From: Xanthostigma xanthostigma
Lineage: Eukaryota; Arthropoda; Insecta; Raphidioptera; Raphidiidae
DNA length: 64,000 nucleotides
Reading direction: 5' to 3'
Assembly (NCBI GenBank): GCA_963575645.1
Contig: OY754471.1
Location: 34,232,401 to 34,296,400 of the forward strand
Both the position numbers and the translations under genes were made by a program. A model generated the notes under the pieces. The model was not told the DNA's origin, did no database searches, and was given only the letters and a program-made list of their open reading frames with translations. Below, one piece after another: positions 1 through 64,000 of this stretch (position 1 is its first letter; each line of letters starts with the position of its first letter).

Positions 1-880
1 GATATAAGCTAAAAAACCAAAAGTGATACTTTCTTTGTACCCCCCTCCCTCCGGCTCACTTTCTAAATGTCAGGACTTTTGGTATATTTCCTCCCTAATC
101 ACTCTGAACAAGTTTTTCACGCTTACGCTCTCTCTCTATATTATTTATTTATTTGAGGGTTTTTGTTCCTATCGTTTCGATGACAATACAATATTTTTAT
201 GAAAATCTAATTTGCATAACCAGCTCGTTCATCATCGAAATTTCCTGTCTTGCTTCTCTCGCCATGCGAAATGCAATATTTTCGTCTCCGAATAAAAAAA
301 ATAAGCAAAAACTTACATTCATGTGAGTATTACTATTGACAATAATTTAAAGGCCACATTTTAACGCCATTCTCAAACAATATTTCTGAGAATTTGCATT
401 GTGCATTCCAGCGTTAACGGTGCTAAGAATATTTAACTGTCTATTATGTTATCGGTCCTGGAATGAATTGATAAATGGAATCTCAGTGTAATAAGTGAAG
501 TGTAGGAAGAAGTAGTTCTTTACTACGTGTCCAAGTCAAGAGTATGATGGATTGTGGAGGACAGACCACCACGTCAATGCGTCAGCCGACTCTCCTGATG
601 TTTTAGAAGTTAATGGTTTCCCCTTGTCTCTAAGATTAATGGTACAGGCTGACCACAAAACTCTTCCTTCATTTTAGTTAAAACAAGAAAGTTTGTACAA
701 AGATACTGTCTGATGTAGACTTTAGGTCTAATGGAGCAAAACTACGAAATATGTCTCTCATAACCTGCTAATATTTATATAGGTACTTTACGTTTGTTTT
801 TCCACCTCTAGATGAGTTTTTTATAAGAAGAAAAAGATTCTGCTTAGACTATTTCGATAATATTTTGGGTACATAGCTAG
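1..880. other. No recognised feature
   Basis: AT-rich sequence without a convincing reading frame, RNA gene or repeat boundary. I see nothing that I can name here. Confidence 0.5.
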
Positions 881-1000
881 TAGTGATGTGTCGCTCCTGA
901 GCGAGTCGTTTATAATGAACGACTCCTTTTTCGAAGCGGAGCGAGTCGCTCTTTTTTTGTGAATGACTCACTCCGAGCACCATTGCTCTGTGCTGAGCTG
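881..1000 (+). mobile_element. hAT-like MITE end (left end only)
   Basis: The sequence starts TAGTGATGTG, the same terminus as the hAT-type MITEs at 15520 and 40964, and continues with a short inverted pair (GAGCGAGTCGTT / AACGACTC). No matching right terminus or 8-bp target duplication is visible, so this looks like a truncated copy. The right boundary is arbitrary. Confidence 0.4.
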
Positions 1001-2173
1001 TTCTGTACTGTTGCATTCGCACATTTACTCTATTTTCGTTTCAAATCCTACAAGTTAAAAATCTGTCTGTAAATAAATTATTTTATACTTTTTAGTTTCG
1101 TTTTAAAAAAATATAATTTTTTTAATTATTTTCTTTACTTTTCGTCACGAATGAGAGAATGTATATCGGCTTATATTGCACTACAGCACACTTCAACTCA
1201 TCCCATATACGCTCTCTCACACTTCAACCTACCCGTAGAGTCTTACTCGCACTCACGTATAGCAGACGGTTTTCTAACAGCCTGGCAGACATTTAGACCC
1301 GACTAAATGATCTGGCTTAAATACTAAAGAAGATATTAAAATTTATAAATGCCTCAAAAACTTTTTTGCAAATAAAATTTCGCAAAGTTAAAAATCCACA
1401 GCTTGGCAGGGTCCACTACCCTTCAGTCAGGTCTTCGATATTGTGTTCAGACATTACAAAAGAAGTGTTACACTTTTCATGCTGCCTTAAAAACGTTTGA
1501 TAGCTCTTGTACTATAACTTTATAATTTCGTTTTAAAAAGTTTGTATAAAAGATGATGAAATCTGTTTACGGTCTTCTTTAACGTCACTTCAGTTTTAAC
1601 GTTTTGAATTCCGTCGCAATTAGGAAATATTTTCTGAAAAGTCATCCAGAATTTAATATTATAACAAAACTTAATCAAAGTACATTATATACACAATAAC
1701 TCATCACATTAATACCTCTTAGCAAAACAACAAAAACAATGACGTAGATATAATATTAGAACACACAAATGTAAATAAATACGCATATATATGTAGCTGT
1801 GATATCTTGACAACAAAAGAGAATATCAAAGTATAAGTAAATTGTTTGAGATGAGACAGACATGCAAATTGGCTTTGTTAGTGACACGAAACTGTGGTTT
1901 TCCTATCGGCCAGACCCCTTTTCAAGTCGCCGCGCTCCACTTTAAACGGCCCGTTGCGACCCCACATACAACTCGAAAGCTTTCGATTGTCTGCGTATAT
2001 TCTATCCTTGTTTGAGCTAAGCGACAGTGTTGCCAGCGCGTTACACATTTTCGTATTAATGAAAATGGAAAATGTTCATCCAACTGAACGACGGGACCAT
2101 TCCAACTCGAACAATTTTTATTTTAATGCATCGCATAAACCGAATATTATTCGAACTAATTTTGAATAAAGAT
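1001..2173. other. No recognised feature
   Basis: AT-rich, non-repetitive within this window. A 91-codon open stretch at 1894-2169 has no motif and no homologue that I recognise. Confidence 0.4.
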
Positions 2174-2181
2174 TTTCTTAC

Positions 2182-2446
2182 CAAGGGCGTAGATATTTTT
2201 TTATTGGGGGGGGGGGGGGTTAAAGCAAAAAAACATCAATATTTTTTTCATAAACAAAGAATACTCTCGAAGATGATGTCAAGCAAAATATTAATTCCTA
2301 AACTAATTATGCTACAAAATACGCTGTTGCAATCTTGTCTAAATTTTGTTTATTAGTTAGATATTCGCAATATTTTCAGTTTTATTTTTTAATATTATGG
2401 TCCTGAGGAGGTAATTACCCCCTTTACCCCCATATCTACGCCCCTG
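2182..2446. mobile_element. hAT-type MITE with 8-bp TSD
   Basis: A 265-bp non-autonomous element. It begins CAAGGGCGTAGATAT and ends ATATCTACGCCCCTG, an imperfect terminal inverted repeat, and it is flanked by the perfect 8-bp duplication TTTCTTAC (2174-2181 and 2447-2454). An 8-bp TSD is the hallmark of hAT transposition. It carries a G13-14 homopolymer near 2205-2219 and no coding capacity. Confidence 0.8.
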
Positions 2447-2454
2447 TTTCTTAC

Positions 2455-2751
2455 TACTTAGTTCCTATTATTATTATAACAGCAAAGTTAGTGGAGTGTC
2501 GTAAGACATACAAATCTAAAAACCTCGGAACCCGGTTCCACTGAATGGATTTTCGTAAAACCTTTTCGATTGCATTGTTAAAAGCTTAAACAAAAAAGTT
2601 TACCTATATCAAAATTTGCCGCTTTCGATTTCAACAATACAGAGTGGGGCGTTTATCTTGAGACGATTGGACTCGATTATTTCGAAAAAAGTTTCAGACA
2701 AAAGTGTTTAGTTTGGAGGGGGACATCGTTTAGAAACAAATACCACCCCCT
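2455..2751. other. Degenerate interspersed repeat, partial
   Basis: No gene. The stretch around 2680-2760 (TTTCAGACAAAAGT followed by a C-rich patch and TCCTATTAAAAA) resembles the arms of the inverted repeat at 32800-33354, suggesting a decayed copy of the same family. Confidence 0.35.
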
Positions 2752-2826
2752 GTTCCTATTAAAAATGTCAGTCACCCTCATCCCTGTGCAGAGGATGAGG
2801 GTGACTTTGACATTTTTAATAGGAAC
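2752..2826. repeat. Hairpin-forming inverted repeat
   Basis: The left arm at 2752-2783 and right arm at 2793-2826 pair along their whole length, apart from a 2-nt bulge, around a 9-nt loop. The core GTCACCCTCATCC / GGATGAGGGTGAC is perfect. It could be a small foldback element or a transcribed hairpin; nothing in the sequence decides between these. Confidence 0.6.
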
Positions 2827-2955
2827 ATCTATTTGTTATCATAAGTTATGATTTTTCGAGAAAAAATATGCAACGTTTGTCTGAATATTGAAAATTGAAA
2901 ACAAATAAAAAATAAGTTAAAAAAAAACAAATTAAATAATAAATCATTTCAAAAA

Positions 2956-3191
2956 CTAAAACCCGACTACTGAAAGTATGAAACAACAAAATATTCTCAT
3001 CTGAGGATAACCTTGGTCGTATGCAATCTCATATATACGAGGCCCCTTTAGATAGCGTGATGCACTTTGCCCTAGAGCTTATTATCGCTTACTACTGTTA
3101 AATTGTAATGTTTTGTAGGTGGCATATGACCACGGCTATCCTCAGATGAGAATATTTTCTTGTTTCATACTTTTCAGTAGTCGGGTTTTAG
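2956..3191. mobile_element. CTAAAACCCGACTAC foldback MITE, copy 1
   Basis: A 236-bp element with long inverted ends: CTAAAACCCGACTACTGA at the left and TCAGTAGTCGGGTTTTAG at the right. The inverted similarity runs inward about 70 bp, through a block reading CATCTGAGGATA. A second copy lies at 40388-40637. No clear target duplication and no coding capacity. Confidence 0.7.
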
Positions 3192-3208
3192 TCTTTGAAC
3201 TATTTTTT

Positions 3209-3476
3209 AACCGACTTCATATATTTTTTTTATGTATGTTCACCGATTTCTCCGTCAATTAAGGACCGATTTTCAAATTTTTTTTTATTCGAAAGAGTGC
3301 ACTTCCGAGGTGGTCCCAACGGAACCAAGTCAGGATCTGATGGTGGAATCCGGAGAAATCGAGGGAAACTCTCAAATTTCAAAGGCACGCATACTTGGCC
3401 TACCCATTGCAATACTTTATCTAACACTAAAAAGAGAAAAATAAAATATTTTTAACAAAAAAATTGAACCGACTTC
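3209..3476. repeat. ACCGACTTC-bounded interspersed repeat
   Basis: The unit is bounded by direct copies of AACCGACTTC (3209-3218 and 3467-3476), with the intervening TTTATGTATGTTCACCGAT and the tail AATATTTTTAACAAAAAAATT. I associate this vocabulary with a repeat common in insect genomes. Its transposon class is not clear from the sequence. Overlapping 60-90-codon open frames here have no motif. Confidence 0.5.
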
Positions 3477-3866
3477 ACACTAAAAAGTAAAAAGTAAAAA
3501 ATAGTATATTGTGCGACTAGTGAGAGAAGGAGAAGATTCCATGAGCGTGAAATTTAGCGAGTGCGGTAACACGCGAGTGGAATATTCTCCTTCGATCAAT
3601 GGTCGCACATAATATTTTATTCAACTAGCACGAGCAATTTGTAATCGGGGCCCTGATAAAAGAGGGAGAAATAATAAATCACTTCATTGATTGACGTACA
3701 CACCGTCCTCGATGCATACAAGATAGCCATGACTTTCGTTGTATTGCGATGCTGTTTTCATATATACAATACCGCCTACCACGTTCCTATTGGTCCAGAA
3801 GCAGTGCAGTTTTTTTTTCATTATTGCACGCTTGGGCTTATTATCGCACAGTACGGCTCATTATTA
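3440..3866. mobile_element. Left part of foldback element split by gypsy
   Basis: This block and 9301-9592 are the two halves of one older inverted-repeat element. The outer arms are 3440-3504 with 9529-9592 (sharing AAAATATTTTTAACAAAAAA in opposite orientation). The inner arms are about 3618-3681 with 9325-9394 (sharing CGGGGCCCTG / CAGGGCCCCG). With the gypsy insertion and one ATTA removed, the element is about 715 bp. A smaller palindrome at 3503-3620 (TATTGTGCGACTAGTGAG against a diverged TGGTCGCACATAATA) is nested in the left half. Confidence 0.65.
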
Positions 3867-4354
3867 TGTAACATTTACTACCGCGACATTCAAAAAGGTG
3901 TCCACCATCGCAACCTGTAGGTAGCGTCGGTGGCCTAATTTCAAAAAAATATTTCTTTTTTAATTTAATTATTACATAATTATAAAAGTATTGCGCGACT
4001 CATGAATGTCATTTTTAAATTGTTAAATTATTTGAGATTATTGTATTTTTAATTTTTAGAAAGCAGTCGAAAATTGGCATTACGAGCAAACACATTCACC
4101 AAGTATTATAATCTATTTTTATATTCAATAGTGTACTTTTTCCATTTTTTTTTTTAACAAATATATTTTTGCATTGCATTTCAAATAAATTATTATCTAT
4201 TTAATTTAATTATCGAAGAGTTCGTTCACTTAATTTTCTTGTGTGTCTCCTGCGGTTAATTCGGGCCCAAACTTCGCTTCCTCTATCCTTTCATCCTTAG
4301 CCTGTATTTTTAATTTAATATCCCACAAAAAAAAATATATCTATCCTCGTAACA
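3867..4354 (+). repeat. Gypsy 5' LTR
   Basis: A 488-bp LTR running TGTAAC...GTAACA, with TG/CA ends. A TATA-like box TATAAAAG lies at 3981-3988 and an AATAAA polyadenylation-type signal at 4184-4189. Relative to the 3' LTR it lacks 16 bp in the 3' third and four T residues, and differs at two bases (about 3900 and near 4175). Confidence 0.95.
3981..3988 (+). promoter_or_regulatory. TATA-like box in gypsy LTR
   Basis: TATAAAAG lies 115 nt into the 5' LTR and is repeated in the 3' LTR. It is the best candidate for the element's core promoter. The position fits a U3 promoter, but no start site can be placed from sequence alone. Confidence 0.4.
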
Positions 4355-4357
4355 AAA

Positions 4358-4365
4358 TGGTAGCA
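4358..4365 (+). promoter_or_regulatory. Gypsy primer-binding site, initiator tRNA-Met-like
   Basis: Three nucleotides after the 5' LTR is TGGTAGCA, complementary to the last 8 nt (TGCTACCA) of eukaryotic initiator tRNA-Met; the next bases (TAACG instead of GAG) do not continue the match. Spacing is typical for a PBS, so this is the likely minus-strand primer site, though an 8-nt match is short. Confidence 0.55.
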
Positions 4366-4693
4366 TAACGTAGTTGTGAACTTTAAAAATAAAAACTCTG
4401 TAAAAATAACTAAATTAATTTCATCTAAAAATAATTTTATAAAATAAAAATTTAAAAATCAAATCATTAAACAAATCTTAACAAGTTTTCTACAGTAAGG
4501 AATTCGCTCGTAACTGCCTGACGAACTTTTAACCTGTTATGTAATTTAATCTCGTCGTTTAAAATTTTATATTTAAATATTTAATTTCTAATTTAAAATA
4601 TCTAATCTGCTCAATATTTCGACTCAACTAATTTTCAATAATAATAATTTAACAATTAATCTTTAATTATTTCATAATATCGACCTTTTAACC
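4366..4693 (+). other. Gypsy 5' leader, non-coding
   Basis: An AT-rich untranslated leader between PBS and gag. No upstream reading frame of note. The gag ATG has an adequate context (ACC before ATG). Confidence 0.6.
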
Positions 4694-5617
4694 ATGCCAA
4701 ATTCAAGATCAGGACGCGCACAAGATTCCAACGATGGTGACGATTTCCAAACACCAAGAGCACATTCAAACAATCTAGTTGACGCACCAGAACAAGGCAC
4801 TTCACCGTTAGCTCGTGCTACAGCTGTTCATATGAGGTTGACCACGGGCATATTTGATCAAGTTTCCGAGCTCCGACGTCTTTCCGAAACAATTACAAAT
4901 CATTTAATGAACCAAGACGATCGAGTTAAACACGACGTAATGAAATTTGTTGAAAAAATTACACCTTTCGACGGCTACGATCCAAACCAACTAATATCAT
5001 TTATCGGGGATATTCAAGAAATTATCGACCTTAAAATTACTTCGGAACTCGCTATAATGTCTGCGGTTATTGATCGCCTCCAAGGAGAGTTTAGAAAATG
5101 GTGGTCAGAAGGAATCATAACATGGAAAACCTGGAAAAGAACAAAAGCGGAACTGTTGCAAGAATTCATGTCACCCTTAGTCAAAGTACAACTTATAAAT
5201 TTTCATGTGAGAAGATTTCAACGCTCTCAAGAGTCGTTCGGAGATTTTATACACGATATCGTCAATAAGGCTCAAATTTTAGAAGCAGTCATGTCAGAGA
5301 CAGATCTCATTGTCCAAATATGGTCGCACGTGAATTCTGGAACACTCTTGAAAATCAAAGATATCCAAATGCCTGAGACAATTACAGAACTCAAGAAGCT
5401 AGTAAAGCGCATTCGAGATTCCGAACTACTTTTACAACTGGCTAGATCACGAGAAAATCAAGATGAAGCTCGCCAATCTGAAACGGAAAATTCCAATATT
5501 CTAAGAGCACTACACTGTTCCTATTGTAAAATGCCAGGACACTCAGTTCAATACTGCCGGCGCCGTCCGAGATCGCAAAGCGCTCAAATGTCAACTGAAT
5601 CCTCACCAAAAAACTAA
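4694..5617 (+). CDS. gag: Ty3/gypsy Gag (nucleocapsid-type)
   Basis: A 307-residue structural protein that would form the cytoplasmic virus-like particle and package element RNA. It starts at the first ATG after the leader (ACC upstream). The middle (about residues 90-240) has the charged, tryptophan-containing helical character of a retrotransposon capsid, including the string FRKWWSEG. A single CCHC zinc knuckle, CSYCKMPGHSVQYC, sits at residues 275-288, followed by an arginine-rich tail (RRRPRSQS) suited to nucleic-acid binding. The stop UAA at 5615-5617 directly follows an A_AAA_AAC slippery heptamer, so some ribosomes should shift into pol. Length and layout are normal for small insect gypsy Gags. 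Confidence 0.9.
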   Translation: MPNSRSGRAQDSNDGDDFQTPRAHSNNLVDAPEQGTSPLARATAVHMRLTTGIFDQVSELRRLSETITNHLMNQDDRVKHDVMKFVEKITPFDGYDPNQLISFIGDIQEIIDLKITSELAIMSAVIDRLQGEFRKWWSEGIITWKTWKRTKAELLQEFMSPLVKVQLINFHVRRFQRSQESFGDFIHDIVNKAQILEAVMSETDLIVQIWSHVNSGTLLKIKDIQMPETITELKKLVKRIRDSELLLQLARSRENQDEARQSETENSNILRALHCSYCKMPGHSVQYCRRRPRSQSAQMSTESSPKN

Positions 5618-5644
5618 GTTGCGCGCGATCTACTGAAGATCGCG
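5608..5644 (+). promoter_or_regulatory. -1 programmed frameshift signal (gag-pol)
   Basis: Seen: the heptamer A AAA AAC at 5608-5614 is in the gag phase, with codons AAA at 5609 and AAC at 5612, and the gag stop UAA follows at once. After a 9-nt spacer (5615-5623) comes a perfect 7-bp stem CGCGATC (5624-5630) / GATCGCG (5638-5644) with a 7-nt loop. Known: A_AAA_AAC followed by a structure 5-9 nt downstream is a canonical retroviral -1 frameshift site. Slippage would place the ribosome at CTA (5614) in the pol frame, which is open from 5599. Confidence 0.85.
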
Positions 5645-8600
5645 AAATCACTACAATTACTGACGTCACTTACCATCAGCGAATTTTGCCTATTATTGCT
5701 GTTCAAATAAAGCATCTGACAGTTAACGCCTTACTTGACTCCGGGGCTAGCACCAACTTTTGCGATCAACGCCTTTTTCAAGAAATTATTTCAAGCAAGA
5801 TTGGTCAAGCTCTGTCTTCGTCAATAAAGGTGCGCCTTCCTGATGGAAAACTTTTCCAAGCAAGTCAACAAGTTTCCTTCATTATTAAAATCCACAATCT
5901 TACCTGGAAATTCAATTTTATCGTCATTCCTTCTCTGCCGTTCCAAATGATTATAGGCCTAGACGCTTTACGTACAATGAAAGCGATTATAAATTTTTCC
6001 AAAAACTTTCTTTCCTTCCAGTTCGCACCGAAACAAAAAATTCTATTTTCTAAAGACGCTCAACTCAACCAAGAAACCGTCAATACTCTTGTGGAATGTC
6101 CAGTAAATTTAACGCTCCATCAACACGAACATTTGAAACAATTACTCTCGGATTTCGACGATACCCTGACTTCTGAACTGGGAAAGGTCAGAGGCTATAC
6201 TTACCGGATCCAACTAATTGATGATACGCCCGTTCACCTACCGCCGTTTCCGCTTACTCCGCCAAGAGCTACGTTGCTGAGAGAACATATCCAAAAATTA
6301 TTAGATTGCGGCGTTATCGAACACAGCCTATCTCCGTATTCGAGTCCATGTTTTTTTGTTCCTAAAAAGGACGGAGGGCAAAGGCTTGTGGTCGACTATC
6401 GACGGGTCAATAAGAAGATTCGCTACGACGCATATCCAGTTCCTCGCCCGGAGTCTATTTTTCAATGCTTGAGCGGCGCGAAAGTTTTTAGTAAATTGGA
6501 TCTCAACCAAGCCTATCATCAATTAGCACTGACCGACGACTCTAAACCAATTACAGCCTTCTCTGCTCCGTTCGGAACTTATCAATACAACTTCGTGCCG
6601 TTCGGTTTGGCCGTATCTGCCGCTGCTCTTAACAGAATTGTCAATTCAATTTTCGGAGATCTTCACTTTCAATATGTTACAAATTATTTCGATGATTTAT
6701 TAATATACTCGTCTACACTAGAAGAGCATTTCGTTCATCTTCGTGAAGTCATCGGACGTCTCCAGAAAGCCGGAATTACAGTCAATCCTAACAAAGCGCA
6801 ATTTTGTATGACCAAAGTAAAATGTCTGGGTTATATCATCTCGCCTGACGGATGTCACATCGACCATGATAAAGTTAGAGCGATTCAAGAAATACCAACT
6901 CCCCGAACGCTGCGCCAGGTTAGAGCCTTCATGGGAATGACTGCCTATTTCGCCAGATTCATTCCATCGTTTAGCGAGCTTGCCGTTCCGTTAAATCATT
7001 TAAAAAAGAAGCACGTCAAATTTCACATGGGTCCTCAACAGCTTGAAGCCATTCAAAAATTGAAGGACGCTCTTTCTACAGCTCCGGTCTTAAGATTCCC
7101 CGACTTTAACCGCCGTTTCGTTGTCAGATGTGACTCATCTGACGTTGCTCTTGGTGCTGTCTTACTCCAAGAATTTGAAGATGGCCTCCATCCCATCTCG
7201 TACGCCTCGAGGAAACTTTCTGAAACAGAGAAAAGATATGTCATTATGGAGAGAGAAGCGCTAGGTATAATTTTTGCTTTAGATAAATTTAACGATTACT
7301 TACTAGGTTGCAGGTTTCTACTTCAAGTCGACAACGAAGCCCTCAGCTGGATGATTCGTCACCCCAAGCAGTTGGGAAAAGTTGGCCGCTGGGTTTTGAA
7401 ACTATGTCGCTATGAATTTGATGTCGAACACATTCGTGGTCCGTTAAATTCCGTCGCCGACGCCCTCAGTCGAATGTATGAATCATCAGAAACGAACCAA
7501 CCTGACGCAAATTGGGTTAGTCTGAACGTTCTACAACAAGTTCCAGAGAGTTTAAGTTTGAAGCAACACCAGGAGTCCGATCCCGAGATAGGCCTCATCT
7601 TACGTCGCTTACGCGCTGGTGAAGATGTGACAGGGTATATCGAAAAGGAAGGTCTTCTGATGCGCTTCGTCGGTAAAAACAAACTGAAACGCGTGGTAGT
7701 TCCGGCAAATACCCGTCGTATGATATTGTATTACTTTCACGATTTAGACGTCGCTCATCCGGGTATCACCAAGACTTATCGCTCAATATCTAGGCGCTTC
7801 TGGTGGCCTGAAATGTTCCGTGATATAAGAGAATACGTTCGCACGTGCCAAATCTGTCAGACGACTAAACCACACAATCGAAGAATCGGCGCTCCGATGG
7901 CCTCTACGCTGCCGACGTCCGTTCTTGGTAGAGTCTACATCGACTTCTGTGGTCCACTGTTACCTTCGACCACCGGGAATCGCTACGCATTGGTACTCCT
8001 GGATGGATTCTCCAAGTGGATCGAGGTTATACCGTGTCGTCGTGCTACCGCAAGCGTAACCGTTAAAAACCTCGTAAAGCTGTGGTGTTCATTCGGCCCG
8101 CCTAAAGAGCTCGTATCCGATAACGCATCCGTCTTCAAATCCGATTGTTTCAAGCGAATGACACTGTCTTGGGGTATTCGTCATATATTCAGCAGTCCTT
8201 ACCAACCATCATCTAATATGGTCGAACGATGCATGCGAGATCTGAAGAGCACGCTGTCCATTGTTTTGCGCACCTGTTCTAACGATAATCACAAAGAATG
8301 GGATACGTACCTACCTTTCTTCGCTTATTCGCACAACTCAAGTGTCTCGGAGTCGACAGGTCAATCTCCGGCTAAGATCTTCTTGGGACGTGAGCTCAGT
8401 CAGCCTATTGATCACCAATGGCAATTAGATCGTTTTCTCGACCCGTCTGCTGACGTCACAGAAGACGCGATTCGACAGAAGTTGCGCCAAGTACATCGTC
8501 GCGTCAAGACCTACTACGACGTGCGCCAACCCACTCGCCATCCATTCAGCGTCGGACAGCTCGTGGTGCAGCGTCTACATACCATCGTGACGGCAGGCGG

Positions 8601-8766
8601 TAACCAAGGGCAAAAATTCACCCCGCGTTGGAGCGACCCGCGACGAATTATCCGTTTCACTTCACCGACGTCATGCGTGATTGCCGCCGACGAGGAGCCT
8701 ACCAGACAGTTCCGGGTCCATGTGTCGCAGTTGAAACCGTTTTTTGAACGTCAAGAAGCCGCTTAG
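5614..8766 (+). CDS. pol: Ty3/gypsy Pol (PR-RT-RNase H-IN)
   Basis: A 1050-residue Pol reached by a -1 frameshift from Gag; the frame opens at 5599 and has no ATG upstream of the protease site, so independent initiation is unlikely. Domains in order: aspartic protease with LLDSGAS (catalytic Asp codon at 5737); reverse transcriptase with the YFDD active site at 6685-6696 and upstream FSKLDLNQAYHQ; RNase H with RCDSSDVALGAVLLQ near 7127-7171; integrase with an HHCC zinc module near 7738-7860 (HDLDVAHPG, then CQICQ) and a catalytic D, D, E core (YIDFCGP, SDNAS, VERC). The second Asp and the Glu are 34 residues apart rather than the usual 35. A GPY/F-like tail region ends in VSQLKPFF. No chromodomain or env. 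The frame is fully open, consistent with a recent copy. Confidence 0.93.
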   Translation, partial: LSCARSTEDREITTITDVTYHQRILPIIAVQIKHLTVNALLDSGASTNFCDQRLFQEIISSKIGQALSSSIKVRLPDGKLFQASQQVSFIIKIHNLTWKFNFIVIPSLPFQMIIGLDALRTMKAIINFSKNFLSFQFAPKQKILFSKDAQLNQETVNTLVECPVNLTLHQHEHLKQLLSDFDDTLTSELGKVRGYTYRIQLIDDTPVHLPPFPLTPPRATLLREHIQKLLDCGVIEHSLSPYSSPCFFVPKKDGGQRLVVDYRRVNKKIRYDAYPVPRPESIFQCLSGAKVFSKLDLNQAYHQLALTDDSKPITAFSAPFGTYQYNFVPFGLAVSAAALNRIVNSIFGDLHFQYVTNYFDDLLIYSSTLEEHFVHLREVIGRLQKAGITVNPNKAQFCMTKVKCLGYIISPDGCHIDHDKVRAIQEIPTPRTLRQVRAFMGMTAYFARFIPSFSELAVPLNHLKKKHVKFHMGPQQLEAIQKLKDALSTAPVLRFPDFNRRFVVRCDSSDVALGAVLLQEFEDGLHPISYASRKLSETEKRYVIMEREALGIIFALDKFNDYLLGCRFLLQVDNEALSWMIRHPKQLGKVGRWVLKLCRYEFDVEHIRGPLNSVADALSRMYESSETNQPDANWVSLNVLQQVPESLSLKQHQESDPEIGLILRRLRAGEDVTGYIEKEGLLMRFVGKNKLKRVVVPANTRRMILYYFHDLDVAHPGITKTYRSISRRFWWPEMFRDIREYVRTCQICQTTKPHNRRIGAPMASTLPTSVLGRVYIDFCGPLLPSTTGNRYALVLLDGFSKWIEVIPCRRATASVTVKNLVKLWCSFGPPKELVSDNASVFKSDCFKRMTLSWGIRHIFSSPYQPSSNMVERCMRDLKSTLSIVLRTCSNDNHKEWDTYLPFFAYSHNSSVSESTGQSPAKIFLGRELSQPIDHQWQLDRFLDPSADVTEDAIRQKLRQVHRRVKTYYDVRQPTRHPFSVGQLVVQRLHTIVTAGGNQGQKFTPRWSDPRRIIRFTSPTSCVIAADEEPTRQFRVHVSQLKPFFERQEAA

Positions 8767-8792
8767 CGCGCTTCCCCGGCACTCGGGGGTAC
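8767..8792 (+). promoter_or_regulatory. Gypsy polypurine-tract region
   Basis: Between the pol stop and the 3' LTR is a short spacer ending ACTCGGGGGTAC before TGTAAC. The G5 run is the only purine-rich stretch next to the LTR, so it is the candidate plus-strand primer, although it is short and separated from the LTR by TAC. Confidence 0.4.
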
Positions 8793-9300
8793 TGTAACAT
8801 TTACTACCGCGACATTCAAAAAGGTGTGCACCATCGCAACCTGTAGGTAGCGTCGGTGGCCTAATTTCAAAAAAATATTTCTTTTTTAATTTAATTATTA
8901 CATAATTATAAAAGTATTGCGCGACTCATGAATGTCATTTTTAAATTGTTAAATTATTTGAGATTATTGTATTTTTAATTTTTAGAAAGCAGTCGAAAAT
9001 TGGCATTACGAGCAAACACATTCACCAAGTATTATAATCTATTTTTATATTCAATAGTGTACTTTTTCCATTTTTTTTTTTTTTTAACAAATATATTTTT
9101 GCATTTCATTTCAAATAAATTATTATCTATTTAATTTAATTATCGAAGAGTTCGTTCACTTAATTTTCTTGTGTGTCTCCTGCGGTTAATTCGGGCCCAA
9201 ACTTCGCTTCCTCTATCCTTTCATCCTTAGCCGCAAATCACGTTGTCCTGTATTTTTAATTTAATATCCCACAAAAAAAAATATATCTATCCTCGTAACA
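8793..9300 (+). repeat. Gypsy 3' LTR
   Basis: A 508-bp LTR, TGTAAC...GTAACA. Compared with the 5' LTR it has 16 extra bases (CCGCAAATCACGTTGT, about 9231-9246), four extra T residues in the poly-T tract near 9071, and two substitutions. It is followed directly by the ATTA target duplication. Confidence 0.95.
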
Positions 9301-9592
9301 ATTAGCACTCTACGCATCAACATAAAGTAATATATTATTTCTCCCGAATTATGCAGGGCCCCGAAATTACATATTACTCACGCGTGTTGAATAATAATAA
9401 TTATTGTTATTTTTGGAGTCGGTGTCAGCCAAAATGAAATCTATTCCGAGAACTAGAGACATGTAAGATTTAAATTGCTACTTTCGAATTCCGATGTGAG
9501 ACCGACTTCAAAAATAACAATAATTATTATTTTTTACTTTTTAGTGCATATTTTGAAATCGGTTCAATTTTTTTGTTAAAAATATTTTATTG
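9301..9592. mobile_element. Right part of foldback element split by gypsy
   Basis: This is the partner of 3440-3866 (see there). It also contains an internal inverted unit at about 9390-9531: GGAGTCGGTGTCAGCC... with the reverse partner ending ACCGACTTC. Its interior (AAATGAAATCTATTCCGAG) is repeated almost unchanged at 62512-62610. Confidence 0.6.
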
Positions 9593-10026
9593 TTAAATCA
9601 GTAGGTTCGACAACACTGCCTGGCGATTTGCCAGTTGAAAGCAGAATGAACTTAAAGCATCTTATCATTTTAAACTTACTCGTCGTACCTACTGCGTTTA
9701 TTAGCGCAGCTAAAGAGGATACTATAAAATGTATAGTATCTACTTCTTAAACTGAAATCAACAATCAGTATTTTTGTCTTAAAAAAAAATATATATATAT
9801 CTAACCATAGATTCTCATTTACATGTAGTCATCAAAAATATAAAAACATTATTTACCTATACCTATTATTTACAAACTTAAATACTAGATACAATTCAAT
9901 AAATAGTAAACTAACATTTAAATAGTATATTACACCACAAGGGCCGAAAGTGTGATATTCTTGCCCTTCGCGCTATGATGTATACTATTTTTCTTCATAC
10001 CTCGGTCGTAAGTACGCTTACTAAAT
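9593..10026. other. AT-rich stretch with repeat fragment
   Basis: No gene. The part around 9938-10020 (TTCTTCATACCTCGGTCG) resembles sequence next to related repeats near 59400-59540, so it is probably a decayed mobile fragment. Confidence 0.35.
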
Positions 10027-10299
10027 ACATTAACTAATTAATTACATAAAAACACACATAAATTCCAATCAAGAAGCTTTGAGGTTATATGTAAAAACAC
10101 GAAAGGCAGCTGTTCGCGACTATTAGCTAAAATGTAATAGGGTTGCTATGGAAATCTAAACAACAGTTGATTGTTTTTTGCTTTACTACTGCACGAACGT
10201 ACGAACTTCTCGCATTGGTACGTGTAATCCCACCAAGACTTTCTGCCTTACTTACTTAATTGATGCCGAAAGTATGCACTTTCGATCGAGGTATGAAGA
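10027..10299. repeat. TACCTCGRTCGAAAGTAC repeat family, copy 1
   Basis: About 270 bp shared, in opposite orientation, with 45235-45527 and with a shorter copy at 59179-59390. Shared blocks include GAGGTTATATGTAAAAACACG, GCAGCTGTTCGCGACTATTAGC (both given in part) and the end CTTTCGATCGAGGTATGAAG. There is no coding capacity; the class is unknown. Confidence 0.55.
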
Positions 10300-10320
10300 A
10301 AATAAAATTAATCAACACTG

Positions 10321-10881
10321 CTTATGCCCATATTCACCGAACACTATTAAAAATAGAAATTACGAGTATTGAAACAAATTTATTCGTTAGAATAAAATTT
10401 ACTTTCAATTCACCAAGCAAAACATCAGGTAGAAAAGTTACTTAAAGAATAAATATACACTGCACTATACTCCTTGCTCTTTGTGTTGAATATTTTGACG
10501 TTCACCAAAAAATCCGACCGATGGCGTTATGTAAATGTCAAAAAAAGTTTCACAAAATAATAATGTTTTATCCTAACCCAATTGCATACAAAACTTCCAC
10601 TAATTTTAATATTTTACTACTACATACTACACAAGAGGTTAATAAACAACACATAAATAAATTCACAAGAGCAACTGCAGATATAATACTCCACGTTTAT
10701 AAGTTATGTATTATCATCGATGTGGCGGCCATTATTATTTTATCAGGCGAATAAATATTTATACCCTGGAAGTAAGACAATATATTTATAACTGCAGTAA
10801 ACATTATTATGTTTGATGATACCTGAAGAACAAATGAAGCGAATAAATAAGTACTTTACGGTCGGTGAATATGGGCATAAG
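10321..10881. mobile_element. CTTATGCCC MITE, copy 1
   Basis: A 561-bp element with inverted ends CTTATGCCCATATTCACCG... and ...CGGTGAATATGGGCATAAG. A second copy of nearly the same length lies at 28242-28803 and matches along its length, including ATTATTTTATCAGGCGAATA near the right side. The 60-80-codon open frames inside are not conserved between copies, so it is non-autonomous. Confidence 0.75.
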
Positions 10882-10890
10882 CTTATTTGA

Positions 10891-11063
10891 AGTGGTGCGT
10901 GACCATAGATTATTCCAGTCTTCTATTATATCTTTCCCATAATAAGTTTTGGCATCGCCTAGGAAGATGTTCTAGATTATAGGAATAGTATCTTGTAACA
11001 TCGCATTTTTTGCCTCTCCATCAACTCTTTCGTTTCCAGTTATACCACACAACCAGAGTTGCC
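10891..11063 (-). pseudogene. Non-LTR retrotransposon RNase H remnant
   Basis: The minus strand reads CTDFWST followed closely by QLWLCGITGNERVDGEAKNA. The second part matches the RNase H signature W-x-x-G-[HI]-x-GNE-x-x-D found in I/R1/LOA-type non-LTR retrotransposons, and the first part matches the CTDS block carrying a catalytic Asp. The segment normally between them is missing, so the domain is internally deleted. A related remnant lies at 37515-37815. Confidence 0.6.
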
Positions 11064-12240
11064 CAGTGCTCCAGAAGTCAGTACAGAGCTCATGTTTTGA
11101 TTTGCTTGTCTTCTGCTTTTATTTTTTAACTAAAAAAAATAAATAAATAAAATAGGAATACAATAAGCTTGAATGAACTAGACCGTGTGTATTTAGGCAC
11201 TGCCACTGTTGTAGTGTATAATAATAATAAATTTATTAACCTCTTTATACATATTACATATATTTTATACTTCCATACTACCGCAGGAAGTTTCGTCAAT
11301 TCATTACACAAAGAAAACAAATAAATAAAAATAAAAAAATAACAGACAATTGATAATAAACATTAAAAAATGTATAATAATAGATAACAATTAGGTTAAA
11401 AAAGTGAGAATTCTAAATATTCGTTAGCACTGTAAAAAACGTGCTCAAAAACAAGTTAACTGTCTTACTAAAGCTGTTGATACTATTAATATTCTTTAAT
11501 CTTAAATGTGTGGGGAAACCAATTCCAAAAAATATATCAGAAGTATGTTAAAAAACTTTCGTTTAATGAGCAGCTTTCGTATACATAATACATCATCAGA
11601 TTAAATCTGTAAAGTTTTGTGAATAATCAAATTTTAGTTGTATTTCATAATGAAAATTGTTCTAAATCAATGAATGAGAGAAAAAGAAAAAGAAATGATT
11701 TAAGTTTTGAGTACATTTTTGAGAAATTGAATTTTGAAAGTTTTAAATTTTAATACGTGAGTTAAAATAACATCACTATCAGCCGTTTTTGTCAAATATG
11801 ATTTATATTTGTAGGCAATTTGTAACTACGTGTTTAAAAATTAAATGTTTTGAGAACGTTTAGGATCGCACTCGAAAAGATTTGGGTTATCTGCAATAGA
11901 AGCAAAGGAAAAGTCTAATAAATGAGTATCTCTAAGTACATTTTCACTTAAATGCGTTCTTCCAATGTATTATTCCAGTAAGATATTTATGAAGTTTAAA
12001 GACTGCATGCATAAAAAACTCGGGTCGCAGTGCGAAACCCTGCCGACAATATAGTGTATTTGCTTTTATAAGCAGTGTGGCTCTATTGTATGAAATTAAC
12101 TTTGTTTTTGGACAAAATAAAAAAAATTACCCTCTAATACACCCCTTAAAACAACATTTTTTTACTTAATTTCAATACTACATACCAATTCAACATCTGT
12201 ACCAAATTATATACACCCTTCAGTATGTAAATCCATATCA
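11064..12240. other. No recognised feature
   Basis: AT-rich sequence with several short open frames and no motif, RNA gene or repeat boundary that I can support. Confidence 0.4.
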
Positions 12241-12440
12241 GTAAACTTGCGTTTTCATAAAACTTGTAAGTCCGGTCCTGTCGGGCCGATTTTATTTAAA
12301 TTTTAGCAGCACATTTCAATAATTACTAAAGGGTTAAATTTCAAATTTGAAGTGATTCTGAGAATTTTTTCCGTATTTTTGGGCCCAAAAACATTTTTCA
12401 ACCCCTAAATACCCCCTTTAAAATGGCCCGATCGGGCCCA
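12241..12440. repeat. Interspersed repeat with AAGTCCGGTCCTGTCGGGCC
   Basis: The block from about 12250 to 12360 is repeated at 41110-41215 in the same orientation (AAGTCCGGTCCTGTCGGGCC then ATTTTA and TAATTACTAAA). It abuts the left inverted arm of the 12.4-17.3 kb element and may be part of a larger version of it. Confidence 0.5.
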
Positions 12441-12528
12441 TTTTAAATAGGCTTCTTGCGATGATGGATTCCAACATGTGGACCAAATTTCGTTTCAATC
12501 GATTAAGTCTGTCGAGAGTTATCGTGGT

Positions 12529-12632
<104 letters not shown>

Positions 12633-12644
12633 TATGTTTTCTAT

Positions 12645-12930
12645 ACAAGGTGAGATCATTTGGTGATAAATGCTATACAAATGGAGATCCGTTTTGACAA
12701 GCCGAGATCCGAATCGGATCTCGTTGTGTTTCTATGTGTATATCAATTTTTTTCGGTTAATATGGGTGTGGGGAATGCGCAGTTAAATTTTAGTCCGGAT
12801 CTCCATTTTCCCATTTTTATCAATTTTTATACACGAGTAGTTACACCAAACGCACTAGTGAGGTCACTGCTGTGCCAAACTTGTATATAACATTTCGTGC
12901 ACAACCTGAGATCCTGTATAATCGGCAACA
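12645..12930. repeat. Left subterminal GGATCTCC motif cluster
   Basis: Variants of GAGATCC/GGATCTC recur: GTGAGATCATT, TGGAGATCCG, CCGAGATCCG with CGGATCTCG next to it, CGGATCTCCATT and CTGAGATCC. Clustered subterminal motifs in both ends of an element are typical transposase-binding arrays in several DNA-transposon superfamilies. Here the role is inferred. Confidence 0.5.
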
Positions 12931-13370
12931 CTGCGTCGCATATTTTCATACACACAGACGCCTTTATTTATATCATCTAAGTTTGTTTCGGAGCTCAAGC
13001 CTCAAACCGAGTGAATAAAATTCATAACTTTGGAATTTTGTAACATTGCATTTTATAATGATCATGTTAATGAGTCAAACCGTAGGAATAGGTAAGCGTA
13101 AGATTAAAGGCTAGCGGTTAAATATAATTGATTTATCTACATATTATATGAGTATTTGAAAAAAAAGTTGAGCATGCTATGATATTCAAATTGAAGTAAA
13201 AAAAATTAGATTATCAATATTTCTACAATAATTTCTTTTAGTTGTTCGTTTATTTATAATAAAGGAGTAATGGCTTGAGGCAGGAAGCAAACAATGTAGA
13301 TATTTCCAGAGAAAAAAAAATAAAAAAAATATTATCATAAGTTTTTATTAAACTGAAACTGTACTTATTA
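12931..13370. other. Non-coding interior of composite element
   Basis: No reading frame or motif recognised between the left subterminal cluster and the 3' end of the minus-strand gene remnant. Confidence 0.4.
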
Positions 13371-13462
13371 CAATAAATAAAATTATCGACCAATTTTTCA
13401 GACAAATATATTAACAAAAAATATATTTGTCTGAAAAATTAGTCGATAGTTTTATTTATTGA
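13371..13462. repeat. Palindrome with poly(A) signals
   Basis: A 92-bp near-perfect inverted repeat around AACAAA (arm words AATAAATAAAATTATCGAC and AAATATATTTGTCTGAAAAA). Related sequence occurs at 44640-44690 and 53965-54010. On the minus strand it offers AATAAATAAA about 55-65 nt after the stop codon of the YR-like remnant, so it may serve as that gene's polyadenylation signal. Confidence 0.6.
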
Positions 13463-13511
13463 AGAATTCTAATCAGACATTAATTAAAGATTTATACTTA
13501 TTACATATTTT

Positions 13512-13727
13512 TTAATTTAATACTTTTATTTGTACCCAGTTCTTGTCCTTAAATAAATCTGGATATTTTTCCCGTAATTTTAGACATTCTGCTTTTTTGG
13601 GAGAATTTTTTTTTAATATGAGTTTTGAAAAATTGTAACATTTTAGATTTTTGCTGTTTATTCCATGATCCACGGCAATTTTTTTTGTCTGTGTTTACTT
13701 TACTCTTCTCCTTTTTGCGTGGTGTTT
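13512..13727 (-). pseudogene. YR-like transposon protein, last exon (SANT-like domain)
   Basis: The exon starts after an acceptor TTTTTTACAG and reads TPRKKEKSKV, then WNKQQKSKMLQFFKTHIKK, then (after a one-base shift) KKAECLKLREKYPDLFKDKN, W and QIK, to a TAA at 13512-13514. The W...FF..HI..K...P.K.EC......P.LF....W..IK pattern matches the C-terminal Myb/SANT-like module common in eukaryotic transposon-derived proteins with tyrosine-recombinase-like cores. A run of nine A residues (13606-13614, T on the plus strand) breaks the frame; with eight the frame would be continuous. It joins exon 14083-14168 in phase. Confidence 0.55.
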
Positions 13728-14082
13728 CTGTAAAAAATAAGCGTAAGAAGAATTCGAATTTTCGTATTAATAATACAAAGATTATTAATTTTATTTTAAC
13801 GTGATTTAAGCTGTTCTGTCAAGTTTGCAAGTCTACAGAAATCGCATAACTTCGAGTTCGCGCAATTTGGAGTAGCGTAATTCGGGATATTACAGGGTAT
13901 ATTATAGATTTTAATGGGATTATCTTCAAAAATAAGTCATGTCTGTGACACTCTGTACCTATATCAGAATAAACTTAATGTACCTGTAAGTAATAATTAT
14001 TTTTCAAAATTCTAAATTTCAACAGAGATTTTTATGTGGTTCATGCACTTTCGGTGATCATTCATACGCAACCTTCCTCTGA
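13728..14082 (-). other. Putative intron of YR-like remnant
   Basis: A 355-nt stretch between donor GAAG|GTTGCG and acceptor TTTTTTACAG|AAACACC. Joining across it keeps the reading frame (phase 1). The content is AT-rich and non-coding. Confidence 0.45.
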
Positions 14083-14168
14083 TTCAGAATTAATATCGTT
14101 CTGGGTTTCATACTCGGGGACTACAACAGTATTTGAATCATCTAGTGTACCTCGCTGACTTGGGGCAT
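14083..14168 (-). pseudogene. YR-like transposon protein, linker exon
   Basis: An 86-nt exon after acceptor TTATCAG, reading APSQRGTLDDSN, then an acidic stretch DINSESEE, up to a donor GAAG|GT. Phase-1 junctions on both sides fit the neighbouring exons. An acidic linker between recombinase core and C-terminal DNA-binding module is plausible. The exon alone would not be identifiable. Confidence 0.45.
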
Positions 14169-14263
14169 CTGATAACAGACAGTCAAAAATGAGAAAAAGT
14201 GTTACGTATGTGATTTTTAATATTTTAATGTTTGAAAAATAGTTTTAATAATAATACGTGGTA

Positions 14264-14691
14264 TTAAGAGTATTCGTCCCTGCAAATACCCCCTGCACCC
14301 TTCATCTCAAATCTTTTCCTCTCGCCTAAAAACGGTTTGCGCTCTCCCGACGCTATTTTTAAAGCTGGAGGGTTCTGGTAAACGCCAAATGAAAGACAAA
14401 GAATCAGACTACAGATCCTTCAGGCGAATTTTTTGAAAAAAAAATCCTGAAAAAACTTACAACCTTTTGAAAAAAATAATAAGTTACGTAATATTTCACA
14501 CGTAGGCGAGACTGTTTTTCAAAAAATTCGCTTGAAGGATCTGTAGTCTGATTCTTTGTCTTTCATTTGGCGTTTACCAGAACCCTCTAGCTTTAAAAAT
14601 AGCGTCGGGAGAGCGCGAACCGTTTTTAGGCGAGGGGAAAAGATTTGAGATGAAGGGTGCAGCGGGTGTTTGCAGGGACGAATTTTCTTAA
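14264..14691. mobile_element. TTAA-flanked palindromic MITE, copy 1
   Basis: A 420-bp element at 14268-14687 between TTAA duplications (14264-14267 and 14688-14691). It is almost a complete palindrome: it opens GAGTATTCGTCCCTGCAAA, contains CGCTCTCCCGACGCTATTTT and returns as the reverse complement after a central spacer of about 80 bp. Copies 2 and 3 are at 27780-28204 and 41669-42096. TTAA target duplications are typical of piggyBac and Kolobok; the termini do not show piggyBac's usual CCY start. It sits in an intron of the YR-like remnant, so it is younger than that gene. Confidence 0.85.
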
Positions 14692-14726
14692 TACGTTCTT
14701 TACCAATCATTAATAATAATTGTTAC

Positions 14727-14860
14727 CATTTTCGTTTTCCTCGAAAGATTGTCTATTCCATTGTTCCAATTCGACGTCGAATTTATCACTGTCGACCCCC
14801 CTTTCCATCATTAAAAGTAACTTGGCTATTTTTGCGGTTTGGTAAACTTCCTGTGGTAAT
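14727..14860 (-). pseudogene. YR-like transposon protein, exon after active-site Tyr
   Basis: A 134-nt exon between acceptor TTTTAAG and donor AAATG|GTAACA. The phase-correct frame reads LPQEVYQTAKIAKLLLMMER, G, then VDSDKFDVELEQWN and a Glu-rich end. The block LP..VYQTAKIAKLLL.MEKG directly follows the FYR motif in this protein family, and here the splice junction restores exactly FY-R-LPQ. This agreement of splice phase and family order is the main support for the gene model. Confidence 0.6.
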
Positions 14861-15511
14861 CTTAAAATAAAGTTTAAATTTATTTTTCGAATTACTTGGC
14901 GGAAGGATACCTAAGTGAGATGCAAGAGATGTAATATGTTTAGTTTTGCGAGACAGTGAATAAATATTTAAAAAGTCGCAGGTACTTGAACAGTAAAGTG
15001 AAATAATAGTCAATGTTTCTCATCGCGACTTTCCCAACTACTGTAAACAAACATTTTTACAATTATATTAAATCTAAGTACTTAATTTTAATTTTTAAGC
15101 ACAACTTATTTAACCCCCACACACTCTTAATAATGTGAGATGACGTATAACAAATATTTATCTAATATACAGTGCGTTTCATAATTGAATATACTTATAC
15201 ATATAGGTTCGTTTTTACTTCATTTCTGATATACAAGGTGATAGAGATTTTTTTGAAAAATTGATTTAGGTATTTTAATAAACCTGAAGCTAACCTAAGA
15301 TTTTTATTAATTTATTATTTGTTGACAGTCAATTAAAATAACTAATTTGATTAAAAAAAAATCTGTGTCACCCTGCGTATCAAATATGACGCAAATCGGG
15401 CCTAATGTTTATTATAAACTTTTTGTCTTAAAATCATGCACAATTAATAAACCCCCTTTAAAATTGACAGTCAATTACGAAGCAGCCTGTATTGAAAAAT
15501 AATTTGTTTTA
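14861..15511 (-). other. Putative intron with degenerate duplicate exon
   Basis: No intact exon. On the minus strand at about 14885-15000 a frame reads YSLSRKTKHITSLASHLG, faintly like the NL..NE...LA.F.GH segment of the recombinase core. It could be a decayed duplicate or chance similarity. Confidence 0.3.
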
Positions 15512-15519
15512 GTTGGTAC

Positions 15520-16091
15520 TAGTGATGTGCCGGATCGTTAAAAATTCATATCCGCGGATACGGATCTGAATACGGATATTTGGTTTCAAGATCCGCGGAT
15601 ACGGATACGGATATTTGGTTTCAAGATTCGTGGATACGGATACGGATCTTAACTTTCTTAGAGTACGCGGCGGTAAATATTGCACATCGACCTTTGGAAA
15701 GAGACTGTTATGGGAAAAAGTTATTGACTTCTTTAAGAGTTAACTCTCCTAACAGATTCCAGAGATCGATGTGCAATATCTCATTATAAAGATAGTTTTT
15801 TATTAGTACCTTTGAGTTATGTACTATTGGTATGGTACTCACTACGATAAATTTTTGCAATATAAAGGTGCCAAATACGATTTTAAGAAATAAAAAATAA
15901 TCTGAATGGAATTTAACAGTTTCTCATTATTACCTAATTACCTATATATATAAAATTTCATGTATGAATTGAAAATTAATAAGGTAAAAGATCCGCCATA
16001 AAACTAACGGATACGGATATTTGGTTTCAAGATCCGCGGATCTTTCTTCTCCCTCGGATATCCGCGGATACGGATATCCGGCGCATCACTA
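15520..16091. mobile_element. hAT-type MITE with 8-bp TSD
   Basis: A 572-bp element with termini TAGTGATGTGCCGG... and ...CCGGCGCATCACTA, flanked by the perfect 8-bp duplication GTTGGTAC (15512-15519 and 16092-16099). It contains several copies of TCCGCGGATACGGATA in both orientations near its ends. Insertion was into an intron of the YR-like remnant. A 69-codon open frame inside is not meaningful. Confidence 0.9.
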
Positions 16092-16208
16092 GTTGGTACA
16101 CATATATAAGATATGTTTAAAAAAAATCCTAAAATATGTATTAATTAAAGCGAAAGAAAAATAATTTTTTTCCTACAATTTTTATAGTTTATTTATAAAA
16201 TATCATAC

Positions 16209-16357
16209 CTATAAAACTGTTCGTGCGTCTTCTTCGTATAACCCATAAAAGTAGCAAATTGTTCCATTTCATTATCGTTAAGGTTTAAAATTTGTAAAAC
16301 AGTTGCAATTTGTTTTCTGAGACGGGAAGATGTTAAAGTACCCGGATTTTTTTCGTT
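16209..16357 (-). pseudogene. YR-like transposon protein, catalytic-core exon
   Basis: The minus-strand frame reads LTSSRLRKQIATVLQILNL, then NDNEMEQFATFMG, Y, TKKTHEQFYR, ending at donor ATAG|GTATGA. This resembles the box II region of tyrosine recombinases as found in Crypton-like and related eukaryotic proteins: an Arg in the LR motif, a [LM]G-H position and a final Tyr (FYR). Here the usual His after Gly is Tyr, which may abolish activity. The frame is closed by TAA at 16358-16360 and no acceptor is visible, so upstream exons (including the first catalytic Arg) appear deleted. Confidence 0.6.
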
Positions 16358-16572
16358 TTAACGAAACAAAAGGCAATTTATGTATTACAATTTTAATTTA
16401 TCAATGATGAAATTAAAAAAAAAAACAATTTTATAGTCTTTCAAATTTTATTACAAAATGCTTTTAATAACAGCAAAATATTTTGCTGTACTATAAAATG
16501 GTTTTTGCATTCACAAAAAAGAGTTCTGCTTGAATGTAGCTTAAAAAAAATTAAAAAGTTAATTTAACTTAC

Positions 16573-16620
16573 CTTCGTCTTGTATACCTACTAGCAGTTG
16601 TCGTGTATTTCTTATTTATA
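16573..16620 (-). promoter_or_regulatory. TATA box and first-exon donor of YR-like gene
   Basis: On the minus strand, TATAAATA (16613-16620) is followed about 40 nt later by CAAGACGAAG|GTAAGTT, a consensus 5' splice site whose exon ends at 16573. This is a plausible promoter with a short non-coding first exon, located between the element's right end and the coding exons. It is inferred; no transcript evidence is available. Confidence 0.4.
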
Positions 16621-17003
16621 GCTAGATTTACGAACTTTTTCCCACGTGATAACATTTTGGAGCAAATTATTTTTCGTCACTATCACAACTCGAACACTAA
16701 AAGTGCACGCGTACTGCGTCGCAACGTCACAAAAATTTGGCAATGTTGCAGGATCTCATTTTATGCTACATACATCATGATATACATTTCCGGATCTCCA
16801 CTTGTTTACATTTTATAACAGATCTCGTTTTGTTCAAATTTTATCACGAAAAATTTAAACGCAGAAATTGTTTCCCCTCTGCAGGGTTATAGATTAAGGA
16901 CAATAAAAGGAGCCTTTTTGTGAAAAAGATACTCCAAAAAACCTTTTTTTTGTGGTGGACCTCGGGTTGTCTGTAATTTAGTCGGATCTCCACTTGATAC
17001 AAA

Positions 17004-17007
<4 letters not shown>
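16621..17007. repeat. Right subterminal GGATCTCC motif cluster
   Basis: Motif copies in inverted orientation to the left cluster: AGGATCTCATT, CCGGATCTCCACTTG, CAGATCTCGTT, TCGGATCTCCACTTG. The stretch ACTGCGTCGCAACG with GCAATGTTGC is echoed at the left end (GGCAACACTGCGTCGC). Confidence 0.5.
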
Positions 17008-17087
<80 letters not shown>

Positions 17088-17179
17088 TATGTGTGACCAC
17101 GATAACTCTCGACAGACTTAATCGATTGAAACGAAATTTGGTCCACATGTTGGAATCCATCATCGCAAGAAGCCTATTT

Positions 17180-17269
<90 letters not shown>
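17008..17269. repeat. Two (TA)n tracts around the right outer arm
   Basis: Pure TA repeats at 17008-17084 and about 17181-17269, separated by the roughly 95-bp outer arm that mirrors 12441-12536. Tyr/Ile-alternating reading frames over this region are artefacts. Confidence 0.9.
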
Positions 17270-17272
<3 letters not shown>

Positions 17273-17582
17273 ATTTCCAAAAATGGTGCCAAACTTCTTA
17301 GAAACTTATGAAACGTCGAGAAATTTTGGTCCGACCCCTAGGTCCCGCCATCCGACCGACGCCAATAGTGTAAGTGCCTTATGGCAAATACACTAAAAAA
17401 TAAAAGACTTGATATATTTCAAACAGCTATAAAGTATCGTCATGCTCTTTCTACATATTTAGTAGCTATTTTATATGCAATATTGTATTTTGTTTACTTA
17501 TACATAAAATCTAAATATTTTTGAAAAGAAATCAACTATTATAATTCTTACAAAATACAGGATGTTTTAAATTTACACATAT
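17270..17582. other. No recognised feature
   Basis: Short AT-rich stretch. A 12-bp echo (GCAAATACACTA, about 17384) of sequence near 12050 hints that the composite element may extend this far, but the similarity is too short to rely on. Confidence 0.3.
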
Positions 17583-17800
17583 ACAGTGAATTTCATTTAA
17601 GACGCAATATTACATGAGTTTTGTTGATACTCTGTAGCTATCAAAAACCATTTCACATAAAATGCATACGAACCTCTCTTGGGCGTCCGTTCTATGTTGC
17701 ATTTTATGTAGAACGATTTTCTATAATGCATCAATGATATTGATAGCTACCATATCAACAAAACTCATGTATATATTGCGGCTTGAATAAAATGCACTGT
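17583..17800. mobile_element. ACAGTG foldback MITE
   Basis: A 218-bp element with imperfect inverted ends ACAGTGAATTTCATTTAAG and CTTGAATAAAATGCACTGT. Internal mirrored blocks include ACATGAGTTTTGTTGAT. Related fragments occur near 43490-43610 and 44690-44715. No coding capacity. Confidence 0.6.
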
Positions 17801-18470
17801 TTATTTATCGGGCTCGTAGTTAAGGCCCAATACTAAAAAGTCTATACATTATTTTCCGTTTATGACATTCTAACCGATTTCGAGTTAAAACCTAAAATAA
17901 CCCCACTAAATCTGCAACTTTATTGTTAAAAACATGATTTCTGATGTTTTAATTCGATATTGATGACTCATACAGTAATATTTTACGTGAAATACCAACC
18001 TGATTGTTATATTAATTATTTAAAACTCATTATTACGTGTAAGTTTTTCTTTTGCACTTATATCTGTATTATATACATTGAAAAATATGCTATGCATATT
18101 CGATAAATCAAATTAAACAATCATTTCTACATTTCATCGAATGTAGATAATCTATATTAACGGTTTCGTCAAGGGATGCGGCAAACTTGATTAAAATCTA
18201 TACTAATATATAAAGCGGAAGATTTTGTTTATAATAATATATTTTACATATAATATGGTATGGTTGTCCGGTGTCTGTATATATAGTAACGGATTACAAA
18301 ATCCACATTCAGTGAGAATTGTTTTTTTAATGAATTATACAGACGTTAGCTCAATTAATTCAAATAAATAAAATCGGAACTTACACTGTAATTGAACAGT
18401 TTTAAAGATTCCTAGAGCTAATTATCATCACGTTTTTCTGTTTATATTTTTTTGTACGTATCTTATACCA
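17801..18470. other. No recognised feature
   Basis: AT-rich with no supported gene or repeat boundary. Confidence 0.35.
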
Positions 18471-18915
18471 ATATAAGCTGAAGAGTTTGTTTCTTTGTTT
18501 GGTTGAACGCGCTATTCTCAGGAACTACTGGTTCGAATTGAAAAACTTTTTTTGTTGGATAGCTCATTTATCGAGGAAGGCTATAGGTTATATAATATCA
18601 GGCTACGACCAATCAATCAATGAAAAATGTTGCAAAATGTAACTCAAAATATGTCCGTCCGACAAAAACTTTTGAACGGTATAATTCCGATCATCAGGAA
18701 ATTTGGACACAACATTCGTCTCGGTAAACTCCTCCCCCCTCATTCGTTCTTTTGCACCCGGGTGAAATCGGATAGGACCGCTAGTTTATCAATAATATTA
18801 TTAAGCATAAATAGTATATTATACCACATATATTATAAAAGGAAATCGTGACTGACTGACTGACTGACTGATCTATCAACATCAAACTTGGCACGAGCGA
18901 AGCCGCGGGCAAAAG
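18471..18915 (+). repeat. Interspersed repeat, copy 1 (GAACTACTGGTT family)
   Basis: The core from CTATTCTCAGGAACTACTGG to GGTGAAATCGGATAGGACCG is shared with 36910-37490. The copy is followed by (ACTG)n and the string GAAGCCGCGGGCAAAAGCTA, a wording common in insect genomes. It is probably the 3' part of a non-LTR element or SINE; the class is not determined. Confidence 0.5.
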
Positions 18916-19735
18916 CTAGTTGTATATATGTACGTAGGCTTTCAATAGTAACATGTCTGTTAGTACAGACCCAGACACATTTTTTGCCCGAAATACTTTT
19001 GAACGTGACTATCTCGGACCAACTATCCCAATGCTACATTATGGCGATGCTATTAAAGGTGGTGGATACAACCAGATCAAGTCAGATAAAGAAATGAAGT
19101 TATTTCGTAACACTGCATTGCTTGTGATATGAAATTGGTTTCATTCTTTTTTTTTATCTCGGACCGGGAGCTGATTGGTGAAAGAGACGATGGCAGTTTC
19201 CATTTTTACCAGATTGTTCGCTCGATCAGCCTTTCTTCTGTTTTTCGTTTCGTCATCTCAACGTATCGTCGATACGATGATGTATGGAGTTTCTTTTCTT
19301 TTCATTGACGTCCATCTACGATACTTTTATTCTTTCCTTCAGCGCTGAAACTTTACCGTAAATCGACTTAAAACTTTTCTTTCTTCTATCGTATATTAAA
19401 TCTATGTAATATTGTTTCTAGGTTATACAGGCCGTCTCAGAATTAACACCGACAATTTTCAGCGCATACTTCATGTGAAATTAGTAAGTTCCTACCATTG
19501 TTACAAAAGTTCTAGGTGGTGATTTATAAATTAGTGCAGGAATATGGACAAAATCAAAATATTTATTCGTTCTTAGGACATCTACAGGCTTTTAAAAGTA
19601 ACATATTATGCAGTTTGTGCTTTCCTTATACTCTTGAATGACTGAATGGTGCTCGATAAATAGATGAACACTTAATGTAAATTAATCTAAATTCATGTTA
19701 TTTAATCCAATAAGAAATATAGTTAGAGAGAGATA
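18916..19735. other. No recognised feature
   Basis: No motif-bearing frame or repeat boundary seen. Confidence 0.35.
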
Positions 19736-19985
19736 GCGACAGAAATGGTCAAGGAGCACTCGGCGACAGAAACGCTCTCTTTCGGGTAGTCTGAGCCCCC
19801 CTCTACAAATCCGCTTGGTGGAGTAGGAGTCTAGCGCGTTGCGGTACGCCGCTAAGGCGCTTAAATTAAAGGCAAAATTCAAAAGTCCTCTACGAAATGG
19901 CAGAAAATGACTGAACAACATCTAGGGGACTTCACAGTTGCAGAAAAAATATTTTCTGCCAATTTACCCCCTGCAGAGACTTTCA
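19736..19985 (+). repeat. CAGAAATGGTCAAGGAGCA repeat, copy 1
   Basis: About 250 bp shared with both ends of the element at 43611-44429: CAGAAATGGTCAAGGAGCA, then AAAATGGCAGAAAATGA-type sequence, then the end CCCCCTGCAGAGACT. It is a solo end or internally deleted copy. Confidence 0.55.
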
Positions 19986-22506
19986 AAATCCTTCCCAAAA
20001 ATTGAAGAAAAGGCAAGAAAATAAAAAATTGAATTTGAAGTTGACACTTGACGGAAAAGTTTATTCGATGGTCCGGAATACGAGAAAAAGTGTTGGATTT
20101 ATAATAAAGCACACTATAGGCACCGGCCTAGGGCAACACCACAGACGAGGAACCGCATTTCGAGAATTTTTATCCTAGATTTAGAACTATTTCGGTTCTT
20201 AAACTTCAGATTAAAAATTATATGTTTGCACAGAAATTTATTTATGATTACTTAATGAAAAGGTAGATGACGTTTCTTCTGAATCTAATATTATGAACGT
20301 ACGAAAGTGAAACAAACATATTAAAAGAAGACTATATTAATAAAAGCTGAGATCCTGCGTTATGAAACAAAGCAATCATAAAGAGAAAAACTAGAGCACC
20401 GTTCACTATAAAAACCTAGAGCACCAAAAAGTTAAATCTGGAACTGACAGCAACGATCTAGAGATGGTGTCTGCATTTAATATACTTGTTAGTACCATTA
20501 ACGAAAATGTGACCTGCTCACATAATGAAAATTATCAACATTTTCATAGAATATGCTCGTGTTACGATGATGTTTGTAAAAGTATATTTTTCTTTTGTCT
20601 ACAGTCCTTTAAAGTAGATGATATCCTCTGCTGGAAATGCAGCACTAAAGCCCAAGAAGTATTTATAGTACAAAAAATATATTATAAGCTTGCTTTTTCA
20701 ATTACCATGAAGATATTCTTGTAAAGAAACTTTTATAAATCAGAATATATTAAATGCACCATTTCTATTCATTTATAGTGCAATTTTACATATAAAAATA
20801 AAAGTAAATTCATAATAGTTGAAGAAAAACATAACTATGAAACTAGATACAGAGAAGCCTTTTTAATTCCCCAATAGCACATTACATTTAGTAGTGAGGG
20901 TCCATTATACACGGCGCGCGGCGTTTAAATCAAACAATATATACAAATGAAATAAAGGAAACATGATTTAAGATTCTCAGTAGATGAGTGCGTTGTTATT
21001 TGAATTTTTAATTTTGGAATAATCTTACAAAATATTCTATTGTTATTATTTTTATTAATATGAAATTTTAAACTGTGTTAGTATTTGGGCTTAATTTGTA
21101 ACTTTTTCGGTTGACTCTATTTATACCTAATACGACTATAAAAAACTGTATTGTATTGTAACGTCATTAAAAATGACGTTTGAGACTGTAACATAAAGAA
21201 AGTACAGACATGCTTTTTTGAATTTTGTACTTGAGGTTCCCTTTAAATAACCCTTTTTTGTAGGTGTCGTTTCAGACCTCAATGTCCGTCTTTATTTTAA
21301 GTCCTTGTAGCTGTTAACCCTCTATCTTCTTCCTGGCGGAGGTTACTATACGTTTGAATAGGCATCATGACAGTATAAAAGAATCAAAGAATAAATGGTT
21401 TTAGAGAAAACTATATTTTGAAAGGATTCTAAAATAAAAGTATAAAACACTGCAATCGGCCATGTTGACTGAAACACCAAATGACGTCAAGCCTTCTTAA
21501 ATCAAATAATATAAACACTTGAAGTAAATAATCACCGTGTCGCTTAAATTTTTGTTGCGATCATTCATTTCTGCATCATTTAATTATAGTTGATTTATTG
21601 TTTATTCGTTTTTTTTGTGATATTTTATAAGACAGGTCATAGGTTATTTTTGAGGTTAGTTAACTTGCAACTAAAGAAAACCTTATGATTTTTACTATGT
21701 ACTAAGTACCTACTTTTAAGAAAATACTTAATACAAATCACATCATTAAGTAAATTTACTACCTTTCTAAGAAATACCTCTGAACCACAGCACTACAGCC
21801 ATAAATACAACATCTAATGTCAGCTGTCACTGAGAAGTGACGTGCCAAGCGTTTTCGCGGTTACTTCAAAATAGAAAGATAAAAATACAATAATTTGCGT
21901 TAAAATTTAATTTATTGATGAAATAAAGTTTTTTTTCGGAAATCTTAGACGTGTATCTACATTATAGAACTGGAATTCAAAATCTGTCATCGTGTATATT
22001 GGAGGCACTGATTTTAAGTTCTTCTTTTGTCCATTTATTTACGACATTGCCATTTGCGATCTTTTCTTATACCCTAACTTAAATGACATATTTTTTCTGG
22101 CTAAAATTGGATTAAGAAAATCGGCATTAACGAAAACGAAGTTGCGGGTAAAGGCTAGTAAATTACATAATATAGGGAGTGGAGTTTTTAATCAATTCTC
22201 GTTGTCAGATGAACTAACTCATGTGTTGTGTGGTTAGACACGTGTGAAACTGTAGCCTTGTGTTAAAGTGTTTGCAGCTATGTTGTAATTAATGTGACAA
22301 GCGGGACATGAGGCATATCACGATGCCAGTGAGCACATTAACAACACCATGGAAAACATGGCCGCGCTGACGGCGGTACTTATTATTGCCAGTGCAAGGG
22401 TGGCACCGCCGTCTCTTTACAACAAATACAGGCAGTTCTCGCTTTACGAACACTATGAACGAACTAGTTCGTTAAGTTGGGAACTATAACCTCTCCCGGC
22501 AGCCAG
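19986..22506. other. No recognised feature
   Basis: 2.5 kb of AT-rich sequence. An 86-codon open frame at 20464-20724 contains several Cys and His residues, but not in a zinc-finger spacing, and resembles no family that I know. No RNA gene was seen. Confidence 0.4.
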
Positions 22507-22826
22507 GGCCGTAACTAGGCAGGGGTAACAGGGGCCCGTGCCCAGGGTCCAGATAGAACGGAGACCTCAGAAAGGTCTCAGAAAAATCGAAAAAAATCGC
22601 ATTATATTAAAAAAAAAACTGTGCGCCTGTCAAAAACTTTTTGGGAACCTGTCCGAAAATAGCAGTCACCATCCCTAAATGCACGTAAATTTAAAAATTG
22701 GGTTAGAGTACGATAATAATGTACAAAATATCAATTGGAGATTCACAATTATTATTATAAATAACATAATATAACAGTATTATAAGCCGTTTTAAGTGCG
22801 GACAATTGATTTTTTAAAATTATTTT
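22507..22826 (+). mobile_element. Possible hAT-like MITE end (CAGGGCCGTAACTAGG)
   Basis: CAGGGCCGTAACTAGGCAGG at 22505-22524 resembles the termini of insect hAT MITEs that begin CAGGG(C)CG. No inverted partner or target duplication could be found, so only one end is suggested. Confidence 0.3.
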
Positions 22827-23040
22827 TTTTTTGCGCAGTGAAAAGGGGAAGGCGTTAGGGGGGAGTTCTTTAAAAAACAATTACAGGGTCGTATCGATGC
22901 GATAGCGTTTTCTTTTTTGCGCAATGAAAGGGGGAAGACGTCTGCGGAGAGTTCTTTAAAAAAACAATTACCGGGTCGAGTCGATGCGGTGGGCTTTTTT
23001 TTGCAGTGAAAAGAGGAGGGAGTTTTTTCCCCCTTTTTTA
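22827..23040. repeat. ~85-bp tandem repeat, about 2.5 units
   Basis: Units begin TTTTTTGCGCAGTGAAAAGG, TTTTTTGCGCAATGAAAGGG and TTTTTTTTGCAGTGAAAAG at spacings of 86 and 84 bp. Units share GAGTTCTTTAAAAAACAATTAC and GGGTCG..TCGATGCG (in part). The third is truncated. Confidence 0.75.
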
Positions 23041-23293
23041 AAGGAGATTACATTTTTTTTTAAGTTTTTTTCAGTAAATCTCTAAACATCCTTTTTGCTT
23101 TCTAGCATAGACAAGTAGGGTTGCCATATCATATTCCATTAAATTTTGCAGAAAAATCAGAAAAAGTAAATAAATAAATATTGCTGACGTAATCACCATC
23201 TACACCCTCCGTCCTCCATGTCATCAAAAATAAGCTAAGCAAAGACACCCTTCCCCCCGTTGATGCTTACCTAATACTTAAATGGTCCCCCTA

Positions 23294-23741
23294 GCTGAAG
23301 AGCCAGTAGCCGAATGACAGCATTATTTTAGGTATTTTAAGTAATATTATAAGTCTGTATTTATGATGGCACACATTTCCTCCACAGACTCAATAAAAGG
23401 TCCGCTGTATGAGCGCGATGATATTGTTATGCAAACATATGAGTGCGAGTGAGAGCATTCGATGGATTTTTTTGACAGCTTCATGAAATTTAGGTCGTTT
23501 ATTTGTTTCCATAGAACTTTTCTCTCCTAAACTCTGCGTGTGTATGTAAACAACTAAATTTCATGAAGATGTCAAATAAAAGCCATCGGATGCTCTCACT
23601 TGCATCATATGTTTGCATAATAATATCATCGGAGAAGGAATGTCTACCATCATAAATATAGGCTTATAATATTACATAATATGTATAACAATTTTAGGTT
23701 TGTTAAAATATGTGTTCTCATCCGGCTACTGGCTCTTCAGC
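23294..23741. mobile_element. GCTGAAGAGCCAGTAGCCG TIR MITE
   Basis: A 448-bp element with a perfect 19-bp terminal inverted repeat, GCTGAAGAGCCAGTAGCCG / CGGCTACTGGCTCTTCAGC. Further inverted similarity inside includes TTATGATGG / CCATCATAA and the TTTGCATAA...TTATGCAAA block. It has no coding capacity, and a target duplication could not be fixed. Confidence 0.75.
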
Positions 23742-24471
23742 CATTCGTTAGCATAGTAAAAGTGGGAACTATAAATTAATCAAAATTGAAAAAAAAAAAC
23801 GTTTTAAATTTAAACTTTTGGTTTTTAATGATATCACTATTAATGACATTTGTAAGTGCCTACATCTCCGTCGCACATAGACGCGCTACCACAATGATAG
23901 GTTTTGTTTATACCTACTTGACTGCTGAACGCTACTTAAAAAAACTTAAAACATTTAAATGAATAGCCCCAACTGGAATCGTTATATTTTCTATAACAGT
24001 AAGTATTTGTATGCAGGTGCTGAGTTAATTCTAATAAAGATAACGTTTTTTTTCACGTCTCATCGCTACCCATGCAAACTACGTACTTAAAGTTAATAGT
24101 AACTGGTGTGTTCAGACACTTTACTAAATTTTCGCGTCATATAATATTATTTTCATCGTTTCTAGTGTGGAAAATTTTACAGGAATGCATATATTGTAGA
24201 ATAAATGTGTTTCATAAACCATGTTAATTTCCGTAGTATTTCTCCGCATTTTTACTTAGAACTGATGCGGAACATTCATATTAAAACGTGTAGTGTCATT
24301 TTATTTCCAACATTTTTGCACGTTTTCATTCATCGTGTTTTTCAACAAAGTATGTTATAATTTTCTTTAAAAGCGGTTGCATTTCAATTTAAAAAAAATC
24401 TTTACAAAGTATTAGTATTATACGGGGTCTCGTATAAGTTTTGGCGTATTTCGATGAAAGGACCCCGTACA
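23742..24471. other. No recognised feature
   Basis: AT-rich; no supported gene or repeat boundary. Confidence 0.35.
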
Positions 24472-24735
24472 AACCTTATGGGATTTGGTTATCGGTTAAA
24501 TTGATCAAAAATGGTTTTATTTTATAGTTTTTAGCTACAGATATCTTTAGCGATATTTTAGATATAGTATATCCATGGATATACTATATATAAAATCTCG
24601 CTAAACATATCTTTAGCTAAAAATCTATTGGTTCTTAGGCTATGCGCCCATAAACATTTTTTCTTAATGACTTTTAAATTATAAAATAAAACCATTTTCG
24701 ATCAATTTAACCGAGAACCAAATCTCATAAGGTTG
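24472..24735. mobile_element. Foldback element, nested palindromes
   Basis: Arms 24472-24527 and about 24678-24735 are inverted copies (CTTATGGGATTTGGTTATCG / GAGAACCAAATCTCATAAG). A second pair inside (TTTTTAGCTA.. / TAGCTAAAAA) encloses a central palindrome AGTATATCCATGGATATACT. The whole 264 bp can fold into one long hairpin. Confidence 0.65.
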
Positions 24736-24740
24736 CGTGG

Positions 24741-24842
24741 TTAAATTCGGAAAGGTTCCATCTCTTCTTCAAACGAATCATTGAATATTTCCCTATTCAA
24801 TGATTCGTTTGAAGAAGAGATTGAACCTTTCCGAATTTAACC
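24741..24842. repeat. Near-perfect 48-bp-arm hairpin
   Basis: Arms 24741-24788 and 24795-24842 match at 47 of 48 positions around the 6-nt loop TTTCCC (words CTTCTTCAAACGAATCATTG and its complement). It lies 5 bp after the neighbouring foldback element. The very short loop and single mismatch imply recent origin or maintained pairing. Confidence 0.85.
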
Positions 24843-24894
24843 TCTGAAACGCTCGTCAATGTGTTTCTAAATGCAGTGGATTGATTTGATGTAA

Positions 24895-25440
24895 TGGGAA
24901 AAAAGACGGACAAATGGAACTCGCACCCTGAGGATTCCGTACCGTTATTGCATAAAAATTAAATTTATCATGTAATAATTCTATATAGAATCAAAAATTT
25001 ATGATTTTCGGATTTTTTCCTTTACTTGTGCTAGGAAACCTTCTTTCGCCCCAAACATAATTCTATAGGTTAACGGGAAACATTAAAGATTTTGATAAGT
25101 GAGTCAGTATAAAAACATGATTTTTGTTGTGATGTAACTACAAATTGACGGTTTTCGGATTTTTCCCTTTACTTGTGCTATAAGACATTGCTTCTTGCCA
25201 AATTTCATTATTCTAGGTCACTGGGAAGTGCCTTATTGATTTTGATTCCATTGCGAATGTCAAAATATGCGTCATAAATGGCCAAATCTTTTGATTGCGT
25301 TAACTTAGAAGTTTGATTTTTTCACAGCTACAAGGGATTGCTGTAGACGTGAGTATTTGATATTAATTTCAACTTACCTCCACGCGTTCGTGAAAAAAGG
25401 GTTTTGACAGACAGACAAACGGACAACGAAGTGATCCTAT
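24895..25440 (-). repeat. GACAGACAGACAAACGGAC repeat family, minus copy
   Basis: On the minus strand it runs from TAGGATCACTTCGTTGTCCG through CAGTATCAAGTTGAAAT-like and AATCATGAAATTTGGCAAG-like blocks to the left side. The plus-oriented copy at 38795-39345 shows the same order. Non-coding; class unknown, widespread in insects as far as I know. Confidence 0.5.
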
Positions 25441-25978
25441 TGATACAATTGTGTTAATAAACCAATCTGGTTTCATACTTCGTAAAATATCTCGAGATTG
25501 TTTAAAACATTTTGGATTTATCGCTTATTATTCATAGATTTTCCTCCACTTAAAATATAGTATAATAGCACTAACTGCACTAATTAAACTCGTGTATTTA
25601 TTAAACAGAAATATGCAATCAGAATAATCTTTAACTTATCAAAACGAACATCGTGCAAAGAAGTCATTATAAACAGCATTTTAATATTGCTAAGTATCTA
25701 CAATCTACATAACATATATTTTATTTCATTGTGTATAAAATTAAACCTAAATATTTTCTGAATAATCAGACTGTAATGACACAAAGCAAAAGAGACATTG
25801 AGTAAAGCCTATCTCTTTACAGTAAAGCCCCAGTTAGCTCTAGGATTAACATTGTCAATAAATTACCAGCCGAGATAAAAAAAATCTACTCAGTCTATTT
25901 AAAACTGTAAAAAGATTTTTCATTCAGCAATGTTTCTAATCGCATAATGAATATGTTACTTTCAGTATTTTATAAGAG
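25441..25978. other. No recognised feature
   Basis: AT-rich sequence without a supported feature. Confidence 0.3.
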
Positions 25979-26980
25979 ACTAGTGGCCCGGTTCGGCTTT
26001 GCCCAAATTTGTAGATTCCCACTGTTTTTTCGTCTACTTACGTTGTAAAATTGATCTCCAAGAAAAGCGCTTTTATTTCAGCGCGATAGTATACAGGGTG
26101 TTTGGAAGCTGGGTGCAAAGCCTTAAGGGGGTGTTAGTATAGACCATATAGAACATGTTGAACCATATTTGTCCTAACCAAAGTCTGATAATTTTTTTTT
26201 AGGGAACTTTTATGATTTTAGTACCAAAATCCCAAAATTTTCCAATTAAGTGCTAATAACGCAAAGTTTAAGTGGAAATGTTTATTTTTTTTAATGTCCT
26301 TTATTAGCCTAATGTGTGTTTAATGGTATCAATAATTTTAAAGCACCGTTTTTACTAAAAAAATAACTGTCATACTATTTAAACCTAACAGAAAAAAATG
26401 TCAAAGAAAAAGATGGATTTTTATTGACATTTAAAAAAATAAATAAAATAGCTACAGGTGTTCAGACAATTTTAAAAACATGCTGAGTTATTGTTCTTTC
26501 TGTTAAAGTATCATTTACCTGGTTATATTTACCATTTTTGAAGTTAGGGTGCCTGAACCAGTTAAATGGTAAGAAATTAAAAATTTCAAAAAAATCATAA
26601 CAAGCCTAATTTTGCTCAAAAAATTTTAAACTGATGTCTAAAACAATATCCGAGATTATTTTTTAGTCTACTGTGTAATAATAATAAACTTACCCGATCA
26701 AAAATGCAAAGAGGCGCCTTACAGAACTAAAATCGTAAAAGTTTCCTAAAAAAAAAATATCAGACTTTGGTTAGGACAAATATGGTTCAAAATGTTCTAT
26801 ATGGTCTATACTAACACCCCCTTAAGGCTTTGCACCCAGCTTCCAAACACCCTGTATATTATAGTCTATGTCCATCCTGAAGATTTATTCTAAATAGTGA
26901 TGAAATGATTTTTCAAATAGATGCAGTGGTTCTAGAGATTATCTTCTACAGACCACATACACGCAAGCACACAAAATTCT
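25979..26980 (+). repeat. TAGTGGCCCGG-type repeat split by a MITE
   Basis: It begins ACTAGTGGCCCGGTTCGGCT and resumes after the MITE at 26091-26857 with TATAGTCTATGTCCATCCTG and AATAGATGCAGTGGTTCTAG. Such units (start 'TAGNGGCCCG', end with a primer-like AAA-rich motif) are frequent in insect genomes and probably derive from non-LTR or SINE elements. Confidence 0.45.
26091..26857. mobile_element. CAGGGTGTTTGGAAGC TIR MITE
   Basis: A 767-bp element with inverted arms of roughly 100-125 bp that begin ATACAGGGTGTTTGGAAGCT and end AGCTTCCAAACACCCTGTAT. Arms continue through AAGGGGGTGTTAGTATAGAC and CCTAACCAAAGTCTGAT. It is flanked by TA on both sides, compatible with a TA-targeting (mariner-like) duplication. 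The interior is AT-rich and non-coding. It interrupts the repeat at 25979-26980. Confidence 0.8.
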
Positions 26981-27779
26981 TACTCTTTCTTTATAATATT
27001 TGTATTTGTATTACAAAATTTTATTTAGTTTTAACTGTCCCGGTGTCTGTCTGTATGTCTGAAATCAAATCTTGCAAGTTAAATTTGACTCACTTCCCGG
27101 TTTCCGATTAGAAATAAGTCTTTTATTTTAAAATAATGACTGTGATAAGTATGTAAAAATGGCTTATTTCTAATCGGAATGAAATTATTTATAACTTTTA
27201 AATTCTTTTATATTAACAACTAATTAAAGCTTGTTTAAAAAAATTGTTTTTTTATTTTGATTGAAATGACTATTTTTTGCCTTTTTGGCTATATTCGTAT
27301 GTGAAATATATTCGTATTATTATTAACAGTCGTTCAGAAGTGCAGTTAAAATTTACAATTTGTATAAAAATCAAACATTTTAACATGTTACAAAAACTAG
27401 TGTTAAAAATTTTATCTTGACATACAGAAGAAAATACTGACATTCGATAAAAGGCGTTTTTCCCTTTGGTCACTTTGTGCGAGTAAAATGCGCACACGCA
27501 TTATGTACATGAATGTAGCACGGTACCTAATAGGCCATTTCCCTTGATACATTAGCTATGCGTGATCGAAGGAGGCCGTAGAAGTCGATATCCAGTGAAC
27601 TGAAAGGAACACCGATAGCCTTTAAAAGACGTGAATTCCAATTTATCAGAATAGATTATTACAAAAAGTAAAGAAAAGGATAGTAATTCTGCTCAATTAG
27701 CACATAAAATAAATAGATTCCAATATTTTATAATGGCATTTAGTCAGGTTTTTTATTGTACCTTCAGTACTTTAACAAT
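26981..27779. other. No recognised feature
   Basis: AT-rich; nothing supported apart from the next MITE's left flank. Confidence 0.3.
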
Positions 27780-28204
27780 TTAAGAGTATTCGTCCCTGCA
27801 AACACCCTCTGCACCCTTCATCTCAAATCTTTTCCCCTGGCCTAAAAACGGTTCGCGCTCTCCCGACGCTATTTTTAAAGTTAAAGGGTTCTGGTAAACG
27901 CTAAATGAAAGACAAAGAATCAGACTACGGATCCTTCAGGCGAATTTAAAAAAAAATTCCTGAAAAAACTTACAATCTTTTGAAAAAAATAATAAGTTAC
28001 GTAATATTTCACACGTAGGCGAAACTGTTTTTCAAAAAATTCGCCTGAAGGATCTGTAGTCTGATTCTTTGTCTTTCATTTGGCGTTTACCAGAACACTC
28101 TAGCTTTAAAAATAGCGTTGGGAGAGCACAAACCGTTTTTAGGCGAGGGGAAAAGATTTGAGGTGTAGGGTACAGGGGGTATTTGCAGGGACGAATACTC
28201 TTAA
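27780..28204. mobile_element. TTAA-flanked palindromic MITE, copy 2
   Basis: A 417-bp element at 27784-28200 between TTAA duplications (27780-27783 and 28201-28204). It has the same sequence and near-complete palindromic structure as the copy at 14264-14691. Small arm differences (for example GTTAAAGGG in place of GCTGGAGGG) show independent ageing. Confidence 0.85.
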
Positions 28205-28241
28205 TGAACGTTCGTAACAATTAATACTGATTTTAATATTT

Positions 28242-28803
28242 TAATGCCCGTATCCACCGAACACTATTAAAGATAGAAGTTACTAATCAGGGAACTAATT
28301 TATTCGTTAAAATAAAATTTACTTTTCATTTCACCAAGCAAAATATCAAGTAGAAAAGTTAGTTAAAGAATAAATGTACACTGCACTATACTCCTTGCTC
28401 TTTTTGTTGAATATTTTGACGTTTTTTGGCGTTAAAGTAAACATCAAAAAAATTTCACAAAATATCCTAATTCAATTACACACGAAACTTGCACTATAAC
28501 TTTAATGTGTTTATAAATATACAGTTCACAAAAGGTTAACAAACAACACATACATAAATTCACAAGAGCAACTGTAGATATAACATTCCACGTTTATAGG
28601 TTAGGTATTATGATTTATGTGGGGGCCATTATTATTTTATCAGGCGAATAAATATTTATACCCTGGAAGTAAGACAATAGATTTATACCTGCAGTATACA
28701 TATTTATGGTTGATAATTAATTGAATTATCGCTATTTATTCGGAGGAATATTTACCTGAAGAACAAATGAACCGAATAAATATACAGTGAATATGGCCAT
28801 AAG
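28242..28803. mobile_element. CTTATGCCC MITE, copy 2
   Basis: A 562-bp homologue of 10321-10881, in the same orientation and similar along its whole length, but with weaker ends (TAATGCCCGTATCCACCG and CAGTGAATATGGCCATAAG). Older than or diverged from copy 1. Confidence 0.7.
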
Positions 28804-29936
28804 TTAAACAAGTATTCTTTCTATTTGAAATGAATTTATTGACGATAGAGAACCCCTTAATTAAACCAATATAAATTAGTAAGTTCACTATAATTTAATA
28901 AAAGACACATTTTAACATAAAAAAATATGCGTGCTACTATCGCGCGTTAGAAATGAAACTTCTTAGGTTCTAGCATTTATTGATGATTTTATTATTTCAG
29001 GATTAGGAAATCGTTATGTGGAATTTGTTACCGTGGTTAGAGAAAATTTTAGACGTATACACATAGTTTGTACGACACATGCGTGTAGAATGCGTACGAC
29101 GCTTTGACAGAGAGAGCAGAAACGATTCTCTTACTCTTTCCTGCCGTTGAAGTCGAACAAGGGGAAGCGTTTCACGTTTCGTCTGAAACTTTTTTAGGCG
29201 CGGTAGAAAGATAGCGCGCCTAAAAAAGTTACATTTTAAAAATAAGAAATTTAAACTTCAGTGCACTTCAGAATTTATTTTAAAAATATTTTCGTAACTA
29301 TAATTTATAAATATATGAAAAAAACTTTTTGTACAAAACTTTCTAGCAAAAATAAATAGAATAATAAACCGTTATGAAAAAGCACCTTTGAAATAGAAAA
29401 AAACAACAACATTATAAAGCATAATATGTCTTTTGTGAATGCGTGGATTTTTCCCAAAAATAGTAGAATTCTTTAAAGAATAAACTTGATGGAAGATCTA
29501 ATACACATATTATTACTTAATTCTCTTGACTATTTCACTATTTATTATTTTTGGAAAATTTGACTTTATTATCTCTATACAAATAATACTCGCCATTGTG
29601 TAAAGGCTATCTTAAAATTTTAAATTATTGATCAAAGTTTTGCATGTCAGTTTAATTTAGGTATATATAATTCCTATGTCAACTAGTAAACAGCCAGACT
29701 TTATAAGCACATAACAGAGAGACAAGTTTCAAACTGGCGTTTAGTTTTTGCACGCCTCCTACAGTCCTGTACTAATAATAGTAACAAAAAAGGTACAACC
29801 AGGCAGAGCACCGCATCGCCAGTTTACGTTCATTACCATTAAAATTATCTTTGTGTGCTTACATTGTGTCTATCTTGATGTTGCGGACTGTGTGCTTTGT
29901 TTTACCATTCTGGTTATTTACGTCAACAATATATAT
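28804..29936. other. Unassigned; short palindrome
   Basis: No gene. A small inverted repeat TTTAGGCGCG / CGCGCCTAAA lies at about 29196-29225, with AAACTTTTTTAGGCGCG before it; such motifs occur at the ends of insect repeats. The rest is AT-rich. Confidence 0.35.
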
Positions 29937-30472
29937 AGTGATTCCCAAAGTGGTCTATATCGACCCCCAGGGGTCGACGACAACTTGCAAGGGGTCCATG
30001 TCAGCGGGAAAAAAAATTGGGGGTCCATGAAATGAAAATGGGGGTCGACAATAGTGAATCTCCTAACAAAAAAAGAAACAAACTGGACATCGTTAACCGA
30101 AGAGATTTAAGATTAAATCTAACTAAATTGATGCCAAATGTTGAAAATTTATTATTAAAGCATCAGGTTCAACCCTCAACTAAAAGCATTTATTTTTTGC
30201 TTAGTTATTTTATGTAACAGAAAGTAAATTTTAATTTGATTCGTTTAATTTGAATCTAATTAATAAATGTATAAAAATAAACATTTCGCACTACATTTCA
30301 CTACCGTTATAAATTTAAATCGTTCAAAGTGAGTAGCACTATACCGGCTGTCAAAAATACATTTGAAATTAATGAATTTGCAAAAAATCAATATCAGATA
30401 AGCAGGGGGTTAACCCAAAACCGAAAAACATGGCAAGTGGTCTACGAGACAAAAAAGTTTGGGGATCTCTTC
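29937..30472 (+). pseudogene. hAT transposase C-terminus in a deleted element
   Basis: The left end AGTGATTCCCAAAGTGGTC is a typical hAT (Charlie-like) terminus; a weak mirrored end AAAAGTTTGGGGATCTCT lies near 30455-30472. Between them the plus frame at about 30072-30185 reads VNRRDLRLNLTKLMPNVENL, then LLKHQVQPS, resembling the C-terminal DLRL.L....P....L...HQ.QPS block of hAT transposases. The catalytic domain is gone, so the element is an internal deletion derivative. The preceding GGGGTCGAC repeats are subterminal motifs. Confidence 0.55.
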
Positions 30473-30590
30473 TAACGCATTCGTTTTACATAACAAACTT
30501 TTAAAGGAAAACTATACTCAACTGTAAAGAGTAGAGTTATCAAGTAGAGTAATCTTTAGTGGCGTGTGTGAGTCGGATAAACATGTACTC

Positions 30591-31367
30591 TCTAAACATA
30601 AATAAGTGATTTTTCACTAATTATAAGTGCATATTCACTGTTGGTCAATGCTAGCATCGTACCACGCAGAATTAGTGAATATACTCACAATATGAATTAG
30701 TGAATATAAAAATTCACTAATTATATGTGACCATCAAATGTCATCAAATATCAACAATTTTTTGATTACAGATTTTTTAAATCTTTATTTATTCGTTGCT
30801 TTCACTAGAATAAATAACTTTTATATTTTTACAAATCGATTAAAAATTGAATACAAAATAAAGAATTATAAAACTCGCGTCAAAAAAACATCACCTTAAT
30901 TCATTGTTAGTTATGATCCTATGTCACTGACTATAATTTAAAATCGGTTAAAAAACAATAGTAGACACGCAACGCTTTACTCCGAATCTATTAAAATATA
31001 ATTAAAATAATCTAATTAACTTATCTGATAAATTATATTACTTGTTGGTTTATCAGTTTACAAAGAACTTGCTATAGAACGACCTACATTCTACATGAAA
31101 AATAATCTATAGTATCTATAGAAACTGTATGGAGTCACACGTATAAAATCAGGGGTATCACTATTCTGACAGTGAATTTTACTTGAATTCACTATTCCGG
31201 AAGTGAATCAGAAGTCACTATTTCAAATAATTACATTTTCAATATTTCATTTTTGAGAGTGAACTTATTAGTGAAAATTCACTAATTTGTTGTGAAAGTC
31301 ACTGATTATCAAGTGAATACAGCTTCACTTACGCAATTAGTGAAAATGTCACTAATTTATGTTTAGA
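30591..31367. mobile_element. Element with arrayed CACTAATT/AATTAGTG motifs
   Basis: A 777-bp element with imperfect 32-bp inverted ends starting TCTAAACATAAATAAGTGA and ending TCACTAATTTATGTTTAGA. Both flanks are packed with TTCACTAATT, its complement and near variants (GAATTCACTA, AGTGAATC, AAGTCACT): about five at 30606-30730 and more than ten at 31155-31360. The middle is AT-rich and lacks a gene. Dense subterminal motif arrays suggest transposase binding sites of a non-autonomous DNA transposon. Confidence 0.7.
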
Positions 31368-31478
31368 TAGTTTAAACGCGCATTACGTTATTCCCTTTCC
31401 GAAAAAAATGTTTCTTCCATTTTTGAGGATGCTTAGCACATGTGGTAAAACATTGCCGCCAACTCTCACGAACCTCTC

Positions 31479-31566
31479 CACCAACCAAATCTCACCTCCG
31501 AAACGGGCGAATTTTGCCGGCGATATGAAAAAAATCCACCCGTTTCGGGGGTAAGATTTGGCCGGT
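31479..31566. repeat. Hairpin with CCGAAACGGG arms
   Basis: The left arm (CCAAATCTCACCTCCGAAAC, then GGGCGAATTTT) and right arm (AAATCCACCCGTTTCGGGGG, then TAAGATTTGGCCGG) pair imperfectly over about 36 bp, with a short spacer containing GCCGGCG. GC-richer than its surroundings. Confidence 0.6.
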
Positions 31567-32799
31567 AGTCAAATGCGCCTAAACAGCTTCTGCCTTCTCA
31601 TATTTATTCAAACTTATATAAATTAATAAGATATTAACGCATTCAAAATAACTGTTTTTGAGTTTTTTTTTAATTATTCAAAAGTAACAATTAAATAAAA
31701 TAAAAATGGCATATTAACCGCTTACATTTATAGTCGTTGAAATGATGACCGATTTTTTGTCAGTTAAAAAAATATAGTCGATGCCGTAACCGACAAACTG
31801 TTTTAAACGGAGTCGAAAGTGAAGTCACGCAGTTAGAGAAGTTTATAATAGACGGCCAACGGCAGGGTTCGAACCGAAACCAAGCATGTTCGATGCAGAG
31901 GTGGTATGTACAAGAAGATGACTTACACAAAACTTGCAACGTACAACAGATAATTGCTCATTCTCTACGCGCTGGTGAACTTGTTCTGTTTAAATACATA
32001 TACGCGAATAAAACAGTGTATCTACCATATATGTACATGATATACGTTTGCATGTACAATTATATGTACTTGCTTACATAACACAAAAGCATTTGCAGAC
32101 TATTCAATTCATCTTCAAGACTTTAATTACTCGAGTCCGGATAATAAGGTCTTCTAAACCCTCATCTCTAGTACGCGCACAACAAATAATAGTTAAAAGA
32201 GTAACTGGAACTTGAGAATAGCCAAGATCGTAGGGAAAAATTAGTTTCGTTAATGGGATGGTATTAGCTACGATGTCTGTAACGCTCGAGCGTAGCGGTG
32301 GACCGATATCTGTCGCATGATTCAATATGGCGTCAGCTACTAAGTAACGCACACACGTTCATGGCTTACATGTGTGTAGTGCCTGTGAAGTTAAATAACT
32401 TTGGTAACTATGCAAAAACAGTTGGAAAGAACCGAAGTTTTCCCTGCAGGTAGTGATATAACAGAGCCATCTCGAGTGCGGCCAGAAAACGGTCCGTCTC
32501 GAAACACGGCAAGCATAGGAATTTAGGTCTCCCGGTTTATAGACTTCTTGGTATTAGCTATCATCACTGCAAATTTGAGCTTTGTGAAAATTAATAAGAT
32601 TTTGCAGTTTTTCCTATTTTTAACATCCTATCGACGTCTTTTAACCATACCGGTCATTCCTTCTTTGAGGAGATCTAAATTAACATTTTTGCATATTTTC
32701 AGCCTTGTGAAAATGGATATATTCTCGAGACTACTGTACCTCTTGGAGTGCTGGTATTGTTTTGGATTTCGACAGGGTCGATTTTTTATTTCGTAGAGG
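31567..32799. other. No recognised gene
   Basis: GGTTCGAACC at 31867-31876 resembles a tRNA B box, but no tRNA fold or A box accompanies it. GGTATTAGCTA occurs twice (about 32260 and 32550). Short open frames lack motifs. Confidence 0.35.
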
Positions 32800-33354
32800 A
32801 AGGGTTTTCAAAAAAAAGTTTCAAACAAAAGTTGTAGGGAATCAAGGACGAAGGTGGAAGATATAAAAGTCACCTCCTTTTTTTTAATAGGAACCTATAT
32901 TTTTATCTCGGTTTTTTGTTCTTTGGGTCAAACATAAAATATTTTTTGATTTGATGCACTTATGAACCACTGCCTGGTTCTCAACTCATCACGTTTCCTG
33001 TTTCTGCCTCGCATAGGCTGAGCGGTATGTTCAGCATCCTCTAGTTGCATCCGACAATAGTTGGGTTTCCGGGTTTTATTCTGACTCACACAATTCCCAA
33101 CATGGGATGTATTGAAAACCAAACAGCGGTTCAGGATTGCATCAAATAAAAAAAATTTGGTACAAAAGTTATTTTCTTTGACCCAAAGAACAATTATCCG
33201 AGAAAAAAATATGAGGGCTTTATTTGAAAAAGCGGACGTGACCGTGATTTCTCGGAGGCATTTCCACCAAACGAAAAAAAAAACTACACCAATGTTTTTC
33301 CCTTTTGATTCGTCACAACTTTTATCCGAAACTTTTTTCGAAAACCCTTTTTTT
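32800..33354. repeat. Inverted repeat with unique loop
   Basis: Arms at about 32800-32855 (AAGGGTTTTCAAAAAAAAGT...) and 33300-33354 (...ACTTTTTTCGAAAACCCTT) are inverted and flank more weakly paired sequence. The central part at about 32940-33130 is less AT-rich and has an open minus frame of 64 codons without a recognised motif. Confidence 0.5.
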
Positions 33355-33434
33355 TAAATCCACGCTGTATATGCATCAACTAGTAGAAGAAAACATGGCT
33401 CATTTTTTCACATTTATGTTTGGTAGGGTATCTT

Positions 33435-33699
33435 CAGCCCAGGATCTAGGATTTTTTCGAACCGGGGCGCCCCCTCTCTCCAGCGTTTAAGATAAATTAC
33501 TTCAAAAACCCTACAAATATATAATGGTTGGAATTTTTCGTGAACGGGAAACCATCAGAAAACAAGCAGATTGAGTAAATCGGAAAAAGGACAGATGTGT
33601 GGTTTTCAACCATATTCTATCATGATTTTGGCGCCCCCCGAAACTGCCGCCCGGGGCGGGTGCCCCGGTTTGCCCCCCCCCCCCTTAGATCCGGGGCTG
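33435..33699. mobile_element. hAT-type MITE with 8-bp TSD
   Basis: A 265-bp element with ends CAGCCCAGGATCTAGG... and ...CTTAGATCCGGGGCTG, flanked by the perfect 8-bp duplication GGTATCTT (33427-33434 and 33700-33707). It is GC-rich (GGGGCGCCCC, GCCCCGG and a C14 run), unlike its surroundings. Confidence 0.85.
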
Positions 33700-33707
33700 G
33701 GTATCTT

Positions 33708-35289
33708 ACAAATTCATAAAAATTCCCTAATTCAGAGATTTGAGTTTTTTTATGTTTCCTTTAATTATGAATCTCTACCCTTGCTTATGTGCCAAATTCC
33801 AAATTTGTAAATACATGGAAAATGATTTGTTACAGGTTTAGATGGGTGAGACAGTGAGTAACAAACTATGAGATTTTCTGGGAATTTAATGTTTGAGATA
33901 AAAGCTTGGAAACATTTTCATGTCAATAGCTTAATGGGAAGCGAATTAAAGAAGATGATATTATATAATATATGCAGTACACATTCGCGGAGCGCGCTCG
34001 CCGAGAGGTTTCGCCGAGAGATTATGTAAAGCGAGCGTCTACGAATCTGTTTGTGTACACACTCGACGTGGCTCGGCTCACTGTCCATTTGGATCTGGAC
34101 GTTGTTTGTTTTGCTGCTGTTGCAGCTTATTGTTCATATAGCTATAACAAATATATTTATTTATATAATAAAAAAAAAATAAAAGTCCTGGAAGCCAAGA
34201 AGATGGTGGATAGCTCATTTTGGTAATGTTCTAAGAAATCAATTACTGTGTCATTAATTGTCCAGTCCGCCATAATTTTAGTATCATTGAAAGTTACACT
34301 TTAACCAATAAAATGACAACTTAAGTACATTTAAATTCGCTCGGTTCCTTTGACTCGTGGTAGAAAAACCGATTTTATACGGAGCGCTGGCGAGGCGAGA
34401 CACTGCGCTTCCAGATCAGGCGAGCGTTCCCAGTACACATTTGCGTTCGATTTGTCTCGGTATCCCTCGGCGAATGTGTACTGCAGGCATAAGTATTTAG
34501 TTGATTTATGTAAATAAACGTTTGGTGATGCTAAAAACTATAATCTTTGAAATCAAATGATTATAAATACATATAAAATGAAAACAAAAGAAATATGTTT
34601 TTTTTCTGTAGAAGATGCAACTAAATATAACAAGAATGGGTTTTTGTTTCATTTTATGGCGGCACTTTGGATTGCGTTTTTTTTATAACACAAAGATTAT
34701 ACATATACAACTATACACGATTTCGTATAATATAAAATTTTCGTCGGGAAAATTTGTTTTTTTATTACTTTAGTTTTATGTTCACAATACATATATTACA
34801 TTCCGGCATTCAGGGTGCGCTTACTATCGCAAATGTCAGGGGTCACAAACTTTATCAAACGAACTGCACTATTGAAAGTTTAATGCTGGGTTTCTGCTAC
34901 GACGAAATCTCTATTTAATTCAAAAAAACTTGATTTAACGATTAAACTCAAACCAGAAACTAACAAGACTTCAGTCATATCAAAATATACGTTTTCCCAC
35001 GAGATAGGATCCCTCCGCTAGATTTTAGGGTCTAACGTAATAGTCTGTTATTGTGGAAATGCTCTCCGTCCGTCGGTCTGTCAGAGACTTCTAGCTTCTA
35101 AACAAAATGAATTATCGATTTAAAATTCACACACAATATGTAAATCCTTCGCCTAAAGACGAAAATCGTATTCAAAGTTATAAAAATCTTTATCTGAAAA
35201 GAGCGTCATACATACAAGCAAGGGATTTTTTTATACTACCTATGCTTGTAGGTTTTCGTTGGAAAAAGTATAAATATTATATTAAATAA
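33708..35289. other. No recognised feature
   Basis: A GC-rich patch at 33985-34110 and 34370-34480 contains the mirrored words GTACACATTCGCGGAGCG and CGGCGAATGTGTACTGC, with GCGAGCG-type strings. It is likely an inverted element of about 500 bp, but the boundaries are too vague to annotate. The remainder is AT-rich. Confidence 0.35.
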
Positions 35290-35530
35290 ATATTTTCTGC
35301 CCCCCTCCTCCCTAAATGAGATGCTGTGTGATTTTGCTCGACCCCCCCCCCTCTCTAATATCACGTAGGGGTTTTCAACATGCGTATTTTTAATGTAAAT
35401 CTGTGCTTGATTGCGTGCGATTTATTTTTAAAAAAAACATAATTTGCTCCCCCCTCTCCCTCACGTCAGATTGGAATCGACCTCTACCCTCCCCTAAACG
35501 CCTCACGTAATTTGTGAACGCCTCCTAAAA
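35290..35530. repeat. CACGTAATTTGTGAACGCC repeat fragment
   Basis: C-rich blocks (CCCCCCTCCTCCCTAAATG, ACCCCCCCCCTCTCTAATAT) and TCACGTAATTTGTGAACGCC resemble the ends of the widespread insect MITE with termini like GGGGTCATCCATAAATTACG (see 60943-61433). Degenerate. Confidence 0.4.
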
Positions 35531-35549
35531 TATGTAAAGTAAGAGTCCG

Positions 35550-35720
35550 TCCGATGACCGAGAAGATAAGAGCGCCTACGTTGAAAGCAGAAAGTTGCTG
35601 GCTCGATTCCAGACAGCGTCAGTATTGTTTTAGTCTTTTATACAGCTTTTAAGAGTTTACCCTAGTACGGAACCCTTAGTGCGCAAGTCCGACTCGCACT
35701 GGTACAGTTTTTCTTTTTTA
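35550..35720 (+). repeat. tRNA-derived SINE-like unit
   Basis: GACCGAGAAGATAAGAGCGC (A-box-like) is followed 23-40 nt later by GCTGGCTCGATTCC (B-box-like), the spacing of a polymerase III internal promoter. It runs into CTAGTACGGAACCCTTAGTG and GCAAGTCCGACTCGCACTGG, an ending that recurs in insect repeats, and then a T-run. The tRNA stems do not pair, so it is not a functional tRNA. Confidence 0.5.
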
Positions 35721-36274
35721 ATATTTCAACATTTATTACATTTCATTATTAAATGATAAATTTTAAAAAATTCCCTAGAGTATATCTCTTTAAAAAGCAT
35801 AAAACTACTTTCTAGAAAACTTCTAAGTGCATATTATCTATAGGCTGTGTGCACGAAGCCTACTAGCGCCGCTAGTGGGTAATAGAGAATTATTGAACTC
35901 ACTTTTTTATGGAAATCGCGACATGTTTCTAAGGTGATAGCGGAACGTCAAATTAGGACGCCAACGGTCTTTATTTTACTTAAATCGCCATCAGCGCAAC
36001 AGCCCGGAACACAACAAGCATTTCTAGATCGCTTAGTTTTCCTATGTTTTCTTTGTAATTAAAAAACTTCATAAAATTATAACTATTTTCACTTTTAATA
36101 AACGTTACTCAATGACATACGGAAAAATTGAGCTTGCAGTTTCCCCTAGTGCTCACCACAAACGCTCGTATCGAAAAATTTACATAGCCCATAGAATCTT
36201 AGCAAGCTTAATGCATTTTAATGAACCAATTAATGTGAAAAAAAAAACAATTCTCAGTATCTATAAAAAGTTCT
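35721..36274. other. No recognised feature
   Basis: AT-rich. The start of a 120-codon frame at 36112 has no motif, and the rest of that frame runs through the palindrome at 36275-36418. Confidence 0.35.
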
Positions 36275-36418
36275 TTCCAAGCAGCCAGCGAACGGTTTCG
36301 AAACCGTCACCCGCATGCGCAGTAGGTAAAACGAAGCTGTTAGTGGCGATTTTAGAACACGTTTTACTTACTGCGCATGCGGGTGACGGTTTCGAAACCG
36401 TTCGCTGGCTGCTTGGAA
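36275..36418. repeat. GC-rich inverted repeat with nested palindrome
   Basis: Arms 36275-36333 and 36360-36418 match at 58 of 59 positions around a 26-bp loop. Each arm contains the self-palindrome ACGGTTTCGAAACCGT and the word CCCGCATGCGCAGTA. Because of this symmetry, both strands translate to almost the same peptide, which makes overlapping open frames look coding. Confidence 0.85.
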
Positions 36419-36909
36419 CGAGCCTAAAGAAATATTTTAACTGTATATGTTCATATATTATCTTCAAGAACTGAAAGCCTTTAAGTTTAGTCTCAAGTTA
36501 ACAGTACATCTTAATCACTTGAAAAAATTCAATGCCTTAAAGTAGTGTAGAAATTATTATGACAAATGCCTAAAAATTTCATTATTTGAATGAAAACAGT
36601 ACTATTCAAATTTTATCTAACAAGAGAAAATGTTCACTACTCCTTGAAAATCTAAAAATTTTGTCACTTTCTTTCAATATACAACTTTTATTGAATGCAA
36701 GAAGACAAAAGTTTGATAGTTCAAGTATTATAATAGTAAAACTGAAAACATAAAATTTGGCTATTTTATTTTGAATGATATTTTTCAACTTTTTTATGTA
36801 CAGATATAAACTTAAGAATAACTGTACCTACCTAATACTTTTTCATTATTAATAAAATATCGCAGATCATTTTGAGTATTTTCTATTATCTATTTATTTT
36901 CTTCTTTTT
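36419..36909. other. No recognised feature
   Basis: AT-rich; nothing supported. Confidence 0.3.
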
Positions 36910-37490
36910 TTGAACGCGCTAATCTCAGGAACTACCGGTTCAAATTGAAAAAAAATTTTTTTGTTGGATAGCCCATTTATCGAGGAAGGCTATAGGCTAT
37001 ATAAAATCAGGCTACGACCATTAGGAGCGGAGCATTAATGAAAAATGTTGCAAAATGTATCTCAAAAGTAAGCTTCTATTCAGGTGAAATGCACTAACTA
37101 AATATACTCATATTAGCGTACACAGAATACAACGCCGGCTAGCGCAATCGGTAGAGCACACGGCTGTCAATACCAGGGTCGTGGGTTCGAGCCCCACGTT
37201 GGGCGAATATATTTTTATTTTTTTTTTAATTTTCTACATTGCTTTCTTCTAAGGCTTACATTTAAATTTATTATAATTTTATTTAATTAATTAAAAAAAA
37301 ATATATTAGTTGAAAAAAGTATAAATACTGCTTTTTATCGACAAAAAATTTTGAACGGTAACTTCGATCATCATGTAATTTGGACACAACATTCATCTCG
37401 GTAAACTAAGATGAATGTGTGTATTCATGTTCCTCCCTTCCCCATTCGTTCTTTTACACCCGGGTGAAACCGGACGGGACCGCTAGTATC
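36910..37490 (+). repeat. Interspersed repeat, copy 2, with SINE insertion
   Basis: Homologous to 18530-18790: the left part runs from CGCTAATCTCAGGAACTACC to GTTGCAAAATGTATCTCAAA and the right part from GACAAAAAATTTTGAACGGT to GGTGAAACCGGACGGGACCG. Between them are about 260 bp absent from copy 1, which contain the tRNA-like head at 37133-37205 and a T/A-rich tail: a SINE-sized insertion. Confidence 0.6.
37133..37205 (+). repeat. tRNA-like SINE head (Lys/Asp-like)
   Basis: This 73-nt stretch has a tRNA layout: A box TAGCGCAATCGG, B box GGGTTCGAGCC, a perfect T stem (GTGGG/CCCAC), a D stem and a 7-nt anticodon loop CTGTCAA (GTC, Asp). However, positions 1-2 of the acceptor stem mismatch and the anticodon stem (CACGG/TACCA) has only a G-T pair. 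The acceptor and T arm resemble tRNA-Lys. A T-run follows within 25 nt. A functional tRNA is unlikely; a polymerase III-type SINE head is the best reading. Confidence 0.6.
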
Positions 37491-37514
37491 ATATAAAAAT
37501 TCGAGTGTGAATTT

Positions 37515-37815
37515 CTAAGATATTCTTGACCATAGATTATCCCAGTCTTCTATTATTATATATTTTCTATAAACAAATTTGCTATATCCTAGACTCTAGA
37601 GGGATGTTCGAGATTATAGAAGGAACATCTTGTAGCGTCACATTTTTTGCCTCTTCGTACACTCTAGTGGCCCGGTATCCAAATGAAAATAATGGCATAT
37701 TGAGGATGAAGGAGTAGACTGTATTCGGGATTTCGGTCAGGATAGGCTTATGTGCAGGGTGGGAGTTTTAGGGCACCGATAGTGCTCCAGGAGTCGGTAC
37801 AGATTAGGTATTTGT
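37515..37815 (-). pseudogene. Non-LTR retrotransposon RNase H remnant
   Basis: The minus strand reads YLICTDSWSTIGALKLPPC, a stop, and after about 30 codons IIFIWIPGH followed by another stop and EAKN-like sequence. CTDS (with catalytic Asp) and W-I-P-G-H are the RNase H landmarks of I/R1/LOA-type elements. Stops and an internal loss show a decayed copy. Its downstream part is similar to 10891-10960 (both contain the complement of GACCATAGATTATNCCAGTC), so the two belong to one family. Confidence 0.65.
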
Positions 37816-38794
37816 TGGGAAGACGAAATTGGATATCTCTTAGAACCAATAAAATAACATGTTCGGGAGAAGTAAATCATACCATTTTTAGTTCACAAAC
37901 TGCTACAGTTAGTTATCTAGTATATTTGTCTTATTTGTTTATATTTTGTTACCTACTGACCTATTGTTGAGCCTTTATAAAACCAGCCAACAATACGTCT
38001 GATCGACCCTGTATGATGTGACAACGGCATCACATTGTTGATATGAATCATAGTTTATAGCTTAGCTCAACCGGTAAAATACACTAAAGGCAATTAGAGT
38101 TAGACGTTGTAAGAACAGCATACAGTGTACAGAAGATAGAGGCATGATGTTTCACAGCTGTTTGTTAAATACACAGGTGTTGATATATCGACTGACACGA
38201 AAAACGCTTCCCACAGAAGAATTGAATAACAAGATAATATGATCGCGTTACCAAAAATGAACCAGCTTGAAGAAGATGAATAAATAAAAAGCATCTGTCC
38301 GCTATTTCGGTAGAGTAGGTTGTTTAATAAATTTAAGACGGCTTTGACTTTTTGATAGTAAAATCATGATGTATTGATAAATGTCCTCATACACCCATAA
38401 AGTCATGTACCAGTGCCGGAAGTCGAAAAAGAGTGATAAATTTAAACAGAAAACATTATTATTTAAATGTCAATAAAATTTAAGATACGGTAAACTGTTC
38501 TCAGTGAATTTATCTAATTTATACCTATATAAACATTTGCATAAGTATTCTGGAAAAAAATACTTTTGACATTATTATCTTTCCAATAACAGTTGAAATA
38601 TTTAAGATTATAGTTACAGATCTCAGACGCCAGGCAAATTGAAAAACTGTAACAGTATTCTGTTTACTGATTAGGAAGTCGGGTTTTAATCTGAGTGACA
38701 ATAATTTAGTTTAAATATTTTTGAGATTAGAAGTAATAGTTCCGAATTCAGACGCGGAATTTTCTCTGAAAGTGGTATATTCAAACATCGAGAA
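37816..38794. other. No recognised feature
   Basis: TAGCTCAACCGGTAAAA at about 38062 looks like a tRNA A box, but no B box follows. AAGTCGGGTTTTAATCTGAG at 38677 echoes the CTAAAACCCGACT terminus of the foldback MITEs at 2956 and 40388. Otherwise AT-rich. Confidence 0.3.
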
Positions 38795-39345
38795 TTTTGT
38801 ACCTCAAAAGGAAAAAAGGAACCCTTATAGGATCACTTCGGTGCCCGTCCGTCTGTCTGCCTGTCTGTTAAGACCCTTTTTCTCAGGAACGCGTGGAGGT
38901 AACAAGTTGAAATTCATATCAAATACTCAGGTCTGCAATCCCTTGGAGTTGTGAAAAAATCAAACTTCTATGTCAACCCAATCAAAAGATACGACCGTTT
39001 ATTCCTCATATTTTGACACTCGCAAGGGAATCAAAACCTATAGGTTACTTCCCGTTGATCCAGAATCATGAAATTTGGCAAGATGCAATATAAAGGGAAA
39101 AATCCGAAAACTATCAATTTGTAGTTATATCACAAACAAAATATTTTTTTTTCCGATTATAAACTTATTTGCAGTTTGTAAACCGGCCGCGACCTATGTC
39201 GAAGTATGGTATACACTAAGCGGGAAAAATCTTCGAGACTCGGTTCCCGTAATGGACGCACTATTTACATACCTTCAAGTTTGTGTGGAGCCGTCGATAC
39301 CCGAGTCCAGCTCGCACTTAACCATTATTTTTAACTGTTCATTAT
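38795..39345 (+). repeat. GACAGACAGACAAACGGAC repeat family, plus copy
   Basis: It starts around AGGAACCCTTATAGGATCAC and CGTCCGTCTGTCTGCCTGTC, passes AGGAACGCGTGGAGGTAAC and AATCATGAAATTTGGCAAG, and ends CGAGTCCAGCTCGCACTTAA. The opposite-strand copy is at 24895-25440. Non-coding. Confidence 0.55.
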
Positions 39346-40387
39346 TTATTGAACAAAATATTAATTATTAAAATAAGAACGCAACAGAAGTTTTTCTTTG
39401 GAAATAAGAATAAATTTGAACGTCACGCAATAAAACAAATGGTTTATTAACATAACAGCATCTATTAATTTTATCAAATGAAACAAGTCAGTTAAACAAT
39501 TCATTACTGCATGTATTTAAGAATTTCAGTCCCGATATGAGTCTCAATTGCATTAGTGTAAGTAATCTTGATTCCAAAGCATACTTAAATTCAGTCAGGA
39601 TGCCGTGATTTCGAGTTTAGAAGGCCTGGTGTATGAAGTCGAAAAACCGAGTAGTATAAATACACGAGGAAATGTGGGTCGGGTAGTAAACAAAAGAATA
39701 TTTTTACGGACTGAATTGACTGTTTTTAGGCGAACGTAACTGACACTCCAAAAAATTTAAGTCGATCGAGCATTGCAACGAGAAAAAGTTAAAATTAAAA
39801 AAATATTAAAAATCTTCCGTATATCGCTTTCGCTCTGACTTGACTTCAAAATTGAAATTTTATTAAAATCGCGACCCGAAAAACTACACTAAATTTCTGT
39901 TACTCACAGACGCTCAACAATTAAGCGTCTCTACTATTCGCACAACCCTACTGGTAAGTGATAACTACAGAATGTTGATAGAGATTTGGATCCTGTTTTC
40001 TTGCCGCTCTCTATATATTCATGTTTACTCTAGGCATATTGTAGCCACATTAATGCACACTCTCACATACAGAAGACATGTCTACCTACATTTGTATTAT
40101 GTAAGCCGCTCCTTTATATTATTATTATTAATATCGTCATAAACTCATGTATGTACTCATAATATATACCTATGTACATATTATAAAGTTATTTAAGCTC
40201 CGGAGCCTGAAACTATTTGTTGATCCATTCCATTTAATACATGACATCATGATTCATGTCTTTATTGCACTTCTCTACGTATATGCGTTACAATCTTAAT
40301 CATGGGCGCCGCGAGAAGGATGCAAGGAGGTGTGATTGCGCGGTCCAGGCTTAGAGACGAAGAGATAATAGAAAGTAAGTGCAAAAA
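39346..40387. other. No recognised feature
   Basis: AT-rich; no supported feature. Confidence 0.3.
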
Positions 40388-40637
40388 CTAAAACCCGACT
40401 ACTGAAAAGTATGAAACAAGAAAATATTCTCATCTGAGGATAGCCGTGGTCGTATGCCATCTCATATATTATACGAGGCCCCTCTAGATGTATAGCGTGA
40501 TGCACTTTGCCCTAGAGCTTATGATCGCTTACTACTGTTAAAATGTAATGTTTTGTTAGGGTAGGTGGCATATGACCACGGCTATTTTCAGATAAGAATA
40601 TTTTCTTGTTTCATACTTTTCAGTAGCCAGGTTTTAG
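40388..40637. mobile_element. CTAAAACCCGACTAC foldback MITE, copy 2
   Basis: A 250-bp homologue of 2956-3191 in the same orientation. The left end CTAAAACCCGACTACTGA is intact; the right end is CAGTAGCCAGGTTTTAG. The internal block TAGCGTGATGCACTTTGCCC is shared by both copies. Confidence 0.75.
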
Positions 40638-40955
40638 ATTTTGAACTTATTTTTTATTTAAATTATTTCTTTTGAACTTCTTTTTTATTTGTTTTCAATT
40701 TGCTCATTCCTGGGACCAAAAATCAAAAATAAATGTAGCCTATGTTATCCGGGCCATAATAACTAATCGATTGACACCTTATTTTTCAAAATCGGATGAA
40801 TAGTTAACGCGCTACGGTGGAACATACGTAAATACAAACATACATAGACGGCTTCCTTTTGGCTTCGCCGCAGTCAGGTAAAAATAGAGAATCCAAAAGA
40901 GGAATAGAAATGTGAGACCTTTAAATTGGGGAAAAAAATCTTCTGTAGTGGTTGC
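40638..40955 (+). repeat. Interspersed repeat with ATGTAGCCTATGTTA
   Basis: TCCTGGGACCAAAAATCAAA, AATGTAGCCTATGTTATCCG and CAAAATCGGATGAATAGTTA followed by GGCTTCCTTTTGGCTTCGCC form an insect-type interspersed repeat, probably the 3' part of a non-LTR element. Boundaries approximate. Confidence 0.4.
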
Positions 40956-40963
40956 ATTTCACG

Positions 40964-41397
40964 TAGTGATGAACAAAATTGGTCTTGGTCTTGTAGTCTT
41001 GGTCATGGTCTTGCTTTTTCGCAGTTTCAATATTATAATCAATCCAACGTTTGTACTCAATTAAATACAGCCTTCTATATGTAAATCCAAATCCACACTC
41101 ACACATTAGCGTTTTCACAAAATTTGTAAGTCCGGTCCTGTCGGGCCGATTTTATTAAAATTTAGCTGCATATTTTAATAATTACTAAATGGTTGCATTT
41201 CAAATTTTATACCTATGAAAATCCTTGATGATGATATTATTTAGTAAAATTATTGAAAAGACGTAACAGGTTAAATCAGCTAGACAAAGACTGAATGAGC
41301 AAGATCAAAATCTAGACTAGAAGTATTTGAGCAAGAACAAGACCGAATAAGCAAGACCAAGACTGTCTCAGTCTTGGTCTTACTTTGCTCATAACTA
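40964..41397. mobile_element. hAT-type MITE with 8-bp TSD
   Basis: A 434-bp element with termini TAGTGATGAACAAA... and ...TTTGCTCATAACTA, flanked by the perfect 8-bp duplication ATTTCACG (40956-40963 and 41398-41405). The subterminal regions hold tandem AAGACC words (GGTCTTGGTCTTG on one side, AAGACCAAGACTG on the other). Its middle (41110-41215) contains sequence shared with 12250-12360. Confidence 0.9.
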
Positions 41398-41668
41398 ATT
41401 TCACGACATAAGCACCCCATTGGAATCAATCTTGCCGGCGCCCTTGCTCTCAATAGCTTAAATATTAAGTAAAAAATCTGTTGTGTTTGATTTTAACATA
41501 AAAAAGACCATCAATTACCAGGGACATGATTGAATGTTGGCATTACTAAAAACTTGTGCCAGTCCAAGACTATTGGTTCTATTGTTACCAAAAGACATCA
41601 GTATTTCTAGCGAAAAATATTACAAGAACAATGACTTAAAATTTAATGCTTCTCATGTAGAGAACTCC

Positions 41669-42096
41669 TTAAGAGTATTCGTCCCTGCAAATACCTCCTG
41701 CACCCTTCATCTCAAATCTTTTCCCCTCGCCTAAAAACGGTTCGCGCTCTCCCGACGCTATTTTTAAAGCTAGAGGGTTCTGGTAAACGCCAAATGAAAG
41801 ACAAAGAATCAGACTACAGATCCCGCAGGCGAATTTTTTGAAAAAAAATTCCTGAAAAAACTTACAACCTTTTGAAAAAAATAATAAGTTACGTAATATT
41901 TCACACGTAAGCGAAACTGTTTTTTAAAAAATTTGCCTGAAGGATCTGTAGTCTGATTCTTTGTCTTTCATTTGGCGTTTACCAGAACCCCCTAGCTTTA
42001 AAAATAGCGTCGGGAGAGCGCGAACCGTTTTTAGGCGAGGGGAAAAGATTTGAGATGAAGGGTGCAGGGGGTATTTGCAGGGACGAATACTCTTAA
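41669..42096. mobile_element. TTAA-flanked palindromic MITE, copy 3
   Basis: A 420-bp element at 41673-42092 between TTAA duplications (41669-41672 and 42093-42096). It has the best preserved ends of the three copies: GAGTATTCGTCCCTGCAAAT and the exact inverse at the right. Interior as in copies 1 and 2. Confidence 0.9.
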
Positions 42097-43270
42097 ACAG
42101 CTGAATATTTTAAGTGAAATAGCTGTGTTAATTTCCGTTGTGTTTGTAAAAAAAGAACATTGATAAATTTTACAAATACAAACGTGTCAATAAGTACAAT
42201 CTAAGAAATGAAAATCTAACTTTATCATCACAGCATAGATTGAGTTTTTCAGCAAATGGGTCTTTAATTACGTCCATAAAATGCTTAAATCACCTACCAA
42301 CTGACATAAAAAATAGACAATTTTAACCTGTTTTAAAAAAGTAGGTGCAACTTGTGTAATGACTACATGCCGATGGGAGTGTCTCTGAATGCGATCAACA
42401 TGCTCTGCAGGAAGTGTCTGTTATGTCCATCCATAATTATACGACGCTACACATAAGTGTCGATAACGTCGTCTTGACGCGCCAAAACGAATACATCAGT
42501 TTCAGACTGCAGCCCAGATGACCTCAAGAAGGCAAATGTCAGATCCTTGGATAAACTACATGTATCGATATTCTTATAATAAATTCCATGCATCGATTAC
42601 TCATATTATTCTTAGATATTAGAAAATAAATGCTAGAGTTTGTACATTGAGGATCCGAGAAAAACTAATGAAATATTATTAGGTCTTTTAGGTGGAGGTG
42701 TCTTCCTTCGGACTCCTAAAATTTAACTTTAACTCCGTCACATAGTAGCTTTGGTAAAAGTTTTGCAAAAGATGTTTACAGAATCAATTATTTCTAAACG
42801 AATGTTCAGGACCGAAATAACTGTTTTTTCAGCGACATCTACTCTTATAAAGAGACTCCATTTTATTTGCAAATTTTAGAAAATTTATTACAGAAATATG
42901 ATGGTTTCCATTTGACACAAGTCGACTTGTGTCTCCTAAAGTGCGTTTCATTTGATCTGCGTCGCTGACTGACTCAAGAGAAACTGCTGAGGGAAAGAGC
43001 TGAGCTGTGTCAGCGTAAAGAGTGGATTTAGTTGCGAATTGCGATAAAAAAATGTAGGTTAGTTTTCAAATTATACGCATTGCTATCGAAAAACTCATTG
43101 GTAATTTATAGCGTCGTTCCATTTGGCATAGGCATGCACGTCGACTCCATAGTTGCTGGGGGTTGGAAAATAGAAAGTACCAATAATACGCTCTAAGAGA
43201 TTGGAGTAAGTTGGTATATTCTACAAATACCTGCGCGGGAATGCATATGTTCGGTGGTGTATAAAAATAA
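42097..43270. other. No recognised feature
   Basis: AT-rich apart from a slightly GC-richer stretch at 42370-42540 that holds no convincing frame. Confidence 0.35.
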
Positions 43271-43610
43271 AAGGTGCGTTTAGACTGATTGGACGAAAGA
43301 GTTTCGTTAGTCCGGAGTGGACGGTTTAGCGAAAGCTAAAGAACGTTTGTTGGCATTTGCTTGCAATCCGTAGCGTAGCGCTAAAAGCAACTTTTTCAAA
43401 ACTGAGGTGCGAAGGAGTATAAAAAAATATTGGATCATATTTTTTCTTGACATCGATATAATAACGAACTGTGTGACTTCTAAAACTTATATCAGACGCC
43501 AGAATGCGGTCCTCATAGCTTGCATAACAGACCTTTCTTGGAGAATGTTGCATTTTATGTGGATTTTCTCTAATGCAGTAATGATTTTCATAGCTACTAT
43601 TAGTTAGATA

Positions 43611-44429
43611 GATGGTAACAGAAATGGTCAAGGAGCATTAATTGATGACAGAAACGCTTGCTTTCGTATAGTCTGCGCCACTCTATACAATGTACGACAA
43701 TGGCACTTAAAAAAAAACGGCAAAATTCAAAATTACTCTACAAAATGGCAGAAAATGACAGAACAGCATCTGGAGGACCTCCTAGTTGCGGAAAAAATAT
43801 TTTCTTCCAATTCACCCCCTGTAGAGGAAAATTGAAAAAAATTCAAAAAAAATAAAAAATGGAATTTGAAGTTGATTCGGAGGCCCGAAATACGTGAAAA
43901 AATTTTTGTGGCTCTATGTGACCTCACTTCCTTTCGATGATTCTTCAAAATTTGCACAGGCTAAAATTCGCAAAGTTCTCACGCGGTGGCAGAAATTCTT
44001 ACTAGGCTTTCTATTAATATCCAAAAAGTTTTTAAAAAAATATTATTTGTCAATTTTGTCACTGCTAGACCACAATTTGCCAATTTATTGTAGTTGTCAT
44101 TAATGCTCTACCTAAATACCATGTTAAACTTTGGCAGAAAACTGTACCTCGGGTTTCTCTACGTTTGAGAGCGGTTTCACTCACCGAGCTTGTTTTTTTT
44201 ATTTATTTATTAAATATACTGAGAGTCTCTGCAGGGGGTAAATTGGCAGAAAATATTTTTTCTGGTCTCCCAGGTGCTGTTCAGTCATTTTCTGCCATTT
44301 TGTAAAGGAATTTTGAATGTTGCCGTTTTTTTTAAGTGCCTCCACTAAGCGGATTTGTAGAGGGGAACTCAGACTACACGAAAGAACGTTTCTGCCCCCA
44401 TGTGCTCCTTGACCATTTCTGTCACCATC
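43611..44429. mobile_element. GATGGTRACAGAAATGG TIR element
   Basis: An 819-bp element whose two ends are inverted copies of a roughly 230-bp unit: GATGGTAACAGAAATGG at the left, CCATTTCTGTCACCATC at the right, with CCCCCTGTAGAGG and CTCTGCAGGGGGT at the inner limits. The single unit at 19736-19985 is a third copy. No motif-bearing frame in the 350-bp middle. Confidence 0.7.
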
Positions 44430-44559
44430 CCTCATAAATCACGAAACTCATATATCCAAATCTTATTATTTTTTCATTATTTTGATAATCATTAATAATT
44501 TTGAAAGATTTTTTAAAAAGCTAATTAGAATTTAAATATTAATTATTTTTCATTTTTTT

Positions 44560-44680
44560 TAGATCAGTTCTGAAGATGGTCCAAATCCGGATTGAAACGT
44601 TAATGTATTAATTATATATTTTTTGTTAATATATTGTCTAAAAAATTGGTCGATAATTTTATTTATTGAAAAACTCATAT
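44560..44680 (+). repeat. GATCAGTTCTGAAGATGGTC repeat, copy 1
   Basis: The order CTGAAGATGGTCCAAATCC, GAAACGTTAATGTATT, TTTTTTGTTAATATATTG, AAATTGGTCGAT is repeated on the minus strand at 53965-54075. It has a small inverted pair GGTCC/GGATT between CTGAAGA and GAAAC. Confidence 0.5.
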
Positions 44681-44789
44681 ATGTTGCATTTTACATGAAA
44701 TTCACTGTATGCTATATTGTTATGTGGATGCGTTTCCGAAAACCAACTTACGTTCGTTGGTCTTAGTTGGGTCGGTCTAAACGCACCTT

Positions 44790-45234
44790 AAAGAGAAATG
44801 GCATCCAGAAAATAGAAGGAAGACTGATATATAAAACACACTTTGTTTTGTGTTTTACGTATTCATATATGAAATACTTGACACCCTCACATTGTATGTA
44901 CATCATCTAAGCACTTTGCGTTCTTTTTGTTACATGGATTCTACATCGCTATAGTTTTCCCTTCTTACAGAGTTGATCTTTAAGTACAAGTTTTTGGTTT
45001 GTATTTAAACCGTTAAGACTCAAAATGAATTCATTTCAGGCGAACATTTTAATAATTATTATACATTTACAACGTAAATCTTGAAATAGATATCCACCCA
45101 AAATAGTATAGTAAACATCCACGCTCAGTTACAATTATTGATTAATTGGAAATTATTATGGTTTTCCGCTTAACTATTTGTCAACACAGGATATAAATGC
45201 CTGCTATCATTTCGTACAAAAAATGACGTTTTCT
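44790..45234. other. No recognised feature
   Basis: AT-rich; nothing supported. Confidence 0.3.
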
Positions 45235-45527
45235 ACATACCTCGATCGAAAGTACATACTTCGGCATCAACTGTAAGGCGGAAAGTCTAACATTTACGCA
45301 TTGGTGGGATTACACTCACTGAAGTTGCGGGTAATAATACATACGTTCGGGCGACAGTAAAGAAAAATCACCTATCAACTGTTGTTTAGAATAGATGACG
45401 CTTCTATAGAAATTCTATTACGTTTTAGCTAATAGTCGTGAACAGCTGCCATTCGTGTTTTTACGTATAACCTCAAAGCTACTTGCTTGGAATAGGTATA
45501 TCTGTATTTTCATGTAATTAATAAATA
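45235..45527. repeat. TACCTCGRTCGAAAGTAC repeat family, copy 2
   Basis: Inverted relative to 10027-10299, with the same blocks over about 290 bp (for example TTCGGCATCAACTGTAAGGC, AGCTAATAGTCGTGAACAGC). Confidence 0.55.
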
Positions 45528-46420
45528 ATAAGTAATAATTTATTAATGTATTTAATAAGTATTTTAACTGTGAGTTTCTTTCACTTCCATTTTTCTACTA
45601 TTCCCAGTTCAGTAACTGTTTTCCTTATGAATAGTTGATAGTTTTAAACTTCACGATTGCGCCATGAAAATATTGTCCGACGACGATACAAACGCTGCAG
45701 AATATGGACGTGTTTCAAGTTAAGAATGAGATACATTCACTCCCATTTGCCATAGCACAGCACATCTTCCTACTGTTACTACTTCTCTTCGGCTATTGTT
45801 CTGTTTTAGTCTTTGGCCTTCTGGAGGCATCTCAGCTCTTACGTATATATATCTTATTATACATTATGTTATTTACTTACACAGCAAGTACATGTGTGTG
45901 TACAGTACATATACTATACTCTTATAGACAACACTCTGTGTTAAGGTGTGCGCACGAGGTGTTACATGTCTCATATTACTTACATCTCTCACCGAATACA
46001 TACATTACATACGTGTATTTCAACGCTATTGTATTATGCACTATATACCAACATAGTAAGATAGAATATATACTGTTCACTGTTTGTTTATCAGAAGATG
46101 TGACCAAGAAACAAAATCGATTTTTTTCGTTTCTTAAGGGCCGTATTCATAAAGATTTGTGAAATCTCTCAATAGTAAGTTATTGAATCGTTAACTGTTA
46201 TTGAACCAATAAAGAAAGTTGGTATTCGTGAAGCAGAATTGACAAATATATAACTATTGACTCTTTAAGATTTGTGTCCTTATTATAAATTGTAAGCTGT
46301 TCATGGATATCAGGTAAAATGAAATATCCCTATAAATAGTAAATATCTTATCTTTTTCTCGCTGAATAGAAAAAAATACAAAACAATAATCTAATCTTTG
46401 TTAATATCTGATTATATTAT
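45528..46420. other. No supported gene
   Basis: A 152-codon open frame at 45704-46162 is the longest outside the retrotransposons. It is hydrophobic with many Tyr, Ile and Cys residues and has no recognisable domain. Composition follows the AT-rich background, so I treat it as unproven. Confidence 0.4.
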
Positions 46421-46605
46421 TGTAGCGTGAACTTTAACAAATTATAACTGATTAAGTGAGATAATGATTAAGCACTTTTTTTTTCACATATTTTTTCTGA
46501 CTTGTTATTATTGTTTATATTTTTATTCTGAATCCTTTTCATGGCAACGCTGGTTACTCAACATTTGTTGTGTATTCTTTTCATGGCAACGCTGGTTACT
46601 CAACA
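46421..46605 (-). repeat. BEL/Pao 3' LTR
   Basis: A 185-bp LTR, identical base for base to 52391-52575. In element orientation it begins TGTTGAGTAACC and ends GCTACA. Its first 29 bp are duplicated after a 13-bp spacer (plus-strand positions 46577-46605 and 46535-46563). The pol stop codon lies inside it. Confidence 0.95.
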
Positions 46606-49600
46606 TTCTCCACCCCTTTGGCAACAGCGTTGACAAACGGTTCTTGAAAAGCCGAGACTGGTAGCACACAGAGTTTAGCGATTGGCCTCGTCAGCGTAGA
46701 TGTTGCGGTCTTGATAGTGACAACTCTGGTAAGTCCGTCCTTACCAGGATGCAGTGAAAGTACTCGCGCAATAGGCCACTTAGTTGGAGGTAGTCGTTCA
46801 TCAGTTAGAAATACCATGGAGCCGACTTTAATCTCATTAGAGGGATGATGCCATTTTGAGATAGACTGGTAGCGATGCAAGCACTCAGCGGACCATCTGT
46901 TCCAGAAGTGTTCGGTTCTCTGCTGTATAAGTTGCCACTTAGAGAGTCTCGTCTCAGCGATCTCACTCAGCGAAGGTGAAGGAACAGAAGTAAGTGGCTC
47001 ACCGATAAGAAAATGACCTGGGGTAAGCGCTTCCAGGTCTGCAGGATCCTCAGAAAGCGGTGCCAAGGGCCGAGAGTTTAATACGGCCTCGACCTGGTTC
47101 AGAAAAGTAGTCATCTCCTCGTAAGTTAAAAGGGTTTCACCAATGACGCGTTGTAGATGGAACTTTAGTGATTTTACCGCGGCTTCCCATTTACCACCAA
47201 AGTGGGGTGCTCCAGGTGGGTTGAAGACCCAGTTGGTGCCGTCATTTGAGAGCAGCGTTGCGAGTTGTCTCAGTTCTTTTGATCCTACCTTGAAAAGACT
47301 TTTTAGAGTGGCATCTGCCCCAGCGAAATTAGTACCACAATCACTGTATAGCGTATGGCAGATGCCTCGACGACTAGCGAATCTTCTATATGCAGCGATG
47401 AAAGCGTCTGAAGAATAGTCGGTGACAACTTCTAAATGAATAGCTGATGTAGCAAAGCACACAAAAACTGCAATCCAACCCTTGTGGGCTTTGGAACCAC
47501 GTCCTTTCCAAGCTTTTAAAGTAATTGGACCGGCATAGTCTATACCGGTATGAAGAAAGGCACGTGAAGGCGTTATTCTCGCAGTGGGCAATTGTCCCAT
47601 CAGCTGTTGAGCTCGTAGCCCTCGATGGCGAGTGCAAGTGACGCAGCGAAGAATGAAGGATCGTACTGGCGCGCGACCACCAATAATCCAGTACGAACGT
47701 CGTAGATAAGCGAGTGTCAGTTGAGTACCGCCATGTAGAGTGCGGTGATGAGCGTCAGCTATTAGAAGAGTAGTTAGAGGTGATCCTCGAGGCACAATAG
47801 CGGGGTGCTTCTGGTCAGTATCAAGCAGCGAATGTTTCAAGCGTCCGCCAACTCGTAGTACACCTTGATGATCGAGGAATGGTGTCAACTTGGTTAGATG
47901 ATTCGATTTAGCGAGCTGATTGCCTTTGGCTAACGTCCTCAACTCCTCAGCGAAGAAATATTGTTGGATTATCTTGACGATCAATACTCTAGCGGTTTCC
48001 AGGTCAGCGGTAGTCAGCGGTGTAGTTAGCGAAGAGTGTGGTACCTTTTTTAAGCGAGCAATGAAGCGTAAACAGATCGCTGTGGTTCGTTTTAGACGTA
48101 ACAGCGAAGAGTAGCGAGTAATTAGATCCCAGAAAGAATGTGTATCTGCGTCTATAGCGACATTGAAGAAAAGACCTGGTTTTTCTTCAAGGTGAGCGGT
48201 TGTTGCAGCGGGAGGATCGAATGTAGGCCATTCTTCACAAGGTTGTAATATCCATGGGGGCCCATGCCACCAGAGCGAATGCTGCTTCAGTTTGCGAGTA
48301 CAAAGTCCTCGAGAAGCACAATCAGCGGGATTTTGCTTCCCAGCAATGAAACGCCACTTAGCTGAGGGTTGAAGCTCTTGAATTTTCGTTACTCGATTAC
48401 AAACGTACTCTTTCCAACGAGAGGGATGACTTCGGATCCATGTAAGTGCGACAGCGGAGTCTGTCCAGAGAACGATAGAAACGTCACCAAGCTCAAGCGT
48501 AGTCTGGACGTAGCGAGTAAGCTGAGAGAGGATCACAGCAGCGTTGAGCTCTAATCTCGGGATCGTTAGATGTTTAAGCGGAGCAACTTGTGTTTTAGCA
48601 CATACAAGCGAAATCGTAGAGCTGCCATCAGTAGCGGTGACCTTGAGAAAAATTACCGCAGCCATAGCGAGTTGCGATGCGTCAGCGAAGCCGTGTATCT
48701 CTACTGTAGCGGCGTAAGATAAGTGGAGCCAGCGGGGTATCTCAAGCAATTCAATGTACCGTAGATCATCCCGGAATAGGAGCCATTTATGAGTGAGAAC
48801 CGGTGAAAGTGGCTCATCCCAGCCAAGTTTCTCTAGCCATAGTTCCTGGAGCAGCATCTTGGCTCGTATCACAAGTGGCGCGAGGAATCCCAGCGGATCG
48901 AACAAGCGAGCTGTTTCGGAAAGAATAGATCGTTTGGTGACTGTCTTCTCAGTAGATAAAAAATAAGTAAACTTGAACTTATCTTGAGGTGGGTGCCAGG
49001 TCAGACCAAGCACCTTGATAGTAGATTCCTCGAAGCTGATGGGGTCGTCGGTAGTACTAGCAGCTGGTGATACTTGAGCGAGGAGTTCTGGGGAGTTACT
49101 GGCCCACTTAGCGAGCGGAAAACCTCCAGCGGAACACATGTCGGTAAGCTGTTGAGCGATCAAGGTAGCGTCTTGAACAGAATCAGCTCCCCCGTAGATG
49201 TCATCGACATATCGACCTTTAGTGAGAGGGTCAACGGCGAGCGGGAAACGATGACCTTCATCATTCACTAGCTGAAGAAGAGTGCGAACGGCTAGAAACG
49301 GAGCACAACGAGTTCCATAAGTCACCGTAGTAAGCTGATATGGGACGACCTGATGATGTTGGTCGACCCAGAGGATACGCTGCAAGTCCCAGTCAAGCGG
49401 GTGGACCTTGATCTGTCGAAACATCTTAGTGATGTCCGTGGCGAAGACGAATCGGTGACGGCGAGTCCAGAGAAGTACATCGGACAGATTGATCTGGATC
49501 TTGGGTCCAGAATGGAGGATGTCGTTGAGCGAAACCCCGGAAGAAGTATTACTGGAACCGTTGAAAACTACTCTTAGCTTCGTAGTGGTGCTCTGCTCCT

Positions 49601-50717
49601 TCAGTACGCCATGATGAGGCAAGTAGTATACAGGGAGAGATTCTGAAACGATAGAAGATGCTACTTTCATGTGTTCAAGCTGGTCATACTCACTCATAAA
49701 GTTGTTGTAGAGTGTACTGAAGGAGGGGTTAGCAGCTAGACGTCGGAGAGTGCTCTGGAGACAGCTACGAGCGGTAGAGAGCGAGTTACCCAGTTGAGTT
49801 GCCGAAGAATTGAGCGGAAGCCTTACTATGTAGCGACCTGAGGCATCCCTGGAGTGAGTGTTGATAAAGTGCTTTTCACACTCTTCATCAGATGGACTGA
49901 GTGGCGGAACAGTAGAGGTAGGAGTCTCTTCTTGCGACCAAAAACGTGAGAGTAGGTCATGGAGATCCTGATCAGTGGAGACATGATGGCTGTACATGGC
50001 AGCGGTTGAACTCAAAGAGTCAGCTGTTCCAAAAATAATCCATCCAAACATGGTGGATTGAGCGACTGGGGTGTTACTCGGTCCTTTAATCACTTCATGA
50101 TCGATAATCAGTCCAGTTGGAGCTGCCCCAAGCACCATGTCCACGGGTCCAGGTATCAGAAACCCTGGATCGGCAAGTTGCAAACCGTCTAAATGGGGCC
50201 AGTGAGGATCTTTCATAGCGAATGACGGTAGGTGAGCGGTAAGAACTGGAAGAATATAAGCTTGAAGCTGAATTTTGTCATCGGAGTGTAAGGATTGGAG
50301 CTCCAGAGAACACGTTCCACGAGTGTATCCAGCGGATGTGTTGCCTATGCTAAGAAGAGAGACGGCGGTAGGTTGTATCATGACTCCCAGCTTCTTGGCG
50401 AACTTCTCAGTGACGAATGAAACTTCAGCGCCTTGGTCGACCAGAACTCGAGCGGTTAGCGACTGACACCTTGGAGCGGATACTGAAACCTTGCAAGTAG
50501 CGAGTAAAACAGTCGGCTTAGAGAGATTTCCTGTAGTGCTAGCAGATGTCGCAATGGCAGAGGTAGTAGCGAAAGCAGGCATATAGATAGGTAGATCATC
50601 GGCGAAGGTAACTCTCTTCAGCGAAGGAACAACAGACTCAGAGGTGGAGAATGGTTGCCTCTTGCGGTTGAAACCAGTCGTAGTAGAGATAGGGCTCGTA
50701 ACGGATGGCGTAATTAG
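46596..50717 (-). CDS. pol: BEL/Pao Pol (PR-RT-RNase H-IN)
   Basis: The frame runs from directly after the gag UGA to a stop in the 3' LTR: 45 codons, then the first Met at 50582 and 1328 residues. Counting from that Met: protease with VLVDQG (Asp49; DQG in place of D[ST]G, as I recall for some insect BEL elements); RT with ATDITKMFRQIK (Asp383) and YVDD at 458-461; RNase H with FADAS (634), RLELN (678), WTDS (708) and NPAD (754); integrase zinc module HHRTLH...C980-VT-C983; catalytic Asp1015 (GIDYAGP), Asp1081 (YSDCGTNF) and Glu1133 (GKWEAA), 51 residues between the last two; then a DUF5641-type end near 1200-1305. It is probably expressed by readthrough of the UGA as Gag-Pol, though the internal ATG is an alternative. 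Confidence 0.93.
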   Translation of the reverse strand, partial: LITPSVTSPISTTTGFNRKRQPFSTSESVVPSLKRVTFADDLPIYMPAFATTSAIATSASTTGNLSKPTVLLATCKVSVSAPRCQSLTARVLVDQGAEVSFVTEKFAKKLGVMIQPTAVSLLSIGNTSAGYTRGTCSLELQSLHSDDKIQLQAYILPVLTAHLPSFAMKDPHWPHLDGLQLADPGFLIPGPVDMVLGAAPTGLIIDHEVIKGPSNTPVAQSTMFGWIIFGTADSLSSTAAMYSHHVSTDQDLHDLLSRFWSQEETPTSTVPPLSPSDEECEKHFINTHSRDASGRYIVRLPLNSSATQLGNSLSTARSCLQSTLRRLAANPSFSTLYNNFMSEYDQLEHMKVASSIVSESLPVYYLPHHGVLKEQSTTTKLRVVFNGSSNTSSGVSLNDILHSGPKIQINLSDVLLWTRRHRFVFATDITKMFRQIKVHPLDWDLQRILWVDQHHQVVPYQLTTVTYGTRCAPFLAVRTLLQLVNDEGHRFPLAVDPLTKGRYVDDIYGGADSVQDATLIAQQLTDMCSAGGFPLAKWASNSPELLAQVSPAASTTDDPISFEESTIKVLGLTWHPPQDKFKFTYFLSTEKTVTKRSILSETARLFDPLGFLAPLVIRAKMLLQELWLEKLGWDEPLSPVLTHKWLLFRDDLRYIELLEIPRWLHLSYAATVEIHGFADASQLAMAAVIFLKVTATDGSSTISLVCAKTQVAPLKHLTIPRLELNAAVILSQLTRYVQTTLELGDVSIVLWTDSAVALTWIRSHPSRWKEYVCNRVTKIQELQPSAKWRFIAGKQNPADCASRGLCTRKLKQHSLWWHGPPWILQPCEEWPTFDPPAATTAHLEEKPGLFFNVAIDADTHSFWDLITRYSSLLRLKRTTAICLRFIARLKKVPHSSLTTPLTTADLETARVLIVKIIQQYFFAEELRTLAKGNQLAKSNHLTKLTPFLDHQGVLRVGGRLKHSLLDTDQKHPAIVPRGSPLTTLLIADAHHRTLHGGTQLTLAYLRRSYWIIGGRAPVRSFILRCVTCTRHRGLRAQQLMGQLPTARITPSRAFLHTGIDYAGPITLKAWKGRGSKAHKGWIAVFVCFATSAIHLEVVTDYSSDAFIAAYRRFASRRGICHTLYSDCGTNFAGADATLKSLFKVGSKELRQLATLLSNDGTNWVFNPPGAPHFGGKWEAAVKSLKFHLQRVIGETLLTYEEMTTFLNQVEAVLNSRPLAPLSEDPADLEALTPGHFLIGEPLTSVPSPSLSEIAETRLSKWQLIQQRTEHFWNRWSAECLHRYQSISKWHHPSNEIKVGSMVFLTDERLPPTKWPIARVLSLHPGKDGLTRVVTIKTATSTLTRPIAKLCVLPVSAFQEPFVNAVAKGVENVE
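46606..46619 (-). promoter_or_regulatory. BEL/Pao polypurine tract
   Basis: In element orientation, AAAGGGGTGGAGAA directly precedes the 3' LTR (next bases TGTTGAG). An almost pure purine run at this place is the expected plus-strand primer. It also lies inside the end of pol. Confidence 0.75.
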
Positions 50718-50720
50718 TCA
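50715..50720 (-). promoter_or_regulatory. UGA-CUA leaky stop between gag and pol
   Basis: Minus strand: CAC TGA CTA ATT. The gag stop (50718-50720) is followed by CTA. Positions 52130 and 50582 are in the same frame and no other stop lies between gag and pol. UGA-CUA is the context established for efficient readthrough in animal genes and some RNA viruses. Readthrough here is inferred. Confidence 0.65.
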
Positions 50721-52130
50721 GTGTTGAGATTGTTTCTCTAGAGCGTCAGCAGCGGTTTGGGTAGCTGAAGAAGACATTGAGCTGGTGGAAGTGACTCGCC
50801 TGAGAGGAGACTCACGTGGCTGTGAATCACGGGAAGGTCGGTCAATGTGAATAGAAGTGTGGTGATACTCACCACACTTCTGGCAGGTTTGCTTGGTTCT
50901 GCAGTCAGCGATGCGATGTCTGCCCAAACAATTGAAGCAGAGGCGATAGTACCTCACTGCCTCGATGCGCTCTTCAATAGATTTTGCCCGGTAAGTAGGG
51001 CAAAACAGCACGAAATGCTTCTCGGAACAGATGGCACAAAGTCCCAGAGCATCTGTTGCAGCAGCTACTGACGAGAGGTTCACGGAGGCCGATGACCTTG
51101 AAAAGGTTGGCTTTGTAGCGGAAGTTCGTGAAGAGTAAGTAGCCTTAGCTGGGATTAGTTTAGATTCAGATGGTGCATCAGTACTGATCTCAATTGTCTC
51201 CATGGCCCTAGCTCGGCCAGTCAGGAAGATCTGAAGCTCAGAGTACGACGGAATGGCGTTGGATGATCCCAACTTGTTTTCCCAGCTCTCTCTGAGTCGA
51301 TCATCTAGACGGTTGATTGTCAGATGAACTAGTAGTGGGTCCCAGGAAGCAGTGGGAACATTGAGAGCCTGTATAGCGTCCAAGGCCTTCTTGGTTGAGC
51401 GTAGCAACTCATCAAGAGCCTTGGCAGAGCGTGGAGCGATTTTCTCTCGAGCCAGGAGCTTAGCAATATGAGCGAACAACAGGCGACGTGGATTGTCGTA
51501 GCGATTGACAAGAAGGTCCCATGCGGTAGCAAATGCCTCTCCTGTAATCGGCAGATTAGCGACAACGTCAGCGGCTTCATCCTTCAGCGATGTTCTTAAA
51601 TAATGCATTTTTACGACAGGAGTGACAGCCTCGTTTGTCCCAATAAGCGACGTGAACATTTCATGGAAATGTGTCCACTCCAAATAGTCGCCACTAAATG
51701 TGGGTAGAGGAACTTCTGGAAGCTTCTGTAGCAACGTACCTCCTAGTTGAGCGAATGAAGTCTCGAGCAGGGTGGCGCCCGTGGGTATGTCACGAGTACC
51801 TTCTAGTTCCTCCTTGCGTTCCAATAGAGCGACCTTGGCCGCATTATAATGTTTGAACGTTAAGTTGTACATGTCCTTTTTCACGTAAGCGGTGTCTAGA
51901 AGTCCGTCGAATTTTCCTTCAAATAAGGAAAGGTGAAGAGAGCTGAAAGCATTCCATGCCGTGTCGAGCGCTCCCATCTTGAAGGCGAGTGCTGAGCGGC
52001 TGAGAGAAGCAAACGAACCAGTTTCACCTTCAGCAGCGATATTTCTTATCGCAGTGGAGCGAATCTCCTGCAGCTTAAGCCGTTGTTCAAGCTTATGGTT
52101 GACAGGAGGGGACGGTGGCGGAACAGACAT
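50718..52130 (-). CDS. gag: BEL/Pao Gag (DUF1759 type)
   Basis: A 470-residue capsid/nucleocapsid protein. I start at the ATG at 52130 (ACA upstream, good context); the frame is open for eight more codons but only from a GTG. Counting from 52130: a helical N-terminal region; the DUF1759-type core around residues 140-235 with LPTFSGDYLEWTHFHEMF and NRYDNPRRLL; then three Cys/His clusters: CAICSEKHFVLFC at 365-377, CFNCLGRHRIADC at 398-410 and CQKCGEYHHTSIH at 416-428. The last two are CCHC/CCHH zinc knuckles for RNA binding. The Ser/Thr-rich tail ends at a UGA in a readthrough context, in frame with pol. Confidence 0.92.
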   Translation of the reverse strand: MSVPPPSPPVNHKLEQRLKLQEIRSTAIRNIAAEGETGSFASLSRSALAFKMGALDTAWNAFSSLHLSLFEGKFDGLLDTAYVKKDMYNLTFKHYNAAKVALLERKEELEGTRDIPTGATLLETSFAQLGGTLLQKLPEVPLPTFSGDYLEWTHFHEMFTSLIGTNEAVTPVVKMHYLRTSLKDEAADVVANLPITGEAFATAWDLLVNRYDNPRRLLFAHIAKLLAREKIAPRSAKALDELLRSTKKALDAIQALNVPTASWDPLLVHLTINRLDDRLRESWENKLGSSNAIPSYSELQIFLTGRARAMETIEISTDAPSESKLIPAKATYSSRTSATKPTFSRSSASVNLSSVAAATDALGLCAICSEKHFVLFCPTYRAKSIEERIEAVRYYRLCFNCLGRHRIADCRTKQTCQKCGEYHHTSIHIDRPSRDSQPRESPLRRVTSTSSMSSSATQTAADALEKQSQH

Positions 52131-52371
52131 TGTAGTTATTATAGAGATTTGCACGATTTTAAGTAAACCAAATTATAGCTCCTTGGACTGCAGTGTGAGA
52201 CGAAGAGGCAATAAATTAATAATGCACCTGTGATTATGTTTGCGCAGTAATTCTACTCCTCTGCCGCACAGACGTTTTTTGGTTGTACACACAGTATAAA
52301 CTTTTATATAAACCAGTTTTTTAAATAATGAAGGTATTTGTAGCAATTACTTAACTATCACTTCTCACTTA
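52131..52371 (-). other. BEL/Pao 5' leader, non-coding
   Basis: A leader of about 240 nt between PBS and gag ATG. No notable upstream frame. Confidence 0.6.
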
Positions 52372-52388
52372 TCCGGCTCGAAGGACCA
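52372..52388 (-). promoter_or_regulatory. BEL/Pao primer-binding site, tRNA-Tyr
   Basis: In element orientation TGGTCCTTCGAGCCGGA, two bases after the 5' LTR, is an uninterrupted 17-nt complement to the 3' end of eukaryotic tRNA-Tyr (TCCGGCTCGAAGGACCA). Strong identification of the minus-strand primer. Confidence 0.85.
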
Positions 52389-52390
52389 AA

Positions 52391-52575
52391 TGTAGCGTGA
52401 ACTTTAACAAATTATAACTGATTAAGTGAGATAATGATTAAGCACTTTTTTTTTCACATATTTTTTCTGACTTGTTATTATTGTTTATATTTTTATTCTG
52501 AATCCTTTTCATGGCAACGCTGGTTACTCAACATTTGTTGTGTATTCTTTTCATGGCAACGCTGGTTACTCAACA
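52391..52575 (-). repeat. BEL/Pao 5' LTR
   Basis: Identical to the 3' LTR at 46421-46605, including the internal 29-bp duplication (plus-strand 52547-52575 and 52505-52533). Followed by the ATTAT target duplication. Confidence 0.95.
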
Positions 52576-52679
52576 ATTATATAATAAATCATATTTTATT
52601 ATTTATCCGTGTGTATTCATCTATGATTATCATATTGTGATCATTTCATGAAGAAAACATAATTCAAATAAATTTTTCA

Positions 52680-53060
52680 TGGAAATGAGTATATTTTTAG
52701 GAATTTTGAAATTTTCTTATGTTGTCATGGTATGCTTACAATATGAAGCAAATATGAGTCAACGATATTCATCACAGAAATAAGCAAAATATTTGAAGTA
52801 ATATTTAATCTTTTTAACACCATCATAGAATGTTCCTAATATGAAGCAAATATGAGTCGACGATATTCATCACAGAAATAAGCAAATTTGAAGTAATATT
52901 CAATCTTTTTAACACCGTCATAGAATGTACATAATATGAAACAAATATGAGTCAACGATATTCATCATAGGAATAAGTACATTTTGTAGGAATGTTGAAT
53001 CTTTCAAATATTATCATGATCTACTGTTAATATGAAGACAACTTTTAGTTGAAGATTATT
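52680..53060. repeat. ~96-bp tandem repeat, about 4 units
   Basis: Units starting AATATGAAGC at 52740, 52838, 52933 and 53029 (spacings 98, 95, 96), preceded by a half unit from about 52685. Shared words: AAATATGAGTCAACGATATT, CATCACAGAAATAAGCAAA, TCTTTTTAACACC. The last unit decays. Confidence 0.8.
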
Positions 53061-53960
53061 AGTATCCATTTGATTCAATATTTCTACAATATATACTCAA
53101 CGAATTCTGTCATGATTTTCATTCACTATGAGCTCACATAGGCACTCATAATAGGTCCATGGTGAGTTCATTTCATGTATCAAAAATGATCTAAATTTGC
53201 AGTAAACCTGTCTATCTGGGCAGATTTCTAACTAATTTTCAGATAATCTTTCGTAATAACCAAATTATCTATGGGTAGAGATTCCTCCATGATGTGATCA
53301 ATAACACAGCAGCCATGTTGGTATAATTGTCAAAAACCGAAAAGAAATTGAATAGAATGTTTTTCTTTCCTTGTTAAAAAACTTAAGTTGTTTCTGTTAC
53401 GTTAGAGAACTACTTTTCGTTTGTGTGTTTAACTGTTTTGTTAAAAGATTGTAAATAAATAGTTTCCACCACGAACTAGAACAGTTTTGTTACAATAAAT
53501 TTGAAAAAGTACCATCTTTTATGAATCAGAAAACACCCTTTAGAAAGATCTGGCCTACTTTTTTATTCATACAAAAAGTAATAATAAACAGAAAACTTTT
53601 CCTTGCTTAAGTTTTGCTGTTTCTCTGTGTCAAACAATAAATTTATTGTAAAGATTTGTTTCATGTTTTGTGAAAACAGCACTTAATATTATACTTAAGA
53701 GAGCTAAGAAAATATGTAGTCAGCATGTTATGTAGGTACTTGAATTAAATAAATGTTGAAAATTTACATTCAAACAAAAATTGTGTCCACACAGCACACA
53801 AACTTTAGAGTACTATTTATTCAGCCTAACTCGTTACTCGATTCAATTAATTAAAACTCCCACCCATTCCGTTGCTACAAAAGGAGCAAATTTTTACATT
53901 CAACTTTTTTTTAAACACATGCTAAATTTAAATCTTTGATTAACGTCTGATTAGAACTCT
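53061..53960. other. No recognised feature
   Basis: AT-rich; no supported gene or repeat boundary. Confidence 0.3.
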
Positions 53961-54080
53961 TCAATAAATAAAAAAATCGACCAATTTTTCAGATCAATAT
54001 ATTAACAAAAAATATATAAATTCAATACATTAACGTTTCGGTCTGGATTTGGATCTTCCACAGAACTGATCTAAAAAATA
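53961..54080 (-). repeat. GATCAGTTCTGAAGATGGTC repeat, copy 2
   Basis: Minus-strand homologue of 44560-44680, with AGATCAGTTCTG, AAATCCAGACCGAAACG, TAATGTATTGAATTTATATA and AAAATTGGTCGAT in the same order. Confidence 0.5.
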
Positions 54081-54367
54081 TAAAAATTATCAAAGGACGT
54101 TCGAGACTGATATCAAAATAATACCAACATTTTGAAATTTTTATCATCGTAAGATGAACAAAAAAGATGTTCACTGCCAAAATTTCAACTACTACACCGT
54201 TTTTGAGAAATATATTTTTTAAATTCGGTCCACTAACACGGGAGTAAATGTATCGTTTTTTATTATTTTTGTTTTTATATTGCAGCTTTTATCAAAATAT
54301 TACCATTGTAACAAATACTTTAATACTTAATATTATATATATTAGATATCGTGTCTATCGAGATAAT
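54081..54367. other. No recognised feature
   Basis: AT-rich; nothing supported. Confidence 0.3.
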
Positions 54368-54580
54368 TATTAATAAAAATCGCAGGATTGTGGACAAAAA
54401 GTTATTTATTAATTAGTGTACGACGTTTCGTCTATAAATTTAGACTTTTTCAAGTACAAATGTGAAAATAAATTTTAAATTTTCACATTTGTACTTGAAA
54501 AAGTCTAAATTTATAGACGAAACGTCGTACACTAATTAATAAATAACTTTTTGTCCACAATCCTGCGATTTTTATTAATA
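54368..54580. mobile_element. 213-bp near-perfect palindrome
   Basis: The arms are practically perfect inverted copies, from TATTAATAAAAATCGCAGGA at the left to its complement at 54580, including ACGACGTTTCGTCTATAAAT, with only an AT-rich centre (AAATTTTAAATTT). Such symmetry suggests a recent foldback/MITE copy or maintained pairing. Confidence 0.85.
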
Positions 54581-54939
54581 CTTAATATTATAAAATTTTT
54601 GAACAAATTCGTACGTTTTTCAAGTAATTTTACTATTTAATTAATTAATTATAGACAAAAACAGATGTCAAAAAACGTTATGACGTCATACCTATGTGCC
54701 GAAAATTAAGTAGAAGTGTTTCAGTCGTTTATTATAAACTGTATATTCTTTTTTGATATTATTAATTATAGTCACCAAACTTCCATATTTATTTCCAATA
54801 TAATATGTGAATTTACATTTTTTCATGTATATTTACTTAACATTATTATAATTATTAAAAATTAAACAGGTTGTCAAAATTTTTTACTTTCCGCTATAAA
54901 AAAAAAACATATTTACTTTTTTAAATCAGGAAGCTATAT
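54581..54939. other. No recognised feature
   Basis: AT-rich; nothing supported. Confidence 0.3.
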
Positions 54940-55620
54940 TGTTTTCACTCCGATTTTCGAGAATCGAGTTTTCGACAGACCTCGACGTTTTGAGGTCCTA
55001 GGAAGCTATTTTGACTATTTTGGCGATGATGTCCGTAGGGCTGCATGTGCGTGTGTTTGTGTGTATTTAAACGTATTTTTTGAACGGAATGTCCGATTGA
55101 AACGCGGTTTGCAGCATCTGACGTGACCTTACTGAACTTAGATTTCCTGAAAATTTGGAAGGATTCTGCCCAATAAATTTTGAGAAATCTCAAAAATACA
55201 AGTTTTAAAAATTATTAGAAATTTGCTTTTTTGGAATATTTTCTAAACTACTAAACCCATTAATTCCAAAATCTTATCAGCTCTTCTCTTTAACAATCTG
55301 CGTCAATTTTCGCAAATTGCATCAAAATTGGTATATTTGTAAAAAATCGTAAAAAAGTGTTTTTTTTTTTTAAATTACTCTTAACATTCCTTTCAGATCG
55401 ATTTTTTTTGATAAAATACTTTCTTAGGTTAAAAAATCTGCGTTATTTTATTGTTATTTTGTTATTTTATTTTTTCTTTATTATACAATATCAAATGTCA
55501 ATATTTTTGAAGTTGAAATGGTTCCGTCGCCCAATTGGCTGGAATTTTTTTAACAGTTTTCAATAAAAATTACCGTTAACGCCAAAAAACCGGCAAAGTG
55601 CAAGACTTTATGTGCTCACT
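54940..55620. repeat. Interspersed repeat related to right-edge array
   Basis: TTCGAGAATCGAGTTTTCG, GTGCGTGTGTTTGTGTGTAT, AACGGAATGTCCGATTGAAA, then, near 55305-55450, TGCGTCAATTTTCGCAAATT and AAAATACTTTCTTAGGTTAA. The last part is a reverse-complement relative of the tandem unit at 63620-64000. Class unknown. Confidence 0.45.
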
Positions 55621-56044
55621 GTATATGTATAAAAGAGCAAAAAATAAAAAAATAATGAAATGAAATCAAGCAGGCAATTTAAATATAAGTCGAACTAATT
55701 TAAATTCTCCTTTGTATTGAGATTCACTCCACAAACAATGAACACTTTATTGAAGAATTTCCACATGAATAATTCACAAGTTTTCTCACGGACTATAATG
55801 CATCTGAATTAAAAGAAAAATTTATATTTCATAATCAACAGAATTTTTAATCTAAGAAAAGTGTCCCTCCTAATCTTTTCGTATAGTTATTAATAGGTTC
55901 ATTAAAAGAGTCATTAAAAATCAATAAAACTAAATGAATTCAAATGTTTAAAAATTTAATTAATATAAAGGATGTCTCAAAAGGATAGCAGAAAGTGCTT
56001 AGACATTTTTTTATTCGATGTACCGTTAATAAGATATTTAGCCT
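55621..56044. other. No recognised feature
   Basis: AT-rich; may include the outermost left end of the next element (GGATGTCTCAAAAGGATAGC at about 55970). Confidence 0.3.
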
Positions 56045-57264
56045 GAGCGATTGGTAGATTCCGATCTGAACAAGTTAGAAAGAAACATTGGGAATTTATA
56101 GATTTCCATGCCCTGAACTGAAAGAGATAAAATGCGAAATATGATCTCAACAGCCGCGGCCGTTATGTTAGAAATATGGCGCAAAAAGCAGTTTCTTTGA
56201 AACTCCTCGCTTCGGGTGTCTCATATGACAAAAAAGATTTTAATGAAAATAAAAGAGAATTAAATTTTATACAAAATATATCTTATACATTTTTTCTCCA
56301 CATTGAATAATTTCGGTGCGGTATCTGAACAAAGTCGAGTATTTATGATAAAAATGTTTTTCTTCAATTTACCAATAATTATTCAATCTTGATTAAATTT
56401 TGTATGCTTCTTTGAGACGTATTGACCTGTTGAAATTTAATACTTTCAATTCCAGAACAGTTTTTCCTTGGATTTTCCGCGTGTCAGTGGTACGTTCGAT
56501 GCAGATATTGTTACTTGATATTGTTACGTTGAAAATAATTTTATTGATGAAATTTTGCATAGCTGTTCGAAATACGTATATTTCCCAACACACTAAATTT
56601 GAGACATTTGTTTACATTATTTTTTTTATTGCAATAAGTTTTCTTCCGAAATTTTCTATACGTTTTCGCCTGTACGCGGCGCGGCGTACAGGAAAAAACT
56701 GTTCTAGAATTGAAAGAATTAAACTTGGAAGACAAAATTTCAGAATCGTCTCAAATAAGCATTCAAAATTTAGTCAAGATTGAATACTGGCAAATTACAA
56801 AATAATTTTGTCAATAATACTTGTCGTATGGCTGAAAAACAATACCTTTTCACTTTTTAAGAAAAATATTAAACATTTTTTAGTAGAACAGGCCTTTTAT
56901 AGTATTAATGAATTTTTATGTTGCTGATAGCTTTATAATTTTATCTTGTATTTCGTTGAAGTGTCAAATGGATGTATGTCTCAACTGAGCAAATAAATAT
57001 CTACCTATCTATTCAGTTTAGAGACAAATATGTGAAACATATTTTGTGGAAATTTTAATTCATTTTTATTTTTACACCAAACATTTTTTGTGTATGAGGC
57101 ACCCAAAGTGAGATATTTAAAGAAACTGTTTTTTGCGCCATTTTTTCAATATGGCGGCCCCGGCGGTAGCCACCAATATTGCATTTTATTTCATTTCATT
57201 CAGAGCATCGAACTGTATAAATTCCCAAAGTCTCAAAACCTCTGCACTTGTGATTAAATCGCTC
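56045..57264. mobile_element. 1.2-kb long-arm foldback element
   Basis: The ends are inverted over several hundred bp. Outer: GAGCGATT / AATCGCTC and TTGGGAATTTATAGA / TATAAATTCCCAA; middle: GGCGCAAAAAGCAGTTTCTT / AAGAAACTGTTTTTTGCGCC; inner: a second pair with its own ends ATTCAATCTTGA (56381) and TCAAGATTGAAT (56785), itself containing CGCCTGTACGCGGCGCGGCG. The 127-codon open frame at 56400-56783 lies inside this inner pair and is not supported as a gene. Confidence 0.7.
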
Positions 57265-57517
57265 ATATAATTTTAACTGAACTAATTATCATCAAATAAA
57301 ATAAATAAAACAATTAAGTTAAAAAAATTACTAAGTTAAAATTATCATCAAAAAGTTAAGCGGAATACATAAGAAAAATCCACAAGCCTTCTCACTTATT
57401 GGTGAAAATTAATTAATCAATCAATATATCATTATAATTGAGCAATATCTCATTAGCCAATTGATCTAGGATACCTGTATGTTAGTAAATTAGAATAATT
57501 TTCCTAATTTCTCTCAT
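57265..57517. other. No recognised feature
   Basis: AT-rich; nothing supported. Confidence 0.3.
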
Positions 57518-58097
57518 AGTAGAGTGGATTGGGCGAAAAAAAGCCATGAATCCGGTGTCTCGAATCGAAAAATGTCAAGCTCCCCCGACATTTTGGTATA
57601 GTTTGTGACCGCATGACGGAGGGGGCGGTGAGGGTTATGCCGCTTTTAAGTTCCGGAAAACCCGTTTATGCCGCATAACTTGGTCATTATTATCGGGGGG
57701 AAAAAAATGTTCCAACAAAAGTTGTAGAGATAAAGAATCTGCGTAAGCTCGTTTCAGACCGGGTCTGATCAGACAACCTGTTCGCGAGATATCGCCATTT
57801 TAGTGCGCGAAATTTTGAAAAAAAAATGCCATTTTTTAAAAAATCATTGCAGCTAGGAGCTTAATTTTCTTTTTATAGCAAAGGTACTAAATACCCCGTT
57901 TTTGCACCGGAACCTGGACGCGGTGGGTCAATTAGAACCGACAGGAGAGGGTGAAAACGATTTTTTTTATTTTCCATAACTTTGGTTCTAATTGACGTAT
58001 CGACCTAAACCAGACGCCATTTTTTTTCGTTTTTTTATCTATACTTTTATGTGACAAGTGAAAAAAAATTGTCTCAAACTCAACTGCTGGTGGGTGA

Positions 58098-58267
58098 AAT
58101 AAAGTATTGTTACATACACTGTCTCTCTCTTATGTTATGTCGTAAAAATTACTTTTCCTTAGCTACGCAGCAAAATTCAATTCAATTTTGCTGCGTAGCT
58201 AAGGACAAGTAATTTTTACGACAAAACATAAGAGAGAGAGAGACAGTTTTTGTAACAATACTTTATT
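58098..58267. mobile_element. 170-bp palindrome
   Basis: Inverted repeat from AATAAAGTATTGTTAC to GTAACAATACTTTATT, with inner arms GTCTCTCTCTTATG, GTCGTAAAAATTACTT and CTTAGCTACGCAGCAAAATT around a TCAATTCAA centre. A few mismatches. Probably a small MITE nested in 57518-59113. Confidence 0.75.
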
Positions 58268-58276
58268 ATATAATAA

Positions 58277-58880
58277 CTAGCGGCCCTGTACGTGCTTCGC
58301 TACGTATAAAGTGAAATAATAAAACAATTTAATTGGAACATCTATCTATCTATTTTATTTATTTTAAAATATACATGGACGTATATGTGTGTATGTCGAG
58401 CACTCCGGCTGCGCCGTCGTGCCCGGTGCAAAAGAACGAATGGGGAAGGAAGAAAAAAAATTTAGGGGTGGACTACCCCTAACATTTAGGGGGATGAAAA
58501 ATAGATGTTGGCGAAGTGACACCTGTAGACATCTGGCGGGGATAACTACGATTGATCAGTTTTCGACCGGAGAGGAAAAATGATTAAATTACTAAAATGG
58601 CTATTAAAAAATAAGGGTTGATCGTAGAAGGGTGAAAATTGAGGATTGTATGTATTTTTGTATGTTGTATCATAAAAAAATAGAAATTAAAAATTTTGTC
58701 TAAAAAATAAAAAAAAAATTTAGGGGTGGACTACCCCTAACATTTAGGGGGATGAAAAATAGATGTTGGTCGATTCTCATAGATACCGGATAAGCACAAA
58801 AAATTTCATCAAAATCGGTCAAGCCGTTTCGGAGGAGTATGACTTCGAAAACTGTGACACGAGAATTTTATATATTAGAT
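58277..58880 (+). repeat. CTAGCGGCCC-type repeat with internal duplication
   Basis: Starts ACTAGCGGCCCTGTACGTGC and ends TTTTATATATTAGAT after TCATCAAAATCGGTCAAGCC and GAGGAGTATGACTTCG. A block of about 65 bp (TTTAGGGGTGGACTACCCCT... to ...AATAGATGTTGG) occurs twice, at about 58458-58517 and 58710-58769. Layout as in insect RTE/SINE-like repeats; class uncertain. Confidence 0.55.
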
Positions 58881-59178
58881 AATAATATATTATATATAAA
58901 ATGGCGATATCTCGCGAACGGGTTGTCTGATCAAACCCGGTCTGGAACGAGCTTACGCGGATTCTTTATCTCTACAACTTTTGTTGGAACATTTTTTTCC
59001 CCCGATAATAACAAACTAAACCAAAATGTCAGGGGAACTCGACTCTACAGTTTTTGTAGGAAACATTTTTTGGTTCGATACACACCGGATTGAAATTCCC
59101 AATACACTCTACTAGCTATCAATTGTTTAAGGTTGATAAATGTCGTTACGATTGCTAGGGTTTTAATTTTCTTTTCTT

Positions 59179-59545
59179 CATATCTCAGTCGAAAGTACGT
59201 ACTTCCAGCATCAATTTTAAGGCAGAAAGTCTAACATTAGTTATCATGTACACCGCTCCATGAGACTGGCGCTACTGCCGCCAGCCAATAGTCGCGAACA
59301 TCTGTCATTCGTGTTTTTATGTATAACGTCAAAGCTGCTTGCTTGGAATTTATTTGTGTTTTCATGTAGTTAATAAGTAATTAATTAACAATAAGCGTAC
59401 TTTAGACCGAGGTATGAAAAAAAATAGTATAGGTACACGACACGGGCAAAAGGTTTGAGAGCTTGGACTTGCCTCGGGCACCATGACGTGCAGTGCAAGA
59501 ATCTCAATCTTTCTGCCCTTGTAGTGTAATATTCCTCCACTTGCA
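59179..59545. repeat. TACCTCGRTCGAAAGTAC repeat family, copy 3
   Basis: The left part (59179-59390) is a shortened homologue of 45235-45527. The right part (59395-59545) has CGAGGTATGAAAAAAAATAG and GGGCAAAAGG in mirrored arrangement to 9940-10020, so ends of two family members may meet here. Confidence 0.45.
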
Positions 59546-60639
59546 CTATATATGTGAATATTTAGTAACAAAGTTGAAGTTTAAAAGAACTAACAATAAC
59601 TGTGAATGCAAAACATACTTCAAACTAGTGTTTTATTTAAACTCTTTATATGTTACACATTTTGTTTTTTATTTATTTTCTCAGAATCTGTTACGCAAGT
59701 TGTATCTATAATATTAAAAAAATTACTGTACCAATAAGATAATTCAAATAGCTATCTCATTAAATTCAAATTAAAGACCGAACCATCATTAAGTTCATAT
59801 CAGCTATAGATATTAGACAGACCTACCAGCAAAAAGCAATTAAACATTCCTTCTTCGAGCTTATATACTTGCAGAGGCGTGCGTCTATTTTACGATCTTT
59901 GCATTTGTTTAACACATTTTTTTTCAGAAAAAACTTGACACATGAAAAAATCTAGTTTGTCAAACATGACCTAACAATTCTGTCATGAAATCTAAATAAT
60001 AATTCAAAGGTACTACTAGTACAAATTAGTCTTTTTCAAGGTTCTGTAACAAATTTACAAAATTCTTATGACCGATGTAACTTCAAGTAAATTACAATAT
60101 TTATTTATTCAACAGACCTTAGGGAAATAATATATAGAAATTATCAATTAAATATATATGATATACAAATATAAAATAATTAAATAATTAAAAATTAAAT
60201 AATTAATAATTCAACAGATTAAATATTTGTATTAAGATAAGTTTTATTCATTTTTTAATTAATTTGTTCATGCGTCACTTTTTTACATTCTTGCAAATTT
60301 AAAATAACCGCTATTTCGTCAAACGTCAAGTTTTTTTAAAGAATACTTTAAAGAAAGATCAACAACGTTGACTGACTTATGGATAACAATGAAAATTAAT
60401 TTTTATATTAATCAAATGATTAAACCCCAAATCCATAAACTAATTCACTTATAATATTATATAATTATAGCGCCCGGATTTGTAGATTACCTATTAAACA
60501 TTAGCATATAATGATGCATCGGACTTTTTTTACATAATAATAGCGGAAACGCTTATTAATTATTTATTAAGTAATGAATATATTACAAAAAATATTGAAT
60601 TAAAAAATATTGAGAGGTGCTAATAGACTAAAAATTTGG
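59546..60639. other. No recognised feature
   Basis: AT-rich; no supported gene or repeat boundary. Confidence 0.3.
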
Positions 60640-60910
60640 GATATATAATTTTTATGAGAGAAATCCAAAAAAAAAATATAAAGAAAAAATTTGGTCGGAA
60701 AATTAAAAAAAATCTGGATCCCGACAAAACGCCACCTACAGGGTTTAACTATAGCTAATAACACCATCCAGGTGACACCATATAAGTACAAAAAAAATTG
60801 CATCAAAATCGGTCAAGCCGTTTAGGAGGAGAAGGATTATACACACACGGACCTTAAGATAGCAGCCCGTCCCGGTTTACCCGTGTGCGATAGATATAAT
60901 TCTGCAAAAT
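60640..60910 (+). repeat. AAAATCGGTCAAGCCGTTT-type repeat
   Basis: GCATCAAAATCGGTCAAGCC, GTTTAGGAGGAGAAGGATTA and GTCCCGGTTTACCCGTGTGC mark an insect-type interspersed repeat related in wording to 58277-58880. Boundaries vague. Confidence 0.4.
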
Positions 60911-60942
60911 GCATTTCGTTTGCGACCCGGCATCTGAACTAA

Positions 60943-61433
60943 GGGGTCATCCATAAATTACGTCACACGTTAATGGGGGGGAGGGTATCACCGGAATGTG
61001 ACAAAGTGTGACAAGGAGTGGAGGGGGGGAGGAGTCAAAATCTTTGTGACTTCACGTGCTAAAATTCAAAATCCATAACGCGAAATTTATATGTGAATAA
61101 AAAACTTTAAAAATTTACAAACTTGATCTGTATTTATTAATAATTTAGCACTCTCGCTATGAGATTATCTCTCAAGCAATAACAGTTAACTTCTAGAGCG
61201 GCGTTGTGAACTAAAATATTTAACTTTATGTTGATTTTATTAAAAATTATTTAATAAAAATAAGAAAAAAATAAAAACAACTGTTTTTTTTTGATTATTC
61301 TTAAATACATGCATAAATTTGAAAAATGTGTGACGTCACATCAGGTGTTCTGAAAATGTGACAACCTTTGACAAGGAGGGGGGAGGGGTTAAAAAGTCCT
61401 AAAATTCGTGTGACGTAATTTATGGCAGGCCCC
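60943..61433. mobile_element. GGGGTCATCCATAAATTACG MITE with TAA TSD
   Basis: A 491-bp element with inverted ends GGGGTCATCCATAAATTACG and CGTAATTTATGGCAGGCCCC, flanked by TAA (60940-60942 and 61434-61436). A 3-bp TAA duplication fits PIF/Harbinger. Inside, GTGACAAGGAGTGGAGGGGG and TTTGACAAGGAGGGGGGAGG are oriented alike near the two ends. Non-coding. Confidence 0.75.
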
Positions 61434-61436
61434 TAA

Positions 61437-62468
61437 TAGCTTTGGGCAAATTCTACCAGATTTGCTTATGAACCAATAGCTTTAAGCGAATACTATCGGA
61501 AGCATTTTTTGTTTGCTTCGGAATTAATAGCTTTGAGTAAATTCTATCAGATGTCGCTACATGTTACTAAAACAGGTTTTTTGAGAAAATACCGTAATTT
61601 TGTATAAAATATTTAATAAAAACTATCCTATAGCGTAAGTTGCCCCAAGCAAGACACATTTACAAAATTTCATTAAAATCTGCTCAGTGGTTTCAGATAT
61701 TAGCGCAGCCAAAATTGTGTAGCGGGAATTTTATATATACAGTAATTTTATATTATCTATTATAGTATTGCCCCTCACTTAATGTTTTTATTTTTAATAT
61801 CAAAACGAATCAAATTGGCAATGCCACAAATATAGACGCGACAAACCACAGTCACGAACTATGCACAAGCTTTCTTATTTTTCCACCGCGGCGTGACATT
61901 CGGAAACAGTTTAGCTCCACACACTTGCATATAGCCCGTAAGAACGTTTACTCGTTATGAAAAGTTGTTCCTAGAAAGTCGACTATAAATGAAAAATAAT
62001 CAACGGCGTCTATGTTCACGTAGTGTTCTTTCTTTTAAAGGGAAGGCTTCTTTATCAACCACATTGAAAGAGGGGAATCTCTAGCACGTAATAAATGACT
62101 TGACGAATCCATATAAATGCTGACTGACCTAACTGAGCCTTCAGTGACGCATTGCCGCTATAAAGAGCTTATTTCTAAGGCTCTCAACAATAAAATATTT
62201 CGAAGTTACTTTAAGGAGGTTGGATCAGAAATTTAAAATATGTACTTAAAATTTCACTGAAATGTTCTTCTCAATGATATACATCATATCTCAAATTTTA
62301 AACATTATGGACAGTCTCATTGCGGAAAAAATATATTTCGAAATATATATTTTTAATCGAATGACTGTCAATGAAATAGTGACTTATAACAACAGAAGAC
62401 TCGTAAAATCAAATATACGATAAGTCATGATAAAATCAATTTCTATGCAGAATTTAATAAAATATTTT
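61437..62468. other. Repeat fragment then unassigned sequence
   Basis: 61440-61760 contains AATAGCTTT...GCAAATTCTA words in triplicate and CATTAAAATCTGCTCAGTGG before TTTTATATATACAG, the usual end of insect non-LTR/SINE-like repeats. From 61770 to 62468 I see nothing that I can name. Confidence 0.35.
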
Positions 62469-62660
62469 TAACAAAAAAATTGAACCGACTTCAAAAAATG
62501 AAATGTTTTGGAGTCGGTGTCAGCCAAAATGAAATCTATTCCGAGAACTAGAGACATGTAAGATTTAAATTGCTACTTTCGAATTTCGATGTGACACCGA
62601 CTCCAAAACATTTCGTATTGAAATGTTTTGGAGTCAGTGTCACTGTTGTCGCTGCCGAGC
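62469..62660. repeat. GGAGTCGGTGTC inverted unit, copy 2
   Basis: ATTGAACCGACTTC is followed by TTTTGGAGTCGGTGTCAGCC, an interior of about 85 bp nearly identical to 9420-9505, and GTGACACCGACTCCAAAAC. A third partial arm TTTTGGAGTCAGTGTCAC follows at about 62624. Confidence 0.65.
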
Positions 62661-63619
62661 GGGACGCAGCCGAAGGTTCCACTGCTGTTGTCACTGCAAT
62701 GTTTCGAAATATGTGGCAACGCTCTACAAATACGGCTATTATAAGCAATCTACAAATCCACGCGGCTAGTATTCAATATGATAGTTGCTATTCGTTGCCA
62801 TGGTTACCTCCATAATATGTCCCGCGTCATGTAAAAATTAATCAAAGCATGCTTAACTAGTTTATTTCTGACAGATCTATAAAACAAAAGAGCGGCTGAT
62901 TTTTTTTTATTTTCAAAATATTTACAAAAATATAAAGTTCAAAAAAAAATTTAACAAAACTTTCATAAAAAGATAAATAAAATAATAATCCGTTATGAAA
63001 AGTATACCATTATTATATAAAAAACAACGTTATAGCATATATATTTTTTGCGCATGCGCCGAAAACAATAGGGCTCATCATAATTGCTTATCAAACATCC
63101 TCTCAAAATTTGGTTTTTATCTGCTCATCCGTTTGACCTTTATATCGTGCTCTCAGACTAGCAGACCAACAGACAACCAGACGCACAGAGTTTGTCCAAA
63201 AATATGTTTTTTGGATTCGGGGGACCTCAAAACGAAAAAATATTGAAAATTTTGAAAAGTGATTTTTAACCTAAACTATTACCATTTCCCACTTGTGGAT
63301 TGGAATGGTAAAATGAAAACAAGTGATTCATTTCAATAATAGATACCGTACATACAACCAAAAACAAAAAAAAATCAATAGAAAGCAATCAATTATGCTA
63401 TCAGTGCTGGATTTATACTAGAAGCTAGTGCTCAGGGTGACAAATTTTTAGGGGCGGCAAAATTTGGAACGTAGGAAAAAAAAATTTGAAAAGATTTGAC
63501 CTTGCAGGCCATCCCTGTAACTTCCCGCTATTTTCGAGTTCAAAACGCTCAAAAATATATAAAATATAGCAAGAAGTTTATTTTTTAGCTCTTCGAGCTC
63601 AAAAAAAAAACACTTTGTT
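62661..63619. other. Unassigned; possible MITE end
   Basis: CAGTGCTGGATTTATACTAG at 63402, followed by AGGGGCGGCAAAATTTGG, resembles a hAT-like MITE start. No right end was found. The short minus-strand frame at 62548-62748 mirrors a plus-strand frame through the inverted unit and is not supported. Confidence 0.35.
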
Positions 63620-64000
63620 ACGAAATTTTCGTTCACGATATCTCATGAACAAATAAACCGATTTTGATGCGATTTGCGGCAGTCGACGCAATTTTTTAAC
63701 CTAAAAAAGTAATTTAATATAGAAAAATCGATCTCATAGGAATTTTACGAGCAATATAAAAAAACACTTTTTTACAAATTTTTTGTTCACGATATCTCGT
63801 GAACAAATGAGCCGATTTTGCTGCGGTTTGCTGCAATCGACGCAGTTTTTTTAACCTAAGAAAGTAAATTATTACAAAAAAATCGATTTGATAAGAATTT
63901 TACGAGTAATTTTAAAAAATTACTTTTTTCCTAATTTTTCGTTTACGTTATCTCATGAACAAATGAACCAATTTTTATATAGTTTGCGGCGATCGACGCA
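63620..64000. repeat. ~155-bp tandem repeat at right edge
   Basis: The phrase TCACGATATCTCATGAACAA recurs with spacings of 154 and 156 bp (anchor bases 63636, 63790 and 63946). Each unit continues GATTTGCGGCAGTCGACGCA, TTTTTTAACCTAA, AAATCGAT and TTTTACGAG. At least 2.4 units are present and the array leaves the window, so its size is unknown. Related sequence lies in opposite orientation near 55300-55450. Confidence 0.85.

Follow-up and report, generated by a model that had tools for sequence, protein, structure and literature searches.

An in-frame UGA-CUA between gag and pol of a young BEL/Pao retrotransposon as a candidate readthrough site

The DNA analyzed here, a stretch of 64,000 nucleotides that we call the window, contains a BEL/Pao retrotransposon whose gag and pol share one reading frame that is divided by a single UGA followed directly by CUA. 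Programmed readthrough of a leaky stop, giving both Gag and Gag-Pol in a young element, is in our judgment the best explanation, and we regard it as quite probable. The stop looks like a built-in control of dose rather than damage. Most ribosomes would terminate at the UGA and release Gag, while a minority, aided by the CUA, would insert an amino acid at UGA-CUA and continue to a Gag-protease-RT-RNaseH-integrase product; the outcome would be an excess of Gag over Gag-Pol that is set by the leaky stop. We infer that ribosomes pass the UGA, and with it how often they do so and that the dosage of Gag to Gag-Pol is the purpose. The element itself is complete, its gag-pol frame and stop context can be read directly, the stop is present in all copies that reach the junction, these copies have moved recently, and a second family has the same layout. 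In most retroviruses, the excess of Gag over Gag-Pol is set by -1 frameshifting. To our knowledge, control of the Gag to Pol ratio in BEL/Pao has been little studied, because most of these elements have one frame. A group that uses readthrough would answer directly, for part of BEL/Pao, how this ratio is set. BEL elements that are split by a stop also risk being annotated as broken though they are mobile.

The complete element occupies positions 52575 to 46421 on the minus strand of the window and is flanked by a 5-bp target duplication, ATAAT. Its features are as follows.

52391..52575 (-): 5' LTR, 185 bp (TGTTGAGTAA...CACGCTACA), 100% identity to the 3' LTR
52371..52388 (-): TGGTCCTTCGAGCCGGAT, 2 nt behind the 5' LTR, candidate primer binding site
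50718..52130 (-): gag, 470 codons plus TGA; ATG at 52130, frame 52130-50721
~51267-51698 (-): DUF1759 in gag (PF03564, E 9e-33)
~50847-51038 (-): zinc knuckles in gag
50715..50720 (-): proposed readthrough site, the gag stop TGA and then CTA, in CAA CAC TGA CTA ATT ACG
46596..50717 (-): pol, 1,373 codons plus TAA, in the frame of gag, with Pfam matches
50582 down to 50580 (-): first in-frame ATG past the gag stop, codon 46, in a weak context
50424..50441 (-): VDQGAE, presumably the protease motif
49200..49211 (-): YVDD, presumed reverse transcriptase motif; RVT_1 (PF00078) matches with E 3.6e-5, short of the curated cut-off
48456..48938 (-): Peptidase_A17 (Pao retrotransposon peptidase, PF05380), in two pieces (E 7.6e-12 and 5.3e-28)
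47625..47777 (-): integrase zinc-binding domain H2C2 (E 7.2e-9)
46662..46943 (-): DUF5641 (PF18701), C-terminal in pol (E 7.6e-35)
46421..46605 (-): 3' LTR, 185 bp, overlapping the last pol codons

The two LTRs match without any difference, as the sequence-only reading had said. Peptidase_A17 and DUF5641 in pol and DUF1759 in gag, which we take to be markers of BEL/Pao, assign the element to this superfamily together with its LTR pair, its candidate primer binding site and its short target duplication. The unbroken gag-pol frame that is usual in BEL/Pao (and not strictly defining) is interrupted here by one in-frame TGA. Beside the 5' LTR lie three 156-nt direct repeats that are 61-71% alike at a spacing of 95-98 nt (window 52629-52977), and ~1.8 kb past this LTR there is a near-perfect inverted repeat of 106 nt with a 9-nt spacer (window 54364-54584). 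The window also holds a Ty3/gypsy-type element on its plus strand (4694-8766), with gag at 4694-5617 and a pol that opens at 5599 in another frame. The classical slippery heptamer A_AAA_AAC is found at 5608-5614 in the gag phase of that element, so that one window contains a candidate for -1 frameshifting and a candidate for readthrough.

A scan for in-frame stops from the gag ATG found the TGA at nt +1410 and then only the TAA at nt +5532, which makes one stop within 1,844 codons. The start of gag at 52130, the TGA (50720-50718), the CTA next to it (50717-50715) and pol down to the TAA ending at 46596 thus lie in one frame, and the UGA is its sole internal stop, both as claimed from the letters alone. 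Its location between the zinc knuckles and the protease was likewise correctly described: the TGA lies 42 codons past the last knuckle and 93 codons ahead of VDQGAE. As a rough estimate, a single random stop would land between knuckle and protease with a chance of 135/1844. CTA accounts for 43/1844 codons of the gag-pol frame, and, when both strands of the window are counted, 17 of 2320 TGA triplets are followed by it. Two of the classes into which readthrough contexts of eukaryotes fall are described as UGA-CUA and UAG-CARYYA; by itself, UGA-CUA is credited with 1.5% readthrough, and cases of UGA-CUA-G reach ~31% in human cells (PMC4132726, in part). In the window element, CUA comes directly after the UGA and an open coding frame lies right behind it, as is typical of the UGA-CUA class. 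The fourth base past the UGA is A (UGA-CUA-A) rather than the G of the stronger form, a small correction to the earlier description of this context.

The assembly to which the window belongs (623 Mb, 28 contigs) was searched with the gag protein, and 90 of 269 candidates were scored. Ten copies match at 100% (rounded) and constitute family 1; their gag frames, counted from the previous stop, measure 484-485 aa and end at the same point. Sibling copies had been named as the place where a sense codon at the junction would speak against recoding. Read in the DNA, TGA-CTA-ATT-ACG is present in 10/10 family 1 copies that reach the junction; being nearly identical, these copies go back to one recent ancestor and do not represent ten independent tests. 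A DNA search with 501 junction bases located 12 places, which are the same ten copies and two gag-deleted ones whose matches begin ~40 nt past the stop position. No stop-less copy of family 1 was found among these 12 junction matches, 10 of which span the stop.

LTR pairs of family 1 show no substitution in 9/9 comparable cases, with a 1-base gap in two pairs; the 3' LTR of L009 was not found within the stretch examined. Eight of the ten copies are flanked by 5-bp target duplications, each different (cttag, gtatg, gatac, catac, gtgag, gggac, ataat and, for L008, taatt), and L010 has no target duplication at its ends. Substitution-free LTR pairs and target duplications that all differ indicate that family 1 jumped recently as stop-bearing RNA. 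Over the first 1,497 nt of pol there is no further stop in 7/10 copies; L001, L009 and L010 have stops in this region. The two gag-less copies, L057 (C10:11836812-11837070) and L058 (C3:31542438-31542696), have a common gag deletion that joins the leader to pol at a shared 6-nt TGGTTT, and their left flanks differ. Pol is open in both across the 1,755 nt read. They represent either a single product of template switching that spread with help in trans, or an event that occurred repeatedly.

The next-best gag matches in the genome, 37% identical to the gag of family 1, form a second family, of which four copies were found (L011-L014); measured from the preceding stop, their gag frames are 464 aa long. 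The junction reads ACA CAA TAG CAA TTG in 4/4 copies and is located at the same place as the stop of family 1. In the two copies scanned, the TAG is the only in-frame stop ahead of the end of pol, which is reached 1,893 codons (L012) and 1,869 codons (L014) from the ATG; the pol of L013 is disrupted late. LTRs of ~325 bp are 99.4-100% alike within the four copies, which indicates that family 2 is recent too, and clean target duplications flank L012, L013 and L014 but not L011. The family 2 LTR is followed by a stretch near-identical to TGGTCCTTCGAGCCGGAT of the window element. CAATTG after the TAG has 5/6 bases of CARYYA; with this one departure from the exact UAG-CARYYA motif, family 2 would work like that class rather than be a member of it. 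A 24-nt tandem repeat lies in the gag-pol linker ~120 nt past the TAG. Its copy number varies among L011-L014 with the frame kept, and the 72-nt difference between L012 and L014 fits three repeat units. L011 and L014, both on contig C22, differ at 3 sites in nearly 3 kb and have the right flank cttcg in common and not the left, a pattern for which recombination or duplication is possible.

Two families with stops in or close to both of the best-known eukaryotic contexts suggest one need that has been answered twice, and UGA and UAG sites of one genome could be compared in the same cells. The joint chance of the junction stops and next codons of both families, calculated as (135/1844)(43/1844)(161/1869)(42/961), is roughly 6e-6, a value that is to be read with the context classes having been chosen post hoc.

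When the search was repeated with the gag of family 2, 92 of 278 first-look candidates were scored, scoring being limited to gags that were similar enough. The 92 loci comprise the 4 copies of family 2, the 10 of family 1 and 78 others. An open frame of at least 1,500 aa is found in 59 of these 78 (at least 1,700 aa in 55) and a shorter one in 19, in agreement with the earlier statement that BEL/Pao elements normally have a single frame. Two of the 59 long-frame loci show a stop within the region that matched, and several of the 19 shorter ones are closely related to loci with long frames. Families of this genome with a single frame (e.g., L016 and L020-L029) belong to the same superfamily and have the same order of gag and pol domains as the window element but, unlike it, have unbroken frames. 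Among the shorter loci, C1:51582600 and C11:8809500 were read, and L015, L017 and L018 were read in part. C1:51582600 (465 aa) and C11:8809500 (472 aa) were considered as gags with a junction stop and rejected as decayed, with a frameshift or scattered stops. The genome may hold more BEL families that are split by a stop.

RNA structure was probed on both sides of the stop. In alphaviruses, a stem loop within ~150 nt is described as boosting UGA readthrough up to 10-fold (PMC8310308, in part), and a structure after the stop had been proposed as something to look for in the window element. None was found beyond chance within 150 nt in either family. Downstream of the family 1 stop, no fold exceeded shuffled sequences (z +0.22 over the 150 nt that begin at the stop, -0.51 over 90 nt and +1.00 over 50690-50551), a result that applies to folds other than pseudoknots and longer-range pairing. 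The same was true after the stop of family 2 (z -0.86 for two copies and -1.15 for 90 nt of one). Given that no fold stands out from the shuffles, the level of readthrough may be modest, which would suit Gag-Pol as the minority product. The last 150 nt of family 1 gag (50721-50870, minus strand) do fold better than shuffles (z -2.42, 5/200 as good); this upstream fold is absent at the gag end of family 2 (z 0.06). Selenocysteine insertion at the UGA was also considered and rejected, as no Rfam family scored over threshold within the window.

Of the gag relatives that a protein search returned, 23 in all, ants account for 11, parasitoid wasps for 6 and a paper wasp for 1; the other 5 come from unnamed sources. 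The search returns only lengths of 0.55 to 1.75x the query, so unbroken polyproteins of 1,800 aa are missed and shared end points outweigh the absence of fusions as evidence. P0004, the closest gag from outside this genome (65% identity across 64% of the query), ends at the corresponding place (...AAKQ). P0005, P0006, P0007, P0012 and P0015 (from the ants Formica fusca, F. exsecta and Polyergus mexicanus, and from one unnamed source) end 40-41 residues past the knuckle, all with ...SE; P0008, P0011, P0017, P0020 and P0022 end 21-45 residues past it, and the tails of P0013 and P0018 differ. P0009 (57% identical) continues through the junction with Q-W-L at the place of the stop, where the W is either a sense TGG or a TGA that the gene caller translated under another code. 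Of the near-twins P0008 and P0010 of Diachasmimorpha, the first ends at a point where the second has Q and continues, and P0016, P0021 and P0023 also continue beyond the junction. The end points of P0004 and of the gags with ...SE speak for readthrough, and the relatives that continue speak against it. No relatives were found in viral contigs or in phage records; in genome contigs the sole match, L059, is filed under a clam-gill symbiont, and its frame of 1,509 aa reaches the end of the contig without closing.

The gag tree separates this genome's single-frame families, together with P0021, P0029 and P0030, from all the rest, including the stop-bearing families, with a support of 0.90. In a further split (0.91) of this unrooted tree, the branch of family 1 comes closer than family 2 to the single-frame side, so that a single clade of stop-bearing families depends on where the root is placed (here at the midpoint). 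A tree built from the protease region sets families 1 and 2, P0009, P0027 and P0010 apart from the single-frame families (0.95), and here P0021 joins the side of families 1 and 2. These trees are compatible both with a single origin of readthrough and with more than one. It is about evenly balanced whether there exists a readthrough lineage of insect BEL/Pao that includes this genome, ants and perhaps parasitoid wasps, and in which UGA-CUA and UAG-CAA-UU replace one another while the layout stays constant. If this is true, two recently active families in one host constitute a natural experiment on the replacement of a readthrough signal.

The stop could instead be a chance nonsense mutation in a single-frame element, with the defective stop-bearing copies spread in trans by other BEL copies. 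Ten near-identical copies perhaps have one recent source, in which case their agreement is a single event, and the gag-less copies made at least two insertions, which indicates that help in trans probably occurs. A sense codon or run-on at the junction of some relatives also fits such a mutation. It would, however, require luck in both position and context twice, in distant families, and neither the lack of a stop-less copy among the junction matches nor the stop at the same place in P0004, the nearest foreign relative, is in its favor. We consider it unlikely; the agreement of the ten siblings, together with a second, distant BEL family, supports the original preference for a recoding signal over random inactivation.

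Pol could also be made separately, either by re-initiation or internal entry at the pol ATG (50582) or from a pol mRNA with its own internal promoter. Both families have an in-frame ATG ahead of the protease, L011 and L014 have a further one 3 codons past the TAG, gag-less copies with an open pol exist, and a promoter at the junction is described in Tca2, an element from yeast (PMC2194720, in part). This explanation nevertheless leaves both readthrough-type contexts unaccounted for. The first ATG past the family 1 stop, at 50599, is out of frame (47 codons) and precedes the in-frame ATG, whose context is weak; this disfavors re-initiation in family 1, and less so in family 2 given the early ATG of L011 and L014. 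That early ATG is ACG in L012 and L013, and the codons between stop and first ATG (45 in family 1, 108 in L012 and 60 in L013) are open and in frame without need if Pol starts behind them. We judge separate production of Pol to be decidedly improbable. Least probable, and very much so, is a spliced pol mRNA in the style of foamy viruses, of which L057 and L058 would be reverse transcripts. An identical gag deletion in two insertions with different left flanks speaks for it, but both ends of the deletion lie in the shared TGGTTT and, judged by eye, no placement yields GT...AG, so a template switch during reverse transcription fits better than splicing.

The mechanism of readthrough is itself known and is apparently unreported in the BEL/Pao superfamily. 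We found no report of it there in literature covered in part, as titles and beginnings of abstracts, with the 2003 survey of gag-pol recoding outside this coverage. According to a review, pol lies in the -1 frame in 28 of the 51 animal LTR elements surveyed in 2003 and in the +1 frame in 2 (PMC5009743). In the main text of a 2011 survey of BEL/Pao, a term search found none of "stop codon," "frameshift" and "readthrough" (PMC3118150, in part).

Among known systems, Tca2 of Candida albicans resembles the window element as an LTR retrotransposon with an in-frame gag UGA. It differs in being fungal, and its junction alone gave no readthrough in yeast, so that the presence of a gag UGA is not by itself proof of canonical readthrough (PMC2194720, in part). 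Murine leukaemia virus, a gammaretrovirus, is alike in having one gag-pol frame with a stop at the gag end and in making Gag-Pol by readthrough (PMC8310308, in part). It uses UAG and a required 3' pseudoknot, whereas the window element is BEL/Pao rather than a retrovirus, has UGA-CUA with no fold found, and has C after the stop where the gammaretroviral type has G. Alphaviruses and the vertebrate genes OPRL1, AQP4, MAPK10 and OPRK1 share UGA-CUA with an open frame behind it (PMC4132726, in part). Compared with the UGA-CUA-G genes and the alphaviruses, the window element has A instead of G as fourth base and no detected stem loop, and its stop joins gag to pol. Family 2 has its counterpart in tobacco mosaic virus, whose UAG-CARYYA (consensus from PMC4132726, in part) it resembles with UAG-CAA-UU; the final base of its motif is G, not A, and it is an animal retrotransposon.
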